A stretch of DNA of 64,000 nucleotides. It comes from Blastocatellia bacterium. GTDB taxonomy: Bacteria > Acidobacteriota > Blastocatellia > Pyrinomonadales > Pyrinomonadaceae. The position numbers and the translations under genes were made by a program. Positions 1 through 64,000 of this stretch are shown here, one piece after another (within the stretch, counting starts at the first letter, position 1; the number at the start of each line of letters is the position of its first letter). The notes beneath the pieces were generated by a model that was not told the DNA's origin, ran no database searches, and saw only the letters and a program-made list of their open reading frames with translations. The stretch is taken from contig PMSM01000011.1 of NCBI GenBank assembly GCA_003168335.1, positions 82,590 through 146,589 on the forward strand, given 5' to 3'.

Positions 1-1
1 A

Positions 2-300
2 CGAGTGATCGAGCAATTGCCGAACGCACCGGTCGAACAGGTGGCCCAGGCGCTCGTCAACCGAGGCGTCGCGTGGGGCCAGAAGGGCGAGTTGGAAAAG
101 GCGCTGGCCGACTACGCACGAGTGATCGAGCAATTGCCGGCCGCACCGGTCGCGCAGGTGGCGCAGGCGCTCTTCAACCGAGGCGTCGCGTGGGGCCAGA
201 AGGGCGACCAGGAAAAGGCGCTGGCCGACTACACACGAGTGATCGAGCAATTGCCCGACGCACCGGTCGCGCAGGTGGCCCAGGCGCTAGGTGCCCGCGG
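2..300 (+). repeat. 117-bp tandem coding repeat
   Basis: The block beginning CGAGTGATCGAGCAATTGCC recurs at 2, 119 and 236, a period of 117 bp (39 codons). Copies differ by only a few bases over most of their length. The array continues off the left edge. Confidence 0.85.
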
Positions 301-586
301 GTGGATGCGTTATCAGATGAATGACCTCGCCGATTTTCTCGCCGATACGGAAGCCGCTTTGAGCAAGGAACGGACGCTGGATTTTGCGGCTTTCAATCTA
401 GGACTAGCGTTGTTAGCGTTGGGACGCGACGAAGATGCGCTTGCTGCCTACCGCGCTGCCGGGGAGCGGTTCCCTGCAGTGATCGAGACGCTTGGTTTGG
501 CCGATTTGGAGGACGCCGGCAAGAAATGGCTCACAAACGAGCGCGCCCAGCCCGTGATTCAACTACTCGAGTCGTTTAAGAAATAG
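2..586 (+). CDS. TPR-repeat protein, 5' end missing
   Basis: The frame is open through the left edge, so this is the C-terminal part of a longer protein; the GTG at position 5 is an internal Val codon of the repeat, not a start. The visible part has helical repeats of 39 residues, each with a GVAWGQKG core followed by ALADYxRVIEQLP, which fits Sel1/TPR-like solenoids that mediate protein-protein contacts. The last about 80 residues are more diverged and end in a helical cap (QPVIQLLESFKK). The repeat is nearly identical at DNA level as well as in protein. No catalytic motif is visible, so the partner and function cannot be told. The next gene is convergent on the other strand. Confidence 0.75.
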   Translation, partial: RVIEQLPNAPVEQVAQALVNRGVAWGQKGELEKALADYARVIEQLPAAPVAQVAQALFNRGVAWGQKGDQEKALADYTRVIEQLPDAPVAQVAQALGARGWMRYQMNDLADFLADTEAALSKERTLDFAAFNLGLALLALGRDEDALAAYRAAGERFPAVIETLGLADLEDAGKKWLTNERAQPVIQLLESFKK

Positions 587-706
587 CGCCGCCGCGCCGA
601 TTCACCCCCAGGGACCGCGCCACGATGAAGTCCAACCGCATCGATCTAATCGATAGAAATGATGCGCGGCGGATTAGTTGCATTCTATTTGCCGGCCCCA
701 ACCGGT

Positions 707-1504
707 TCACTGCATCACAAAGTTGTAAGTAATCACTCCCTGCACCTTCACTGGCACGCCGTTGAGTACTGTCGGGGTGAAGCGCGCGCGCATCGCCGCC
801 TCCCTGGCTGCCCCGATCAATGTTGGATGGCCGGACATCGCTTGAGCGGAAACCACCTTGCCCTGCTCATCAACCAGAATCTGAACAGTGACAGCTCCTC
901 CAAGGCGAATCTGCTTCGCGAGAGGCGGATATGGCGGCTGAGGCAGACTGATCACTTTAGATAGAAGCACGCTCGACGGAAGCCGCTGCGTGGTTGGCTT
1001 CACAACCACAGGAACTGGTGGCGGCGTGGTGTCCGGGACCCTGACCACTCGCGGGGTGTTGTCGTCGGTGCAGGTTACGCAGGTTGAACCGCCGGAAGTG
1101 GACGGCGGATCGGAATTCTCTCGCCCAATTACAGCATTCGGGGGCGCTGGCGGAATCGGTTGAGCCATTACGCTAACCGTGGTTGGTGTCGTGCGGGGAT
1201 TGCTTGCGCTTTCGTAGAGAATCTGGCGGACTGGTTGTGGCGATACCCTGCCAGTGTTGTTGGCGGGTGCATGACGGACAAGCGGTGGCCGATCGTGGTC
1301 AGGGACGGGCGTCAAGGGCGGAACCCAGCTGAGCACTTCCAAGTCTGTGCTCTGTGCTTCCAGATGCGCGTCGTACGCATAGATGCTGGCGACGCCGGCG
1401 GCGGACAAAATCAGCGCATAGGCGGCGACGGTGGCGAGAAAGAATGAACTGCGACGCTTGAAGTCCTTGCGGTGCGAATCGGATTCGATCAGATTGGTAA
1501 ACAT
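707..1504 (-). CDS. TonB-like energy transducer
   Basis: A 265-residue protein with the layout of a TonB-family transducer. A short cytoplasmic N-terminus is followed by one membrane segment (about residues 22-45). Next comes a long Pro-rich periplasmic linker (about 60-180, with runs such as PPPVPVV). The C-terminal TonB domain is at about 185-265: PPYPPLAKQIRLGG, VDEQGKVVSA, then AREAAMRARFTP and a YNFVM end. TonB proteins couple proton motive force from ExbB/ExbD to outer-membrane transporters, but many paralogues with this C-terminal domain have no ExbBD nearby, and none is seen here. The start has a strong ribosome site (GGAGGAG) 9 bases upstream. Two Cys in a CVTC motif in the linker are unusual. 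Confidence 0.8.
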   Translation of the reverse strand: MFTNLIESDSHRKDFKRRSSFFLATVAAYALILSAAGVASIYAYDAHLEAQSTDLEVLSWVPPLTPVPDHDRPPLVRHAPANNTGRVSPQPVRQILYESASNPRTTPTTVSVMAQPIPPAPPNAVIGRENSDPPSTSGGSTCVTCTDDNTPRVVRVPDTTPPPVPVVVKPTTQRLPSSVLLSKVISLPQPPYPPLAKQIRLGGAVTVQILVDEQGKVVSAQAMSGHPTLIGAAREAAMRARFTPTVLNGVPVKVQGVITYNFVMQ

Positions 1505-1975
1505 CTCTTTGCTCCTCCTGCTGCCGGTGCCATTCGGGTCGAGGAAGCTGAAGGGTTAGACAAAGAAGAGACCGGGATGTTCCCGGAACCATTGATCATT
1601 TTTAGGTCTTACAAATCCGAGAGCCGTTGGTGCAAGGCGCTTCGTTGCGAACGATGCCCCGCTCGCAACCGCGCGCGGTTTTGGTACCGGCGAGATTCTG
1701 TCCGCCCCTCCGGGGCTCGGGATCAACTAACGGTGGGTGACTCCGGGCTTACGGGGCTACTAATATGCCGCCCGCTAACGCGGGCTCATTGAGTTTTTGG
1801 TCCCCAGCTACCGGTGGGTCAATTTAGAAAGGTGGCGTGGGCGCCCGCCCGTGAATCACGCGCAAGATACGCGTGCCACAACGGAACTTCCCCACTACTC
1901 GGCTCTTGTACACCTGTGCCCACTTCCATTACGATATCGCCGCCCTATTATCCTAGTTTCTCAGGAGAAGGAATC
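1505..1975. other. Divergent intergenic region, 471 bp
   Basis: Space between the divergent TonB-like gene and gdhA. Its middle part (about 1690-1800) is a copy of an interspersed palindromic repeat described separately. The remainder should hold both promoters, but I could not pick out convincing boxes. Confidence 0.5.
1690..1800 (+). repeat. Palindromic repeat family C, copy 1
   Basis: Contains CCGGGCTTACGGGG, then CTAATATGCCGCCCGCT, then ACGCGGGCTCATTGA, with short GC-rich hairpins (CCGCCCGCTAACGCGGGC). The same string of elements recurs at about 23895-24010. Confidence 0.75.
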
Positions 1976-3241
1976 ATGGCAACAGCAGCCGCTCAGGAAG
2001 AACTCAATCCGTTTGAAATCGCCAAGCAGCAATTCGATCGCGCGGCGGACTATCTCGAGTTGGAACAATCGCTGCGCAACATACTGCGCAGTGCCAAGCG
2101 CCAACTGATAGTTTCGATTCCCGTCAAGATGGATGGCGGCGAGGTCAAGGTTTTCGAAGGCTATCGCGTGCAGCACAACATCGCGCGCGGTCCGGCTAAA
2201 GGCGGCATCCGCTATCACCCCAACGTGACCCTGGACGAAGTGAAAGCGCTGGCGTCGTGGATGACCTGGAAGTGCGCGACAGTCAATATTCCGTACGGTG
2301 GTGGTAAAGGCGGCGTCATCTGTGATCCCAAGAGTCTTTCCAAGGATGAACTGGAGCGACTGACTCGTCGCTATGCGTTTGAGATCGCTCCAATCATCGG
2401 CCCCGATCGAGACATTCCGGCTCCGGACGTGTACACCGATTCGCAAACGATGGCCTGGATCATGGATACATTGTCGATGGTTCGCGGGCATACGGAGCTG
2501 GGCGTAGTAACCGGAAAGCCACTTTCACTCGGCGGCTCGCTGGGCCGACATGAAGCCACCGCGCGCGGCGCGCTTTATGCTCTGCGGGAAGCCTGCAGTG
2601 TGCGGGGCACGAAATTGAAGGACGCTCGCGTGGCGGTGCAGGGCTTTGGCAACGCGGGTTCGATCATCGCGCGCCTGGTCGCCGAAGACGGCGCGCGCGT
2701 GGTCGCCGCTTGCGATTCAAAGTGTGGTCTGCACGCTGAGAACGGGCTGGATATTCAAGCCGTTCTGAAACACAAAGAGGAGACGGGCTCCCTTTCTGGT
2801 TTCCCCGGCGTGAAAGAAATTGCCCCTAACGATGTGCTGGAAGTTGATTGCGACATACTGTGCCCGTCAGCGCTGGAGAACAGCATCACCATGGCAAACG
2901 TCGGCAAAGTGAAAGCGAAGATCATTGCTGAATTGGCCAATGGACCGACGACTCCAGCCGCCGATCGTGTGCTTGAAGATCAGGGTGTCATGGTAATCCC
3001 TGACATTCTGGCGAATGCGGGCGGCGTGACCGTGAGCTATTACGAATGGGTGCAGGATATGTATTCGTTCTTCTGGAGCGAGAAGCGCATTAACCAGACT
3101 CTGGAGGACACGATGGGCGACGCGTTTCATAAAGTGCATCAGACGGCCCAACGCCACGGCACGGACATGCGCACCGGCGCGTACATTCTGGCGATCGATC
3201 GCGTAGCCGAAGCGACGCGGGTGCGTGGGATCTTCCCGTAA
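1976..3241 (+). CDS. gdhA: Glu/Leu/Phe/Val dehydrogenase (glutamate dehydrogenase)
   Basis: A 421-residue enzyme of the hexameric glutamate dehydrogenase family, which interconverts glutamate and 2-oxoglutarate plus ammonia using NAD(P). The dimerisation/catalytic N-terminal half shows GPAKGGIRYHP and the substrate-binding PYGGGKGG with the catalytic Lys. The Rossmann half starts at VAVQGFGNAGS. The C-terminus carries NAGGVTVSYYEWVQ, typical of the family. The frame is open further upstream, but ATG 1976 is preceded by AGGAGAAGG at good spacing and matches the usual N-terminus (ELNPFEIAKQQFD). Length is normal. Coenzyme preference cannot be read by eye. Confidence 0.95.
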   Translation: MATAAAQEELNPFEIAKQQFDRAADYLELEQSLRNILRSAKRQLIVSIPVKMDGGEVKVFEGYRVQHNIARGPAKGGIRYHPNVTLDEVKALASWMTWKCATVNIPYGGGKGGVICDPKSLSKDELERLTRRYAFEIAPIIGPDRDIPAPDVYTDSQTMAWIMDTLSMVRGHTELGVVTGKPLSLGGSLGRHEATARGALYALREACSVRGTKLKDARVAVQGFGNAGSIIARLVAEDGARVVAACDSKCGLHAENGLDIQAVLKHKEETGSLSGFPGVKEIAPNDVLEVDCDILCPSALENSITMANVGKVKAKIIAELANGPTTPAADRVLEDQGVMVIPDILANAGGVTVSYYEWVQDMYSFFWSEKRINQTLEDTMGDAFHKVHQTAQRHGTDMRTGAYILAIDRVAEATRVRGIFP

Positions 3242-3244
3242 GAA

Positions 3245-3368
3245 TTTTGGGCGGCGACTTGTCGCCGCTTTTCTCCAGCGTGACTTGTCACGCTGATCGA
3301 GGGCGGACAGGTCCGCCTTCCAAACGACACTGCAGAACAAAGCGGTGACAAGTCACCGCACTCCAAAT
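3245..3368. repeat. Palindromic repeat family A, copy 1
   Basis: Fills the gap between gdhA and the ArsC-like gene. It opens with GGCGGCGACTTGTCGCCGC, contains further small palindromes (GTGACTTGTCAC; GGCGGACAGGTCCGCC) and closes with GCGGTGACAAGTCACCGC followed by the family end motif CGCACTCCAAAT, three bases from the next start codon. Confidence 0.85.
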
Positions 3369-3371
3369 CAG

Positions 3372-3725
3372 ATGTCAGACAAGATCACCGTCTACGAGAA
3401 ACCGACCTGCACGAAGTGTCGCGAGATGGATCGGTTTCTCCGGGAGAGCAACGTCGACTTTAGCAAGATCAATTATTATCTCGAGCCACTCGGCGAGAAG
3501 AAGCTGAGGGAGTTGATCAAGAAGATGGGCATCAAGCCGCGGGAGCTTTTGCGCACGAGTGAGCCGATCTATCGCGAGACTGGTCTTGGTAAGAAAGACT
3601 TCAGCGATGATCAGATCGTTGCGCTGATGGTGAAGCATCCCGACTTGATTCAAAGGCCCATCGTCGAGCGCGGCGATCGCGCGGTATTGGGTAGGCCGAC
3701 TGAAAACGTGAAGACGCTGCTGTAA
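3372..3725 (+). CDS. ArsC/Spx-family thioredoxin-fold protein
   Basis: A 117-residue protein of the ArsC/YffB/Spx family. It begins with a beta strand and the redox motif PTCTKCREMDRFL, that is CxxC at residues 12-15. Arg residues in the QRPIVERGD segment near the C-terminus match the region that binds oxyanion in arsenate reductases. Length is typical. Members act as glutaredoxin-dependent arsenate reductases, as regulators (Spx) or are uncharacterised (YffB). No ars genes lie nearby, so the substrate is unknown. ATG 3372 lies just after an intergenic repeat whose end (CACTCCAAAT) leaves no Shine-Dalgarno site; an in-frame ATG at 3345 would put coding sequence inside the repeat and is less likely. 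Confidence 0.8.
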   Translation: MSDKITVYEKPTCTKCREMDRFLRESNVDFSKINYYLEPLGEKKLRELIKKMGIKPRELLRTSEPIYRETGLGKKDFSDDQIVALMVKHPDLIQRPIVERGDRAVLGRPTENVKTLL

Positions 3726-3935
3726 TTTGGAGTGCGGTCGCAAGCGAAGCGCGTGACACCGCTTTGTCCGACAAACTTTAGTTTGTCGCTTTGAGTAGCA
3801 CAGGCTGCCAGCCTGTGCACGGTCACTACAGGCTGGCCGTGGTGCCTTGAACGACAAACTGAAGTTTGTCGGACATAAAGCGCCGTCGCCGCTTCGCTTT
3901 GCCGGCGCACTCCAAATCGGCGGGCAACGCCCGCC
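3725..3935. repeat. Palindromic repeat family A, copy 2, composite
   Basis: Starts with ATTTGGAGTGCGG and ends with CGCACTCCAAAT at 3917, so its ends are inverted repeats. Inside are TCCGACAAACTTTAGTTTGTCG and its mirror ACTGAAGTTTGTCGGA, plus CAGGCTGCCAGCCTG. A separate small hairpin GGCGGGCAACGCCCGCC follows at 3919-3935. The block fills the gap before radA. Confidence 0.85.
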
Positions 3936-3960
3936 TCTAAACTGAACCGCGGGTATTTTC

Positions 3961-5328
3961 TTGCCTAGACAACCAAACACAACCTTCATCTGCCAAAACT
4001 GCGGCTATCAAACGCGCAAGTGGCTGGGCAAGTGTCCTGAGTGCGGCGAGTGGAATTCGCTGGTCGAAGAGCGCGTAGTCACGACAAAGAAAGGCGCGGG
4101 CCGCAAGGCTTTCGGTGTGCGCGAAGCGAGGGCCGTCGCGTACACCGAGATCGAGTCGCAGGACGACGTGCGCGTCTCTTCCGGCGTGACCGAATTCGAT
4201 CGCGTTCTGGGCGGCGGGATCGTACCGGGAACGCTGGTTTTGCTCGGTGGCGATCCGGGAATCGGGAAGAGCACTCTACTGTTGCAAGTCGCTGACAAAC
4301 TTAGCGCGAGCGGCACGACGGTGCTTTATGTTTCAGGTGAAGAATCGGAGCGTCAGATCAAATTGCGCGGCGAACGACTTGGGGTTCAGGCTCCACATCT
4401 TCTGCTTCTGCCTGAGACGAATCTGGAAAACATCTTCCGCGAGATCGAACGGCTGCAACCGGGCGCGATTATCGTCGACTCGATCCAAACAACTTTCTCG
4501 TCAGAAATTGAGTCGGCGCCGGGATCGATCTCGCAGATTCGCGAAGTCGCCGCCCAATTCCTGCTGCTGGCAAAGACAAAGGGCACACCTGTATTTCTGA
4601 TCGGCCACGTAACCAAGGAAGGGTCGATTGCCGGGCCGCGGGCGTTGGAGCACATCGTCGACACAGTGCTGTATTTTGAAGGCGAGCGTCATCATAACCA
4701 TCGCATCGTGCGCGCCACCAAGAATCGATTTGGGGCGGCGAATGAAGTCGGCGTTTTCGAAATGACGAGTTCCGGCCTGGCGCCGGTCGCTAATCCTTCG
4801 CAGATGTTTTTGGCTGAGCGCCCAGCCGATGCCGCCGGTTCCGTGGTCACTGCTTGCATGGAAGGCACGCGGCCCATGCTCGTGGAGATTCAGGCCCTGG
4901 TTTCCAGTTCGAAATACGGAACGGGGCGGCGCATGACGCAAGGTGTCGATCAGAATCGCGTGGCGCTGATGATCGCTATGCTCGAGAAACGCGCGGGCAT
5001 GCAACTTCTCGGCGATGATGTGTTCGTCAACATCGCCGGCGGATTGGAAGTTGATGAGCCCGCCGTTGACCTCGGTCTGGTAACGGCAATCGCGTCGAGC
5101 TTTCGCAACCAGCCGATCGATGCGCACACCGCCGTGTTTGGCGAAGTCGGCCTGACCGGCGAAGTGCGCGGCGCGATGCAGGCAGCCGTGCGCGCCCGCG
5201 AAGTCCAGGCGCTCGGCTTTAAACGGATCGTAATGCCGTCTTCAAATACCGCGGGACTGGAAAAGCTGCTCGGGTTGCGGGTCATCGGGGTGCGATCGGT
5301 GGAAGAAGCGCTGGGTGAACTTTTCTAG
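3961..5328 (+). CDS. radA: DNA repair protein RadA (Sms)
   Basis: A 455-residue RecA-like branch-migration ATPase that processes recombination intermediates. It has all family landmarks. The N-terminal zinc finger is at Cys 11, 14, 25 and 28, followed by WNSLVEE. The Walker A is GDPGIGKST and the Walker B segment ends IIVDSIQT. The RadA-specific KNRFG motif is present, and a C-terminal Lon-protease-like domain contains GGLEVDEPAVDLGL and FGEVGLTGEVR. The start is TTG with no obvious ribosome site, directly after an intergenic repeat. The N-terminus fits the family, so the start is probably right. It is a single gene; neighbours are unrelated. Confidence 0.95.
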   Translation: MPRQPNTTFICQNCGYQTRKWLGKCPECGEWNSLVEERVVTTKKGAGRKAFGVREARAVAYTEIESQDDVRVSSGVTEFDRVLGGGIVPGTLVLLGGDPGIGKSTLLLQVADKLSASGTTVLYVSGEESERQIKLRGERLGVQAPHLLLLPETNLENIFREIERLQPGAIIVDSIQTTFSSEIESAPGSISQIREVAAQFLLLAKTKGTPVFLIGHVTKEGSIAGPRALEHIVDTVLYFEGERHHNHRIVRATKNRFGAANEVGVFEMTSSGLAPVANPSQMFLAERPADAAGSVVTACMEGTRPMLVEIQALVSSSKYGTGRRMTQGVDQNRVALMIAMLEKRAGMQLLGDDVFVNIAGGLEVDEPAVDLGLVTAIASSFRNQPIDAHTAVFGEVGLTGEVRGAMQAAVRAREVQALGFKRIVMPSSNTAGLEKLLGLRVIGVRSVEEALGELF

Positions 5329-5365
5329 CAAATTGAAATCCTGGCAGTGTCGTACTTTGAGACCG

Positions 5366-6501
5366 GGTAGTGTCCTAAAGTTGTGTTGCTGGTGCGCCTG
5401 GCGCCTTTAACGCGAGCAGGCTAGGCCGGTTGGACTTTTCTCGTCTCTAATTCTTAGTCGGAGAAGTCTTAGTTGACTCGATGGCTGCTTCTGCCATGCG
5501 AGAAACCAACTTGTAACCCGCGGCATTAAGATGCTCCCCGTCAGGGGATAGCTCAGATTTCATCATACCCTTCTCGTCCACGAGTTGATCGTAGTAATCG
5601 AGAAAGATGAATCTGTTTGCGGCGCAATAGCTCCTAAGCCATTCATTAAGTTTCGGAATCCGATCTGGCTGTTCGAGCCGCGCTGTCCACCTTTCACCCT
5701 GAGAGTCATTCACTGGAGGTACGGCGGCAAATATGACCTTGATATTGTTTTCCCGAGCCAAATCGGCCATGGAAGCATAATTATCTACAGTTTGCTCGTG
5801 AGGTAGTTTTCGTAAGTGCACTAGCACATCGTTCGAGCCTCCGAGGATAACGACGACTCGCGGTTTGAGGTCGATTACGTCGGCTCGGAAGCGCACCAAC
5901 ATCTGAGCCGTAGTCTGTCCGCCGATACCTCGATTGACATAGGGCCTTCCGGGAAAGTCCGTCGCCAATTGCCAACCGAGAATCTGCGAATCGCCAAAAA
6001 AGACGACGCGCTCTGGGTCGCGTGAGGCAATCAGCTTGGCATTGGCTTCGTGATAGTAGCCGATCTGCGACCAGTCTTTCCACGGTTGAAGGACAATAGT
6101 AGCAAGGCTCGGACGGACAAAGAATATTATCGGAACGGAAGCAAGCAGCAAGCAGAGCGCGATACCAATTAGAACCCACTTACTCATACGCAGGATCGAC
6201 ATAGGCCCTTTTCGTTTCACCGTCCAATAAGTAGACGGACCGAGACAGCTTGTAGGGTTTAGCTAAGAACGGGAGGGTTTATACACCGACCGCGCCAAAG
6301 TTACAATATCGACTGTGCGCTATAAAGGCCGTCCGACTTATAACTCCGTTGCGGTCGTGAGTAAATCTTTCAATGTCCAAACATGATCCACAACTCCCGC
6401 TGCAATTGCTGGCGTACAGCGTAGCGTTTTGTGGATAGCAGGAGGGATCGCGGTCGGCTAAAAATATCTTGCGGTCAGCCACACACTAACCGGACACTAC
6501 C
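5366..6501. mobile_element. Terminal-inverted-repeat element carrying one gene
   Basis: GGTAGTGTCC at 5366-5375 is matched by its exact reverse complement GGACACTACC at 6492-6501. The similarity continues inward after a short variable stretch: TGTGTTGCTG on the left against TGTGTGGCTG on the right. The 1136-bp interval contains only the minus-strand SGNH hydrolase gene and AT-richer non-coding DNA. There is no transposase. No clear target duplication is visible. The left end (TAGTGTCCT then AAAGTT) resembles the left end of the element at 29048-29314. Confidence 0.55.
5447..6220 (-). CDS. SGNH/GDSL-family hydrolase, membrane-anchored
   Basis: A 257-residue protein with one N-terminal membrane segment (about residues 13-33), so the catalytic domain is probably periplasmic. 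SGNH blocks are present: VFFGDSQILGW with the nucleophilic Ser, the oxyanion Gly in NRGIGGQT, the Asn in ILGGSND, and the Asp/His pair in SPDGEHLNAAGY. Members hydrolyse esters of lipids, sugars or cell-wall acyl groups; the substrate here is unknown. Internal Met codons at residues 7 and 12 are possible alternative starts. The gene is more AT-rich by eye than its neighbours and lies between inverted repeats, which suggests it arrived as a passenger. Confidence 0.85.
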   Translation of the reverse strand: MKRKGPMSILRMSKWVLIGIALCLLLASVPIIFFVRPSLATIVLQPWKDWSQIGYYHEANAKLIASRDPERVVFFGDSQILGWQLATDFPGRPYVNRGIGGQTTAQMLVRFRADVIDLKPRVVVILGGSNDVLVHLRKLPHEQTVDNYASMADLARENNIKVIFAAVPPVNDSQGERWTARLEQPDRIPKLNEWLRSYCAANRFIFLDYYDQLVDEKGMMKSELSPDGEHLNAAGYKLVSRMAEAAIESTKTSPTKN

Positions 6502-6624
6502 GAAAACCGGCCCAGTTCCTTTTCCTTTGACATTGGTGATAGCATTGCGCCGCTTACCGCTTTGGGTGAACGCGAGAAAACTATCGCTTTCCGAAACGCA
6601 AGAAAATCACAGGAGTCGATTGCG
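6221..6624. other. Intergenic region, 404 bp
   Basis: Holds the right end of the inverted-repeat element (to 6501) and the upstream region of the BNR protein. I see no further gene, RNA or convincing promoter. Confidence 0.5.
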
Positions 6625-9600
6625 ATGTTCAAGAGCTTACGCGCGTCTTTACTATCGTTCTTCGTTGCCGCGTTGTTAATGGCCACGCTGTCGGGAATCT
6701 CGGTCAGCGCCCAGCCACGACAACCCTCCGCGCCCGCGTCAACCCAGAGTCAGGCCGACTCGTTGAAGGCCCTGCAGTGGCGACAGGTCGGTCCGTTTCG
6801 CGGCGGGCGTTCGACCGCGGTGGCCGGTGTCGCTTCGCAGCCGATGGTTTTCTATTTCGGGGGCACCGGCGGCGGTGTTTGGAAAACGACAGATGGCGGC
6901 ATTAACTGGGAGCCGATTAGCGACGGCTCGGTGTTCGGGACGGGCTCAGTCGGCGCGATTGGTTTGTCCGACTCTGATCCGAACACGATCTATGTCGGCA
7001 TGGGCGAGTCGCCGATTCGCGGCAATGTCTCGCACGGCGATGGTGTTTACAGATCGACTGATGGCGGCAAGACCTGGAAGCACATCGGCCTGGAAGACAC
7101 GCGACAGATTTCGCGTATTCGAGTTAATCCGAAAAATCCGGACATCGTTTACGTGGCGGCACAGGGACATGTGTGGGGACCAAATCAGCAGCGCGGTGTG
7201 TTTCGATCGAAAGATGGCGGCAAGACCTGGGACAAGGTTCTTTACCGCAGTGACAAAGCCGGCGCGTGCGATCTGATCATCGATCCGACAAACCCGAGCG
7301 TACTTTACGCAGGATTGTGGGAAGTCTCTCGCAAACCCTGGACGCTCGAGAGCGGGGGCCCCGGCAGCGGCATCTTCAAATCAACTGACGGCGGCGATAC
7401 CTGGACGGAGATCACACGCAATCCAGGATTACCGAAGGGCACGATTGGGATTGTCGGTATCACCGTGTCGCCGGCGAACCCGGAACGTTTGTGGGCAATT
7501 GTCGAAGCAGAAGACGGCGGCGTATTTCGCTCGGACAACGGCGGCCGGACCTGGGCGAAGACCAACGAGCAGCGCAATCTGCGCCAGCGCGCCTGGTACT
7601 ACTCGCGGATCTACGCCGATCCAAAAAGCGCCGACACGGTTTATGTGCTCAACACCGGTTTCTACAGATCGAATGACGGGGGCAGAACGTTCAACGGCAT
7701 CGGCGTGCCGCACGGCGACAATCATGATCTCTGGATCGCGCCTGACGATCCGAACCGCATGATCGAGAGCAATGACGGCGGCGCGAATGTTTCATTCAAC
7801 AGCGGCCGGAGCTGGAGTGAACAGGATCAACCCACCGCGCAATTCTATCGGGTCGCGCTCGACAACGATTTTCCTTATCACATCTATGGCGCACAGCAGG
7901 ACAATTCGACTGTCCGCATCGCCAGCCGCACCACCGATTCAGGAATTACCACCAGCGATTGGTTCGATGTCGGCGGTGGCGAGTCCGGCTGGATTGCGCC
8001 TTCGCCAAAAGACTCGCTGGTCATTTTCGCTGGTTCATACGACGGTTTGATCACGCGCTACGATCATCACACCGGCCAGCTACGCGACGTAAATCCCTAC
8101 CCGAACAACTCGATGGGCTGGGGCGCGGGCGATCTGAAGTATCGCTTTCAATGGAATTTTCCGATCTTATTTTCGCCTCATGACGCGAATACGCTGTACG
8201 CCGGCGCGAATGTACTCTTCAAGTCTACGAACGAGGGGCAGAGCTGGGAAGTGATCAGTCCTGACCTGACGCGCAACGACAAATCCAAGCAGGCCACGTC
8301 CGGCGGACCGATTACCAAAGACAACACCAGCATTGAGTATTACGACACGATTTTTACCGTGATGGAATCTCCAGTCCAGGCGGGAACCATTTGGAGTGGC
8401 TCGGATGATGGGCTCGTCTATTTGACTCGTGATGGCGGCAAGAACTGGTCGAATGTCTCGCCTCCCAAAGACATGATGCCGGAATGGATTCAGATCAACT
8501 CGCTCGAGGCTTCGCCGTTCGATCCGGCCACGGCATATGTCGCGGCGACGATGTACAAATATGACGACTACAAACCCTATCTCTACAAGACAAATGACTA
8601 TGGCAAGACGTGGAAGAAGATCACCAGCGGCATTCCAGATGGCGCGTTCACGCGCGTAGTCCGCGAAGATCCGAACAAGCGCGGTTTGCTCTATTCCGGA
8701 ACTGAGACAGGCATGTACGTTTCATTTGACGACGGCGCGAGCTGGCAAGCGATGCAGTTCAATCTTCCCGTTACGCCAATCACCGACCTCGCGATTCATA
8801 AACGCGCGCAGGAATTGGTTGCTGCGACGCAGGGCCGATCATTCTGGATCTTTGACGAGCTGCCGTTGTTGCACCAGGCGATGGACGCCGGCGGGTTTCG
8901 CGGCATCGGTGACACGCATCTTTTCAAGCCCAAGGATGCGTATCGCATGCCGGGTGCAGGTGGATTTCAAGTGCCGCCTACCGCTACCTTCGGCCAAAAC
9001 CCGCCGAACGGAGTCGTCGTTTATTACTCGCTGAAATCCAAACCAACAACTGATTTGGTGATCGAGTTTCTCGATTTCAACGGCAAGTCCATTCGCAAGT
9101 TCACCGGGAGACTGCCGCGGCCTGGTGCGGGTGGCGCCGGCTCGGCGGGGCAAACGCCGGCATCTGGCGGTGACGACGAAGGTTTTGGTGGCGCGCCTGC
9201 GCGTGTCTCGACCGACCCGGGGCTGAATCGTTTTGTTTGGGACCTGCGCTATGCGGACGCCGTACGTTTTCCGGGAATGATTCTGTGGGCGGGAGAGACG
9301 CGCGGGCCACGCATCGTCCCAGGAAATTATCAGGTCAAGCTAACCGTCGACGGCTCAACGATGACCGAGGCCTTTGAAGTCAAACCCGATCCACGTTTGA
9401 CGACGACGGCGGCGGAGTATACGAAGCAGCTCGATCTCTCTTTGAAGATACGCGACAAGCTCAGCGAAACGCACAATGCGATCATTCAGATTCGCGACGT
9501 CAAGAAGCAGGTCGATGATCTGGCTAAGCGTTTAGCGGGTCAACCCAACTCGAAGCCGATCGTTGATGCGGGCACGGCCTTGAACAAGAAGCTCACCGAA

Positions 9601-9876
9601 GTTGAAGAGGCGCTCTATCAAACAAAGAACCAGAGCAGCCAGGATCCGCTGAACTTCCCGATCCGGCTTAATAACAAACTGGCGGCGCTTGGTGGAGTGG
9701 TCTCAAGATCTGAGACTCCACCCAATGAACAGTCGTATGCGGTTTATGATGAACTAGTCGCACAAATCAATGCGCAATTGCAGAAGCTAAGCCAGATTAT
9801 GAAGAGTGATGTGCCGGCATTCAATCAAATGGTCCGCGACCAGAACATTCCCGCGATCGTAGTGAAGCCGCAGTAG
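6625..9876 (+). CDS. VPS10/sortilin-type BNR-repeat secreted protein
   Basis: A 1083-residue exported protein. The signal peptide (about 1-30, ending SVSAQ) is followed by a long beta-propeller region (about 45-750) with many Asp-box repeats such as STDGGKTW, SKDGGKTW, SDNGGRTW and TRDGGKNW. This is the sortilin/VPS10 or BNR fold. The C-terminal 300 residues hold a Gly-rich linker and a helical region (about 900-1000). Such proteins are abundant in acidobacteria and often labelled glycosyl hydrolase. No sialidase or other catalytic constellation is evident, so a binding or scaffold role is as likely. The start was chosen at ATG 6625 because AGGAGT lies upstream and a clean signal peptide follows; the frame is open 21 codons further. 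Confidence 0.85.
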   Translation: MFKSLRASLLSFFVAALLMATLSGISVSAQPRQPSAPASTQSQADSLKALQWRQVGPFRGGRSTAVAGVASQPMVFYFGGTGGGVWKTTDGGINWEPISDGSVFGTGSVGAIGLSDSDPNTIYVGMGESPIRGNVSHGDGVYRSTDGGKTWKHIGLEDTRQISRIRVNPKNPDIVYVAAQGHVWGPNQQRGVFRSKDGGKTWDKVLYRSDKAGACDLIIDPTNPSVLYAGLWEVSRKPWTLESGGPGSGIFKSTDGGDTWTEITRNPGLPKGTIGIVGITVSPANPERLWAIVEAEDGGVFRSDNGGRTWAKTNEQRNLRQRAWYYSRIYADPKSADTVYVLNTGFYRSNDGGRTFNGIGVPHGDNHDLWIAPDDPNRMIESNDGGANVSFNSGRSWSEQDQPTAQFYRVALDNDFPYHIYGAQQDNSTVRIASRTTDSGITTSDWFDVGGGESGWIAPSPKDSLVIFAGSYDGLITRYDHHTGQLRDVNPYPNNSMGWGAGDLKYRFQWNFPILFSPHDANTLYAGANVLFKSTNEGQSWEVISPDLTRNDKSKQATSGGPITKDNTSIEYYDTIFTVMESPVQAGTIWSGSDDGLVYLTRDGGKNWSNVSPPKDMMPEWIQINSLEASPFDPATAYVAATMYKYDDYKPYLYKTNDYGKTWKKITSGIPDGAFTRVVREDPNKRGLLYSGTETGMYVSFDDGASWQAMQFNLPVTPITDLAIHKRAQELVAATQGRSFWIFDELPLLHQAMDAGGFRGIGDTHLFKPKDAYRMPGAGGFQVPPTATFGQNPPNGVVVYYSLKSKPTTDLVIEFLDFNGKSIRKFTGRLPRPGAGGAGSAGQTPASGGDDEGFGGAPARVSTDPGLNRFVWDLRYADAVRFPGMILWAGETRGPRIVPGNYQVKLTVDGSTMTEAFEVKPDPRLTTTAAEYTKQLDLSLKIRDKLSETHNAIIQIRDVKKQVDDLAKRLAGQPNSKPIVDAGTALNKKLTEVEEALYQTKNQSSQDPLNFPIRLNNKLAALGGVVSRSETPPNEQSYAVYDELVAQINAQLQKLSQIMKSDVPAFNQMVRDQNIPAIVVKPQ

Positions 9877-9894
9877 AGCGCTGGGCAGGATGAG

Positions 9895-11385
9895 TTACGG
9901 GCTGACTCGGCCGAAATCGATGAAGCCGCGTTGTGGATTCGTGTCGAGTAGCTTCACACTTATTTTCTCGCCCACGCGGAGGCCCTGCTCTCCGCGCATA
10001 ATGCGCCCGTCAACCGGTGGCTTAATGATGCGCGCAAATATTCCTTTCGGCGTGGCACCAGTTACTATCGCGTCGAACACTTCACCGATCCGCTTTTCCA
10101 TTAACACTGCGGCGCCGACTTTGCGCATCTTGCGCTCAACCTTGCGCGCTGCATCTTCCCGCTCGGTGCAATGCGCGGCAATTGCGGTAAGTTCTGCTTC
10201 GGTGTAGGGCCCCGCGCCTTTTTGGAGCACGGCTTTGACCAGACGCTGACTCGCCAAATCCGCATAGCGACGGTTGGGTGCGGTCGAATGGGTATAGTCG
10301 TGTACTGCGAGACCGAAGTGGATGCTTTGTTCATCAGAAGTTCCCGGCGTCTGCACGGTGTACTCGCCTGGACCCAATAGCTTTATGACTGACAGCGAAA
10401 GATCCGGGAAGTGCTCCGGGTCGGCAGTCCTGCGTTGCGCGAGAAAATCTGCCAGCGCGCGAGAGTCGGGTTGCGCCGGTAGTTGCTCGCCCAGGTCACG
10501 GGCGATCTCGACTATGCGAGGCCAATGTTCCGGAGTCCGCACCACCCGACGTAGTGACAGCGCGCCTTTCGCGGTTAGAAACTGCGCCATCGCCACATTC
10601 GCGGCGATCATGAAATTCTCAATCAGGTCGCGTGCGCTGTTCCGCTCAACTACCGAAAGCTCCGTAACCTGGCCGTTGTTGTTCATCACCGGAGAAGCCT
10701 GGATTGTTTCCAATTCGAGCGCGCCGTGTTCTCTTCGTAGCTGGCGTAGATTTTGGGCGGCTGCGAACTGAAGACGAATCTGCGTGTCCATCTTTGGCAC
10801 GCCGGCAATCTCCGGCGGTATCGGTCCCTTGTCATCAAGCCAGGCACCCACAGCTTCATACGAAAGCTTGGCGTAGTTGTGCAGCAGGGCCGGATAAACG
10901 TCGCTCGATTTCACGGTGCCGTCTGAAGCCACAGTCATTTCGGTGACAATTGCAGATCGATCGGCGCCGCCTACAAGCGAAGTCATATCCGTTGATAACT
11001 GATCGGGCAGCATCGGGTAAGTTCTAACTCCGGTGTAAACCGAGGTGCCGTTCGCCGCCGCATGGTCGTCAATCGCTGAACCTTTTTGTACCAGCGCATC
11101 AACATTCGCGATGCCGACTCGCACACAGATGTCCCCACCAGGCAGGCGTTCAGCGTACTCAACTTGATCGAGATCCCGTGATTTGCGATCGTCTATCGAC
11201 GACCACAGCAACGAGCGCAAATCTCGGGTTCCGGAATCCGCGCCGGCCGTCTGCGGTTGCTCGAGCGATCGCAATTCAGCCAGAACCGACGGCGGAGTGT
11301 CCGGCACAAAGCCGGCATCAAGCATCGCCTGGTGCGCTATCGCAGCTAGATCGAGCGAGTCAGAAGCGGAACGGTTGTGAGTCAT
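9895..11385 (-). CDS. RNB-domain exoribonuclease (RNase II/R-like), compact
   Basis: A 496-residue 3'-5' exoribonuclease. The RNB catalytic domain starts at about residue 45 with SIDDRKSRDLDQVE, continues through VGIANVDALV and TYPMLPDQLS, and later has FGLAVHDYTHSTAPNRRYADL. An S1-like RNA-binding fold is at the C-terminus (about 430-490, GEVFDAIVTGATPKGIFARI). It lacks the N-terminal cold-shock domains of E. coli RNase II/R, so it is shorter than those enzymes. By eye, the fourth acidic residue of the metal cluster (DxxxxxDxDD in RNase II) is Gln here (DLDQ). The gene converges on the BNR gene with only 18 bp between the two stops. Confidence 0.85.
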   Translation of the reverse strand: MTHNRSASDSLDLAAIAHQAMLDAGFVPDTPPSVLAELRSLEQPQTAGADSGTRDLRSLLWSSIDDRKSRDLDQVEYAERLPGGDICVRVGIANVDALVQKGSAIDDHAAANGTSVYTGVRTYPMLPDQLSTDMTSLVGGADRSAIVTEMTVASDGTVKSSDVYPALLHNYAKLSYEAVGAWLDDKGPIPPEIAGVPKMDTQIRLQFAAAQNLRQLRREHGALELETIQASPVMNNNGQVTELSVVERNSARDLIENFMIAANVAMAQFLTAKGALSLRRVVRTPEHWPRIVEIARDLGEQLPAQPDSRALADFLAQRRTADPEHFPDLSLSVIKLLGPGEYTVQTPGTSDEQSIHFGLAVHDYTHSTAPNRRYADLASQRLVKAVLQKGAGPYTEAELTAIAAHCTEREDAARKVERKMRKVGAAVLMEKRIGEVFDAIVTGATPKGIFARIIKPPVDGRIMRGEQGLRVGEKISVKLLDTNPQRGFIDFGRVSP

Positions 11386-11715
11386 GCGATACCTGTTTAC
11401 GCCAAAGGCGCACGAAAATCCAGCCGGTCGTGGTGACTTAAGGTAGACCGCGTGCGAGTCGTTGGCAATGGCGGGCGCTGGCGATCCTGGGGCCGCACTG
11501 CTGATATTGCTGGACGGTCTTAGGTCGCAGCTATCTCGGTTTCGCTAGCTGAACGATATAACTGCCGCAATTGCGAAAGGTTTGGCGTGGCTCATATTTT
11601 GTCTTTATTGCGGTCGAGGCAATCAGGTGCCGGCAGCACCGGCGAGAATGAGAAAAGGCTACAGGATATATTGCTTGTCCTGCGTGTCTGAAAACTTGCA
11701 GCTAACGGTAGAGTT
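11386..11715. other. Divergent intergenic region, 330 bp
   Basis: Upstream region shared by the RNB gene and the PIN-domain gene. It contains a small GC hairpin (GGTGCCGGCAGCACCGGC, about 11629-11646). No gene or clear promoter was recognised. Confidence 0.45.
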
Positions 11716-12849
11716 ATGATGACGGACGGCTTCTGGCGTGCTACTATGTCGCCCGGAATGCGCTTTGATGTCATAGTTTTGCGGGTCGTGTTCGCCGCCT
11801 TCCTGGTGGGCGCCGGTTACGTCCTGCACCCGATCCCTGGGCACCGGCTTTTTTCTGCTGGTGCGGCCGCAATTATCGCCGTGGCGATCGTGTTATTTGA
11901 GGTGCGCATTCGTCGCGCTTCTTTGAAGACGCTGATCGGGGCCGCGGTCGGATCGATCCTCGGAATCGTTGGCGCTTATCTGATCGGAACACTTATTGCC
12001 AGCCAGGAATCCGCGGCCGTCCCACCTGAGTCCAGAGCGTTTCTAACCCTCGTGCTGATTGTTTTCATGGCGTACATCGGTTTGATGGTTGGCGCCGCCA
12101 AGGGTGACTATCTGGATCTCTCTGCGCTGGGCGGTATCTTCAGGGACAAGGCCTCTCGCCGCGATCTTAAGATTCTTGATACTTCGGTGATTATCGATGG
12201 CCGCATAGCCGATGTAGCTGAAACGGGATTTCTCACCGGCACGCTGATGATTCCGCAGTTCATCCTGCGCGAGCTGCAGCAGGTCGCTGATTCTCCCGAT
12301 TCATCCAAGCGCCAACGTGGGCGGCGCGGGTTGGATATGCTCAATCGTTTGCAGAACAACAGCTCGCTCGACATACAGATCGTGGAAACGGATTTTCCGG
12401 CGGTGCGCGAAGTCGATCTGAAGTTGATTGAGTTGGGCAAGCAGATCGACGGAGTAATTGTCACCAACGATTTTAACCTGAACAAAGTCGCGCAACTGCG
12501 CGGTGTCAACGTGCTGAATATCAACGAACTGGCCAACGCTCTGAAACCCGTAGTGTTGCCGGGTGAAGCGATGCGCGTCTTCATTCTCAAAGAAGGCAAA
12601 GAATACAACCAGGGTGTGGCCTACCTCGACGATGGCACAATGGTCGTGGTGGACAACGCGCGACGTCTGATTGGAAAGAACGCGGACATCGCCGTGACCA
12701 GTGTCTTGCAGACCACCGCGGGCAAGATGATCTTTGGGCGGCTTTGGGAAGAAACTGATGGCGCTGGCAACGGCGAGCGCGCCCGTCGGCCTTTGCGCGA
12801 AGTGAAATCAGCTCCTGCCATGACGCGCATCAACGATACCGAAGCATAA
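11716..12849 (+). CDS. YacL-like membrane PIN/TRAM-domain protein
   Basis: A 377-residue protein with four hydrophobic N-terminal segments (about residues 20-130). A PIN nuclease domain follows (about 150-280), with acidic active-site residues in LDTSVIIDGRIADV and in VIVTNDFNLNKVA. A TRAM-like beta domain (about 290-350, KEGKEYNQGVAYLDDGTMVVV) completes it. This is the architecture of Bacillus YacL and homologues, putative membrane-tethered RNases. It sits 4 bp upstream of ispD, an arrangement also seen for yacL in Firmicutes, so cotranscription is likely. The start is uncertain: an internal ATG at 11758 is an alternative, and no strong ribosome site marks either. Confidence 0.88.
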   Translation: MMTDGFWRATMSPGMRFDVIVLRVVFAAFLVGAGYVLHPIPGHRLFSAGAAAIIAVAIVLFEVRIRRASLKTLIGAAVGSILGIVGAYLIGTLIASQESAAVPPESRAFLTLVLIVFMAYIGLMVGAAKGDYLDLSALGGIFRDKASRRDLKILDTSVIIDGRIADVAETGFLTGTLMIPQFILRELQQVADSPDSSKRQRGRRGLDMLNRLQNNSSLDIQIVETDFPAVREVDLKLIELGKQIDGVIVTNDFNLNKVAQLRGVNVLNINELANALKPVVLPGEAMRVFILKEGKEYNQGVAYLDDGTMVVVDNARRLIGKNADIAVTSVLQTTAGKMIFGRLWEETDGAGNGERARRPLREVKSAPAMTRINDTEA

Positions 12850-12853
12850 CCGA

Positions 12854-13549
12854 ATGAACGTCGCGATAGTTGTGGCCGCCGGGAAGGGAACTCGGCTGGG
12901 CGGCAACCGGCCCAAGCAATTCCTCGAACTCGACGGAACTCCGGTTATCATTCACACGCTCAGACAATTCGAGCGCTGCCGGGAAATCAACGAAGTCGTC
13001 ATCGTTCTGCCAGCGCCATTAACTGAAGAAAGTGCGGACACGTTTCTTTCTTTCGCGAAAGAATTTGGCCTGACCAAGCCGAGGCGGGCAGTTGCCGGCG
13101 GTGCCACTCGCGCGCAGTCCGTGCAATGCGGCCTGGCGGTTATTGCCGAGGCTGAAGTTGTGGCGGTGCACGACGGCGTACGCCCGTTCGTGACGCCGGA
13201 AGAGATTGACCAGGTAGTAGCAGCCGCGCGGGTGACCGGCGCGGCCGTTTTGGTTGCGCCCGTTGCCGATACGATCAAAGAGATTGAGGGCGAACGCGTT
13301 TTGCGTACGTTGCCTCGCTCCAGTTTGCGGCGAGCACTAACGCCGCAGTGCTTTCGTTTCGATATTCTCAAGCGAGCCTACCAACAACTGACCCAGGTTG
13401 AGGCCGAAGGGTTTGAAGTAACCGATGATTGTCTGTTGGTCGAGCGTCTCGGCGTTGAGATTGTGGCGGTGGAAGGCAGCGCACGGAATATTAAGATTAC
13501 GCAAGAAGAAGATCTCGCGTTAGCCGAAGCTCTGCTGGGGACCTTCTGA
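12854..13549 (+). CDS. ispD: 2-C-methyl-D-erythritol 4-phosphate cytidylyltransferase
   Basis: A 231-residue enzyme of the MEP isoprenoid pathway. It couples CTP to MEP to give CDP-ME. Family motifs: the nucleotide-binding AAGKGTRLGGNRPKQF near the N-terminus, then VAVHDGVRPFV, and TPQCFRFDIL in the middle. Length is normal. It starts 4 bp after the PIN-domain gene and precedes ispF, so the three probably form an operon; ispD-ispF adjacency is common. Confidence 0.96.
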   Translation: MNVAIVVAAGKGTRLGGNRPKQFLELDGTPVIIHTLRQFERCREINEVVIVLPAPLTEESADTFLSFAKEFGLTKPRRAVAGGATRAQSVQCGLAVIAEAEVVAVHDGVRPFVTPEEIDQVVAAARVTGAAVLVAPVADTIKEIEGERVLRTLPRSSLRRALTPQCFRFDILKRAYQQLTQVEAEGFEVTDDCLLVERLGVEIVAVEGSARNIKITQEEDLALAEALLGTF

Positions 13550-13550
13550 T

Positions 13551-13637
13551 GAACTTTGTACTTTGAGCTTTGTACTTTGATCTCGATGTCTAGTAGTCGC
13601 TGACCCAAAGGATCAAAGTAGAAAGGACGAAGTACCA
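13551..13637. repeat. AT-rich imperfect hairpin upstream of ispF
   Basis: Left arm GAACTTTGTACTTTGAGC with a second TTTGTACTTTGATC; right arm GATCAAAGTAGAAAGGAC then GAAGTACC, roughly the reverse complement. It fills the ispD-ispF gap and resembles the hairpin before udk at 22583. Confidence 0.7.
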
Positions 13638-13651
13638 GGCACGAGCTTTTT

Positions 13652-14128
13652 ATGTTTCGAATCGGCATCGGCAATGACACGCATCGATTAGTTGCAGGGC
13701 GCCCCTTGATTCTCGGCGGCGTGCTCATCGAGTCTGACCGCGGTGCGGACGGACACTCAGACGCGGACGCGCTGAGTCATGCGCTGGCAGACGCGATCCT
13801 CGGGGCGCTATGCGAAGGGGATCTCGGCGTTCATTTTCCGGATAGCGATTCGCAGTGGAAGGATGCCGACAGTCTGCAATTGCTGGCGCGGGTCTGCTGG
13901 TTGGCTCGGGAGCGCGGTTATCAGGTGGTGAATGCCGATGCGACGGTCATGCTCGAGCGTCCAAAGCTGCGCGACTATATAGCGGCAATGCGCGAGACTT
14001 TGGCGAAGACTTTGCAGGTCGATACCGGTTGTATCAGCGTAAAAGCAAAGACTGGCGAAGGCCTTGATGCCGTGGGTCGCGGCGAGGCCGTCACTGTCCA
14101 GGCCGTCGTGCTGCTTGAGCAGAGTTGA
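13652..14128 (+). CDS. ispF: 2-C-methyl-D-erythritol 2,4-cyclodiphosphate synthase
   Basis: A 158-residue enzyme that cyclises CDP-ME 2-phosphate with release of CMP, acting just after IspD and IspE. It begins RIGIGNDTHRL, where Asp and His bind the zinc ion, followed by LILGGV and DGHSDADALSHALADAILGAL, the core signature with the third zinc His. The tail has GLDAVGRGEAV. Length is as expected for the homotrimeric enzyme. It is separated from ispD by an AT-rich hairpin. Confidence 0.96.
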   Translation: MFRIGIGNDTHRLVAGRPLILGGVLIESDRGADGHSDADALSHALADAILGALCEGDLGVHFPDSDSQWKDADSLQLLARVCWLARERGYQVVNADATVMLERPKLRDYIAAMRETLAKTLQVDTGCISVKAKTGEGLDAVGRGEAVTVQAVVLLEQS

Positions 14129-14182
14129 TCATACTGCAGTCCCGGGCTGCTTTGCCGCTTGATGTACGGACGGTCTCCGGAT

Positions 14183-14377
14183 AGTTTCGCTCCGTTAGGA
14201 GCGAGATGTTTATAGCAACCGTCGCCCCCGAACAAAAACCAAGCTCCTTTAGGAGCGAAATGCGTCGGTGAGAAAATGTTTACCATGACGATCTCACATT
14301 GCGCTCCTAAAGGAGCTCCTTGAATTCTTTGATTTGCTTGAGAGCTATAAACATTCGGCCCCTACGAGGCCGACCGC
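14183..14377. repeat. Nested palindromic repeat family B, copy 1
   Basis: Outer arms GCGAGATGTTTATAGC and GAGCTATAAACATTCGG are inverted. Inner arms AAGCTCCTTTAGGAGCG and GCGCTCCTAAAGGAGCT are also inverted. The same plan (ATGTTTATAGCT outside, GCTCC-GGAGC inside) occurs within the element at 29048-29314. It fills the ispF-nucleoside phosphorylase gap. Confidence 0.8.
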
Positions 14378-14421
14378 AAAGACCTTCTGCACAGCAGACG
14401 GCAGAGCCGCAGAGAACTTAA

Positions 14422-15741
14422 GTGAGACCCCAGGATATCATCCGCAAAAAACGCGATGGCGCGGAATTGTCGCGCGACGAAATCGAGTTCTTTGTCAGCG
14501 GCGTAACCAGCGGCTCAATCGCCGACTATCAGAGCACTGCTTTGCTAATGGCGATTTTTCTCAACGGGATGACCGATGCCGAGCAGGCCGCGCTGACCGC
14601 AGCCATGCTTCACTCGGGCGAGATTCTTGACTTCTCAGACGTTCCCAAACCCAAAGCTGACAAACATTCAACCGGCGGCGTCGGTGATAAGACCTCACTT
14701 TTGATCGCTCCGTTCGCGGCGGCGGCCGGCGTGTGCGTGCCGATGATCTCGGGACGCGGATTGGGTCATACCGGCGGCACGCTCGACAAACTCGAATCGA
14801 TTCCCGGCTATCGCGTCGATCTTTCGCTGAAAGAGTTTCGCGTGGTTTTGGACGCGGCGGGTTTCGCAATGAATGGACAGACGGCTCAGATTGCTCCCGC
14901 AGACAAAAAACTTTATGCGCTGCGAGATGCGACCGCTACGGTCGAAGCAATCCCTTTGATTGTCGCTTCGATCATCTCAAAGAAAGGCGCGGCCGGATTG
15001 GACGCGATGGTGATCGACGTGAAGACCGGATCGGGCGCGTTTATGCGCGAGCAGGATCGGGCGCGAGCCCTGGCCCGCGCGTTGGTGACGACCGGCAACT
15101 CGCTGGGCGTGCGATCGCAGGCACTGATTACAGACATGAATCAACCGCTCGGACGAGCGGTGGGAAACTCTGTCGAGGTCCGGGAATGCATCGAACTGCT
15201 GCGCGGCGAAATTCAGGAAGGGGCCCGTCCGGTTCTTGAGCTGTCAATCGAACTAGCGGCGCGCATGATCGTGTTGTCCGGGCTGGAGACATTGGTCGAA
15301 TCGGCCCGGGCGCGAGTCAGGGAAATACATCGATCAGGCGCAGCGCTGGAATCCTTCCGCAAAAATGTCGAGGCCCAGGGCGGCGACCCCCGCGTCTGCG
15401 ACGATCCGGCCGGTATTCTACCGTTGACAGAGAAAGCGATTAAGGTAGAATCGCCGCGCTCAGGATTTGTCAATAAGGTTGAAACCGAAGAGATTGGCCA
15501 TGCCATAGCCGAGGCAGGTGGTGGCCGCGTGCGCATGGAAGATCAAATCGATCCCGCGGTTGGGTTTTTGGCCGAGGTGAAGATCGGTGACGAACTTCGA
15601 GCCGGCGATCAAATTGGGCTGGTTTATTGTCATGACACAAATCGCGGTCAAAACGCAGCCGCGCGAATTCGGGCGGCATACGAGATAGCGGACGCGCCGC
15701 CGGCGGAGCTGCCCGTGCTCATCAAAGAAGTAATTGAATGA
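14422..15741 (+). CDS. pdp: Pyrimidine-nucleoside (thymidine) phosphorylase
   Basis: A 439-residue enzyme that phosphorolyses thymidine, uridine or both to base and (deoxy)ribose 1-phosphate. Motifs: KHSTGGVGDKTS for phosphate binding, the family signature SGRGLGHTGGTLDKLESIPG, and KTGSGAFM. The C-terminal domain (about 340-439) carries the KVESPRSGFVNKVET segment. Choice between deoA (thymidine only) and pdp (broader) is uncertain; the neighbouring broad nucleoside salvage genes favour pdp. It starts with GTG and leads a same-strand block of nucleoside uptake genes, separated from the next by a short palindrome. Confidence 0.92.
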   Translation: MRPQDIIRKKRDGAELSRDEIEFFVSGVTSGSIADYQSTALLMAIFLNGMTDAEQAALTAAMLHSGEILDFSDVPKPKADKHSTGGVGDKTSLLIAPFAAAAGVCVPMISGRGLGHTGGTLDKLESIPGYRVDLSLKEFRVVLDAAGFAMNGQTAQIAPADKKLYALRDATATVEAIPLIVASIISKKGAAGLDAMVIDVKTGSGAFMREQDRARALARALVTTGNSLGVRSQALITDMNQPLGRAVGNSVEVRECIELLRGEIQEGARPVLELSIELAARMIVLSGLETLVESARARVREIHRSGAALESFRKNVEAQGGDPRVCDDPAGILPLTEKAIKVESPRSGFVNKVETEEIGHAIAEAGGGRVRMEDQIDPAVGFLAEVKIGDELRAGDQIGLVYCHDTNRGQNAAARIRAAYEIADAPPAELPVLIKEVIE

Positions 15742-15804
15742 AATTTGGAGTGCGCTGACTTGTCAGCGCTTTCAAAAGCGGCGACTGGTCGCCGCACTCC
15801 AAAT
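15742..15804. repeat. Palindromic repeat family A, copy 3 (short)
   Basis: ATTTGGAGTGCGCTGAC at the left and GTCGCCGCACTCCAAAT at the right are inverted. Inside are TGACTTGTCA and GCGACTGGTCGC. It occupies the gap directly after the phosphorylase stop and ends 11 bases before the next start. Confidence 0.85.
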
Positions 15805-15815
15805 AGGTAGCAACC

Positions 15816-16889
15816 ATGAAATACAAAGCTCTGCTAGCTCTGTTCTTGCTCTCCTCGCTGGTCTTCATTGGTCCGGCGTGCAATCGCGCGAGTTACGGCG
15901 CCGACGACAAGTCAAAGATTCACGTGGGCATCGTCTTTGACATCGGCGGCAAAGACGATCGCTCGTTCAATGCGGCCGCGTGGGCCGGAGTAAAATGCGC
16001 CGAGATGGGAACCTTGCCGGATGGCCGGACGAGCTGCGGAAAACCCGCCCTGGATATTGTTCTCCGGGATGTCGAGCCAGGTAATCCGACTTCGATTGAG
16101 CCGGCCATGCGCGCGTTTGCCGAGCGGGGCTATGATTTGATTATCGGCGTCGGCTTTGCCCAGGCGCCCATCATGGAACTTGTCGCGAAGGACTATCCCA
16201 ACCTTCACTTCGCAATCATTGACGGCGTCAGTCAGCTTCCGAATGTTGCGTCGCTGATCTTCAAAGAGCACGAAGGCTCTTATCTGGTTGGCATTCTCGC
16301 CGCCAAGACGACTAAGACAAATGTGCTTGGCTTTGTGGGTGGCATGGACATTCCGTTGATTCATCGTTTTGAAAAGGGCTACGAAGAAGGTGCGAAGTCA
16401 ATCAATCCGAACATCCAGATCGTCCAAAATTACGTCGGCGTAACCGACGCGGCCTGGAACAATCCGGGTAAAGGCAAAGAGCTTTCGCTCGCCCAGATCG
16501 GGAAAGGTGCTGACGTGATCTTTACGGCGGCGGGGAATTCGGGTCTGGGAGCATTCGATGCGGTCGAGCAGTCTGGAACGATAAATGGCCGCGCGACGCA
16601 TTTCGTGATCGGGGTTGACTCAAACCAGAACATGGTCAAGCCGGGCTTTGTTTTGACGAGCATGGTCAAGCGGGTCGACAACGCCGTCTATGACATCGTG
16701 AAGCTGGTAGTCGAGCGAAAGTTTCAGGCAGGCTTTCACGTGTTTGGACTGGAAAGCGACGGCGTTGGTTACGTGATTGATCAATACAACAAAGATATTG
16801 TTTCGCCCGAAGCGATCCAGGCTGCTGAAGAGGCAAAGAAAAAAATAATCGCGGGACAGATTAAAGTTACCGACGCTATGGCGAACTGA
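15816..16889 (+). CDS. bmpA: BMP-family nucleoside-binding lipoprotein
   Basis: A 357-residue periplasmic substrate-binding lipoprotein of the BMP/Med/PnrA family, which binds purine and pyrimidine nucleosides for ABC uptake. The signal peptide ends in a lipobox-like IGPAC (Cys about residue 22). The mature part starts IHVGIVFDIGGKDDRSFN, the usual nucleoside-contacting strand, and includes YDLIIGVGFAQ and GVDSNQ. It is followed by an ABC ATPase and two permeases on the same strand, giving a full BmpA-NupOPQ-like importer. The exact nucleoside range cannot be read from sequence. Confidence 0.93.
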   Translation: MKYKALLALFLLSSLVFIGPACNRASYGADDKSKIHVGIVFDIGGKDDRSFNAAAWAGVKCAEMGTLPDGRTSCGKPALDIVLRDVEPGNPTSIEPAMRAFAERGYDLIIGVGFAQAPIMELVAKDYPNLHFAIIDGVSQLPNVASLIFKEHEGSYLVGILAAKTTKTNVLGFVGGMDIPLIHRFEKGYEEGAKSINPNIQIVQNYVGVTDAAWNNPGKGKELSLAQIGKGADVIFTAAGNSGLGAFDAVEQSGTINGRATHFVIGVDSNQNMVKPGFVLTSMVKRVDNAVYDIVKLVVERKFQAGFHVFGLESDGVGYVIDQYNKDIVSPEAIQAAEEAKKKIIAGQIKVTDAMAN

Positions 16890-16892
16890 TGC

Positions 16893-16987
16893 TGGGAGCG
16901 CGGACGTCCCGTCCGCACAGCGTGCGCAGCACGCTCAGGACCTTTCGCGCTGCGCGCTCAATGCGGACGGGACGTCCGCGATCCCAG
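16893..16987. repeat. Palindromic repeat family E, copy 1
   Basis: Arms GGGAGCGCGGACGTCCCGTC and GACGGGACGTCCGCGATCCC are inverted, with the internal palindrome GGACGTCC in each arm and CGTGCGCAGCACG between. It is near-identical to the copy at 31185-31283. It sits 7 bp before the ABC ATPase start. Confidence 0.9.
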
Positions 16988-16994
16988 AACTAAG

Positions 16995-18512
16995 ATGCTC
17001 GAACTACGAAACATCACCAAGACCTTCGGCGACGTGCTCGCCAACGATCGCGTTAGCTTTAAGGTTGAGCCCGGCACGATTCACGCCATCGTCGGTGAAA
17101 ATGGCGCGGGCAAATCCACGGCGATGCGGATCGCCTATGGTTTCTACACCGCCGACAGCGGCGAGATCCTGATCGATGGCCAGGTCCGTGAGATTCGTAC
17201 GCCGCACGATGCGATCGCGCTCGGCATCGGCATGGTGCATCAGCACTTCATGCTGGTTGAGCCGATGACCGTGGCTGAGAACATCGTCCTGGGCGCTGAA
17301 CCCGGGAGCGCAACCTCACTCGATCTGCGAAAAGCTGCGGATGAAATTCGCAAAGTATCTGACGAGTTCAAGCTGTCGGTCGATCCAAATGCCACTATCG
17401 AAACTCTTTCGGTTGGCCAGCAACAGCGCGTGGAATTACTCAAAGCGCTTTACCGGCGGGCTCAGTTATTGATTCTGGATGAGCCGACCGCGGTCTTGAC
17501 GCCGCAGGAAGTGGAAGAGTTCTTCGCAATTCTCCGCGGGATGCGCGACCAGGGCAAGACGATCGTGATCATTACGCACAAGCTCTCGGAAGTCCTGGCG
17601 ATTTCCGACAACGTCACGGTGATGCGCGATGGCCGCGTGGTGGGAAACGTGAAGACCAGCGAGACCAGTGCCGCCGAGTTGGCACGGATGATGGTGGGTC
17701 GTGAGGTGCTGTTGCGAGTCGAAAAGCCCGATGCCAAACCCGGGGCCGCTCTGATTTCCCTGCGCGATGTTTCGATCGTCGGGCGTGATGGCACGAAACG
17801 CGTCGATAAGGTTTCCTTCGAAGTGCGTGCCGGCGAGATTGTCGGCATCGCCGGGGTCGAAGGCAACGGCCAGACTGAGTTGATGGAAGCTCTGGCGGGA
17901 CTGATTCCAGGCGCGTACGTCTCAGGGTCGATTAATTTCGAAGGTCGCGACATCACGCGTCTGGATGCGCGGGCCAGAAAAGAGTTGGGCATCGCGCACG
18001 TTCCTGAAGATCGGCATCGGCGCGGACTGCTATTGGATTTCAGTCTGGCCGAGAACACGATCCTCGGGGTGCATTATCGCAAGCCCGCGGTGATGGGTCC
18101 GGGAGGGATTTTGCTGGATCAGAAAGGAATTCAACGACGCACCGAACAGGTGCTCCGGGACTTTGATGTGCGTCCTCCGAGTCCCGATCTCCCTGCTCGC
18201 GCGCTATCTGGTGGTAATCAACAAAAGCTAATCATCGGCAGGGAATTCGAACTGCCGCCAAAATTCCTGCTGGTTTCGCAGCCGACGCGCGGCGTGGACA
18301 TCGGCGCGATCGAGTTCATTCACCAAAAGATTGTGGCCATGCGCGATGCCGGTTGTGCCGTATTGCTGGTGTCGGCGGAGCTGGAAGAAGTAACCGCGCT
18401 CTCGGATCGGCTGCTGGTAATTCATAACGGCAAGATCGCAGGCGAGGTAGATCCAAAGGTGACTACTAACGAAGAGATTGGATTGATGATGACCGGTGGC
18501 AGGCGCTCCTGA
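16995..18512 (+). CDS. nupO: Nucleoside ABC transporter, double ATP-binding protein
   Basis: A 505-residue protein with two ABC ATPase domains in tandem. The first (about 1-240) has Walker [12 protein letters not shown], signature [15 protein letters not shown], and Walker [13 protein letters not shown]. The second (about 255-500) has the degenerate P-loop [14 protein letters not shown] and signature [14 protein letters not shown], but its Walker B Glu position reads VSQPTRGVD rather than DEPTRG. Degeneracy in the second half is normal for this RbsA/YufO-like family. It powers the importer formed with the preceding lipoprotein and the two following permeases. Confidence 0.93.
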
Positions 18513-18543
18513 GTTCGTCAATGAATCGCCGGAATGAGATGTC

Positions 18544-19254
18544 ATGCAAGGCCTGACCATAGCGGTTGCCATCCTCGCGGTTCTCGGCGGTGCTTTGTGG
18601 TTTACTCAGCGGCGGCAAAAGATTAACGAGACTGCTCTGGCGCAGCTCGCGCAGTCACAAGGTTGGCAGTACCAGAAGAGTTATGAGCTATCACATTTGG
18701 GCTCGGGAAATGTTCTGCGCTATCGCTTCAGCCAGGCACACGAGGACGGCGGAGGTTGGACCCTGGATATCGAGACCGCTTCCGCAGGTGCTGGTGGAGC
18801 GCCGCTGCAAAGCACGATCTGGCGAAGCGCGGACGTGAAACTGCCTGACGAGTTGGTATTGATCGGTCCGCGCCCAAAAGACATGCCGGCAAATCTGGAT
18901 TTTGGCGGTATGTTAACCCAGGCGGCTTTACAGATGCTTTTGCGAGCGACGCTGGGAAACGACGCGCCTGATACATCTCACCTGCGTGAGGTGAAGAAGG
19001 GCAGTCCGGATTTACTCGGGCACTATCTGGTTTTCGCGACCGATGAAGCCTTACCAGGTCGTTTGTTGACTTCGGAAGTCGAGGGCGCATTGCTGGCTTT
19101 GACCCGGAGTTTGAAAGAGAAGCAGCGTCCAGCCGTTGTTTTCCGGGAGCAGGGACTGCAGGTGAAGTGCGTGGGACTGATTAGCGACCCACCCAACTTG
19201 CAACGGATCGCGGCTCTTGGCGGCGCGCTGAAAGCAGCCTGGTCGGATAACTGA
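18544..19254 (+). CDS. Unknown membrane-anchored protein within the nucleoside operon
   Basis: A 236-residue protein not recognised as a known family. One N-terminal membrane helix (about residues 4-20, followed by QRRQK) anchors a soluble domain, probably cytoplasmic by the positive-inside rule. The domain has beta-rich stretches (VLRYRFSQAHEDGGGWTLDI) and a central helix. No catalytic motif or Cys pair is visible. It lies between the ABC ATPase and the first permease; its stop is one base from the permease ATG, so translational coupling is likely. An accessory role in the transporter is an inference from position only. Confidence 0.6.
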   Translation: MQGLTIAVAILAVLGGALWFTQRRQKINETALAQLAQSQGWQYQKSYELSHLGSGNVLRYRFSQAHEDGGGWTLDIETASAGAGGAPLQSTIWRSADVKLPDELVLIGPRPKDMPANLDFGGMLTQAALQMLLRATLGNDAPDTSHLREVKKGSPDLLGHYLVFATDEALPGRLLTSEVEGALLALTRSLKEKQRPAVVFREQGLQVKCVGLISDPPNLQRIAALGGALKAAWSDN

Positions 19255-19255
19255 C

Positions 19256-20317
19256 ATGAAACTCTTACGCGAAATTCTGTTTCCGCTGCTGGCCGTGCTG
19301 GCTGCTTTTATTATCGGCGGCATCGTCGTCTTACTGATCGGTGACAGTCCGATCCAAACGTATCGCCTGCTGATCGGCAGTGCGTTTTCGTGGCCGGATG
19401 GGATCGGCTATACGCTTTTCTATGCGACGCCGCTGATCTTTACCGGGCTCGCGGTAGCGGTCGCGTTTCGCTGTGGTCTCCTGAATATCGGCGCCGAAGG
19501 TCAGCTTTACATGGGGGCGTTCGCGGCCGCCTGGATTGGAATTAAGTTCGCCGGAATGTCGGGGTGGGTTTTGTTGCCGGCTTGTTGTCTGGCGGCGATT
19601 GCAGCCGGCGCGATCTGGGGCGGAATTCCCGGAGTGTTGAAAGCGCGCTTTGGATCGCATGAAGTCATCAACACGATCATGCTCAACTTTGTAGCGATCG
19701 CCCTGGTCAGCTACTTCACGCAGTATCACTACAAGACTCCCGGCGATCCGATTTTAGAGACGACGCCGATCGGACCGGGCGCTCACATTGCGCGACTGGG
19801 AAAATTTATTCCGGGGTTGCCCGAACGCATTCCGCTTAACTTTGCTTTTATCCTGGCGATTATCGCGTGTGTGTTCGTTTACGTGCTGCTGTGGAAGACG
19901 AAGTGGGGCTATGAGATTCGCGCGACGGGTGCCAATCCAACCGCCGCGGAATACGGCGGCATCTCGATTCGCAAGCAAATTATTCTGGCGATGGCCATTT
20001 CGGGCGGACTTGCCGGCATGGTCGGAATCAACGAAGTGCTCGGCTATCGTTACCGCTACTATGATGGTTTCTCAGCGAATTATGGATTCGTAGGCATCGC
20101 CGTGGCCTTGTTGGGCCGCAACCATCCGGTCGGAGTATTTCTCGCGGCGATCTTGTTTGCGATTCTGCTGCGCGGCGGAATCTTCGTTGACGCTTACACT
20201 ATCCATGTGTCGAAGGACATCGTGGATATGTTGCAAGGTATCGTGATCATTCTCGTGGCGTTGCGACCGGATGCCATATTTGGCAGCTTGAAGAAGTTTA
20301 GCAAGGCGAAAGCTTAG
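19256..20317 (+). CDS. nupP: Nucleoside ABC transporter permease 1
   Basis: A 353-residue polytopic permease of the BPD_transp_2 family (YufP/RbsC-like), with about eight to ten hydrophobic segments. It contains FRCGLLNIGAEGQLYMG, the typical motif of this family. Cytoplasmic loops have EIRATGANPTAAEYGG and ISGGLAGMVGINEVLGY, which correspond to the ATPase-contacting EAA-like region. It forms a heterodimer with the next permease to import nucleosides delivered by the BMP lipoprotein. Confidence 0.93.
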   Translation: MKLLREILFPLLAVLAAFIIGGIVVLLIGDSPIQTYRLLIGSAFSWPDGIGYTLFYATPLIFTGLAVAVAFRCGLLNIGAEGQLYMGAFAAAWIGIKFAGMSGWVLLPACCLAAIAAGAIWGGIPGVLKARFGSHEVINTIMLNFVAIALVSYFTQYHYKTPGDPILETTPIGPGAHIARLGKFIPGLPERIPLNFAFILAIIACVFVYVLLWKTKWGYEIRATGANPTAAEYGGISIRKQIILAMAISGGLAGMVGINEVLGYRYRYYDGFSANYGFVGIAVALLGRNHPVGVFLAAILFAILLRGGIFVDAYTIHVSKDIVDMLQGIVIILVALRPDAIFGSLKKFSKAKA

Positions 20318-20369
20318 AGCGGTCTCTGAACGGTCACCTTGCTGTTCGAGCATTGAGAAGACAAACATT

Positions 20370-20433
20370 GAGTCCGCGCAGCGGACGAATGAAAATAGCC
20401 CAGCGATTCATCGCTGGGAGCGATGCGGACTGA
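20370..20433. repeat. Palindromic repeat between the two permeases
   Basis: AGTCCGC-GCAGCGGAC hairpin, then CCCAGCGATTCATCGCTGGG (perfect 8-bp arms), then ATGCGGACT, the reverse complement of the first arm. It occupies most of the 159-bp gap in the operon. Confidence 0.75.
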
Positions 20434-20476
20434 ACACGACGTTTTATTGAGGAAGCTAGTTCAGAGCAACTAATCG

Positions 20477-21586
20477 ATGCGGCAGATTCTTACCCTGGCC
20501 CTGGTGTTTTCAACCATCCGCCTGGCCACGCCTTTGGTGCTGGCGGCGCTGGGCGGTTTGTATTCTGAGAGGTCGGGAGTGATCAATATTGCTCTCGAAG
20601 GTCTGCTGCTCGCCGGAGCTTTCACGGCGGCGTCGGTAACTTATTATGCGCACAGTCCCTGGGTGGGACTTGGCGCCGCGATGATTGCCGGCGCCCTTGT
20701 CGCTTATATCCTGGCTCTGGCGTGCATTCGCTTTAGGGCCGATCAGGTCGTGACCGGCACGGGCATCAATATCCTTTTTATTGGCTTGCCCGCGGTGCTT
20801 AGCGGCGCACTCTTTCTCTCTTCCGGGTCAACGCCGCAGATTCCGAAAGAAAATCTGCTGCCGACGCTCTCCGGACTTTTGCCCGGCTTCATGCCGCACT
20901 GGCGAATTCTAACGGAAGTCTCAGTGATGTCGCTGCTCGCCCTCATCCTCGTGTTGTTTACCAGATATGTTTTGTACCGCACGCCGTTTGGTTTGCGTCT
21001 GCGGGCGGTGGGCGAGAATCCCGAAGCCGCCGATGCAGCCGGCGTCGGCGTAAATCGAATTCGTTACGTCGGCGTAGTGTTATCGGGAGCCTTGGCCGGA
21101 ATCGGCGGCGCATATCTTTCCATCGGGCAATCGTCATTGTTTACGCGGAACATGGCAGCGGGCCGCGGATTCATCGCGCTGGCGGCTTTGATCTTTGGCA
21201 AGTGGCGGCCGGTGCAGACGATGCTTGCCTGTCTGCTGTTTGGTTTCGCGGATGCGTTGACGATTCAATTGCAGGGCGTGCCGGTCTCGACGGTGTTTTT
21301 GCGGATCGCGATTGCGGTGCTGATCTTCCTCGTCATCTGGTTCATCGCGCATCAACTGTCATTTTTGAACCGAAGTCGGATCATTGAGTTGGTAAGCGCT
21401 GCGGTTGTCTCTGTAATCATGTGGCGGGTTGTCTATGCCGTCACCCGCGGGACTCAGAATGTAGAGATTCCAGTCCAATTCATTCAGATGATCCCCTACG
21501 TGGTCACGATCGTGGTACTCGCGGGCTTTATCGGCCAGTCACGCGCCCCGCGCGCCCTGGGAACTCCTTATCAAAAAGAGAGGTAA
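20477..21586 (+). CDS. nupQ: Nucleoside ABC transporter permease 2
   Basis: A 369-residue BPD_transp_2 permease, partner of the preceding one. It starts close to the membrane with a first segment and then LGGLYSERSGVINIALEGLLL, the family's conserved loop. LRAVGENPEAADAAGVGVNR matches the coupling region. The C-terminus is extended by two hydrophobic segments (about 290-355) relative to short members. Spaced 159 bp from permease 1 by a palindromic repeat, but clearly the same operon. Confidence 0.93.
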   Translation: MRQILTLALVFSTIRLATPLVLAALGGLYSERSGVINIALEGLLLAGAFTAASVTYYAHSPWVGLGAAMIAGALVAYILALACIRFRADQVVTGTGINILFIGLPAVLSGALFLSSGSTPQIPKENLLPTLSGLLPGFMPHWRILTEVSVMSLLALILVLFTRYVLYRTPFGLRLRAVGENPEAADAAGVGVNRIRYVGVVLSGALAGIGGAYLSIGQSSLFTRNMAAGRGFIALAALIFGKWRPVQTMLACLLFGFADALTIQLQGVPVSTVFLRIAIAVLIFLVIWFIAHQLSFLNRSRIIELVSAAVVSVIMWRVVYAVTRGTQNVEIPVQFIQMIPYVVTIVVLAGFIGQSRAPRALGTPYQKER

Positions 21587-21587
21587 G

Positions 21588-21644
21588 TAGCACAGACTTC
21601 AGTCTGTGGATTTGTCCGCTGGGAACGCAGACTGAAGTCTACGC
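21588..21644. repeat. Small palindromic repeat before punA
   Basis: CACAGACTTCAGTCTGTG is a near-perfect palindrome, and GCAGACTGAAGTCTACGC repeats it. It starts directly after the permease 2 stop. Confidence 0.7.
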
Positions 21645-21706
21645 CACGGTGGATGACATCGGGCGAGCTTTACTGTTGTAATGTCTTCAGCGAAAATCCA
21701 AATGTC

Positions 21707-22543
21707 ATGAGACCTAACTCTTCGACGCTTTACGAGCGCGCTCAGGAAGGCGCGCGTCTGATTCGCACGCGCACCAGCGCTGACCTGCCAGTCGCGATCG
21801 TTCTGGGCAGCGGCCTCGGCGCTTTCGCCGAGGATCTTACCGGTGCCATCGAGATTCCGTACGACGAGATTCCCGGGTTTGCGCGCGCCACCGTCGAAGG
21901 TCACGCGGGACGTCTGGTGATTGGCAAGGCCGGCGAGATAACGATCGCGGCGATGCAGGGTCGCTTTCATTTCTACGAAGGATATTCGCTCGAGGAAGTC
22001 ACGTTTCCGGTGCGGGTGCTGAAACTGCTCGGCGTGCGCACGCTGGTGCTGACCAATGCCGCGGGTACGCTGAACATAGAATACACGCCCGGATCTTTGA
22101 TGGTGATCAGCGATCATCTGAATCTGCTCGGCGATCATCCGTTGCGAGGAGCAAACGACGAGCGCTTTGGCCCGCGCTTTCCCGATCTGACTTCGGTGTA
22201 CGCGCAGCGACTGCAGGACATTGTGATTGACGAAGCCAACGCGCTGGGACTCGAAGTGCGGCGCGGAATCTACGCGGCCCTTTCCGGGCCGAGTTACGAA
22301 ACTCCGGCTGAGATACATATGGTCCGCACGCTCGGAGCGGACGTGGTCGGGATGAGCACGGTACCGGAAGCGATCGTCGCGCGGCACATGGATATGCAGG
22401 TCGCGGGTATTTCCTGCATCACTAACCTGGCGGCGGGCGTCTCAGATCAGCCCATCGATCACAGTCAGGTAATGGCGATCGGCGAGCGCGTGCGCGGGTC
22501 GTTCACCGCACTCTTGAAGCGGGTTATCCCGAGAATCGCATAA
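21707..22543 (+). CDS. punA: Purine nucleoside phosphorylase
   Basis: A 278-residue PNP of the trimeric class that cleaves inosine and guanosine to base and ribose 1-phosphate. Motifs: VLGSGLGAFAEDL and EGHAGRLVIGK for phosphate binding, QGRFHFYEGY, TNAAGTLN, SGPSYETPAEI with the purine-binding Glu, MSTVPEAIVARH, and ISCITNLAAGVS. The frame is open to ATG 21653, but the extra 18 residues are not family-like; ATG 21707 gives the standard length. No clear ribosome site supports either start. It continues the nucleoside block and would use nucleosides imported by the ABC system. Confidence 0.92.
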   Translation: MRPNSSTLYERAQEGARLIRTRTSADLPVAIVLGSGLGAFAEDLTGAIEIPYDEIPGFARATVEGHAGRLVIGKAGEITIAAMQGRFHFYEGYSLEEVTFPVRVLKLLGVRTLVLTNAAGTLNIEYTPGSLMVISDHLNLLGDHPLRGANDERFGPRFPDLTSVYAQRLQDIVIDEANALGLEVRRGIYAALSGPSYETPAEIHMVRTLGADVVGMSTVPEAIVARHMDMQVAGISCITNLAAGVSDQPIDHSQVMAIGERVRGSFTALLKRVIPRIA

Positions 22544-22582
22544 CCGGTCGGCGGTCATTAGTAAGTAGACAGTGTTTACGTG

Positions 22583-22690
22583 CTGAACTTTGTGCTTAGT
22601 GCTTCGTACTTGGATCTGTGTTCGAGGTTGCGTGGTCCCGCGGAGCCTGGTAAGAAGTCAAAGCACAAAGCACTAAGGACAAAGTTCACG
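22583..22690. repeat. AT-rich long imperfect hairpin upstream of udk
   Basis: Left arm GAACTTTGTGCTTAGTGCTT; right arm AAGCACTAAGGACAAAGTTC, nearly its reverse complement, with ATCTGTG and GC-rich sequence in the loop. Same style as the hairpin before ispF. Confidence 0.75.
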
Positions 22691-22728
22691 ATGACGCTCA
22701 ACTAATAACTAACAACTAAGAATCAACT

Positions 22729-23364
22729 ATGATCATTGGTATCTGCGGCGGCACCGGTTCAGGAAAAACGACAATCGCGAATCGAATTCTCGCATCGGTC
22801 AGCGCCGACGAAGTTGTCTTCATCCAGCAGGATCTTTACTATCGGAATCTGAAAGACATGCCGCTTGACTATCGGAACGCGGCCAATTTCGATCATCCTG
22901 ACGCGCTCGACAACGACCTGCTGGTTAATCATCTTAAGAAGCTGAACGCGGGCGAGCCGGTTGAGCTTCCGATCTATGATTTCCGCACCCACACGCGATT
23001 GCCCGACACTACTCCGATTCAGGCGAAACCGATCGTGATCGTGGAAGGCATCCTGATTTTTGCTGAGCCGCGCGTGCTTGAGCAGATGGACATCAAAGTG
23101 TTTGTGGACACGCCGGACGACATTCGCTTCATTCGTCGCTTGAACCGCGACATCGCCGAGCGCGGCCGCACGCTTGATTCAGTTGTTGAGCAATACCTCG
23201 CATCGGTGCGGCCGATGCACAATCAATTCGTCGAGCCGTCAAAGCGGCATGCGGACGTTATTATTCCCGAGGGCGGTCATAATCTTGTGAGCATTGATCT
23301 GATCAGCGGAAAGATTCGCGAGAAACTGGCCAGCGCTTTAGATTCAGTTGGAGGCCAGAGTTGA
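22729..23364 (+). CDS. udk: Uridine kinase
   Basis: A 211-residue P-loop kinase that phosphorylates uridine and cytidine to UMP and CMP. It starts IIGICGGTGSGKTTIANRIL (Walker A) and then has QQDLYYRNLKDMP and NFDHPDALD, the nucleoside-binding segments of this family. VIVEGILIFAEPRV and FVDTPDDIRFIRRLNRDIAERGR (lid) follow. Length is normal. Its TGA stop overlaps the TTG start of the cytidine deaminase gene. Confidence 0.96.
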   Translation: MIIGICGGTGSGKTTIANRILASVSADEVVFIQQDLYYRNLKDMPLDYRNAANFDHPDALDNDLLVNHLKKLNAGEPVELPIYDFRTHTRLPDTTPIQAKPIVIVEGILIFAEPRVLEQMDIKVFVDTPDDIRFIRRLNRDIAERGRTLDSVVEQYLASVRPMHNQFVEPSKRHADVIIPEGGHNLVSIDLISGKIREKLASALDSVGGQS

Positions 23365-23774
23365 ACGAATCAGACAATCAATTAATTGAAGCAGCGACCG
23401 CCGCGCGCGTGCGATCGCTGGCTCCCTTTTCAAACTTTATGGTGGGTGCGGCGTTGCAGACGAAAGCCGGCAAGGTCTTCACCGGCTGCAACGTCGAGAG
23501 CGCCAGTTATGGCCTGACGGTTTGCGCTGAACGCGTGGCGATCTGGAAGGCGTTGTCCGAGGGTGAGCGAGACTTTACCAATCTGGTCATAGTCGCGGAC
23601 ACCGAAACATTGACGCCGCCGTGCGGCACTTGCCGGCAGATTATCTGGGAATTCGCCAAACACGCGACGATTGTGTTAGCCAACCTGCATGGCCAGAAAG
23701 AAGAAGTGTTGATCGAGGACCTGTTGCCAAGGGCGTTTGATGCCAGGTTTTTGAAAGAGGCGAGTCGGTCGTGA
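23361..23774 (+). CDS. cdd: Cytidine deaminase
   Basis: A 137-residue zinc enzyme that deaminates cytidine and deoxycytidine. The first zinc Cys and the proton-shuttle Glu are in TVCAERVAIWKAL; the other two Cys are in TPPCGTCRQIIWEF. The nucleoside-binding TGCNVESASYGL is present. The start is TTG within a 4-bp overlap (TTGA) with the udk stop, indicating translational coupling. Together with udk and pdp it channels imported pyrimidine nucleosides. Confidence 0.94.
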   Translation: MNESDNQLIEAATAARVRSLAPFSNFMVGAALQTKAGKVFTGCNVESASYGLTVCAERVAIWKALSEGERDFTNLVIVADTETLTPPCGTCRQIIWEFAKHATIVLANLHGQKEEVLIEDLLPRAFDARFLKEASRS

Positions 23775-23894
23775 TGGTGGCCTCAGCCTGGCTTTCGGGG
23801 GAATGATAAAAACCCCGGAAGCATTTTGAAGAGAGTCCATGGTTGAAAAGTTCAATGAGCCCGTTTTGGCGGGCGGCAGAAATATTTCGTACGT

Positions 23895-24010
23895 TGACCA
23901 AGATCTCTTTCGCCCCTTACGGGGCTCTCTGAAGTCTCTTTTCTGTGTTTACCCCGGGCTTACGCCCGGGACTATTAATATGCCGTCCGCTGACGCGGAC
24001 TCATTGAACG
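23895..24010 (+). repeat. Palindromic repeat family C, copy 2
   Basis: TTTCGCCCCTTACGGGGCTC hairpin, then CCCCGGGCTTACGCCCGGG hairpin, then TATTAATATGCCGTCCGCTG and ACGCGGACTCATTGA. It is clearly the same family as 1690-1800. It fills the gap between cdd and the amidohydrolase gene. Confidence 0.8.
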
Positions 24011-24047
24011 TTTTAAGACACCTGGATTCTACTTTATGAGGATGATC

Positions 24048-25463
24048 ATGAAACGGGCCATTACCACGCTGTTAGTGTTAACGATCTTGGGTGCGTCGAC
24101 AACCATGGCGCAGAAAAGGAAGACCATCGTGGACCTTATCATCAGAGGCGGAACCGTGGTAACGATGGATGGATCGCGCCGGGTGATTGAAAACGGCGGC
24201 GTGGCGATTAAGAGCGGTCGCATCGTGGCTGTTTCGAAATCGGCCGAGATCGACCGGGATTATGCAGCGCGCGAGATAGTCAACGCCACCGGCAAGGTAA
24301 TCATCCCCGGTCTAATCAATGGCCACACGCACGTTCCCATGACGCTGTTTCGCGGGTTGGCAGACGATCTTGATCTGCAGGAGTGGCTCACCAAATATAT
24401 TTTCCCGGCCGAAGCCAAGAACGTAACTGAAGAATTTGTGCGCGTCGGAACGCGCCTCGGTCTCGCAGAGATGATCCGCAGCGGCACCACGACCTACTGC
24501 GACATGTATTACTTCGAAGATGCGATTGCCGACGAGACTTACAAAGCCGGCATGCGCGGCGTGCTGGGCGAGACCGTGATCGATTTTCCGGTCCCCGACA
24601 ACAAGACCAACGCCGAGGCGATGGCCTACGCAGAACGCTTTGTTAAGAAGTGGAATGGCAATGCGCTGATTGTGCCGGCAATTGCTCCGCACGCGCCGTA
24701 CACCGTGTCCGAAGAACACCTGAAGGCAATTCGCGCATTCTCGGATCGCACCGGCGCCCCAATAGTCACTCATATCTCTGAAACCAAACGCGAAGTTGAC
24801 GACAGCATCAATGCGAAAGGCGCGAGCCCGATCGACTATCTTAATCGGATTGGCTTTCTGAACAATCGCGTCATTGCTGCGCACGTTGTTTGGCCTAGCG
24901 CCGAAGAACTGGGACTGCTGAAGAAACTCGGCGTCGGGATCGTTCACAATCCCCAGTCGAATATGAAACTGGCTTCCGGGGTTGCGCCCGTGCCGGAAAT
25001 GTTGAAAGAAGATCTGCCTGTGGGTCTGGGCACTGACGGAGCAGCTTCGAACAATGATTTAAACCTGTGGGAAGAGATGGACACCGCCGCGAAGCTGCAC
25101 AAGTTGATCAGCCGTGATCCGAAGGTTGTTTCCGCCGCCGAAGCTTTCGAGATGGCTACGATTCGGGGCGCGCGCGCGCTGCACCTGGAAAAGGAAATCG
25201 GATCGATTGAGAAAGGGAAGCGCGCCGATCTGGTCATAGTCGACCTTGATGACCTGAATCAGACTCCTTACTACAACATCTATTCTGATTTGGTTTACGC
25301 CACCAAAGCCGCGGACGTGCGCACCGTAATCATCGAAGGACGCGTCATCATGCGCGACCGCAGGTTGCTGACGCTGAACGAAGCCACAATCAAAGCCGAC
25401 GCGCGGCGCTATCGCGAACGAATCGTGCGCAGCCTCGGCTCGCAGACGGTGCCGGAAGACTAA
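24048..25463 (+). CDS. Exported MtaD-like amidohydrolase (adenosine-type deaminase family)
   Basis: About 471 residues. A signal peptide (about 1-22, ending TTMAQ) precedes a full TRZ/ATZ-type amidohydrolase. Metal ligands and signature are in PGLINGHTHVPMTLFRGLAD (HxH). Others lie in APHAPYTVSEEHL, VTHISETKREVDD, AAHVVWP and LGTDGAASNNDLNLWEEM. It most resembles 5'-methylthioadenosine/S-adenosylhomocysteine deaminases and related nucleoside deaminases, which normally lack signal peptides. Export would place it in the periplasm beside the BMP nucleoside importer. ATG 24048 is preferred (GAGG 6 bases before); in-frame ATGs at 24036 and 24042 exist. The substrate is inferred. Confidence 0.85.
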   Translation: MKRAITTLLVLTILGASTTMAQKRKTIVDLIIRGGTVVTMDGSRRVIENGGVAIKSGRIVAVSKSAEIDRDYAAREIVNATGKVIIPGLINGHTHVPMTLFRGLADDLDLQEWLTKYIFPAEAKNVTEEFVRVGTRLGLAEMIRSGTTTYCDMYYFEDAIADETYKAGMRGVLGETVIDFPVPDNKTNAEAMAYAERFVKKWNGNALIVPAIAPHAPYTVSEEHLKAIRAFSDRTGAPIVTHISETKREVDDSINAKGASPIDYLNRIGFLNNRVIAAHVVWPSAEELGLLKKLGVGIVHNPQSNMKLASGVAPVPEMLKEDLPVGLGTDGAASNNDLNLWEEMDTAAKLHKLISRDPKVVSAAEAFEMATIRGARALHLEKEIGSIEKGKRADLVIVDLDDLNQTPYYNIYSDLVYATKAADVRTVIIEGRVIMRDRRLLTLNEATIKADARRYRERIVRSLGSQTVPED

Positions 25464-25528
25464 GATTCGATCCTCGTCTCATGAAAGAAGGTTCAAGTGA
25501 CGAGGGTGCTGTTGATAACGGAACTGCA

Positions 25529-25599
25529 ATCCACGAACTCACACGAAATAGCTCGAACCAAAGCCTGTGTTTCGCGTTGTTTCGGGTGAGTTCGTGGAT
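25529..25599. repeat. Inverted repeat family G, copy 1
   Basis: ATCCACGAACTCACACGAAA at 25529 and TTTCGGGTGAGTTCGTGGAT at 25580 are inverted with one mismatch. It lies between convergent genes and could serve as a bidirectional terminator stem, though no T-tract is clear. Related copy at 54803-54864. Confidence 0.75.
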
Positions 25600-25637
25600 C
25601 TCTTTCGCCAGCGGCGCTAAGATATTGACCCTAACCG

Positions 25638-26393
25638 CTACTTCTTCCATCTCTCAGCCATGAGCAACTGATCGCGATCGATTTCCTTCAGCGTTAGTTT
25701 TCCTCCCGGCGGGATTCTGCCCTGGTTCCACAGGTAGTCGCTCAGCAAGCGTTCGGCCGCGAAAGCCCAGAAAGAGTTGTTAGTCGCGAGCCGCCGCTTG
25801 GTGATGCGCTCGACATAGCCAACAGCATCAACATCAATCTTGACTGTCACTTGAGATCGCTTGCGATCGGGCGCTTGGACGATAAAGGCATGTTCGTCCG
25901 GCTGAGTCCTAATCGCATCAGCGGACGTAGGACGAAGGATCTCAAAGCCATTGAGAGTTACGGTTTCAATCTGCGGACGTTCCTTAGGGGTCTCAATCTC
26001 GCCTGGGGGTTCGGGCGGGCGCTTCGCGGACTTTTGCAGCGCTGCAGCGACCGCACCACGCAGTATCTCCGGCGTCATGGGTTTGCGCACAAAGTCCGTG
26101 GCGCCGATCTTCATAGCGTCCACTGCCAGCTCGACGGAAGCGTACGCCGTGACCATGATCACGCGCGCGGCGGCATTGCGTTTATTAAGCAGACCAAGCG
26201 CTTCCAGACCGTCCATGCCTGGCATGCGTTGGTCCAGGAGCACGACGTCCCAACTTGAACCATCGGCATAGAGGTCGAGGCCCTGCGGGCCATTGGCGGC
26301 TTCGCCAACTTCGTACCCGGCGACTTCCAATGTCAGGCGCATCATCCGCCGTATATTCTCTTCATCGTCGACTATCAGTACGCGTCTCTTCAT
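25638..26393 (-). CDS. Response regulator with unrecognised output domain (RR-B)
   Basis: A 251-residue protein. The N-terminal receiver (about 1-120) is complete: acidic pair in VDDEENIRRMM, phospho-acceptor Asp in VVLLDQRMPGMDG, Thr in MVTAYAS, Lys in FVRKPMTPE. A Pro-rich linker leads to a C-terminal domain of about 110 residues. Its end, SFWAFAAERLLSDYLWNQG then IPPGGKLTL, is shared with the neighbouring regulator. There is no helix-turn-helix, AAA+, GGDEF or other known output motif. It overlaps the upstream regulator by 4 bp and so is translationally coupled to it. Confidence 0.85.
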   Translation of the reverse strand: MKRRVLIVDDEENIRRMMRLTLEVAGYEVGEAANGPQGLDLYADGSSWDVVLLDQRMPGMDGLEALGLLNKRNAAARVIMVTAYASVELAVDAMKIGATDFVRKPMTPEILRGAVAAALQKSAKRPPEPPGEIETPKERPQIETVTLNGFEILRPTSADAIRTQPDEHAFIVQAPDRKRSQVTVKIDVDAVGYVERITKRRLATNNSFWAFAAERLLSDYLWNQGRIPPGGKLTLKEIDRDQLLMAERWKK

Positions 26394-27106
26394 TTGAGCT
26401 TTCCCGTCCGTGCGACCTCTGCCAGATCGGTCGCTTCAACGCCTTTTAGTTTCAGCTTCCCGGTAGCCGGAACGTTGCCGTCGTTCCAGATATAGTCAGT
26501 GAGGAAGTGTTCGGCCTCTTCCGTCCAGAACGGATCCTCGAGACTGATTGTGAGCCCGGAGTGTTCGACCTCGCGGATCGCTTCTTCACTGATTTCGACC
26601 ACAACCTCCTGCTCGCCGCCGTCCGGCCTGCTCACGACAAAACGTCGTTCATTAAGCGCAACTGCGGTGACATCTGAAGTGCGCAGAATCGCAAAGCCAT
26701 TCATCGTGAAAGTTTTTCGCTCTTCGGGTGCGCTTTGCCTGTGAGTGGCGTCCAGTGCGCCGGCGACAGCATTACGCAGAGTCTCAGGCGTCATGGGCTT
26801 GCGGACAAAGTCTGCCGCTCCGAGTTTCATCGCCTCGACCGCGAGTTCGACCGAGGCAAAGGCGGTCATAATGATCACGCGGGCCTGCGGGACCAGCACT
26901 CTCAGACGACGGAGCACGTCGGTACCCATCAGGACCGGCATCTTTTGATCGAGCAGGACAGCATCCCAGGCCGAGTCGCCGCCGAGAATGGCAAAGCACT
27001 CCATGCCGCTGGCGGCTTCGCCAACCTGGTAACCTGCGGTTTCCAGGGTGAGCCGGGTCATTTGGCGGATATTCTCCTCGTCATCGACGATCAGAACTTT
27101 GGTCAT
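26390..27106 (-). CDS. Response regulator with unrecognised output domain (RR-A)
   Basis: A 238-residue paralogue of the next gene. The receiver has VDDEENIRQMT, VLLDQKMPVLMG with the acceptor Asp, MTAFAS and FVRKPMTPE. The C-terminal domain (about 140-238) begins MNGFAILRTSDVTA, has an EVVVEISEEAIREVEHS strand-helix segment and ends FWTEEAEHFLTDYIWNDG then VPATGKLKLKGVE. The two regulators differ enough to be old duplicates. It starts 16 bp after the histidine kinase stop, which points to that kinase as partner. Confidence 0.85.
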   Translation of the reverse strand: MTKVLIVDDEENIRQMTRLTLETAGYQVGEAASGMECFAILGGDSAWDAVLLDQKMPVLMGTDVLRRLRVLVPQARVIIMTAFASVELAVEAMKLGAADFVRKPMTPETLRNAVAGALDATHRQSAPEERKTFTMNGFAILRTSDVTAVALNERRFVVSRPDGGEQEVVVEISEEAIREVEHSGLTISLEDPFWTEEAEHFLTDYIWNDGNVPATGKLKLKGVEATDLAEVARTGKLK

Positions 27107-27122
27107 TTGTTAATCCTTGAGA

Positions 27123-29000
27123 TTATTCATTCGCCACCGGCACTGTGAAGGTGAACGTGCTGCCGATGCCCATTTCAGAGTGGACACCGATCTGGCCACC
27201 ATGGGCTTCGACGATCGATTTCGAAATCGCCAGGCCCAATCCCGCGCCCCCGGTCGGCGCGTCCGGTACCTGAACGAATTTGTCGAAAATATGGGGCAGA
27301 TACTCCGCGGGGATACCGCTGCCACTGTCGGCAACTGAGACTGCAATGTTGTGGTCACGACGCTCGCCGGTGATTCGGATCTCACCTTGCCGGGTTGAGC
27401 GAATGGCGTTAACGACCAGGTTGCTGATTACGCGCTCAATCTGTGATCGGTCAACATTAACGGATGGCAAATCCGTCGGCACATCAACACGGAACTCCAG
27501 GCCTTTCACTTCTACCTGCGGACGTAGATCCTCGGCTGCCGCGTGTATGAGTTCGCCGGCCCGTACCGGCGCTAGTAGCGGCGGGCTCTCGCCGGCTTCG
27601 ATCTTTGATAGATCCAAAAGGTCGCGCATCAATCTATCAAGGCGGTCGCAATCCTGGCGGCATGCCTCGAGCACTTCCGTCTGCTTGTCCGTCAATTCTC
27701 CGGCGGCCCTTTCGAGCAGGAGATGGACACCCATTTGCACGCTGGTTAAGGGAGTGCGCAGTTCATGCGAAGCAGTGGCGATAAACTCTGACTTGAGCCG
27801 ATCGATCTCGCGCAGATGGGTGATGTCCTCAAGCAGAATCACCGCGCCCAGTAGATGATTCTCATTGTCACGCATGGGTGTTGTGCGCAAGCGGAACGAG
27901 CGTTCGGAGCCGTCGACCGCCAGCGGCAATACTGAAGCTGCGCCTTCGCCGGCCACCGGGCGTTGCGAGCGGATTGCTTCGGCGACGGCCCCCGCAATCG
28001 TCGGGTCGCGCGCGATCTCGCCGACGTGCTTGCCGCTGTTTTCCGCTTCCGATCCAAAAATCTCTTCGGCCGCGGGGTTGAGTTTGGTGACGCAGCCTTC
28101 CGAGTCAGTGACGATCACCGGGTCGTAAAGCGAGTCTATCGCCGCCTCGGTCGTTTGCCGGGCCACAAACAGTTGGCCTTTGTCGGACTGCCGCAGTTGA
28201 CGAATCCGCTCAGCCATGCGGTTGTACTCTCTTGCCAGCATGCCGACTTCATCATCCGAATTTACTTCCGCTTTGGCATCCAGGTCGCCACCCGCGATCT
28301 TTGCAGTGGTCGCGGTCAATTGCCGCAATGGCTCAACGATGCGATTGGCCAACAGGAACGCCAGCGCAATCCCGGCCGCGACCATCACGCCCGCAAGCAA
28401 CAGCGTCAGATAGAACCAGCGCCGGGCCACTTCGGCGGCAGCTTCGGACTTGGCGACCATGGCGTGCTGATTAAGTTGCAGCAGGCGATCACAATCGGCG
28501 CGAAGCTTGTTGAACTGCGGTTCGAGCGATTGAAAATAGATGACTTTACCGCGGGTCTCTCCCGACTTTGCCGGCGAGCCTATCGTGCCGTTCCTGGTTA
28601 TTAAGTCGCCCGGCAGATCGGTATCAGCGAGAAAATCATCGAAGATTTTGTAATAGATCTCGCGGTCGCGGCGAATCGCTTCAATGGCTTCGGGCTCGCC
28701 AACCTCAGTGATGTTAGCCGCTGCCTTCTGAAAGTTGGCGTCGAACCGCGCCCGATGTTCGCGCATTTGCTGGAGTGCGCGCTCGCGTGCGCCCAGCAGG
28801 GCAAAAACCGCCGCTGAGTCCTGGCGCTCAAGACTCTCTTTCATCTGCTGCGCGGCCAAAACTGAGTCGTAGTTGTTCGAAATGATGCGCCGTGAAACCC
28901 CACCCATCTCGTGCAGACGATAGGCACTCCATCCGCCCAGCACTATCAGCGCGGCGACGAAGACCATGTATCCCGCCAGAAGTTTTGTCCGTAAGTTCAT
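27123..29000 (-). CDS. Membrane sensor histidine kinase with HAMP and PAS
   Basis: A 625-residue inner-membrane kinase. Order: membrane helix about 7-27, a helical periplasmic sensor about 30-195, second helix about 196-218, HAMP (ANRIVEPLRQL, about 215-270), and PAS (about 285-395, DPVIVTDSEGCVTKLNPAAE). Then HisKA with the phospho-His in IATASHELRTPLTSVQ, and HATPase_c with NLVVNAIRST, DSGSGIP and GGAGLGLAISKSI. The layout recalls KinB/NtrY-type kinases. Its immediate partners are the two response regulators downstream. It is downstream of the KdpD N-terminal gene, separated by a small inverted-repeat element; whether it also takes part in Kdp control is unknown. Confidence 0.92.
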   Translation of the reverse strand: MNLRTKLLAGYMVFVAALIVLGGWSAYRLHEMGGVSRRIISNNYDSVLAAQQMKESLERQDSAAVFALLGARERALQQMREHRARFDANFQKAAANITEVGEPEAIEAIRRDREIYYKIFDDFLADTDLPGDLITRNGTIGSPAKSGETRGKVIYFQSLEPQFNKLRADCDRLLQLNQHAMVAKSEAAAEVARRWFYLTLLLAGVMVAAGIALAFLLANRIVEPLRQLTATTAKIAGGDLDAKAEVNSDDEVGMLAREYNRMAERIRQLRQSDKGQLFVARQTTEAAIDSLYDPVIVTDSEGCVTKLNPAAEEIFGSEAENSGKHVGEIARDPTIAGAVAEAIRSQRPVAGEGAASVLPLAVDGSERSFRLRTTPMRDNENHLLGAVILLEDITHLREIDRLKSEFIATASHELRTPLTSVQMGVHLLLERAAGELTDKQTEVLEACRQDCDRLDRLMRDLLDLSKIEAGESPPLLAPVRAGELIHAAAEDLRPQVEVKGLEFRVDVPTDLPSVNVDRSQIERVISNLVVNAIRSTRQGEIRITGERRDHNIAVSVADSGSGIPAEYLPHIFDKFVQVPDAPTGGAGLGLAISKSIVEAHGGQIGVHSEMGIGSTFTFTVPVANE

Positions 29001-29047
29001 AACTCGATGGTCAGTGGTCCTTGATCTGGGTTTTGTTCAGAAGCAAT

Positions 29048-29314
29048 CTAGTGTCCTGTCTCTAAAGTTCTACCCACAAATCGTGCCCTGGCCGCAGAGC
29101 GGCCAAATGTTTATAGCTCATGTTGCCGGAGAGAGGTCTTTAGCTCCGGAGGAGCGCAATGTGCCTCTCACTAAGCCAACTATTTCGCTCCTCCGGAGCT
29201 TCAAGGTTCTTTGGGATCCCGGTTCTATAAACATTTGGTCCCTCCGGGACTGAAGACCAGGCGACCGGAAGAGAGGCAGACTCGGTTGCGAGAACTTTAG
29301 AGACGCCACACTAG
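29048..29314. mobile_element. MITE-like element with CTAG flanks
   Basis: TGTCCTGTCTCTAAAGTTCT at 29052-29071 is matched by AGAACTTTAGAGACGCCACA at 29291-29310, an inverted repeat with about three mismatches. Each end is bordered by CTAG (29048-29051 and 29311-29314), which could be a target duplication. Inside are further inverted arms (CAAATGTTTATAG with CTATAAACATTTG; AGCTCCGGAGGAGCG with CGCTCCTCCGGAGCT), the family B plan. No coding capacity. It lies between the KdpD-N and histidine kinase genes. Confidence 0.7.
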
Positions 29315-29328
29315 CGGTCAACTGGTAA

Positions 29329-30504
29329 CTACTCACTTTCATCCTTCATCTTTCCGCCTTTATCCTTCTTATCCAACGGCACTACCTGCACGGTGGCATC
29401 TCGCACGTCGCCCAGAAACCGATTGATTACTGAACCGTGCAGTAGCACGTCCCAACGGGAGCGGGCTGATTGTCCGAAGACCACATGCGTAATTCCTTCG
29501 CGCCGGGCAAAGTCGATCAGCGCGTCCGCCACCCGCCGGCCCCTTAGCTTGATCACCTTTGCACCGAGGTCTACGGCGAAGCGAATGTTCTCTTGCAGCA
29601 CCGCATGATCGTGTGGATTGATCCGGCCCGGCTCTTCGCGTGGCGTTTCCACATACACCGCGTACCAGTCGGAAGCCAGGCGGCCGGCGATGCGCGATCC
29701 CGCCCGCAGAATGCGCTTGGCGCTGCCACGCGAAGCCATTGCGACCATCACCTTTTCCGGGATTGCGGGCCGTTCCAGGCCTTCACGCTCGCGATAGTCG
29801 TGCGCCTTGGTCGCTTGATCGGTGGCGACCTGTCTCAGGGCGAGCTCGCGTAGCGCCGACAGGTTGCCCTTGCGGAAGAAGTTGTTGAGTGCCTGCTGAA
29901 TTTTTACGACGTCGTAAATCTTTCCCTGACGCAGGCGCGTGCGCAGGGTATCGACTGAGACATCGACGTTGACGACTTCGTCGGCCCGGCGCAGGAAGTG
30001 ATCGGGAATTGTTTCGCGCACGCGCACACCCGTGGTGCGGGCTATCGCATCGTTCAAAGACTCGAGATGCTGGATGTTAACTGCGGTTATGACTGAGACG
30101 CCGGCGTTCAGCAGGTCGATCACGTCTTCATAGCGTTTGCGATTTTTCGAACCCGGAATGTTGGTATGGGCCAGCTCATCAACGATGGCCACGGCGGGAC
30201 GGCGGGCGATCACCGCATCGAGGTCCATCTCTTCGATCACGACGCCTTTGTACTCGATGCGGCGCATGGGAACGCACTCCAGATCCCCGATCATCGCCCT
30301 GGTTGCTTCCCGCCCATGCGGCTCAACGATCCCGACGACGATGTCCACGCCTTCTCGCTTGAGTTGATGGGCATCCTCCAACATCTGATATGTCTTTCCC
30401 ACACCGGGAGCCGCGCCGATGTAAACGCGCAAGCTGGCCCGCTCGCCCTCTTTTAGCTTGGCGAGTAATGATTCCGGTGAAGGTCTCTGGTCAGCGCTAG
30501 TCAC
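29329..30504 (-). CDS. kdpD: Stand-alone KdpD N-terminal domain protein (KdpD + USP)
   Basis: A 391-residue protein equal to the cytoplasmic N-terminal part of KdpD. The KdpD domain (about 20-230) has Walker A GAAPGVGKTYQML and Walker-B-like VDELAHTNIPGSKNRKR. The USP-like domain (about 245-370) starts KVMVAMASRGSAKRILRAGSRIA. No transmembrane helices or kinase core follow; the protein ends in a charged tail. In E. coli these parts belong to one 894-residue sensor kinase controlling kdpFABC. Here the membrane and kinase part is a separate gene 6.6 kb away (37098-38321). It follows kdpC in the same direction, so it is probably in the kdp operon. This is not a degraded gene: both domains look complete. 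Confidence 0.9.
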   Translation of the reverse strand: MTSADQRPSPESLLAKLKEGERASLRVYIGAAPGVGKTYQMLEDAHQLKREGVDIVVGIVEPHGREATRAMIGDLECVPMRRIEYKGVVIEEMDLDAVIARRPAVAIVDELAHTNIPGSKNRKRYEDVIDLLNAGVSVITAVNIQHLESLNDAIARTTGVRVRETIPDHFLRRADEVVNVDVSVDTLRTRLRQGKIYDVVKIQQALNNFFRKGNLSALRELALRQVATDQATKAHDYREREGLERPAIPEKVMVAMASRGSAKRILRAGSRIAGRLASDWYAVYVETPREEPGRINPHDHAVLQENIRFAVDLGAKVIKLRGRRVADALIDFARREGITHVVFGQSARSRWDVLLHGSVINRFLGDVRDATVQVVPLDKKDKGGKMKDESE

Positions 30505-30571
30505 ACAGTTGTTGGCAACACTTCGTTAGAGATTAGTTTCTCGACTCACCCCTCAGGTCGAAATCCGTGCA

Positions 30572-31165
30572 TCACTGCTTTGGTGGCGCAGTCGGCATCG
30601 GTTTCTTGCTGTCCAGATCGAGGTTCAACTCAAGCACGTTTACCCTGGGCTCGCCGAGAAAACCAAACTGTCGGCCCTCGGTATGCGCGGCGACCAGTTG
30701 TCGCACCGCCGCTTCGCTCAGGCCGCGTTCACGCGCGACGCGCGGGAGCTGGAACTCCGCCGCCGCCGGCGAGATGTGCGGGTCAAGTCCCGAGCCGGAC
30801 GTGGTCACCAGATCGATCGGCACCGGCTTGCCGGGATTCTCTTTCTGTAACGTTTCGACATCCGTCTTTACTCGGTCGATCAACTTCTGACTTGTTGGTC
30901 CGAGATTCGATCCCGATGATGCTCCCGCATCGTAACCGGCCGCACCGGCGGCGCTGGGCCGCGAGTGAAAATTACCGGGGCCACCAAATGGCTGGCCGAT
31001 GATGCGCGAGCCGATGACCGTCCCGTCGCCGCGCCGAATGAGCTGACCATTGGCCTTATCGGGAAAGATCACCTGGGCGATTCCGGTTACGGCGAGCGGG
31101 TAGATCAGGCCGAACAGAACGGTCGTTACTATGGTCATCAAGATTGCAGTTAGTAGGTTCTTCAT
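30572..31165 (-). CDS. kdpC: Potassium-transporting ATPase subunit C
   Basis: A 197-residue KdpC, the single-span accessory subunit of the KdpFABC potassium pump. One N-terminal membrane helix (about 6-28), then typical segments [48 protein letters not shown] and [25 protein letters not shown]. The start has GGAGGAAGAG just upstream. Separated from kdpB by a palindromic repeat of family E. Confidence 0.96.
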
Positions 31166-31184
31166 AAGCTCTTCCTCCTGGTTG

Positions 31185-31283
31185 CTGGGAGCGCGGACGT
31201 CCCGTCCGCACAGCGTGCGTTAGCACGCGCAGGATCTGTTCGCGCCGGCGGCGCTCAATGCGGACGGGACGTCCGCGCTCCCG
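31185..31283. repeat. Palindromic repeat family E, copy 2
   Basis: GGGAGCGCGGACGTCCCGTC and GACGGGACGTCCGCGCTCCC are perfect inverted arms, with CGTGCGTTAGCACG in the loop. It fills nearly the whole kdpB-kdpC gap and matches 16893-16987. Confidence 0.9.
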
Positions 31284-31299
31284 GCATTAGGCGCTCCAT

Positions 31300-33369
<2,070 letters not shown>

Positions 33370-33480
33370 ATTTGGAGTGCGGCGACTTGTCGCCGCTTTC
33401 TAATCTAACTGCGTGAATCTCAACTGGTGTGTCTAGACTTTAGACGGTTCCAAAGCGGCGACAAGTCGCCGCACTCCATA
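33370..33480. repeat. Palindromic repeat family A, copy 4, filling kdpA-kdpB gap
   Basis: ATTTGGAGTGCGGCGACTTG at the left and CAAGTCGCCGCACTCCATAT at the right are inverted over about 28 bp, each containing the palindrome GCGGCGAC-TT-GTCGCCGC. The element spans exactly from the base before the kdpB start codon to the base next to the kdpA stop. Confidence 0.9.
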
Positions 33481-35316
33481 TCAGAATGTCTTACCTGTAT
33501 ACATCAACAAATGCTCAACGATCGGTCCCAGGCTGAGCGCCGGGAAGAATGTCAATGCGCCGACGATTACGATCACGCTTACCAGCAGTACCGTGAACAG
33601 CGGCGTGGTGACCGGAAATGTTCCCAGCGACGGCGGCACGATTTTCTTGCGCGCCAGATTGCCCGCGATCGCCAGCATCGGAATGATCATCATGAAGCGC
33701 CCAATCAGTGTGGCCACGCCAATAGTCGTGTTGTACCAGTAGGTGTTTGCCGAGATGCCGGCAAAGGCCGAACCGTTATTGCCAGTACCCGAAGTAAACG
33801 TATAAAGAATTTCTGACAGCCCATGTGGTCCGCCATTGTTCAACTGCGACGTGCCGAACGATGGTGCTATCACTGAGATCGCCGCGAACAGCAGAATCGT
33901 CAACGGAAAAACCAGGGTCACCAGCATCGCCATCTTCACGTCGTAGGATTCAATCTTCTTGCCCAGGTATTCCGGCGTGCGTCCGACCATCAATCCGGCG
34001 ATGAAGACCGAAAGCACGACGTAGATCAGAATCCCGTACATCCCGGCGCCTACGCCGCCAAAGATTGTTTCGCTCAGCATGATGTTCGCCAGCGGGACGA
34101 GGCCGCCGAGTGGCGTAAAGGAATCGTGCATCGCGTTCACTGCGCCGCACGATGCGTCCGTCGTTGCGGTGGCGAACAGCGTGCTGTTCGCGATCCCGAA
34201 ACGAACTTCTTTTCCTTCCATGTTGCCGCCAGACTGCGTTGCGTTAGCTGTCTGATTGGTTCCGGCGAGTAGTGGATTGCCGCGCGCCTCGGCCCAGTAG
34301 GCAACCGAAGCGCCGACGAAAAACAGCACGGCCATCGCCGCAAAGACCGCCCAACCATGTTTCTGCGAACCGCTAAGGCGGCCGAGCGTGTAAGTCAGGC
34401 CGGCTGAAACAGCGAAGATGGCAAACATCTCCAGCAGATTTGAAAACGGCGTAGGGTTCTCGAACGGGTGCGCGCTATTGGCATTGAAGAAGCCGCCGCC
34501 GTTGGTGCCCCACATCTTGATCGCTTCCTGCGAAGCGACGGGCCCCTGCGCAATCGTCTGCTCGCTGACTGTCTGGTTTTCCTTCTCTGTAGTTCCATCG
34601 GGCTTGGTAATAACGTTGCTGGCCGAGTCCTTCTTATCAACTTCAATCGATTGTCTTTCGACGAGCTGCGCCGTGTCATAGGGTTTCAGATTCTGCACCA
34701 CCCCTTGAGAGACAAGCAGCAACGCGCCGACTATGCAGAAGGGAAGCAGCACCCACAGCGAAGCGCGCACAAAATCTACCCAGAAGTTGCCGATGGTTTG
34801 CATCTCGCGTCGCGCGATGCCGCGAATGAACGCAATGGCGAGCGCGATGCCGACCGCTGCCGAACCGAAGTTGTGATACGCCAACCCGGCCATTTGAGTC
34901 AGGTAGCTCATCGTGGTCTCGGGAACGTAGCTTTGCCAGTTCGTGTTGGTGGTGAACGACGCGGCGGTATTAAAGGCCGAAGCGACAAACCCCGTGCTGC
35001 TGCTACCGGCGTCGACACCCGGCAAATGTTGCGGGTTCCAGGGCAGGTGACCCTGGACGCGCTGAATCAGATAGAGGACCAGCATCGAAACCGCGCTGAA
35101 CAAGAGCATCGTGACGGCGTATTCCGTCCAGCGCATCTCGCGCTTTTCGTCGACGCCCGTTAGCTTGTAGATCAAGCGTTCGATCGGGCGCAGCACTGGA
35201 TCGAGAAACGTCTTCTCGCGATTGAAAACGTGCGCCATGAACACGCCCAGGGGCTTCGTGACCGCGAGAATGATCAGGAAGAAAAAAAGTATTTGTAACC
35301 AACCGTTAAGGGTCAT
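33481..35316 (-). CDS. kdpA: Potassium-transporting ATPase subunit A
   Basis: A 611-residue channel-like subunit that selects potassium. About ten to twelve membrane helices and four pore-loop motifs typical of the SKT family are seen, including FTTNTNWQSY and MWGTNGGGFFNANS, later GLVPLANIMLSETIFGGVG and GTGNNGSAFAG. It is longer than E. coli KdpA (557 residues); an insertion of charged and polar sequence lies at about residues 225-265 (QSIEVDKKDSAS region), between helices and probably periplasmic. It stands between kdpF and kdpB. Confidence 0.97.
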   Translation of the reverse strand: MTLNGWLQILFFFLIILAVTKPLGVFMAHVFNREKTFLDPVLRPIERLIYKLTGVDEKREMRWTEYAVTMLLFSAVSMLVLYLIQRVQGHLPWNPQHLPGVDAGSSSTGFVASAFNTAASFTTNTNWQSYVPETTMSYLTQMAGLAYHNFGSAAVGIALAIAFIRGIARREMQTIGNFWVDFVRASLWVLLPFCIVGALLLVSQGVVQNLKPYDTAQLVERQSIEVDKKDSASNVITKPDGTTEKENQTVSEQTIAQGPVASQEAIKMWGTNGGGFFNANSAHPFENPTPFSNLLEMFAIFAVSAGLTYTLGRLSGSQKHGWAVFAAMAVLFFVGASVAYWAEARGNPLLAGTNQTANATQSGGNMEGKEVRFGIANSTLFATATTDASCGAVNAMHDSFTPLGGLVPLANIMLSETIFGGVGAGMYGILIYVVLSVFIAGLMVGRTPEYLGKKIESYDVKMAMLVTLVFPLTILLFAAISVIAPSFGTSQLNNGGPHGLSEILYTFTSGTGNNGSAFAGISANTYWYNTTIGVATLIGRFMMIIPMLAIAGNLARKKIVPPSLGTFPVTTPLFTVLLVSVIVIVGALTFFPALSLGPIVEHLLMYTGKTF

Positions 35317-35351
35317 AGGTAGCCTTCAGGAGATAACAACCATCTCGGGTC

Positions 35352-35414
35352 AGAAGCCCGACCGTCAGGGAGGGCTCGATCCGGCGAGTAGCCCTCGCTA
35401 ACGGTCGGGCTTCC
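35352..35414. repeat. Palindromic repeat between kdpF and kdpA
   Basis: AGAAGCCCGACCGTCAGGGA and the mirrored TCGCTAACGGTCGGGCTTCC form an imperfect hairpin with an inner AGGGCT/AGCCCT pair. A related fragment (AGCCCGACCGTGAGGGAGAG on the minus strand) lies at about 60045-60070. Confidence 0.75.
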
Positions 35415-35421
35415 GATACTT

Positions 35422-35511
35422 TCAGAACTTTTCCGGCCGCAGCAATGCGAACGTTAAATAAACGAGCAGCAGTAGCGAAACTGCCAGAATCACAATAGTT
35501 CCCAAACTCAT
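35422..35511 (-). CDS. kdpF: KdpF, small stabilising subunit (29 aa)
   Basis: A 29-residue ORF: one hydrophobic helix (GTIVILAVSLLLLVYL) then YLTFALLRPEKF at the end, the hallmark C-terminus of KdpF. GAGGAAAACGA stands just before its ATG. KdpF packs against KdpA and stabilises the KdpFABC complex. It lies directly upstream of kdpA, separated by a hairpin repeat. It is too short for most gene callers. Confidence 0.88.
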   Translation of the reverse strand: MSLGTIVILAVSLLLLVYLTFALLRPEKF

Positions 35512-35572
35512 TTCGTTTTCCTCACTGGGAAGTGGCACGGGCAAGATGCACGTGCCATAATCGGCGCCCTCG

Positions 35573-35659
35573 TCACTGCAACTTCTCACACCCGCGCACG
35601 TACGCGAGCGCGATCAGAAAGAAGAGAATTGTTACTCCGATGAAGATTAGGTCGAGCAT
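35573..35659 (-). CDS. 28-residue membrane micro-ORF upstream of kdpF
   Basis: A 28-residue ORF reading MLDLIFIGVTILFFLIAL then AYVRGCEKLQ. It has a good ribosome site (GAGGTAAACCAGA) that begins at the stop codon of the preceding gene, and one membrane helix followed by a charged Cys-containing tail. I recall similar tiny proteins with an ending like C-(D/E)-K/R-L next to kdp operons, but cannot verify this. It may be a second small Kdp-associated peptide. Confidence 0.6.
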   Translation of the reverse strand: MLDLIFIGVTILFFLIALAYVRGCEKLQ

Positions 35660-35670
35660 TCTGGTTTACC

Positions 35671-35934
35671 TCAGTTGAAGTTATTGCCAAACTCCAGCAG
35701 GAAATAGTGATTACCCCGCGACGCGTTCTGGTTTCCGATCGAGTAGCCGGCGTAACCCCTGTCCAAAACATCTGTTGTCGGAACATTGAAAATCGTCTGT
35801 TGTGCCTGACCTTTAATAGCCAGAGCGGCCATCACAAGGACGAATAATGCCATCCCAACTGCGGCCCCCAGGATGAGTTCGAGGTTGTCCCGGCGGAAGA
35901 CTATTTGCTTACTTCTACCCACGATCAAGTTCAT
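35671..35934 (-). CDS. Small porin-like exported protein, possibly an internal-deletion remnant
   Basis: An 87-residue ORF with RBS GGAGAAACG before ATG 35934; the frame is open 13 codons further upstream but without support. A membrane segment or signal (about 17-40, LILGAAVGMALFVLVMAALA) is followed by TIFNVPTTDVLDRG, like the start of the mature part of some outer-membrane barrel proteins. Then comes GYSIGNQNASRGNHYFLL then EFGNNFN, which looks like the last beta strand of a barrel. The middle of a barrel is absent. It is either a small protein in its own right or a porin gene with its centre deleted. First gene of the kdp transcription unit. Confidence 0.55.
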   Translation of the reverse strand: MNLIVGRSKQIVFRRDNLELILGAAVGMALFVLVMAALAIKGQAQQTIFNVPTTDVLDRGYAGYSIGNQNASRGNHYFLLEFGNNFN

Positions 35935-35982
35935 CGTTTCTCCTTCACCAACGAATCGTAGGTTGAGGTGCATAAGGACGGA

Positions 35983-36009
35983 GTAAAGGCTTCATAAAGA
36001 ATTCGTAAA
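35983..36009 (-). promoter_or_regulatory. Putative KdpE operator: three half-sites at 11-bp spacing
   Basis: On the minus strand TTTAC, TTTAT and TTTAC occur with starts exactly 11 bp apart (plus-strand GTAAA 36005-36009, ATAAA 35994-35998, GTAAA 35983-35987). OmpR/PhoB-family regulators such as KdpE bind direct repeats with one-turn spacing. The array ends about 50 bp before the first start codon of the kdp unit. A weak minus-10 candidate (TATGCA) follows. Confidence 0.55.
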
Positions 36010-36140
36010 GGAAGGTCACTGAACTTCAGTTTGGCGTGGTGATGAAGGGAGGCAAACAGGCAAGCAATCGACGAGCTGGAAGGAACCTCTGAACTAGTTG
36101 GTGAAGGGTTTGGATTGAGCCCGCGAAGCGCGGCGATAGT

Positions 36141-36325
36141 ATAAAGCCTGGGGTGGAGCGGAGCGGAACCCCAGGATCGTTCGAGTACAAAAGGAAGGGC
36201 CTGCGAAGTGGCGACAGCCATTCATCATCAGCAAATTATGGCGTTTGCGCTATCGCACGCTTCGCGCGCTCGGTTTCTTATCGGCGTCACCCTGGGGTTC
36301 CGCTTCGCTCCACCCCAGGCTTTAT
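36141..36325. repeat. 185-bp inverted-repeat element upstream of kdp
   Basis: AAAGCCTGGGGTGGAGCG at 36143 with its continuation GGAGCGGAACCCCAGG is matched by CCTGGGGTTCCGCTTCGC and CTCCACCCCAGGCTTT ending at 36323, about 33 bp with one or two mismatches. Each arm is itself palindromic (CCTGGGGT…ACCCCAGG). No coding capacity. It lies between kdpE and the kdp structural genes. Confidence 0.8.
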
Positions 36326-36405
36326 GCTTCCACCCGCTGCGCGGGTTTTGGAAAGCCAAACCCGCATTAACTTGATCAGAGCTTCCTAAAGTTTGTCGGA
36401 TATTG

Positions 36406-37101
36406 TCATTCACCCGGATTGAATCGATAGCCAATCCAGGGTTCGGTCAGAATGTAATGCGGCTTTGAAGGAGTTGGTTCGATCTTCTTGCGCAGTTGTC
36501 CGATGAACACGCGCAGATACTCGGTCTGCTCTGTGTAGTCGCCCCCCCAGACCGCGCCCAACAGCGCGCGGTGCGTGAGAACCTTCCCGGGGTGCTTCGC
36601 GAGATAAACCATCAGGTCGTATTCCTTGGGCGTTAGGTGAATCTCTGTCTCTTTCAGAGTCACCGTGTGTCCTTCGAGGTCGATGCGAAAGTCGCCAATC
36701 TCAACGCTGCCGGCGGCTTCTGCGCCCGCGGCCGGGGCTCTGCGGAGGGTGGCGCGAATGCGTGCCAGCAACTCGTCCATACCAAAAGGCTTGGTAACGT
36801 AATCGTCAGCGCCGGCATCGAGGGCCGCGACTTTTGCGGGCTCGTCACCTTTCACCGAGAGCACGATGATCGGCACGTTTGAATTCGCGCGCACGCGCCG
36901 GCAAAGCTCAAGCCCGCCCATGTTGGGCATCGAAAGGTCCGTGATTACAAGATCCGGCGACCAATCCCTAAGCAGGTCAAGCGCGGCTTCGCCATCCGCC
37001 GTAGTGCGCACATCGTAGCGGTGCATCGTCAGACCGCGACGCAGCACGCGCGTGATCTGCGGCTCGTCATCTACGACCAGAATCTTTTTGTTTTCGCTCA
37101 T
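36406..37101 (-). CDS. kdpE: KdpE-like response regulator
   Basis: A 231-residue OmpR/PhoB-type regulator. Receiver (about 1-120): KILVVDDEPQITRVL, acceptor Asp in PDLVITDLSMPNMGG, Lys in DDYVTKPFGMDEL. Winged-helix DNA-binding domain (about 130-231): IHLTPKEYDLMVYLAKHPGKVLTHRALLG and TEYLRVFIGQLRKKIE, then ILTEPWIGYRF, close to KdpE. ATG 37101 overlaps the upstream kinase stop by 4 bp (ATGA), indicating translational coupling; a longer frame upstream is just overlap with the kinase gene. It should activate kdpFABC when potassium is low. Confidence 0.92.
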   Translation of the reverse strand: MSENKKILVVDDEPQITRVLRRGLTMHRYDVRTTADGEAALDLLRDWSPDLVITDLSMPNMGGLELCRRVRANSNVPIIVLSVKGDEPAKVAALDAGADDYVTKPFGMDELLARIRATLRRAPAAGAEAAGSVEIGDFRIDLEGHTVTLKETEIHLTPKEYDLMVYLAKHPGKVLTHRALLGAVWGGDYTEQTEYLRVFIGQLRKKIEPTPSKPHYILTEPWIGYRFNPGE

Positions 37102-38321
37102 TGATCCGCGTCTGCTTCGCTGTCCGCTCGCGTGTCTTCGTCTCCAATCGGAAGAGTAAATACCACGCACGCGCCGTGGCCGTCGCCGGCGCTCTCGATC
37201 CAAATGCGACCCTCGTGTGCCTCAGTAATGCCACGGGCTATGGCTAGTCCCATGCCGGTTCCGGAGGGCTGATTCGTATTACCGGCTTGCATGGCGCGAA
37301 AGAATTTGTCGAAGACGCGCTCGCGCAAGTCTACTGGAATTCCGGGCCCTTCGTCTTCCACGCTGACGTTCACAGTGCCGTTGTCTCCAGTCGTAGCGGT
37401 TACGCGAATGGCGCTGCCCCGAGGTGAGTACTTCGCGGCGTTCTCAAGCAGCGTGTACAACACCTCGGCTACCGCGCGTTCGTCAACTCGTACGGAAGGT
37501 AACTCGTCGTCAAGCACAATCTCGACCTTATGTTCGCGGGTTCGCGGGGCGGCGCGCGTCAAAGCCGCCGTGACGATCTCCTCAACCGAGCCCCAGTGTT
37601 TACGCAACTGCATCTCGCCTGCCTTGAGCTGCGCCAGTTCCATTAAGTCTTCGATGAAGTGATTGAGGCGATCAGCTTCTTCGTTGATTACGACCAGCAT
37701 TTCCTTGCGGGCATCCGGCTCCAGCCGGATGGGCTCTTCGCTGTCGACCTTCGTTTCGAATTCTTCGAGCAGGGTTGTGACGGAAGCCTTGATCGACGTC
37801 AGCGGTGTGCGCAAGTCGTGAGTCACTGCATCGAGCAAAGCTGACTTGAGTTGTTCACTCTGCTTCAGGGCTTTAGCCTCGCTGGCCCGCTCAAAAGTCT
37901 CTTGCAGCTCGCGGTAAACTCGTTCGATCTCTGCCCGAGCAATCTCAGCTTCTCCGGCGCGTCGCTCTGCGCGAGCGGAAAGGCGGCCGGCGGTCAACGC
38001 CGTGATGATGAAAGCAATAAAAGCGATCCAGTTATCGGGATCGCTGATTCTCAATGTGCCGAACGGCGGCAGAAAAAAGAAATTGAAGGAGATCACACCG
38101 AGCAGCGAAGTGAATACTGCCGGGCGCGAGCCCCATGCAGTGGCCACGAAAAGAACTACCAGGAGGAAAACAAGGGCCGCGGTCGTCGGATTGACGCGCG
38201 CGCCGAACAGCTTTAATAAACCGGTGGCGGCGGCGATGCCGAACAGCCCCGCGCCATAACCGACCAGGCTTCTGCCGAAGAGCTTAGGCGCCACTGGCGG
38301 CCTCGTCCTTAAGTATTCCAT
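37098..38321 (-). CDS. KdpD C-terminal half: DUF4118 membrane domain plus histidine kinase
   Basis: A 407-residue kinase. It begins directly with the four-helix KdpD-type membrane domain (about 18-115, including FTSLLGVISFNFFFLPPFGTL) and has a coiled linker. HisKA follows with phospho-His in DAVTHDLRTPLTSIKAS, and then HATPase_c with LENAAKYSPRG, DEGPGIPVDLRERVFDKF and GTGMGLAIARG. It lacks the KdpD sensor and USP domains, which are encoded separately at 29329-30504. Its stop overlaps the kdpE start. The two proteins together make up one classical KdpD. Confidence 0.92.
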   Translation of the reverse strand: MEYLRTRPPVAPKLFGRSLVGYGAGLFGIAAATGLLKLFGARVNPTTAALVFLLVVLFVATAWGSRPAVFTSLLGVISFNFFFLPPFGTLRISDPDNWIAFIAFIITALTAGRLSARAERRAGEAEIARAEIERVYRELQETFERASEAKALKQSEQLKSALLDAVTHDLRTPLTSIKASVTTLLEEFETKVDSEEPIRLEPDARKEMLVVINEEADRLNHFIEDLMELAQLKAGEMQLRKHWGSVEEIVTAALTRAAPRTREHKVEIVLDDELPSVRVDERAVAEVLYTLLENAAKYSPRGSAIRVTATTGDNGTVNVSVEDEGPGIPVDLRERVFDKFFRAMQAGNTNQPSGTGMGLAIARGITEAHEGRIWIESAGDGHGACVVFTLPIGDEDTRADSEADADQ

Positions 38322-38333
38322 CGTCTTTGGAAG

Positions 38334-38377
38334 TATAGGACGAATCGGTCCGATATGACCTATGGCTTTTCCTATGG
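38334..38377. repeat. ATAGGACC-type repeat, 3' side of four-helix-bundle gene
   Basis: TATAGGACGAATCGGTCCGA followed by TATGACCTATGG and CCTATGG. The same word occurs within the gene (38545-38590, CCGATAGGTCGAATAGGACC) and at its 5' side (38931-38958, ATATAGGACCAATATGTCCC). Confidence 0.6.
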
Positions 38378-38926
38378 TTTTCGTCGTCGTGCCGTCGACC
38401 GCGCCCGGTAAAGCCGTTCGGTGAAGCCGCCTTCCTGAAGAGAAGCTTTTTCAAGCTGACGGAGTTGTTGATCCAGCAGGTAATTGGTTTGGTGAATCAG
38501 GCAGACAATAGTGTTCGCGGCCACCTCGGGTGGGGAAGTTTCAATATAGGGCCGATAGGTCGAATAGGACCTATTTGTTTCATAGGCCAGCCGGCGCACA
38601 ATTTGAGCCGTAGGGTGGTCCTTTCCCCATAATGGCAAACCACGTTGCCGCAGAAAATCCTCGTAATCCAGGAGTAACTCTTCGAGGCTGGCGCGGGCTA
38701 CACCGACTACCTTTAACTCGAATTTCCTGGATGTTCCTGAAGCCTGGCTACCTTCCGCGATGTTCTGTCGTCCGCTGCGCACAGCTTGAACCATCTGGTC
38801 GTGGGTACGAGAACGTCGATCAATAAAACGATCGCAAAACTTCACCGTGGAATCATAGACCAGTTCGGCTTGCTGAAAGGATTTCAGTTCGCGGTAGCCG
38901 CCATGCGGTGAAATGAGTCTCTCCAT
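38372..38926 (-). CDS. Four-helix-bundle protein (S23/IVP-like family)
   Basis: A 184-residue protein of the four-helix-bundle family related to proteins encoded in 23S rRNA intervening sequences and to the diversity-generating-retroelement accessory protein Avd. It has KSFQQAELVYDSTVKFCDRF, then DQMVQAVRSGRQNIAEGSQA (the central helix), ASLEELLLDYEDFLRQ and NTIVCLIHQTNYLLDQQL then LEKASLQEGGF. A Tyr-rich insert, SYSTYRPY, between helices is encoded by an ATAGGACC-type DNA repeat that also flanks the gene. No reverse transcriptase or rRNA is nearby. Function is unknown; nucleic-acid binding is plausible for the family. Confidence 0.82.
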   Translation of the reverse strand: MERLISPHGGYRELKSFQQAELVYDSTVKFCDRFIDRRSRTHDQMVQAVRSGRQNIAEGSQASGTSRKFELKVVGVARASLEELLLDYEDFLRQRGLPLWGKDHPTAQIVRRLAYETNRSYSTYRPYIETSPPEVAANTIVCLIHQTNYLLDQQLRQLEKASLQEGGFTERLYRARSTARRRKP

Positions 38927-38930
38927 AGAG

Positions 38931-38958
38931 ATATAGGACCAATATGTCCCATGGACCT
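38931..38958. repeat. ATAGGACC-type repeat, 5' side of four-helix-bundle gene
   Basis: ATATAGGACCAATATGTCCC then ATGGACC, directly upstream of the start codon. It is an imperfect palindrome (GGACC/GGTCC-like halves) and shares its word with the copies inside and behind the gene. Confidence 0.6.
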
Positions 38959-39073
38959 ACAGCTCACCAGGGCGCCGCGAATGATAACTCAAAACAGCCG
39001 AATGTCGCTCGGCAACGATCTTGCTAAGAATCTCCAGCCCGTCGAAGTCAGATTCATACCGCCTTATCGATAC

Positions 39074-39101
39074 TTGACGAAAAAGTAAAGAATGCTATAA
39101 T
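39074..39101 (+). promoter_or_regulatory. Sigma-70 promoter of the rrf2-suf operon
   Basis: TTGACG (39074-39079), 16-bp spacer, TATAAT (39096-39101) preceded by TGC, an extended minus-10. Transcription would begin near 39108. This rules out the TTG at 39104 as the regulator's start. The region just downstream is where an Fe-S-sensing Rrf2 repressor could act on its own operon. Confidence 0.8.
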
Positions 39102-39133
39102 CGTTGGCGAATCTTAAGGAAAGCCTAAGCAAA

Positions 39134-39622
39134 GTGAAGATATCAGCTCAAGAAGAGTATGGTCTGCGGTGCCTGGTCCAGTTGGCGCGCGCGGAAGGCG
39201 ACAGCGAGTCGTTGACGCTGGCGCAGATTGCTGAGCGGGAAGGTTTGTCGGTTGCCAATGCCGGCAAGCTGATGTGGATTTTGAGCAAAGCCGGGTTGGT
39301 CAGTGCTCAGCGCGGAACCAAGGGCGGATACTCGCTGGCTCGCCCCGCGTCAGATATTCGTTTGAATGAAGTGATTCGGATTCTCGACGAAGACACTGTG
39401 GACGGCTTCTGCAAAACGCACGCGGGTGTGTTGGATGCTTGTATTCACACGAGCGATTGCGGCGTCCGGGCGGTAATCGTCGGACTGCATGAAGTTGTGC
39501 AAAACGCTTTGTCAGAGATCACACTGGCGCAACTGGTGGGAACCGAAGAGAACGTTGATGCTCGCTTGCATCAAATCGTGAAACGGCAAAGCCATCTCAG
39601 GCCAATGAGCTCGGCAAACTGA
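39134..39622 (+). CDS. Rrf2-family Fe-S-sensing regulator of the suf operon
   Basis: A 162-residue Rrf2/IscR/SufR-type repressor. It starts VKISAQEEYGLRCLVQLA (winged helix, about 1-80, with LTLAQIAEREGLS and GTKGGYSLARP). Cys residues in DGFCKTHAGVLDACIHTSDCG form an IscR-like three-Cys cluster-binding loop. The GTG at 39134 is preferred: it fits the usual N-terminus and lies downstream of the expected transcription start, whereas the longer frame (TTG 39104) does not. It leads the suf genes and should repress them when Fe-S clusters are sufficient. Confidence 0.9.
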   Translation: MKISAQEEYGLRCLVQLARAEGDSESLTLAQIAEREGLSVANAGKLMWILSKAGLVSAQRGTKGGYSLARPASDIRLNEVIRILDEDTVDGFCKTHAGVLDACIHTSDCGVRAVIVGLHEVVQNALSEITLAQLVGTEENVDARLHQIVKRQSHLRPMSSAN

Positions 39623-39643
39623 GCAGGAAGATAAAGAGGGACG

Positions 39644-41080
39644 ATGAGTACTGCCGAAATACTTGCGAACCGGGAATACAAATACGGCTGGGTTACTGAC
39701 ATCGAGTCTGAGACCATCCCCCGTGGATTGAGCGAAGATACAGTCCGTTTGATCTCGGCGAAAAAGGAAGAGCCGGAGTGGATGTTGGACTTTCGTCTGA
39801 AGGCCTACCGTCATTGGCTGACGATGGAAGAGCCGCGCAAGTGGCCGAATATCAGCTTTCCCGAAGTCGACTATCAGGACATGATTTACTACAGCGCTCC
39901 CAAGCAAAAGGTGAGTGTGGCGAGCCTGGACGAAGTTGATCCGGAGTTGCTGAAAACTTTCGAGAAGCTGGGCATTCCCCTGTCTGAGCAAAAGCAGTTG
40001 GCTAACGTTGCCGTTGATGCAGTGTTTGATTCCGTCTCAGTCGCGACCACGTACAAAGAGAAGCTGAAGAAGCATGGAGTCATTTTCTGTTCCTTCAGTG
40101 AGGCGGTGCGGGAGCATCCTGAGATCGTGCGCAAGTATCTCGGCTCGGTCGTGCCGACGAATGACAATTTTTACGCCGCGCTAAATAGCGCAGTCTTTTC
40201 GGATGGGAGTTTTTGCTTCATTCCCAAAGGCGTGCGCTGTCCGATGGAACTGTCGACCTACTTTCGCATCAACAATTCAGAGTCGGGGCAATTTGAACGG
40301 ACACTCATCGTTGCCGAAGAAGGCGCCTACGTCTCTTATCTTGAAGGTTGCACCGCGCCAAAGTTCGATCGCAATCAATTGCACGCGGCGGTGGTCGAGT
40401 TGATCGCGCTCGACGATGCAGAGATTAAGTACTCGACCGTGCAGAACTGGTACGCTGGTGACGAAAATGGAGTTGGCGGCATTTATAACTTCGTGACCAA
40501 GCGCGGCAAGTGTGCCGGCCGCAATTCGAAGATTTCGTGGACGCAGGTGGAAACCGGGTCCGCAATTACCTGGAAGTATCCGTCGTGCATTTTGCAGGGC
40601 GACAACTCAATTGGTGAATTCTACTCGGTCGCCTTGACGAACCACGCCCAACAGGCCGACACGGGCACCAAGATGATTCACCTCGGCAAGAACACGCGCT
40701 CGACCATCATTTCGAAGGGCATCGCCGCCGGCCACGCGAACAACAGTTATCGCGGGCTGGTAAAAATCATGCCGAAAGCCGAGAACGCCCGCAACTATAC
40801 GCAGTGTGATTCGATGCTGATCGGTTCGAATTGCGGCGCGAACACATTTCCGTACATCGAAGTGATGAACAATAGCTCGCGAGTTGAGCACGAAGCGTCC
40901 ACGTCGAAGATCAGTGAAGAGCAATTGTTCTATCTGATGCAGCGCGGCATTTCACAGGAAGACGCCGTCTCGCTGATCATTAATGGTTTTTGTAAGGACG
41001 TGTTCCTGCACCTCCCCATGGAGTTTGCGGTTGAAGCGACACGCCTGCTGGGTATGAAACTCGAAGGCGCGGTGGCGTAG
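39644..41080 (+). CDS. sufB: Fe-S cluster assembly protein SufB
   Basis: A 478-residue SufB, the scaffold subunit of the SufBCD complex. Typical segments: [20 protein letters not shown] at the N-terminus, [23 protein letters not shown] in the beta-helix, [19 protein letters not shown], and [12 protein letters not shown]. The C-terminus has [29 protein letters not shown] precedes the ATG. It is followed by sufC, with two palindromic repeats in the 144-bp gap. Confidence 0.97.
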
Positions 41081-41097
41081 CAGTCTGGGTTTGGTTG

Positions 41098-41149
41098 TCG
41101 GGGGCCAGGAACCGGCCGTTCGTTTGGCAGGCTGATTCCTGACCCCCGA
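41098..41149. repeat. Hairpin between sufB and sufC
   Basis: TCGGGGGCCAGGAA and TTCCTGACCCCCGA are inverted with one mismatch. A strong GC stem inside the operon, without a T-tract; it may modulate the stability of the sufB message. Confidence 0.75.
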
Positions 41150-41160
41150 TCCCTGTCGCA

Positions 41161-41216
41161 AGTCTGAGATCTGAGATTTCAGATTTGAAATTTGAGATTT
41201 GAAATTCGAAAGAGGA
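41161..41216. repeat. AT-rich word repeat upstream of sufC
   Basis: Repeated GAGATTTCAGATTTGAAATT-type words (GATCTGAGATTTCAGATTTG then AAATTTGAGATTTGAAATTC). Self-complementary (TTTGAAATT / AATTTCAAA). Similar words occur at about 60957-60990 before the NCS1 permease stop. Confidence 0.65.
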
Positions 41217-41224
41217 ACAAATAA

Positions 41225-42004
41225 GTGTTAGAGATTCGCGATCTTCATGCATCGGTTGATGGCAATGAAATTCTAAAAGGCATCAACCTCAAAGTTAACA
41301 AGGGCGAAGTACATGCCATCATGGGCCCGAATGGTTCGGGCAAATCCACGCTGGCGAAAGTGCTGGCGGGGCATCCTTCATATGAAGTGACCGGCGGTGA
41401 AGTGATTTTCGACGGCAAGAACCTGCTGGAAATGTCACCCGACGAGCGCGCTCGCGAAGGCGTCTTTATGGCGTTTCAGTATCCCGTGGAAATCCCCGGG
41501 GTTTCGAATGCCCAGTTTCTTCGCCTGGCTTACAACGAAAAGCAGAAACATTTGGGTGCTGAGGAGCTCGATCCTTTGGAGTTCAAAGACCTGCTTACGG
41601 AAAAGGCCAAATTGGTCGAAATGGAAGCGAGCTTCATGTCCCGCTCAGTCAACGAGGGCTTCTCCGGCGGCGAGAAGAAGCGCAACGAGATTCTGCAGAT
41701 GGCCGTGCTCGATCCCAAGCTCTCAGTTCTTGACGAGACTGACTCGGGCCTGGACATCGATGCTTTGAGGATTGTGGCCGAAGGCGTCAACAAACTCCAC
41801 GATCCAAACAAGGCCGTGATTCTGGTCACGCACTATCAAAGGCTGCTCAACTACATCACTCCTGATTTCGTCCATGTTCTTTCCGCCGGCCGGATCGTCA
41901 AAGAAGGTGGTAAGGAGTTGGCGCTCGAGTTGGAAGAGAAAGGTTACGACTGGTTGAAGAGCGCAAACGGAAAGAACGCCACCGTTGCTCCGCAGGCTGG
42001 TTAA
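41225..42004 (+). CDS. sufC: Fe-S cluster assembly ATPase SufC
   Basis: A 259-residue ABC-type ATPase of the SufBCD complex. Walker [15 protein letters not shown], signature [14 protein letters not shown], Walker [17 protein letters not shown], and the switch His in VTHYQRLL, all as in SufC. It starts with GTG behind AGAGGAAC. It energises the conformational change of SufB-SufD during cluster assembly. Confidence 0.97.
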
Positions 42005-42014
42005 TAGTGAGTTA

Positions 42015-43364
42015 ATGATGGCACCGGAATTAGTCAAAGAAACAAACTCGTATGAAACTGCGTTTCGTCAGGCGCAGGGACGCAGCACGGACGAGCCGGC
42101 CTGGCTGCAAAGTCTGCGCGAAACCTCTTTCGATCAGTTCGAGCGGGCAGGCTTTCCCAATATCAAAGAGGAAGAGTGGAAATACACCAACGTCACCCCG
42201 ATTGCCAAAGGAAACTTCGCGCCCGTGCTGGTCCGCAATGGAACTGCGTTGGCCAAAGATGATGGGTTAGCCTCTTTCATCTATGAAGAATCCCGGCAGA
42301 GCAGACTGGTGTTTGTGAATGGAATGCTGCAGCAGGAACTGTCGTCATTGGCAGCGTTGTCCGACGACGTCGTGGCGATGGATTTGCGCGCGGCGTTGGC
42401 CAGCAGTCAGTACGAAGCAATCGTGCGCCAGCATTTGGAGCATCACGCGGAGAAGAACGGATTTGCAGCACTAAACACAGCCTTGTTTACGAGCGGCCTG
42501 TTCCTGAAGATTCCGCGCGGGATCAGCATCGATGCACCGATCCAGCTGTTATTTATTGGCGAAGGCCTTGATGAGATTGCGCCACCGGCCGCTTTTCCGC
42601 GCGTTCTGATCGTGGCTGAAGAAAATAGCGCGGCCACGATCATCGAGAGCTATGTGAGCCCGAAAGATCGGAGTGTTTATCTGACTAACGCCATCGTAGA
42701 CTTGTCTCTCGAGGATGGCGCGCGGCTGCAACACTGCAAGATCCAGCGCGAAAGCATGGGCGCTTTTCATGTCGCGACGACCAGGGCTGAGCTGGGCGCA
42801 AACTCGAGCTACCACACAACGACGATCAACTTTGGCGCGGCCATTTCGCGACATGATATCGACGTGCAGATGGATCACGAGGGAGCTGAGTGCGCTGTTG
42901 ACGGTCTTTACATGGTTGATGGCAGCCAGCATACCGACACGCACTCGGTGATTGATCACCGGCAGCCGCATTGCACCAGTCATCAACTTTACAAGGGAAT
43001 CCTGGACGGCAAATCGCGCGCAGTCTTTAACGGTAAAGTATTTGTGCGTCACGGTGCTCAACAAACGGACGCGCACCAGACTAACAAGAACCTGCTGCTG
43101 TCGACCGACGCGCGCGTCGATACCAAGCCGCAGCTCGAAATCTTTGCTGATGATGTGAAGTGCACTCACGGTGCAGCCGTGGGACAAATTGATGAAGAAG
43201 AGCGGTTCTATTTAGAGAGCCGTGGCATCAACCCAACCCTGGCGCGGAACATGCTGACGTATGGCTTCGCCGAGGAAGTTATTGAAAAGATCGGGGTCGA
43301 ATCGATCAGGCGGGAACTGGATGAGGCAGTTCTCAATCGGCTTCAGATTTTATTGCAAGCCTAG
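42015..43364 (+). CDS. sufD: Fe-S cluster assembly protein SufD
   Basis: A 449-residue SufD, partner of SufB. It has the N-terminal EEWKYTNVTPIAKGNF segment, the beta-helix with LEDGARLQHCKIQRE, and VDGLYMVDGSQHTDTHSVID. The C-terminal domain holds KNLLLSTDARVDTKPQLEI and EDDVKCTHGAAVGQIDEE-like sequence (ADDVKCTHGAAVGQID), with the conserved His. ATG 42015 gives the expected length; the frame is open 10 codons upstream into sufC's end. Located 10 bp after sufC. Confidence 0.96.
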   Translation: MMAPELVKETNSYETAFRQAQGRSTDEPAWLQSLRETSFDQFERAGFPNIKEEEWKYTNVTPIAKGNFAPVLVRNGTALAKDDGLASFIYEESRQSRLVFVNGMLQQELSSLAALSDDVVAMDLRAALASSQYEAIVRQHLEHHAEKNGFAALNTALFTSGLFLKIPRGISIDAPIQLLFIGEGLDEIAPPAAFPRVLIVAEENSAATIIESYVSPKDRSVYLTNAIVDLSLEDGARLQHCKIQRESMGAFHVATTRAELGANSSYHTTTINFGAAISRHDIDVQMDHEGAECAVDGLYMVDGSQHTDTHSVIDHRQPHCTSHQLYKGILDGKSRAVFNGKVFVRHGAQQTDAHQTNKNLLLSTDARVDTKPQLEIFADDVKCTHGAAVGQIDEEERFYLESRGINPTLARNMLTYGFAEEVIEKIGVESIRRELDEAVLNRLQILLQA

Positions 43365-43375
43365 AGGGGGTTGTT

Positions 43376-44113
43376 ATGAAAAGAGCGAGCTCCATCTTCA
43401 TTGGCGCGGTAATATCGCTGTCGTGCCTAAACACTTCATCGTCGGCGTCTGCACAACAACCTGTCAGTCAGGATTCACACGTGACGCTCTACTCGACAAT
43501 TAAGCACCCGGGCGAAGAACGTAGATTTAGCATCACTTTCAACATCGCTCCGGACCAATTGTTGAGGGGCGACGGGGACTTGCGATATGGCGCGATGTAT
43601 GCGGGCGACGATCTCGATTGGTTCCAGAGTTCGTTTGCTAGGGGAAACCGCAGCGTGATCAAGGATCTCGGCGAGCATGACTGGTCAACGTGGTTTGAGG
43701 TTTCCGTGGTTGAGCCGCTGGCCAAACTAAAACCGGGCGAGCAAAGGCAAATCACGGTCGACACGTCGGGCGCCGATGGTGCCGATGGCGCACCCGGAGC
43801 TCCTGGGGCCACAGCTAAGCAGGGAGCCGATGCCGACGGTGTGGTGCGACCTCAACCGATCTCTGTAACAGAGGTGGCCCGTCCGGTTCCTGTTACACCT
43901 TCGCGGTCAAAGCGCGATGGCAAACCAAAAATCGATCCATTATTTGTTAAGGCAGTGATCGGGCACGTCTACGTCATTCACGTAGTTGACGACTCGCGCG
44001 ACTTCTATGCTTTGTTTCGCGTGGACGCGCTTGAAAGAGGGGACTATTGCACGGTTTCCTGGAAGCTGATTTCAGATCCTCAGAAGCCGGCCGGGCCAAC
44101 AGCCTCGAGATGA
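43376..44113 (+). CDS. Exported unknown protein inside the suf operon
   Basis: A 245-residue protein with a signal peptide (about 1-27, ending SSASAQ). The body has no recognised domain. A short collagen-like tract (GADGADGAPGAPGATA, about residues 135-150) joins two halves. GAGGGGG stands before its ATG. It lies 11 bp after sufD and 4 bp before sufS, so it is co-transcribed with the Fe-S machinery, yet it is exported while Suf proteins are cytoplasmic. Function unknown. Confidence 0.7.
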   Translation: MKRASSIFIGAVISLSCLNTSSSASAQQPVSQDSHVTLYSTIKHPGEERRFSITFNIAPDQLLRGDGDLRYGAMYAGDDLDWFQSSFARGNRSVIKDLGEHDWSTWFEVSVVEPLAKLKPGEQRQITVDTSGADGADGAPGAPGATAKQGADADGVVRPQPISVTEVARPVPVTPSRSKRDGKPKIDPLFVKAVIGHVYVIHVVDDSRDFYALFRVDALERGDYCTVSWKLISDPQKPAGPTASR

Positions 44114-44117
44114 AGAG

Positions 44118-45383
44118 ATGGCAACGTTAGAGCAATTGATTCCCATCAAGCCCAGGCCCAGCGAAGACTGGGACGTGGAGCGAATTCGCAAAGACTTTCC
44201 CGTGTTGCGCCAGACGGTGAATGGAAAGCCTTTGGTCTATCTTGATAACGCCGCTTCCTCGCAGGTGCCCACGATGGTGATCGAGCGTGGCGCCCAGTAC
44301 ATCGAGCAGGAACATTCAAACATCCATCGTGGCGTCCATTACCTCAGCATGAAAGCCACGACGTCCTACGAAGGCGCGCGGGAAAAGGTAAAGCGGTTCA
44401 TTAATGCGCGCGAGTCGAAGGAGTGCATCTTTGTGCGCGGCGCTACCGAAGGCATCAATCTCGTCATGTACGGTTATGGCCGTAAATTCATCGGCGCGGG
44501 AGATGAGATCATCATCTCAGCGATGGAGCATCACGCGAACATTGTCCCCTGGCAGATGCTCTGTGAAGAGAAGAACGCAAAACTTCGCGTCATTCCAATG
44601 AACGACGCCGGCGAACTCTTAATGGACGAGTATGACTCGCTCTTGAATGAGAGAACGAAGTTGGTGGCTGTCGCGCACGTCTCGAACGCGCTGGGCACGA
44701 TCAATCCGGTCAAAGAGATTATTGAGCGCGCACATAAGTACGGCGTGCCGGTCCTAATCGATGGCGCGCAATGGGCGCCGCACATGCGGATTGACGTTCA
44801 GGATCTCGACTGCGACTTTTACGCGTTCTCGGGTCACAAGATGTTTGCCCCGACGGGCAGCGGAGTGGTCTATGGCAAAGCGGCACTGCTCGAAAAGATG
44901 AATCCTTTCATGGGTGGCGGCGACATGATTAAGAGCGTCACTTTCGAGAAAACGATTTACGCCGATCTGCCGAATAAGTTTGAAGCCGGCACGCCGGCGA
45001 TTGCGTCACAAATCGGGCTGGGCGCCGCTATTGATTACCTGACCATTATCGGCCGCGAAAAGGCAGCCGCCTACGAACACGAGTTGCTCCATTACGCCAC
45101 TGAGCGCATCTCGGCGATCGAAGGCGTGCGCATCATCGGCACCGCGCGCGAGAAGCTGAGTGTACTTTCTTTCGTGATTGATGATATTCACCCTCACGAC
45201 ATCGGCACGATTCTGGATCAGGAAGGCATCGCCATACGCGCCGGACATCACTGTGCCCAGCCGGTGATGAAACGATTCAACGTTCCGGCCACCGCGCGCG
45301 CCTCGTTTGCTTTTTATAACACCAGGGAAGAAGTTGACGTCTTAGCGCGAACCGTGGAGCGGGTTATCGAAATCTTTGGTTGA
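44118..45383 (+). CDS. sufS: Cysteine desulfurase SufS
   Basis: A 421-residue PLP enzyme that takes sulfur from cysteine and passes it to SufU. Family motifs: YLDNAASSQVP, HRGVHYLSMKAT, FVRGATEGINLV, the PLP Lys in AFSGHKMFAPTGSGVVYG, and the active Cys in AIRAGHHCAQPVMKRF. The N-terminus is about 15 residues longer than many SufS proteins. Type II desulfurase features match a SufU partner, which follows. Confidence 0.96.
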   Translation: MATLEQLIPIKPRPSEDWDVERIRKDFPVLRQTVNGKPLVYLDNAASSQVPTMVIERGAQYIEQEHSNIHRGVHYLSMKATTSYEGAREKVKRFINARESKECIFVRGATEGINLVMYGYGRKFIGAGDEIIISAMEHHANIVPWQMLCEEKNAKLRVIPMNDAGELLMDEYDSLLNERTKLVAVAHVSNALGTINPVKEIIERAHKYGVPVLIDGAQWAPHMRIDVQDLDCDFYAFSGHKMFAPTGSGVVYGKAALLEKMNPFMGGGDMIKSVTFEKTIYADLPNKFEAGTPAIASQIGLGAAIDYLTIIGREKAAAYEHELLHYATERISAIEGVRIIGTAREKLSVLSFVIDDIHPHDIGTILDQEGIAIRAGHHCAQPVMKRFNVPATARASFAFYNTREEVDVLARTVERVIEIFG

Positions 45384-45463
45384 TTGCCGATTTCCCATTG
45401 CCAATTGCCGATTTAGTGTCGACAAGGATCAAATTGGCAATCGGAAATTGGAAATTGGAAATG
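45384..45463. repeat. AT-rich word hairpin upstream of sufU
   Basis: GATTGCCGATTTCCCATTGC with CAATTGCCGATTT on the left; AAATTGGCAATCGGAAATTG with GAAATTGGAAATGG on the right, roughly inverted. It fills the sufS-sufU gap. Confidence 0.7.
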
Positions 45464-45467
45464 GAAC

Positions 45468-45917
45468 ATGTCAGAACTAAGCGAGCTTTACCAGGCAGTC
45501 ATCCTCGATCACAACAAGAAGCCTCGCAATTTCCATAAGCTGGAAACCGCGAATCACACTGCCGAAGGCTTCAATCCGCTGTGCGGAGATCAGTTGACTC
45601 TCTACCTACAGCTTGAAGATGACGCCGTCAAAGATATCAGTTTCGTGGGCACCGGCTGCGCCATCTGGAAAGCTTCAGCCAGCATGATGACCCAGGCGGT
45701 GAAGGGAAAGAGCAAGCAGGAAGCCGAGACGCTATTCAACGAATTTCATCGCATGGTGACCGGACAGCTCGACGAAGAGAAAGAGCCGAATCAACTTGGC
45801 CGCCTGACCATTTTTGCCGGCGTGCGCGAGTTTCCCGTGCGGGTCAAGTGCGCCACGCTTTCCTGGCATACAATGCACGCCGCGCTGAACGAACAGGAAA
45901 AAGTGTCGACTGAATAA
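45468..45917 (+). CDS. sufU: SufU-type sulfur transfer / scaffold protein
   Basis: A 149-residue SufU. It begins LYQAVILDHNKKPRNF and carries three conserved Cys: NPLCGDQLTLY, GTGCAIWKASASMM and VKCATLSWHTMHAAL. The insertion between helices (KEPNQLGRLTIFAGVREFP) distinguishes SufU from IscU. It is a zinc-dependent sulfur acceptor from SufS. Last gene of the operon; a terminator follows 36 bp later. Confidence 0.95.
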   Translation: MSELSELYQAVILDHNKKPRNFHKLETANHTAEGFNPLCGDQLTLYLQLEDDAVKDISFVGTGCAIWKASASMMTQAVKGKSKQEAETLFNEFHRMVTGQLDEEKEPNQLGRLTIFAGVREFPVRVKCATLSWHTMHAALNEQEKVSTE

Positions 45918-45952
45918 GCGAGAACCTCGGGACTTTGGGCCCAATAGAATAG

Positions 45953-45994
45953 AAAGGACTGAGCAAGATTGGGATCTTGCTCTGTCCTTTTTTC
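45953..45994 (+). terminator. Intrinsic terminator of the suf operon
   Basis: AAAGGAC-T-GAGCAAGAT, loop TGGG, ATCTTGCTC-T-GTCCTTT followed by TTTCT. A 16-bp stem with a single mismatch and a T-tract that begins within the stem. The clearest terminator in the window. Confidence 0.9.
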
Positions 45995-46078
45995 TCTCAG
46001 AGGCAACACGGCCCGCCCACGCGATTCGCGGGAAGCCAGCGCTAACCCCGCGGCCTTAAATGAATTCCCCCTACCTTC

Positions 46079-49000
46079 TTATTGCGCGGAGCGAATCGTT
46101 CCAAAGAAAATGCGCAAAGTGTCATCGCCGCCAGTCACGGTGGGCAATATCTGCATACCGTTGAAAGGCTCGGCATAGTTCTCACGCACCTTCTGGTTCT
46201 GATTAGGCTCCAGGTTTCCGCACGCCGGGCCGTACTGCGGATTGTTCTGCTTAGTTCCAGCCCACACGTCATTGAACCTCACGGCGTCGTTACCGGCCGT
46301 GCGATCAACATAACTGCATCCCGCGAAACTCTCCAGGTCGCCGTTCTTCGCCGTGTGGAACCCAAACTGGTAATGCTTCAAACGGTCATTGGCGTCGTCG
46401 TAGATGAATTTGACATCGACGTCGACGAACTCACGATAGTTCGCAACGCCATGGCCCCATAACTGGAACCCGATGTAGTCCACATATCCATCCTGGGCCT
46501 CATGACCGTTGGTCTTCAGCAGCGGCGTACCCAGGGCCGCCAGTTCATCCCGCACCCGGTCGGGCACGGCGATCTTGGCCACATTGTGGTTGAGCATGAT
46601 CCCGGGCACGTTCTTCTGTGGATCCGTGAGCTCGCCCGTGCCAGGCAAAGTCCACGCCTTCATCTGCTCGTTGTTCGCAATGAAACTTGTCTGAAGCTGT
46701 GATGGGCTGATGATGACGCGGGCCGGGCCGTTCAACTGAATGTAGAACACTCCGCTGATCTGAGGATCAGCAGTGACGATGTAAGTATTCGCCGTGTCCG
46801 CGTCGTGAATAGCGGTGCCGACCTGGTCTGCTCTAAAGCCGTAAATCCTGAACAGGGTGCCGCGTGATGTCGTCTTGTTGCTGCCCCCCAATGGGTCATA
46901 CGGCCAGAGCGCGGTATTGAAGCCGCCCGACAGGCCGTTGGCGGTTCTGATCCCGGCGTCCGAAGAGGTGAGCACGCTATTGCCATGGAAGTAAGTAATC
47001 TCCCGGAAATCAACCATGAAGCTGGCTTCCGTCGGCGGATCGCAGGCGTCGCCGATGCCATCATGGTCGGTGTCACGCTGATCCGGATTGTAGGTGGTAG
47101 GACAGTTGTCGATGCTATCCGGGACACCGTCATGGTCGTTGTCCGTGTCGTTGACTGTAATGCTGGCTGTCACGACATTGGAGTAATCCGTACCATCGAA
47201 GGCCCGGTAGGTAAAGCTGTCCGTGCCGACGAAGTTAAGATTCGGCGTATAGCTGAACGAGCCGTTGCTGTTGAGCACCAGAACACCGTGTTGGACATTC
47301 AAGCCGAGCTGCGCAGAGAGCGGTCCGCCATCAATATCGGTGTCATTGCCAAGCACACCCGGTGCGGGAACGGTCAGTGCCGTATTCAAATTGGTGCTAT
47401 AGCTGTCGTTGCTGGCTACCGGCGGATCGTTGACCGGATTGACCGTAACGGAGACGTTGCCGGTTGCTTGCCCACCATTCCCATCTGACACGACATAGCT
47501 GAAAGAGTCCGTGCCGTTGAAGTTGGCCGCCGGGGAATAAAACGCTTTGCCGCTAACGATTGACACCGAACCATGGCCAGCAGTTCCAACGCTGAAAAGT
47601 GTTAGTGTGTCGCCGTCAACGTCAGTATCGTTGGCAACGACGTCGATGGTTACGGAAGTGTCCTCGTTAGTGAAGGCCGTGTCAGCGACCGCGACTGGAT
47701 TGTCGTTGACTGAAGTTACCGTTACCGTCACGTTCCCGTTGGCTTGTCCTCCATGACCATCCGACACCACATATGTGAAGGTGTCGGTGCCGTGAAAGTT
47801 CGCCGCGGGCGAGTAGAACGCCTTGCCGCTAGCGATTGACACCGATCCATGACTGGCACTTCCGACGCTGGCCAGAGTTAGCGAGTCATTATCGACGTCG
47901 GTGTCGTTGGCAACCACATCGATGGCTACGGATGTGTCTTCATTGGTTGTAGCCGAATCAGCGACCGCGACCGGATTGTCGTTAACCGGGTTGATGGTCA
48001 CGCTGACACTTGCCGTGGCGGTGCCGCCATGTCCGTCACTGATCGTGTAGGTGAATGAATCGGTGCCGTTGAAGTTTGCGGCCGGCGAGTAAGTGACGTT
48101 GCTGCCGTTGTTCGTTACCGAACCGTGCCCGCCTTGCGTGACACCACTTACGGTCAGCGAGTCACCATCGACGTCCGAATCGTTACTCAGAACGTTGACG
48201 TTGACTGCTGTATCTTCGTCAGTTGTTGCTGAATCATTGACAGCAACCGGGGCATCGTTGACGGCGTTGATGGTCACGCTGACACTTGCCGTGGCGGTGC
48301 CTCCATGTCCGTCACTGATCGTGTAGGTGAAAGAATCGGTGCCGTTGAAGTTTGCGGCCGGAGAGTAAGTGACGTTGCTGCCGTTATTGGTGACCGAACC
48401 GTGCGTACCTTGCGTGACAGCACTTACGGTTAGCGAGTCACCATCGACGTCCGAATCATTGCTCAGAACGTTGACGTTGACTGTGGTGTCTTCGTCAGTT
48501 GTTGCCGAATCATTAACAGCTACCGGTGCGTCGTTGACGGCGTTGATGGTCACGCTGACACTTGCTGTCGCCGTACCGCCATGTCCGTCACTGATTGTAT
48601 AAGTGAACGAGTCCGTGCCATTGAAGTTCGGTGCCGGTGAATAACTGACATTACTGCCGTTATTCACAACCGATCCATGGCTACCCTGAGTAACCGCACT
48701 GATGGTCAGAGAATCGTTCTCGACATCCGAATCGTTACTCAAAACGTTGACGGTGACGGGTGTATCTTCGTCAGTCGTCGCTGAGTCGTCCGCCGCAGTT
48801 GGATTGTCGTTTACCGCCGCAACACTGACGTTGACGGTCGCCGCAGCGCACTTCGAGTCTGGCGAGCCATTCGTTGTGCCGTCATCGCACACTGTGTAAC
48901 TGAAGGACGCCGCGCCGTTGAAGTTTGATGCCGGCGTGTAGGTGACTGTGCCGCTATTCAACACCACCGTGCCGTGGGTGTTCGCATCGCCCGTGACGGA

Positions 49001-52000
49001 CGTGACGGTAAGCGATTGGCCCGACTCGTTGGCCGGACCGGTACTGTCATTCGCGGTTAGATCGCTCGAAGAGAAACTGAGCGGAGTGTCTTCCTGCGTT
49101 GTCTTGCTGTCGTCGGAAGCGCTCGGCGAGTCGTTTACTTCAGTTACCGAAATCGTAACCGTGGATGTGTTTGAATTAGTCGCTCCATCGGCGGCCCTGA
49201 AGGTAAAACTGTCTGAGCCATTGAAATCGGCGCCCGGCGTGTAAGTGACAGTTGCCGAGCAGGAGCCATTAGAGCAGGAAGCAGCGCTCACCGATCCAAG
49301 CGAGCCGGAAGCGGGCCCGTTGACGATCGAGAACGAAAGCGTATTGTTGTTCGACTGGAGCGCCTGCAACGTTACCGTGACCGCTGTGTCTTCAGCCGTA
49401 TTCGCAGATTGATTGGCACTGCCTGGAGGATTCGTTCCGTTGGTGCCGGCCTCGATACAAGCCTGGACCGCCGGCGGCAGATTCGAATAGAAATCATAGC
49501 CGGTGAGCTGTTCGATGTTATCAACGGTTGTTAAGTAGGTCTGCCACGGATTACTCCTTATCCCCTGAGTATTCGGCATCAGCACGGCAATCGTCTTTGA
49601 CGAGCACGTGACGCGCGACACATCATCACCATCGGCCTTGGGCAACACCAGCGCAACCTTCCATGTGTATGCTGGAACGGTTACGTGCCCGTTTGCCACA
49701 GTGGTCGTGGTTCCGCCGTTCGAGCCGGTGCCCCCTATACCCAGCGGACCGGAAACGATATAGATCTCGTTAGTAGTGCCCGCCATCGTGCGCAGGTCGC
49801 CCTCAAGAGCTGCCCACGGCCCCTGGTTATTATCAGGCGCTTGGGCAACCATATTCGACATCAGATAGGTCTCCTGGTTAATCGGCACGCGAAACTGGTT
49901 ATCACGATCGGCATTCGGCGTCATATGGCCGCGGTCGAAGCCGGTGAGGGAGAAATCAAATGCCTGTACGCGATACCAGTCGGATGGCACCGCAGGATCG
50001 GGACGGAAAGTGTCGACTCGTGCCAGGGTGCCGAACCATTCAGACGTGAGGTGCCAACTTACCCAATTCGGTCTCCCCATGTCGCGATTGTAAGAAAGCG
50101 CGTAGGTGGGTTTCTCCATCAGGTAGTTGTTTGGTTGACTCGTGCTGGCCGCCGCACAACCAAGCGGCACTCCACAACCGGGATCGCCCATCGTCAGATG
50201 AACGCTGGGCGGATAAGGAGCAGCTTGTCCCGCCCCCACTACTGTAAAGGACCACGTGTAGTCTGCCTTGAGCGTGTCAGTACCCGGGGCAGCGTCGTCG
50301 GTATCCTGATCATGCACAGCGCTTGCGAAGATCGTGACGGTGCACTGTTCAGAAAACTGGAAGTTCGTGTTTGGCGTGATGACGTACGTTTTGAAATCGC
50401 TGGTGGTTGCGACGGTCGCATCGTTATGCAAACCAGTCGCGGCGCAATTGATGTTGTACCATGAGCCAACCACATCGACAGCTTCAGTGAAATTGACGGT
50501 GATACTGGCATCATGAGGCGCAGTCGTAGAATTCGCGCGCGGATCGACGTTGAGCACGTAAGGCCCAATCTCTTGAATCGGAGTCGTACGACGCGGATTC
50601 GGCGTGCCCGCCTGGAAATCCGATCCGTTCACATTTGTATCGGTGATGCCGGCGTTCTTTCTGAAAGTGGCCGTGGTGTTGCTTGGCGCCGGCGCGTTCG
50701 TCGAACCTTCATGACAGTCCGCAGTGCCGTAACCCACCAGATCAACTACCGTCGGATCTCCGAACGGGCAGTTGGCTAATGCGTCTCCGCCGCTCGACAG
50801 TGCGATTTTGCCAGTGGTCGCGCTGATGTTTATCGAGCCGACAACGTTCGGGGTCGGTAGCGCCGCTCCTGTTGCGCCGCCGCTGGCAAGTTGTATTAGG
50901 TAGTATTGTCCCGGGTGAATAACGCCGCCGAGAGGTTGGGCTTGCCAGGTGGTTCCAGTCGCCGAATCGTACTGAATAGTCCAGCCACCTGTGTCAACGT
51001 CGTCGCTGGTCGGGTTGTACAATTCGACGTAATCGTTGTGATAAGTCGCGCCACTGTTTCCGCCGCCGCCGTAGATCTGACTGATCGTAATGTGATCAGC
51101 AACAGTCGGAAGAACCGTCAACTCGATGTTCGTGTTGGCAGTGTGTGACTCAGCGTCTGAAATCGTCACCGGCAACGTCTTGACGCCCTTGGTTTGATTT
51201 ACCGGAATCGAAGCATGGAACGTGAAAACGTTATTCACTCCGCCTGCGAAGGATTGATTCGCCAAGCCGCCAATGGAAGTGAGATCGGCCGATACCGCGA
51301 TACCTGTACTGTTCGGATTCTGAGCCGGAGCCACGTACACACTCAACGTCGTCGCGTCTCCTGGTAAAACGGAACTCGGATTCGCGGAGCCATAACCTGA
51401 CAACGCAGTGCAATCGTGAACCGGCGACGAAGTGTTGCGCGGAGTTGGCTCGCCCGAAACAAAATCATTAGCGTTGTCGTTCGTATCGAAGCATCCCTCG
51501 TTGCGCCTCTGGGCCGCGCTTAAGTTATCGAGTATGGGCGCCGTTGCTGATCCTTCGAAACAATCTGTTACGCCATAGCCGACGAAATCGACGATTCCGG
51601 CCGCGCCGGGATCACTTTCAGGACAAGCTGACGTTAACAACGTTGCGTTGTTTAGCAGCGCGACCTTCGACGAGTCGTGTGGCATCAAGATTGAGCCAGT
51701 CGCGTCAGGCGTAGGTAAGTTGTCAGTGCCACCGGCGCCCTGAGATTCCTGAATCAGGAAGTACTGGCCCGGCTGAAGTGTGAAGTTAGGCAGCGGCGTC
51801 GAGACCCACGAGCCACTTACGAATACTTGAACCGACCAACCGTTCAAAATAACCGGCGCGTTGCTGTGATTAATGAGTTCGATAAAGTCGTTCTTCAGCG
51901 TAGCGTCCGTGTTACCACCGCCGCCGTAAACCTGGCTGATAACTACATCGTTAGCAGGTACGGGTGCTTTGACCAGTAGGTTGATCGAGCCGCTTCCTGA

Positions 52001-53305
52001 ACGCGGCTGGGCATCGGTAATCGTGAAGGGAATGGACTTCGCTCCCGGAGTTGTGGCGTTCGAAACGGTGGCGTTGAATGTGAATGTGTTGCCGCTCCCT
52101 GAGAACGATTGCGAAGCTGAGCCACCAATGGACGAGAGATCCGCCACGACTGCCAGGCCTGTGCTGTTTGGATTGGTTCCCGGAGTAACGTTGACAGTCA
52201 AAAGTGTGGAGGCTCCCGGCAGGACAGAGTTTGGATTGGCCGTGCCGGTCCCGGTCGGGTTCGTGGGTGCGCCAGTAACCGTCAGCGAGATGTTGCCGGT
52301 CGATGACCGTACCTGAGCGTCGCTGACCGTGAAAGGTAGCGACTTCGCGCCACTGGTCGTGGCGTTACTTACCGTTGAGTTGAACGAGAAAATATTGTCG
52401 CCGGCCGCGGCATCGCCATTAAGACCATCATCAAGAAAAGCTTGATTGTTTAAGCCTCCGATTGCGGTAAGGTTAGCGGTCACTGCGATGCCGGTGCTTG
52501 ATGGGTTCGTTCCCGGAGTTACGGTCACGGTTAGAAGCGATTGACCTCCGGCGGCTACTGAGCTCGGATTGGCTGCGCCCGTCCCGGTCGGATTGGTGGA
52601 CGAACCCGTCGCTGTACCGCTTACGGTAAAGTTATCAACCCTGTCAGTACCTCCAGATGCAACAGTGGTTCCATTAATTGCCGTTGTTGAATTGTCGACG
52701 AGCCTGATAAAGACCGTGGATTGGTTCGCTAACGCCGAAACGCTACTTAGATCCAGCGTTCGTGTGAAAGTCGGGTTGGGACCACCGCTCCCGCCCCAGG
52801 AATTCACAATAAGAGAGTAGGTGCTATTTGCGCCTGTCGCATCTGTAAACGTGGATCCGTTTGTACTGTATTGGACTTTGAAATCCCTGGGGCCGGTAGC
52901 ACTACCCGTTTGATCCCACGCTATGCTAATTGCGCTATAGCCCGTGGTGCTGAACGAAAACCGATAATAATCCCCCACGCTCCAGTTGTTGGTTGAAACT
53001 GATTTTGGCGACCCATTCCCTACCGGGTTACTCCATACAGTTGCGGAGCTCGTATGGAACCCAGTAAAAGCTGAACCTGCCGTCAATGCTCCCGAATCAG
53101 CCGTAGCTGAACCGCCGCTGACAATTGGCGTCTGACCGGTATTTGCTGTAGTGACTCCCTCAAAATTCCAACCGGCAGTGAGGACCCCGGCGGCTGTGCT
53201 GCTCAGGGTAAATATCAACGCCAGGCACAAGACACTAACAATGGTGACTATCGTCAGGGGCACGAAACGCAATCGGGACACAGAACTGGGGGTCGATTTA
53301 GACAT
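46079..53305 (-). CDS. Giant secreted nuclease-adhesin (LTD, NUC1 endonuclease, cadherin-like repeats)
   Basis: A 2408-residue exported protein. Signal anchor about 14-40; N-terminal domain about 40-230; Ig-like repeats with a NPNSTGIAV core about 235-450 and 640-735. Two lamin-tail domains begin near 450 (VVISQVYGGGGN) and 736 (ITISQIYGGGGN); a Big_5 domain at about 915-1030. A DNA/RNA non-specific endonuclease at about 1060-1285 has the catalytic DRGHMTPNADR and a downstream Asn. About nine cadherin-like repeats follow (1290-2045, VNDAPVAVNDSATTDEDT type), then thrombospondin-3-like calcium motifs (DNDHDGVPDSIDNCP) and a unique C-terminal domain. RBS AGAGGAAC. It probably acts outside the cell on nucleic acids. 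No sorting tail was recognised. Confidence 0.85.
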   Translation of the reverse strand: MSKSTPSSVSRLRFVPLTIVTIVSVLCLALIFTLSSTAAGVLTAGWNFEGVTTANTGQTPIVSGGSATADSGALTAGSAFTGFHTSSATVWSNPVGNGSPKSVSTNNWSVGDYYRFSFSTTGYSAISIAWDQTGSATGPRDFKVQYSTNGSTFTDATGANSTYSLIVNSWGGSGGPNPTFTRTLDLSSVSALANQSTVFIRLVDNSTTAINGTTVASGGTDRVDNFTVSGTATGSSTNPTGTGAANPSSVAAGGQSLLTVTVTPGTNPSSTGIAVTANLTAIGGLNNQAFLDDGLNGDAAAGDNIFSFNSTVSNATTSGAKSLPFTVSDAQVRSSTGNISLTVTGAPTNPTGTGTANPNSVLPGASTLLTVNVTPGTNPNSTGLAVVADLSSIGGSASQSFSGSGNTFTFNATVSNATTPGAKSIPFTITDAQPRSGSGSINLLVKAPVPANDVVISQVYGGGGNTDATLKNDFIELINHSNAPVILNGWSVQVFVSGSWVSTPLPNFTLQPGQYFLIQESQGAGGTDNLPTPDATGSILMPHDSSKVALLNNATLLTSACPESDPGAAGIVDFVGYGVTDCFEGSATAPILDNLSAAQRRNEGCFDTNDNANDFVSGEPTPRNTSSPVHDCTALSGYGSANPSSVLPGDATTLSVYVAPAQNPNSTGIAVSADLTSIGGLANQSFAGGVNNVFTFHASIPVNQTKGVKTLPVTISDAESHTANTNIELTVLPTVADHITISQIYGGGGNSGATYHNDYVELYNPTSDDVDTGGWTIQYDSATGTTWQAQPLGGVIHPGQYYLIQLASGGATGAALPTPNVVGSINISATTGKIALSSGGDALANCPFGDPTVVDLVGYGTADCHEGSTNAPAPSNTTATFRKNAGITDTNVNGSDFQAGTPNPRRTTPIQEIGPYVLNVDPRANSTTAPHDASITVNFTEAVDVVGSWYNINCAATGLHNDATVATTSDFKTYVITPNTNFQFSEQCTVTIFASAVHDQDTDDAAPGTDTLKADYTWSFTVVGAGQAAPYPPSVHLTMGDPGCGVPLGCAAASTSQPNNYLMEKPTYALSYNRDMGRPNWVSWHLTSEWFGTLARVDTFRPDPAVPSDWYRVQAFDFSLTGFDRGHMTPNADRDNQFRVPINQETYLMSNMVAQAPDNNQGPWAALEGDLRTMAGTTNEIYIVSGPLGIGGTGSNGGTTTTVANGHVTVPAYTWKVALVLPKADGDDVSRVTCSSKTIAVLMPNTQGIRSNPWQTYLTTVDNIEQLTGYDFYSNLPPAVQACIEAGTNGTNPPGSANQSANTAEDTAVTVTLQALQSNNNTLSFSIVNGPASGSLGSVSAASCSNGSCSATVTYTPGADFNGSDSFTFRAADGATNSNTSTVTISVTEVNDSPSASDDSKTTQEDTPLSFSSSDLTANDSTGPANESGQSLTVTSVTGDANTHGTVVLNSGTVTYTPASNFNGAASFSYTVCDDGTTNGSPDSKCAAATVNVSVAAVNDNPTAADDSATTDEDTPVTVNVLSNDSDVENDSLTISAVTQGSHGSVVNNGSNVSYSPAPNFNGTDSFTYTISDGHGGTATASVSVTINAVNDAPVAVNDSATTDEDTTVNVNVLSNDSDVDGDSLTVSAVTQGTHGSVTNNGSNVTYSPAANFNGTDSFTYTISDGHGGTATASVSVTINAVNDAPVAVNDSATTDEDTAVNVNVLSNDSDVDGDSLTVSGVTQGGHGSVTNNGSNVTYSPAANFNGTDSFTYTISDGHGGTATASVSVTINPVNDNPVAVADSATTNEDTSVAIDVVANDTDVDNDSLTLASVGSASHGSVSIASGKAFYSPAANFHGTDTFTYVVSDGHGGQANGNVTVTVTSVNDNPVAVADTAFTNEDTSVTIDVVANDTDVDGDTLTLFSVGTAGHGSVSIVSGKAFYSPAANFNGTDSFSYVVSDGNGGQATGNVSVTVNPVNDPPVASNDSYSTNLNTALTVPAPGVLGNDTDIDGGPLSAQLGLNVQHGVLVLNSNGSFSYTPNLNFVGTDSFTYRAFDGTDYSNVVTASITVNDTDNDHDGVPDSIDNCPTTYNPDQRDTDHDGIGDACDPPTEASFMVDFREITYFHGNSVLTSSDAGIRTANGLSGGFNTALWPYDPLGGSNKTTSRGTLFRIYGFRADQVGTAIHDADTANTYIVTADPQISGVFYIQLNGPARVIISPSQLQTSFIANNEQMKAWTLPGTGELTDPQKNVPGIMLNHNVAKIAVPDRVRDELAALGTPLLKTNGHEAQDGYVDYIGFQLWGHGVANYREFVDVDVKFIYDDANDRLKHYQFGFHTAKNGDLESFAGCSYVDRTAGNDAVRFNDVWAGTKQNNPQYGPACGNLEPNQNQKVRENYAEPFNGMQILPTVTGGDDTLRIFFGTIRSAQ
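47430..48830 (-). repeat. 276-bp tandem coding repeats in the giant protein
   Basis: TTGATGGTCACGCTGACACT recurs at 47991, 48267 and 48543, a 276-bp period (92 residues). Three units are nearly identical at DNA level; flanking units are more diverged. This suggests recent unit duplication, and copy number may vary between strains. Confidence 0.85.
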
Positions 53306-53665
53306 AAAGTTCCTCTCGCGGTGGTGGACTACGACGTCGTGTTTTGGTTAAGCAATTCGGGCAGAAACGTCTGCCGTCTGAAATTAGCTCGGAAGCAAGT
53401 TTCTTGCGCTTGCCAAACGATTCTCTTGAACGAAGATGGGGAGTCTAGTGAATAACCTTGCGCGCGTCAAATGAAAACTATGTTACCAAGGCTTTTTTTC
53501 CCTTCGTCTGGGGAGGGGAACTAGCGTGCGGACTTGAACCGGAAGTAGCACGAGAGTGTCGAGTAGAAGCTCACCCGGCACTACGCTTATCCTCGGCCCA
53601 CCTGACAAACCTCCGCGGCAAAGGGCATAATGACTTTTTCGCCGGATTCCAGGAGCACTTAATTA
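53306..53665. other. Divergent intergenic region, 360 bp
   Basis: Between the giant gene and the OSBS/NSAR-like gene. It should contain both promoters. A stretch near 53541-53555 (CGGACTTGAACCGG) recalls a tRNA T-arm but no cloverleaf can be folded. Nothing else was recognised. Confidence 0.5.
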
Positions 53666-54778
53666 GTGATCATATCTGCGATTGAGCTGCGAGAGATTCG
53701 TCTGCCGCTGATTCATTTCTTTGAAACAAGTTTTGGCCGTACGACTGAACGACGGATCATCCTGGCGCGCGTGATAGACAAGGACGGTGCCGAAGGATGG
53801 GGCGAGTGCACTGCGGGCGAGGGCCCTTTCTACTGTGAGGAGTGGACGGAAACCGCGTGGACTACCCTGAAAGAATTTCTCGCGCCAATGGTTGTTGGGC
53901 AGCAAGTCGAAAATGCAGAAGGCGTCAACGGCTTGATCAGAAAAGTGCGCGGCAATCGCATGGCAAAGGCGGCAATTGAAACCGCGTGCTGGGATCTTGA
54001 GGCAAAGCGCGCCGGCTTGCCTTTGTGGAAACATCTCGGCGGGGTGCACACAGAAATTGCTTGCGGCGTTTCCATCGGCATTCAGGAATCGCCGGAGTTA
54101 CTGCTGGAAAAGATTGCGCGAGAGTTAGCCGCTGGCTACCAGCGCATCAAGATCAAAATCAAACCGGGTTGGGACATCGATATCGTTAGAAAAGTCCGCG
54201 CCCAGTTTCCGGAGATTCGTTTGACGTGTGATGCTAACTCGGCGTACACGCTGGCAGATGCGCCGCTGTTCAAAGCTCTGGACGAATTCAACCTGATGAT
54301 GATCGAGCAGCCGCTGGCGCATGACGACATGTTCGATCATGCGGAATTGCAGAAACAGATTAAGACGCCAATATGCCTTGATGAGTCGGTGCGGTCTGCC
54401 GCAGAGGCAGGACACGCAATCGATATCGCAGCCTGTCGCATTGTCAACGTGAAGCTTGGACGCGTGGGTGGCCATGCGGAAGCCAAGCGCGTCGAGACTG
54501 TCTGTCGCGAACATTCTATTCCTGTGTGGTGCGGTGGAATGTTGGAATCAGGCATCGGTCGCGCGCACAACATCGCGATGGCCACGTTGGCCGGATTCAC
54601 GCTGCCCGGCGATGTCTCGGCCAGCTCTCGTTATTGGCAAGAGGACATCATCGAGCCACCGGTGACCGTTAGGTCCCGTGGGACTATCACCGTGTCTAAT
54701 AAGCCCGGAATTGGTTTTGAAGTAAATCGATCAAGAGTCGATAGTCTGACCATGAGATGTGAACTAATCACGAGTTGA
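53666..54778 (+). CDS. menC: OSBS/NSAR-family enzyme (o-succinylbenzoate synthase or N-acylamino acid racemase)
   Basis: A 370-residue enolase-superfamily protein. The barrel shows the KxK acid/base pair ([11 protein letters not shown]), metal ligands in [21 protein letters not shown] and CLDESVRSA, the second Lys in NVKLGRVGG, and [13 protein letters not shown]. This subgroup contains both o-succinylbenzoate synthases of menaquinone synthesis and N-succinylamino acid racemases, often the same enzyme. No other men gene is nearby, but an M20 peptidase follows, which favours a racemase role; both are possible. GTG start with AGGAG 10 bases upstream. Confidence 0.85.
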
Positions 54779-54802
54779 TACCGAATGCCGGTGGGTACTA
54801 AG

Positions 54803-54864
54803 AACGATCCACGAAATCACACGAACAAAACTAGTTCCCCATCTCGTGTATTTCGTGGATCGTT
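54803..54864. repeat. Inverted repeat family G, copy 2
   Basis: AACGATCCACGAAATCACAC at 54803 and GTGTATTTCGTGGATCGTT ending at 54864 are inverted over about 21 bp with one indel. The family is shared with 25529-25599. Confidence 0.8.
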
Positions 54865-54906
54865 TTACCTGGCAAGGAAGTCTCTCAAATTGGGACACCA
54901 CAAGAA

Positions 54907-56076
54907 ATGCGGAATGAACTGACAATCGAACAAGTCATCGCCCTCCGCGATCACTTCACCGCGCGCCAGCATGAATTGCTGGCCTTGACCTGCGCTTTGG
55001 TTGAAACCGAATCGCCTTCGGGTGACAAGGACGGCAGCAGCGATGTCGCGTCTTTGTTGGCCAGCGCCGCCGGCAGTATCAGTGCCGTTACTTCAGTCGA
55101 GCGAATAACGAGTGAAGACTTTGGCGAGCATATTCGCATACGTGCATTCGTGGGAGAGGATGATGCGGCGCCGATCGTAATTCTCGGGCACACGGACACA
55201 GTCCACCCGCGCGGCGCGATCAAAGAACGCCCCTGGCGTGCCGACGGGAATCGGATTTATGGCCCGGGAATCTTTGACATGAAAGCCAACGTGGCGCTCG
55301 CCCTCGAGGCACTGCATGCGTGCGAGGCGACCAATACATTGCCGAAATCACCCATTACCATTCTGCTGACCTGCGACGAAGAGAGCGGCAGTCCGAGCGG
55401 TCGCAGTCTGGTAGAAGAGGAAGCAAAGAATGCTCGCGCCGTGTTGGTGCTCGAGCCTCCGGCCAGCGGTGGCCGGGTCAAGACCGGGAGGAAGGGAACT
55501 GGGATCTTTGCGATTGAAGTCCGTGGGCGCGCCGCGCACGCCGGCCTCGAACCCGAAAAAGGGATTAGCGCCGTGCTCGAGCTGGCCCGCCAAACCATCC
55601 GATTGACTAACCTGAACGATCCGGCGACAGGCACCACGGTTACGGTCACAGTTGTGCAAGGGGGCACGCATTCGAATGTGGTGCCGGCGGAAGCCCGCGC
55701 CGAAATTGATATGCGCTTTAGCTCCGCCGAGGCGGGCCGCCGGATTGAGAGTGTGATATTGAATCTGAAGCCATTCGACGAACGCGCTCAAGTGATCGTC
55801 TCCGGCGGAATCAATCGCCCGCCCCTCGAACGCACTGCGAAAGTCCGAGGGCTTTACCAGCAGGCGCGAGAGATTGCCGGCATGCTCGACTTTGATTTAG
55901 GGGAAGCCAGCGTAGGCGGCGCTTCGGATGGAAACTTTGTCGGAGCCCTGGGAGTGGCGGTGCTTGATGGGTTGGGAATCGAAGGCGACGGCGCGCACGC
56001 TGCGCATGAACACATCATCGTCGATAATATTTCGTTGCGCGGCGCGCTTTTGGCTGGACTGATCGCCTCGCTGTAA
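54907..56076 (+). CDS. M20-family metallopeptidase (CPG2-like)
   Basis: A 389-residue M20A peptidase. Zinc-site motifs: VILGHTDTVHPRG (first His, catalytic Asp), YGPGIFDMKANVALALEAL (bridging Asp), LTCDEESGSPSGR (catalytic Glu and zinc Glu) and AAHEHI near the end. A dimerisation lid at about 180-290 contains GRAAHAGLEPEKG. The family includes glutamate carboxypeptidase, N-acyl amino acid deacylases and desuccinylases. It lacks a signal peptide. It is placed 128 bp after the racemase-like gene, with a repeat between; a role in removing N-acyl groups is an inference from that. Confidence 0.9.
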   Translation: MRNELTIEQVIALRDHFTARQHELLALTCALVETESPSGDKDGSSDVASLLASAAGSISAVTSVERITSEDFGEHIRIRAFVGEDDAAPIVILGHTDTVHPRGAIKERPWRADGNRIYGPGIFDMKANVALALEALHACEATNTLPKSPITILLTCDEESGSPSGRSLVEEEAKNARAVLVLEPPASGGRVKTGRKGTGIFAIEVRGRAAHAGLEPEKGISAVLELARQTIRLTNLNDPATGTTVTVTVVQGGTHSNVVPAEARAEIDMRFSSAEAGRRIESVILNLKPFDERAQVIVSGGINRPPLERTAKVRGLYQQAREIAGMLDFDLGEASVGGASDGNFVGALGVAVLDGLGIEGDGAHAAHEHIIVDNISLRGALLAGLIASL

Positions 56077-56085
56077 CTTTCATCT

Positions 56086-56136
56086 GTTTAGAGTCGGGCT
56101 ACCGCCCGACCCAGCGGGCGGTAGCCCGCTGCTAAA
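56086..56136. repeat. Double hairpin before xthA
   Basis: Outer GTTTAG/CTAAAC enclose GTCGGGCTACCGCCCGAC and GCGGGCGGTAGCCCGC, which are each palindromic and also complementary to each other. Confidence 0.8.
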
Positions 56137-56154
56137 CCTGACCGAGACCGATTC

Positions 56155-56922
56155 ATGAAAATCGCAACCTGGAACGTTAACTCGCTGCTTGCGCGGCTGC
56201 CCCACGTCACGCGTTGGCTGGAAGCTGAGCAGCCCGACGTGTTGTGCGTTCAGGAAACGAAATGCACGGACGATAAGTTCCCAACGCTGGAACTGAAAGC
56301 GGTGGGTTACGAGTGCGTTTTCTTCGGCCAGCAAAGCTACAACGGTGTCGCGATTCTCTCCCGCTCAGGCGCCGCCAAGGTGCAGCGCGGCTTTCCGGAC
56401 GATGGACCGGGGAGCCAGACCCGGCTGCTGGCAGCCGACATCGCCGGTGTGCGGATCGTTGACGTCTACATTCCGAATGGTCAAATGGTTGGCTCGGAAA
56501 AATACCAGTTCAAGTTGGAATGGATGAAGCAGCTGCGCCGGTTTCTTGACGCGAGTTATGACAACAGTACTCCGGTGCTGCTTTGCGGGGACTTCAATGT
56601 CGCGCCCGAAGAGCGCGACGTGCATGACCCACGCCTTTGGCAGAACCGCATACTATTTTCTGAACCGGAAAAAGCCGCCCTTCAGCATGTCAAGGATTGG
56701 GGATTCACGGACACGTTTCGCCTGCACACTGAGGAAGGCGGACACTATTCGTGGTGGGACTATCGAGCCGGTGGGTTTCGTCGCAACCTCGGTCTGCGAA
56801 TTGATCACATATGGGTATCGGCACCGCTGGCTGCGCGCAGCAAGACTACCTGGATAGACAAAGGGCCGCGCCAATGGGAGCGGCCCTCTGATCACGCGCC
56901 GGTCATGGCAGAGTTCGATTAA
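56155..56922 (+). CDS. xthA: Exodeoxyribonuclease III (AP endonuclease)
   Basis: A 255-residue ExoIII-type enzyme for abasic-site repair and 3'-end cleaning. Motifs: MKIATWNVNSLLARL, CVQETKCTDD (metal Glu), YNGVAILSR, VYIPNGQ, CGDFNVAPEERDVHDP (catalytic Asp-Asn), GLRIDHIWVS and SDHAPVMAEF. Complete and of normal length. Single gene; a weak inverted repeat follows its stop. Confidence 0.96.
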   Translation: MKIATWNVNSLLARLPHVTRWLEAEQPDVLCVQETKCTDDKFPTLELKAVGYECVFFGQQSYNGVAILSRSGAAKVQRGFPDDGPGSQTRLLAADIAGVRIVDVYIPNGQMVGSEKYQFKLEWMKQLRRFLDASYDNSTPVLLCGDFNVAPEERDVHDPRLWQNRILFSEPEKAALQHVKDWGFTDTFRLHTEEGGHYSWWDYRAGGFRRNLGLRIDHIWVSAPLAARSKTTWIDKGPRQWERPSDHAPVMAEFD

Positions 56923-56926
56923 GACT

Positions 56927-56971
56927 CACCTTTGCGGATTTTTGATCGCGAGATCTGGAAACGCAAAGGTG
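56927..56971. repeat. Inverted repeat behind xthA
   Basis: CACCTTTGCG at 56927 and CGCAAAGGTG at 56962 are perfect inverted repeats with a 25-base loop. It may aid termination between the convergent genes, but no T-tract follows. Confidence 0.45.
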
Positions 56972-57030
56972 GTTGAGTGCTTTCAATACCCAGCCACCCT
57001 AAGTAAATCATCTTTGGAAACCCTAATGAG

Positions 57031-57306
57031 TTACGGAGTAGGAGGGGTTCCGATTGAGTAACTGAACCCACCACCCAGGACATTGAAAACCATGCTGACC
57101 ACGATCAGCAGGGTCCAAGCCATCATGATGCTTCTGAGGCCCAGCTTGCCACCGTTCATCCAGCCCCAGATGAAAGTCCAGATGCCACACGTGACGATCC
57201 CGATAATGCCGTGCACCGCGCCGCCGTTCTGAAACTGCTTGACCAGAACTATGATGAAGCAAATCAGACAGCCTAAGCCTGCCAACATTCCCACCGTACC
57301 TAGCAT
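57031..57306 (-). CDS. Small membrane protein, unknown
   Basis: A 91-residue protein with three hydrophobic segments (about 5-22, 28-48 and 58-78) and no known motif beyond a TM2/DUF-like GIIGIVTCGIWTFIWGW stretch. The frame stays open to 57411, but that would run through a hairpin at 57372-57399, so ATG 57306 with GGAGG 11 bases upstream is chosen. Function unknown. Confidence 0.65.
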   Translation of the reverse strand: MLGTVGMLAGLGCLICFIIVLVKQFQNGGAVHGIIGIVTCGIWTFIWGWMNGGKLGLRSIMMAWTLLIVVSMVFNVLGGGFSYSIGTPPTP

Positions 57307-57371
57307 TTGTTTTTCAGCCTCCGAACCTGAAGTTTGCGAAGATAAAGCCGTTAGGGCATCAAGATAATAAT

Positions 57372-57399
57372 AAAGCGTCCGCACGATAACGGACGCTTT
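57372..57399 (-). terminator. Probable terminator after preA
   Basis: AAAGCGTCCG and CGGACGCTTT are perfect 10-bp arms with an 8-base loop. On the minus strand the stem is followed by ATTATTATC, a U-rich tail. It lies 40 bp past the preA stop. A TTGACA at about 57408 overlaps and might be the promoter of the small membrane gene. Confidence 0.55.
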
Positions 57400-57438
57400 C
57401 AGACTTGTCAACTATGTTGTCGAGCGCTGGCTGGTGTC

Positions 57439-58539
57439 TCAGTCCGATGTCAGTTCCGCGGTCTTCTCGGTAATATCTTTCTGCGCCCACTCGTTGTCGC
57501 GTGAGGCCTCACCGGCCTTATGGCGCTTCGCTTCCTTCATGCGACTGACAAGATCCATGTGGGTCGAGAAGTAGGGCAGGCTTTTCCCGACTATCTCCTG
57601 AACTGAGTTGAAGCCTTTATCGGCCATGAATTTCGCCAGGCCTTCCCGGAGTTCGTCGACCATCTTCACGCCCTTGAGCATCACGCCGGTGCAGATCTGC
57701 ACCGTTGATGCACCGAGCAACATGAACTCGATCGCGTCGTGGGCAGTTTCAATTCCACCGATGCCGCTGATCGAGGTTTCTTTCGGCAGCGACAAAGCCA
57801 GTTGGCTGACCATGCGCAAAGCGATTGGCTTGACGGCCTGGGAAGAGTAACCGCCGGGAACTGAGTAACCTTCGACTGTCGGCATCGGGCGCAACGTGTC
57901 CAGGTTTACGCCGATGACAGAAAGGATCGTATTAATAGCTGAGATGCCGTGCGCCCCGCCGCGCACCGCGGCCGCGGCCGGCTCTTTGATGTTAGTAATA
58001 TTAGGCGTCATCTTTGCCCAGACAGGAATCTTTGCTACTTCAGTCACCCATCCGGTCACCTCTTCCGCCAGGTCGGGATGTTCGCCCATCTCTGAACCCA
58101 TCTTGCGCTCAGTCATTCCATGCGGGCAGGAAAAATTCAGTTCGAACGCATCCACGCCGGTGTCCTGCACGACCCGAGTCAGCTCCTGCCAGCGACCCTT
58201 GTCGTACTCTTCCATGATCGAAGCGATCAGGACATTGTTCGGATAGTCCTTTTTGATCTGGCGAAACTCTTCGAGCCAGACTTCGATGGGACGGTCTGAG
58301 ATCAGTTCGATGTTCTCGAAACCAATTACCTCACCGTTGCTGCGCGAGCGCAGTTTGCCGTAACGCGGCACGACGTTGACGACTTTGCTCGACTCAAGGC
58401 TGATAGTCTTGGCCACGGCGCCGCCCCAGCCGGCGTCGTATGACTTGGCAATTACGCGCGCGTTGGTTCCCGGCGGGCCAGAGCCGAGTAAGAAGGGATT
58501 GGGGAATCTAATACCGTTAACTGTGATTGAGAGATCCAT
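57439..58539 (-). CDS. preA: Dihydropyrimidine dehydrogenase subunit PreA-like, without ferredoxin domain
   Basis: A 366-residue flavoprotein of the dihydroorotate dehydrogenase-like superfamily, closest to NAD-dependent dihydropyrimidine dehydrogenase subunit PreA. It has the substrate loop FELNFSCPHGMTERKMGSEM with the catalytic Cys, VWAKMTPNITNI, SAINTILSVIGVNLDTL, and GIGGIETAHDAIEFMLLGAS for FMN phosphate. E. coli PreA ends in a two-cluster ferredoxin domain; this protein stops earlier in a charged tail with no CxxCxxC. AGGAG precedes the ATG. It lies in a run with an amidohydrolase and an NCS1 permease. The usual partner PreT is not in the window. Confidence 0.85.
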   Translation of the reverse strand: MDLSITVNGIRFPNPFLLGSGPPGTNARVIAKSYDAGWGGAVAKTISLESSKVVNVVPRYGKLRSRSNGEVIGFENIELISDRPIEVWLEEFRQIKKDYPNNVLIASIMEEYDKGRWQELTRVVQDTGVDAFELNFSCPHGMTERKMGSEMGEHPDLAEEVTGWVTEVAKIPVWAKMTPNITNIKEPAAAAVRGGAHGISAINTILSVIGVNLDTLRPMPTVEGYSVPGGYSSQAVKPIALRMVSQLALSLPKETSISGIGGIETAHDAIEFMLLGASTVQICTGVMLKGVKMVDELREGLAKFMADKGFNSVQEIVGKSLPYFSTHMDLVSRMKEAKRHKAGEASRDNEWAQKDITEKTAELTSD

Positions 58540-58556
58540 GATTTACTCCTGATAAC

Positions 58557-59624
58557 TTACAAGCCCTTCTGCAAACCAGAGTTTCGGAATCGAGCCGCCG
58601 GTCCATTCGGCTTAAGGCGATCATTGACGACACCGTAAGGGATGAACGTCCGGTCAAACACAGCGATCGCGTGCGGAAAATCGAAGTAGACCATCAGACC
58701 TTGCGGAGTCATCGCCCAATCGGATATTTCGGACAACTGATCGATTGTCATAATCGGCTCATCTCTTGGATTGGGCTTTCGTCCCTCGCGCCTCGCGTCT
58801 TCCTGCTCAATGGCAACCGCACGCCTATCAATATCGGCAACCACGTACTTGGCGATCGCGGTTTTGTAATCACTATCCGGTTTGAAAATATCTTCAAGTT
58901 CGAGTTCTTTGTTCCCTGACAGATCGTAGGTTAATGACCAGAAGCCGGTGTTAGGATGCGCTCCGCCCGAATCAGAGTATTCACGCATCTCCACACTGAT
59001 CAGATCATTGTTGGCCACCAGAACGTTATAGTTCGTCTCGAAGGCGTTGCGACCGGCTTCCGTCCCCGGCTCATACTCCTTGATGGCCTTTTGCACCAGT
59101 GCGAGTACCCGCCGATTGAAGCTCTCAGCAGCCGGCAACGGCTTACCGCCGCCCGTAATCTGGGGATAGGAAACACTAATGCCGGACTTGCGATTGGCAA
59201 TAACCGTCGGCTTGATTTTCAGTCCATTCGTGAACCCGATGTTCTGTTCCGCCAGTGTGACGTAGGCTTCACGCGTTCCATCGGGCCTGGACCAGCTACA
59301 GTCAGAATCGATCGGGTCATCAAGCTTTCGCTTACAGGCGAACTTACCAGTTTGCTTGTCCTTCGCGCCGAACTCTTTCAGTTCAAGTCTACCCTGCTCG
59401 TCGAACTGGCCGGTTAGTTTGAGATCCTCGCCGATACTGTCGTAGAAGTAGGTTCCGGAGACTTTGTTTCCCTCGACATTCAAGCTCATCTGAATATGAC
59501 TTCCGCCAATCGACCCACGATAGACCTTCACAGTTGTCTGTTGTGTCTGTTGGCAGATTACAGCGCCTGCAGATGTCAAACAAAGGACGGCAGCCATTAC
59601 CAGTCTTGCACGAGTTGTTTTCAC
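58557..59624 (-). CDS. Exported DUF3298/DUF4163-type protein
   Basis: A 355-residue protein with a signal peptide (about 1-25, ending VICQQ). The N-terminal half (about 30-130) is a beta-rich domain (IQMSLNVEGNKVSGTYFYDS). The C-terminal half has the DUF4163/DUF3298 pattern: VSYPQITGG, then EMREYSDSGGAHPNTGFWSL and LTYDLSGNKELELEDIF, ending in a Tyr/Phe-rich strand set. Such proteins are secreted and of unknown function. GTG start with AGAGGAACG. It sits between preA and the RidA-like gene with small gaps, though its export does not fit pyrimidine catabolism. Confidence 0.8.
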   Translation of the reverse strand: MKTTRARLVMAAVLCLTSAGAVICQQTQQTTVKVYRGSIGGSHIQMSLNVEGNKVSGTYFYDSIGEDLKLTGQFDEQGRLELKEFGAKDKQTGKFACKRKLDDPIDSDCSWSRPDGTREAYVTLAEQNIGFTNGLKIKPTVIANRKSGISVSYPQITGGGKPLPAAESFNRRVLALVQKAIKEYEPGTEAGRNAFETNYNVLVANNDLISVEMREYSDSGGAHPNTGFWSLTYDLSGNKELELEDIFKPDSDYKTAIAKYVVADIDRRAVAIEQEDARREGRKPNPRDEPIMTIDQLSEISDWAMTPQGLMVYFDFPHAIAVFDRTFIPYGVVNDRLKPNGPAARFRNSGLQKGL

Positions 59625-59646
59625 AGTCGTTCCTCTTACGGAGTTC

Positions 59647-60033
59647 CTACAATTCGGCGTCTACTTCGATCTCGATCAGCATCCGCTTATCGATCAGGGC
59701 GCTGACTTCGACCATTGTGGTGGCCGGCATCACGTCGCGTAGAAACTCGCCGTGGGCGCGCCCGTATTCTTCCCAGCGGGAAATATCCGTGACGAACATG
59801 CGCGTTCGCACGATATGTTCCAAACCTGCACCCAGACGATTCAGGGCCTGCTCGAGATTCTTGAAAATCTGGATTGTTTGCGCGTAAGCATCACCGATGC
59901 CAACGATCTCACCGTCAGGACCAAGTGCCGTGGTTCCAGTAACGTAAATCCGATTGCCCACGCGCACCGCGCGAGAATAGCCGACAATCGACTCCCATTT
60001 CGCGCCGGAAGAGATTTTCTGTCGTTCCTGCAC
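59647..60033 (-). CDS. RidA-family protein
   Basis: A 128-residue RidA/YjgF-type protein: IVGYSRAVRVGNRIYVTG near the N-terminus, GDAYAQTIQIFKNLEQAL in the middle, VRTRMFVTD with the conserved Arg, and MPATTMVEVSALI at the end. Family members hydrolyse reactive imines or aminoacrylates; RutC, a homologue, acts in pyrimidine breakdown. The frame is open to ATG 60090, overlapping the upstream gene, but that extension is partly a repeat-derived sequence; GTG 60033 gives the normal length with GGAGG close upstream. The start is uncertain. Confidence 0.8.
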   Translation of the reverse strand: MQERQKISSGAKWESIVGYSRAVRVGNRIYVTGTTALGPDGEIVGIGDAYAQTIQIFKNLEQALNRLGAGLEHIVRTRMFVTDISRWEEYGRAHGEFLRDVMPATTMVEVSALIDKRMLIEIEVDAEL

Positions 60034-60076
60034 AATCCTCCGAGAGCTCTCCCTCACGGTCGGGCTACTGCCCCGA

Positions 60077-60946
<870 letters not shown>

Positions 60947-60991
60947 ATAAACTCCAGAGTTTCAGGTTTCAAATTTCAGATTTCAATCTCG

Positions 60992-62533
60992 TCAGCTTGC
61001 TTCTGCGTCGACAGGCTTTGCGATTCGTGGTGGCGCCAGCTTCATCAGCGAGAGGTAAGTTAACCCGGCGACGCCAAACCCAACAAACCAGGCGTAGCTG
61101 TAGAGCTTGTCGAAAAACCAAATCGACATCCCGACTTTGTTCATAATCGGCCCACTCCAGGCGAGAGCGCAACCCATCAACGTCGCGATCACCGCGCGCA
61201 GGTTCCAACCTCCAAGGTACGTGTAGGTTCCACGTCGGCGATACAGATCTCCCAACGCCAGGTCCTGCCGTCGCACTAACCAGTAATCAGCAATCAACAC
61301 TCCGGCAATCGAACCAAGGCCGCCGGAGTAGCCAACCAGCCAGGTGAAGATATAGCCCGAAGGATCGGCGAGCAGACGCCAGGGCATCATCGCGATTCCG
61401 ACGAGCCCGGTGATCAGACCGCCAGTGCGAAACGAAATCAGTTTCGGAAATGCGTTGGCGAAATCATTTGCCGGAGAGACAACGTTGGCCGCGATGTTAA
61501 CCGCCAGGGTCGCGACTACGACAGTGAACATCGAGATCGCGATCACTACGACCTGATGGAACTGACCAACCAGTTTCATCGGGTCCCAAAGTTCGTCGGC
61601 CTTCATCGCTGGATAGATGATGACCGCAGCGGAAGTAATCATCACGCCCATGGCTGCGAACACCGTCATCGTGGTCGGCAACGCCACGACTTGTCCTATC
61701 GCCTGTTCGCGCTGGCTATGGCCGAAGCGGGTGAAGTCAGGCATGTTCAGCGAGAGCGTCGCCCAGAAACCGATCATTCCGGTCAGCGAAGGAATGAACA
61801 CTGGCCAAAACTCCCCGAGGCTGTGAAATTTACTCTGTTGGGTGAGGAGATAGCCAAGACCGTGCGCTTTCCAAATGGCCCACGCGAGCAGTAGCGAAGT
61901 CATCACCAAAACAAACGGCGCCGCCCAGTTCTCAACTTTTCTGAGCAGATCCATGCCGCGATAGATGATGTAGATATTCAGTCCCCAGAACAAGAGAAAC
62001 GAAATCCAGCGAGTGGGACCGTAGCCGAGAAAGAGCCATTCCCCGAGCAAGGTTGGCCATTTTGGAATGATGGCGCCGAAGAAAATATAGAGCGCCTCGC
62101 CGCCAATCCATGCCTGAATCCCAAACCAGCCGCAGGCAACAATTGCTCGCATCAGCGCCGGAAGATTCGATCCGTAGGTGCCGTAGGCAGCGCGCGCAAA
62201 AACCGGGAAGGGAATTCCATACTTTGTTCCCGGATGAGAGTTGAGCAGGATCGGAATGAGCACGATCATGTTGCCCAACAGAATTGTGATTAGCGCCTGC
62301 CACCAGTTCATCCCGGCGCTGATCAGCCCTGACGAGAGCATGTAAGTCGGAATGCAGTGCGCCATGCTGATCCACAGCGCCGCATAGTTATAGGTAGTCC
62401 AGTTGCGATCGGAAACCTTGACCGGCGCGAGGTCGGGATTAAAGAGCGGGCTACGGCTGATCTCTGCGAACGCGTCGTGCTTGAGCTCGACGCGGCCGTC
62501 GGGGTACTGCGTGGTCTCTCCTGGGTTTGCCAT
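60992..62533 (-). CDS. NCS1-family nucleobase/hydantoin/allantoin permease
   Basis: A 513-residue transporter with about twelve membrane helices. The NCS1 signature region is in DRNWTTYNYAALWISMAHC near the N-terminus, followed by GMNWWQALITILLGN and HPGTKYGIPFPVFARAAYG. Internal TPs such as NIAANVVSPANDFANAFP (helix 8 region) and the end FVGFGVAGLTYLSLM fit. Homologues import uracil, cytosine, allantoin or hydantoins with sodium or protons. Placed first in the run that includes the beta-ureidopropionase-like and preA genes, so uracil or dihydropyrimidine import is a good guess. Confidence 0.92.
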   Translation of the reverse strand: MANPGETTQYPDGRVELKHDAFAEISRSPLFNPDLAPVKVSDRNWTTYNYAALWISMAHCIPTYMLSSGLISAGMNWWQALITILLGNMIVLIPILLNSHPGTKYGIPFPVFARAAYGTYGSNLPALMRAIVACGWFGIQAWIGGEALYIFFGAIIPKWPTLLGEWLFLGYGPTRWISFLLFWGLNIYIIYRGMDLLRKVENWAAPFVLVMTSLLLAWAIWKAHGLGYLLTQQSKFHSLGEFWPVFIPSLTGMIGFWATLSLNMPDFTRFGHSQREQAIGQVVALPTTMTVFAAMGVMITSAAVIIYPAMKADELWDPMKLVGQFHQVVVIAISMFTVVVATLAVNIAANVVSPANDFANAFPKLISFRTGGLITGLVGIAMMPWRLLADPSGYIFTWLVGYSGGLGSIAGVLIADYWLVRRQDLALGDLYRRRGTYTYLGGWNLRAVIATLMGCALAWSGPIMNKVGMSIWFFDKLYSYAWFVGFGVAGLTYLSLMKLAPPRIAKPVDAEAS

Positions 62534-62557
62534 CTCTTGTTCCGAAGGTTTGATTCA

Positions 62558-63295
62558 CTACTGCATAAGTCTGAACCTTACGGTTACTTGCGCAGTCACC
62601 GAAATAGAGCCGGGCGCGATTGCGCTCTCGGACTCGCGATCCCGGCTGGCGGCGATGCCGGCCACGCTATTCTGTGTAAAATTGCTGTTGGAATAGTCCG
62701 CAGGCGCCACTTCGGTAATCGAGTAAGCCGGGCCGATCGATTGTCCGATTTCACGGGCCAGCAGAGTGGCTTTCTCCTGCGCTGCTCGCATGGCCATCGC
62801 GCGGGCCTGATCCTTATGCTTGCGATTCTGCGAATCCTGGAACGCAACGTTGCTCACGCGGGTAACGCCGGCCTTGAGCACGTCCGATAGCAAATTATCA
62901 AACCGCGAGATGTCGTGGAGGATTACGGCAACCATCTTCGATACTTCGTAGCCGACAAATTCACGCTTGGCGGCGCGCCGAGCTTCATATTCCATGTCGT
63001 CGGTGTTGTACTTTGGCTGCACGCTTATGTAACTGGTCTGAACGTCTTCGGGCTTGACGCCGCTCTTACGCGCTATTGCAAGCACGTCTCTGACGCCTTC
63101 GTCCGTCTTGTTCTTGGCGGCCAGCATGTCCTTGTTCACCGATTCGATCGCGAGGGTGAATACCACTTCGTCGGGAGGAACGCGCACTTCTGCCTGGCCG
63201 GTTACGGTAACCAGCGGTGGTTCGATCGCACTTTGCGCAAACGCGTGTGCGGAGAATATTAACCCGGCAGCAACCAGCAGTAATAACTCTTTCAT
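62558..63295 (-). CDS. SIMPL-domain periplasmic protein
   Basis: A 245-residue exported protein. Signal peptide about 1-21 (ending AHAFAQ). The SIMPL/DUF541 domain follows: VTVTGQAEVRVPPDEVVFTL, then GVKPEDVQTSYISVQPKY, RFDNLLSDVLKAGVTRVSNV and KATLLAREIGQSIG. Members are small oligomeric periplasmic or outer-membrane proteins of unclear role. Start at ATG 63295, preceded by AAGGAG; the longer frame to 63373 overlaps the neighbouring gene. Confidence 0.9.
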   Translation of the reverse strand: MKELLLLVAAGLIFSAHAFAQSAIEPPLVTVTGQAEVRVPPDEVVFTLAIESVNKDMLAAKNKTDEGVRDVLAIARKSGVKPEDVQTSYISVQPKYNTDDMEYEARRAAKREFVGYEVSKMVAVILHDISRFDNLLSDVLKAGVTRVSNVAFQDSQNRKHKDQARAMAMRAAQEKATLLAREIGQSIGPAYSITEVAPADYSNSNFTQNSVAGIAASRDRESESAIAPGSISVTAQVTVRFRLMQ

Positions 63296-63369
63296 ACAAC
63301 TCCTTAGTGTGAGCGGGCGAACCCGGTCGCTACCGCTCCCGGTACTGACCTCGTGGTGCCACAACCGGA

Positions 63370-64000
63370 TCACTTCCGTTGCGACTCATCGATGAACTTT
63401 CCGACATCGGCGCGCAGACGGCCCAATTGCTTCTCGTCGATGTACATCATGTGCCCGGCCTCGTAATAGCCGGTTGAGATATTTTTCAGCAGCGCCGGAT
63501 CGAGACTGATGTGATGCAGCGTGTACTGCACCGCAAAGTACGGCGTCGCCATATCGTAGTAACCCATGGCGACGTAGATCTTGAGATAGGGATTCTGCGC
63601 GAGCGCGGTGCGCAGGGCGACGCTCGTGTCCACATAGCCGTTATTGGTGTTCCAGTTCCATGGACTCGTGATGCCGCCGCCGAGAATGTAGTACTCGAGG
63701 TCGCTCTTGTAGCCAAGCTCGGCGCGAACATAGTTGTTAAAGGTCGAAGTGTACGGCGGACGAATCGCGGCCTCGCTGGCGTCGAAGTCGGGGCCCGCCG
63801 AGACGTAGCTTGAGTCATAACCTTTGAACCGAGCGTCGAGACGTCCAATCGATCGCTTTTCGTCACGCAGCAATTCTTTGCGGAAGAAGTTCAGCGACAC
63901 GCGCAGGTTGGCATTGTCGATGAACTGTGAAGAGAGTCCCGTGTAGCGGGACAATTTGGCAATTGTGTCCTGCCGCTCCTGCGACGTTAAGCGGTCGCCT
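63370..64000 (-). CDS. S10-family serine carboxypeptidase, C-terminal part (cut by right edge)
   Basis: The frame runs open off the right edge (upstream codons read LTSQERQDTIAKLSRYTGLS in continuity), so at least 210 residues of a longer protein are present. The catalytic Asp is in GYYDMATPYFAVQYTLHH and the catalytic His in YYEAGHMMYI, in the order and spacing of S10 carboxypeptidases. The Ser lies outside the window. A TTG at 63954 is not the true start. Long S10 proteins are usual in acidobacteria. Probably exported, but the N-terminus is not seen. Confidence 0.85.
   Translation of the reverse strand, partial: GDRLTSQERQDTIAKLSRYTGLSSQFIDNANLRVSLNFFRKELLRDEKRSIGRLDARFKGYDSSYVSAGPDFDASEAAIRPPYTSTFNNYVRAELGYKSDLEYYILGGGITSPWNWNTNNGYVDTSVALRTALAQNPYLKIYVAMGYYDMATPYFAVQYTLHHISLDPALLKNISTGYYEAGHMMYIDEKQLGRLRADVGKFIDESQRK

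Follow-up and report, generated by a model that had tools for sequence, protein, structure and literature searches.

In REPIN-RAYT (REP-TnpAREP) systems, as described in the portions of the literature used here, a gene lies in palindromic repeats of which gene-free copies are dispersed (PMC3116915, PMC2817692, PMC8266576). Until now, the S23/IVP family has chiefly been noted as a curiosity of rRNA intervening sequences (IVSs). According to those sections of one report that are drawn on here (PMC4990558), the IVS of Coxiella rRNA carries an S23 open reading frame (ORF) preceded by tandem GACAGAT heptamers, its RNA is cut out by RNase III, rRNA IVSs are located in rRNA helix 45, mobility of the rRNA IVS has been proposed (citing Ralph and McClelland 1993), and the solved S23 protein of Xanthomonas campestris, Xcc0516, is a homopentamer of toroidal shape. 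The family profile PF05635 is said, in the relevant part of another paper, to resemble Avd (PMC10053308).

Heptameric arrays, again as covered by excerpts of the sources, have been described in Xanthomonas (GGGAATC) and Nostoc (GGGGA(C/T)T); in two Xanthomonas genomes the GGGAATC arrays form 70 and 75 inverted pairs, and, in general, heptamer arrays showed no association with mobile elements (PMC4692102); TAACTGA arrays are on record from Beggiatoaceae and cyanobacteria (PMC4679880). In open-licence PubMed Central text, we found no publication that connects S23 or four-helix genes to arrays of short tandem repeats. The gene considered here lies in a stretch of 64,000 nucleotides from a Blastocatellia bacterium of the phylum Acidobacteriota (the window), between two protein genes, and carries related short repeats behind it, inside it and before its start.

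The window gene and its repeats

The features of the locus are as follows.

38372..38926, minus strand: four-helix-bundle gene with a suffix domain, 184 aa (ORF list; TIGR02436, TIGR04258 and PF05635 profiles; AlphaFold2)
38672..38881, minus strand: residues 16-85, helices 1-3, the TIGR02436 match (NCBIfam and AlphaFold2)
38384..38530, minus strand: residues 133-181, suffix domain TIGR04258, that is, the long fourth helix and a C-terminal helix (NCBIfam and AlphaFold2)
38334..38363, no strand assigned: array behind the gene (read directly; repeat search; word clustering)
38545..38574, no strand assigned: 9-nt array within the gene, between helices 3 and 4, where it encodes in frame part of RSYSTYRPY (read directly; repeat search; word clustering)
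38932..38961, no strand assigned: array before the gene start (read directly; repeat search; word clustering)
38311..39066, no strand assigned: segment flanked by the KdpD-like and Rrf2 genes and containing the gene and its arrays, with no counterpart of the gene in three same-genus genomes; borders approximate (comparison with G396, G399 and G397)

The encoded protein, which contains the stretch NRSYSTYRPYIE, matches two NCBIfam profiles, TIGR02436 with 28.3 bits (cut-off 24, residues 16-85) and, over its full length (1-49), the four helix bundle suffix profile TIGR04258 with 75.8 bits (cut-off 40, residues 133-181); its score against PF05635 of Pfam, 27.2 bits, is below the cut-off of 33.8. 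The AlphaFold2 model, built with 37 sequences (mean pLDDT 92.4), has helices at residues 15-34, 40-62, 67-94, 133-165 and 168-182, and two short ones at 105-115 and 121-129 in the connection between helices 3 and 4, the part of the protein in which the repeat is translated. Among solved structures, the model comes closest to two S23 proteins, 2gsc at Z 15.9 (rmsd 1.9, 114 residues) and 2rld at Z 13.5; this resemblance, together with the TIGR02436 score above cut-off, bears out the S23/IVP-type four-helix bundle recognized in an earlier sequence-only reading of this DNA. Next come the diversity-generating retroelement RNP chains 8ub8_C (Z 12.2, rmsd 2.3, 109 residues) and 8ub7_B (Z 11.9), in a range where a Z below ~13 may stand for a common helical-bundle arrangement, with many unrelated helical bundles below Z 12. 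The relation to Avd claimed in the same reading thus holds as a resemblance of fold, but a less sure one than that to S23 proteins, and the Avd-like fold, judged from the Z of a helical bundle, is suggestive only. No transposase match was found in the protein with Pfam and NCBIfam, where four-helix-bundle families alone reached E 0.001, nor did these profiles reveal a catalytic domain.

The words reported earlier behind, inside and before the gene are indeed present in the three arrays. The exact word ATAGGACC occurs twice in the window, a count that 20 of 100 shuffles equal or exceed and that is thus unremarkable, and TATAGGACC, with at most one mismatch, occurs nine times compared to 3.9 expected (2 of 100 shuffles reach nine), with five of these nine sites within the 600-bp gene stretch. 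With one mismatch allowed, 14 of the 46 ATAGGWCC sites of the window fall in 38320-38965 (645 bp), where 0.33 would be expected from the rest of the window; at the same stringency the densest other 645 bp of the window contains four sites, and when 800 kb of a second contig from this genome were examined, the densest 645 bp had six. The 14 sites are grouped as five behind, four inside and four before the gene, plus one at 38617. This clustering at the window gene is decisive, and it required one-mismatch sites, as exact word counts alone would have missed it; a view based on words only was dropped, given that the exact ATAGGACC count is not significant and that the flanks of most relatives lack the word. 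A repeat search united the three arrays as one 30-nt family. Because the ATAGGWCC clustering is decisive and the 30-nt copies are 60-77% identical to the reference copy, the window array is real but degenerate. Degenerate 9-nt arrays are present on both sides of the gene, and the inverted repeat found here consists of the rear array and the linker array, which are 79% complementary, the unit being nearly palindromic and degenerate. The window copy is a degenerate, low-copy member, which may be inactive.

The gene is flanked by a KdpD-like histidine kinase gene (37098-38321, minus strand) and an Rrf2-type regulator gene (39104-39622, plus strand), the latter followed, by reading of the ORF list, by a SufB-like gene; according to these neighbours it does not sit inside a 23S rRNA gene, and no reverse transcriptase was noted on reading through the list of ORFs at 33-44 kb of the window. 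Both neighbours are kept in the same-genus genomes G396, G399 and G397, and the window gene is absent there in all three: G396 (L144) has merely a short spacer between the histidine kinase and Rrf2 genes, and G399 (L145) and G397 (L146) have a different insert of ~1 kb, partly alike in both, so that the spacer may be a repeated landing site. Although the absence of the gene from relatives was observed, no target-site duplication was resolved at the window spacer. Protein identity to the window gene is 62-85% in the best 80 of 548 relatives, which come from many phyla, and of 396 genomes from the phylum of the window, 19 have a match to the suffix profile TIGR04258. Sequence comparison thus indicates an accessory gene, its absence from same-genus genomes, its high identity across phyla and its few carriers in the phylum together forming the pattern of a gene that probably moves laterally. 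In one close homologue (L104), the reading frame is broken by extra DNA near helix 1-2.

Arrays at plain S23 and suffix-type genes

The main result, which goes beyond the sequence-only reading, is that plain S23/IVP genes are bracketed by inverted arrays, mostly of 7-8 nt, whose unit is specific to the gene. For example, (ACAGACC)n at L178, (TCAGTAG)n at L200 and (GATCAGG)n at L175 face, on the opposite side of the gene, their reverse complements (GGTCTGT)n, (CTACTGA)n and (CCTGATC)n, respectively. An early set of plain S23 genes came from genomes picked mostly for arrays and was excluded from the rates. The rates refer to 70 plain loci from among the matches listed, namely 30 loci (one of them L001) and 40 added in list order, skipping loci already taken or near contig ends; among the matches listed, plain S23 genes were found in 36 of 70 sampled phylum genomes. 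The best flank period of the 70 genes was 7 in 44, 8 in 16, 9 in 4 and none in 6, compared to 1777 without a period, 44 with 7, 9 with 8 and 41 with 9 among 2000 random positions in the window's genome (L455 was left out of this comparison). At least two 9-mers were shared between the upstream and the reverse-complemented downstream flank in 54 of the 70 genes. The same held for 257 of 4830 mismatched flank pairs (5.3%) and for 11 of the 70 control pairs taken from distal flanks; when the flanks were compared on the same strand, 16 of the 70 genes shared them. We used 9-mers and mismatched-pair controls, as 7-mer sharing exceeded permutations in the flanks yet also in distal flanks, which reflects composition. 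Periodicity inside the plain genes was not raised: the arrays are in the flanks.

In 800 kb of the window's genome, 560 ORFs of 99-219 aa were screened, regardless of family, for arrays on both sides and inverted sharing. Two ORFs were returned, and both are S23 genes; the third S23 gene of the screened 800 kb (L004) was not returned. The background among the 560 ORFs was 10% for a flank array and 7% for inverted sharing. In other phyla, 22 of 28 plain genes (the best match per genome, in genomes picked as suffix-gene carriers) had a flank array and 14 of 28 inverted sharing, compared to 3 of 28 distal controls. Ten S23 genes from plasmids (nine cyanobacterial; ten of 22 plasmid records were examined) had an array in at least one flank in eight cases and inverted sharing in seven. 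At four of these ten plasmid loci (L449, L450, L451 and L453, all cyanobacterial), the next annotated gene encodes a tyrosine recombinase or integrase.

The suffix-type genes, to which the window gene belongs, have a 9-nt unit. In 80 close homologues, exact words amount to 15.5 per kb in the linker, 0.65 in the 250 bp downstream and ~1.5 in the 250 bp upstream (a density for which the upstream length is overestimated because at least one locus is truncated at its 5' end), and to 0.04 beyond 500 bp, so that words are enriched in both the flanks and the linker. A lack of enrichment, which would have refuted the sequence-only reading, was thus not observed. The exact word occurs in the flanks of 17 and in the linker of 35 of the 80. 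The ATAGGWCC word is not family-wide and the sequence of the 9-nt repeat differs between suffix-type lineages, as locus reading revealed the following units.

L011: GATAGGACG-like
L006 and L016: ATGGGAC-like
L017: AAAGGACAT-like
L029: AAGGACCTC-like
L020, L023, L026 and L031: GTGGAC-like
L019, L021 and L030: CACGGAC-like
L013, L015 and L024: GATC-GAC-like
L027 and L028: GTC-GAC-like

Thus, of the proposal that the repeat is specific to this gene family, the tie to the family stands and a role in recognition is plausible, but the single shared word does not hold, other genes having other units. Variation of repeat number at the insert, likewise anticipated by the sequence-only reading, is not seen in the 80 closest relatives (a set biased to full-length matches), where the linker measures 42 nt in 74, 39 in four and 36 in two, but linkers of 69-180 nt occur at 10 of 24 measured phylum loci. 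The expansion into Tyr-Lys/Arg runs mentioned in that reading was found in none of the homologue linkers read. The linker of L020 contains both arms of an inverted array, in frame.

Across 107 suffix-type loci, 5-mer pairs at lag 9 number 11.9 per kb upstream, 11.5 downstream and 37.2 in the linker, compared to 3.1-3.4 both in distal flanks and in the remainder of the gene, lag 18 being the sole other lag raised comparably. The signal is uneven by locus: of the 107 loci, 32 have two or more pairs in the upstream flank and 25 in the downstream flank, versus 11 and 12 in the distal ones; a flank period was callable at 36 of the 107 loci and was 9 nt at 24 of these. Many suffix-type relatives, chiefly from Nitrospirota and Desulfobacterota, have periodic words in the linker alone. 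Where both could be called, the flank class equals the linker class in 31 of 35 suffix genes (permutation mean 26.6; 5 of 10000 permutations as high).

On a tree of 106 plain proteins (without L439), of which 93 have a period of 7, 8 or 9, the period changes 16 times, compared to a shuffled mean of 28.6 (0 of 200 as low). The unit class of suffix genes shows 9 changes versus 16.9 when linker words are counted and three doubtful rows (L018, L023 and L028) are included; these three, with guessed parts and long branches, were left out of the tree based on flank words alone, on which the class is weakly clustered (11 changes versus 12.7, 5 of 200 as low). Judged from these trees, the repeat period appears to be inherited with the protein, and for the unit sequence, the flanks alone say little. 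Such clustering would also be expected if the cassette merely travels as one block.

Gene-free arrays and their dispersal

A pattern of four GGACN5 units also catches coding repeats, and a palindromic pattern, two GGACN5 units facing two reversed ones, was therefore added; one hairpin can yield several matches to it, and the 90 of 396 genomes with at least one match include GC-rich ones in which single matches resemble coding DNA. Three suffix carriers stand out, with 287 (G242), 108 (G286) and 105 (G042) palindromic matches versus 32, 1 and 0 for the reversed pattern. The palindromic pattern is absent from 10 of the 19 suffix carriers among the phylum genomes, and is found without a suffix hit in G029 (19 matches), G088 (10), G353 (8) and G067 (6), where the palindromes could be relics or unrelated. 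In three genomes, the dispersed arrays have the same type of unit as the gene locus: ATGGGAC in G042, TAGGAC in G286 and GGACATAAA in G051. In stretches chosen for holding arrays or the gene, 272 kb of G042 contained 12 array clusters, 7 of them two-armed, and 110 kb of G286 contained 6, of which 4 were two-armed. Three hairpins folded as DNA gave z of -10.8 to -14.0, and one hairpin of G042 aligns over at least 80 nt at 33 other places in that genome. In places, the hairpins stand at gene ends. One hairpin of G286, which is missing from the corresponding position in the related genome G453, provides the preceding gene with its stop codon; the site is not a clean empty site because synteny breaks there, and no target-site duplication was resolved at it. 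A second palindromic repeat of G286 (L281, ~2465-2545), ~75 nt long and with dozens of copies in the genome, is unlike the nonamer hairpins and was set aside as GC-rich and of different sequence. Not every 9-nt array belongs to S23 genes, because G008 has 39 GGAC 9-nt arrays (17 and 22 on the two strands) and no PF05635 or TIGR04258 match.

Pairs of the ATAGGWCC word (ATAGGWCCNATAGGWCC) matched in 16 of 41 host genomes, in some of which (e.g. G420 and G427) the matches include the gene locus itself, and the reversed pattern matched once across all 41; the 16 are among the 29 hosts chosen for locus words or, in the case of the window's own genome and G259, apart from them, versus 0 of the 12 chosen for lacking such words. 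The pairs occur in 6 of 199 phylum genomes, with 268 matches in G042, the two strands being summed; in both the 41 hosts and the 199 phylum genomes, a single array can be counted twice, once per strand, because the pattern is nearly palindromic.

In the window's genome, further ATAGGWCC arrays lie at C7:564971, C8:276345, C14:472072-472104 and C14:473476-473493, and a gene-free hairpin with the unit of the S23 gene L002 lies at C14:751091-751204. Words of the L003 unit occur 73 times elsewhere in their own genome versus 7 in a shuffle, and 12-mers of the L004 unit are hardly commoner than in a shuffle (13 versus 6). In 800 kb of the window's genome, there are eight inverted array pairs of period 7, and the other periods between 5 and 11 have none or one each. 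The window itself contains, at 45382-45466, a gene-free hairpin of inverted heptamer arrays (GATTGCC-type, a 17-nt loop, AAATTGG-type) like the brackets of plain S23 genes. Further heptamer arrays of the window are of the TGAGATT (41165-41211), ACTTTGT (13550-13640, with a partial inverted arm) and TTTCAGA (60960-60986) types, and 22592-22604 was flagged in the search for inverted array pairs.

Explanations and comparison with known systems

The explanation we favour, to which we give an even chance of being right, is that the gene and its arrays are one system that works like REPIN-RAYT without the transposase, the protein recognising its own repeat and helping it to be copied or moved. From the bracketing of the genes, their gene-specific units, the inversion and, in some carrier genomes, the dispersal of the unit, all of which were observed, we infer recognition and mobilisation, as well as the moving enzyme and the form of the nucleic acid. 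The S23/IVP-type gene and the short-tandem-repeat arrays that bracket it would form one unit; in better preserved relatives, the inverted brackets would place the gene in the loop of a long potential hairpin, and gene-free hairpins with a gene's own unit would be non-autonomous copies. Like its solved relative, the protein probably forms an oligomeric ring. It would recognise its own repeat in DNA or RNA that is single-stranded or folded into a hairpin, and would assist in copying or moving the unit. An enzyme of the host, or one acting in trans, would take part as well, which is proposed because no catalytic domain was found in the protein. That a ring might read its tandem repeat is suggested by the heptamers of the S23-bearing Coxiella IVS, the toroidal Xanthomonas protein and the inverted Xanthomonas arrays, as presented in the parts of the sources used. 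The suffix type of the window has a unit of 9 nt, which keeps the reading frame and can thus also sit in the helix 3-4 linker. Evidence against the favoured reading includes the ten suffix carriers without palindromic matches, the matches in genomes that lack a suffix gene, the G008 arrays, the relatives with periodic words in the linker alone, the few suffix loci with a callable flank period, the weak clustering of unit class by flank words, the L004 unit and the reported general lack of association between heptamer arrays and mobile elements.

The rRNA IVSs may be a special case of such a gene-plus-repeat system. More tentatively, and in our judgement with the chances against it, the S23/IVP family could be the protein of a large transposase-less class of mobile hairpins that includes the gene-free 7-9-nt arrays, in which a ring reads its own repeat with a period set by the protein lineage, rRNA IVSs are those copies that inserted into rRNA, and Avd is a relative that became domesticated. 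The proposal brings together a protein family that is common in bacteria yet has no known function and short tandem arrays of unexplained origin, both of them orphans so far. If true, it provides a directly testable substrate for the S23 family, namely each gene's own repeat, and an origin for heptamer arrays; it also turns the old guess that the IVS reading frame is a mobility component into a general rule, and bears on how Avd arose.

The hairpin arrays might instead be older and host-resident, spread by something else, with S23-type genes homing into their loops as IVSs do in rRNA helices. Genomes with arrays but without a suffix gene, the position of the gene inside inverted arrays and the location of rRNA IVSs in helix 45 (in the sections used of PMC4990558) all agree with such homing, but we consider it unlikely, as each S23 gene has its own unit even within one genome, the repeat period is clustered on the protein tree and ATAGGWCC pairs are rare in the phylum. 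Alternatively, the inverted arrays might act at the RNA level, as a stem around the gene's mRNA that is autoregulated or cut by an RNase, and the gene-free copies might be ordinary terminators or mRNA ends spread by recombination. The strong folding of the three examples, the hairpins at gene ends and, in the same partial source, the cutting of IVS RNA by RNase III speak for this, but we regard it as quite improbable, as a stem needs no tandem short units, the unit varies from gene to gene, and the linker arrays inside suffix-type genes would be left unexplained. Conservation of the linker peptide RSYxTYxxY alone for protein reasons, with codons that resemble the repeat and flanking words due to chance, would fit the many Nitrospirota and Desulfobacterota relatives with linker-only words, but is exceedingly improbable and already contradicted by the flank statistics, flank periodicity in suffix loci being more than three times the control, 9 of the 14 window sites lying outside the linker group and its stray neighbour, and plain S23 genes having flank arrays with no raised periodicity within the gene.

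The favoured reading, a protein gene and its arrays forming one repeat system, can be set against four known systems. With the heptamer arrays, as far as the published main texts go, it shares dispersed 7-nt tandem arrays and, in Xanthomonas, their inverted pairs; in contrast, the main texts of PMC4692102 and PMC4679880 contain none of the terms 'four helix', 'S23' and '23S rRNA' and propose no gene partner. Avd of diversity-generating retroelements has a fold similar to the window-protein model (8ub8_C). With the 23S rRNA IVS, as portrayed in the sections used, the locus shares the protein family, an ORF within a stem-forming element and, in Coxiella, the tandem heptamers before the ORF, whereas the window copy lies between protein genes, has a suffix domain and a 9-nt unit, and belongs to a type whose unit is dispersed in the genome. 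REPIN-RAYT differs in its protein, that of the window being a four-helix bundle with no match to the tyrosine (HUH) transposase in Pfam and NCBIfam, and the palindromes here are built of 7-9-nt tandem units. The likeness, to the extent that REPIN-RAYT is covered by the literature portions used, lies in S23 genes standing in repeat brackets with gene-free palindromic copies in some carriers, in some genomes of both systems holding the repeats but not the gene, and in the gene-related dispersed palindromes of G042, G286 and G051, with few arrays in the window's own genome.
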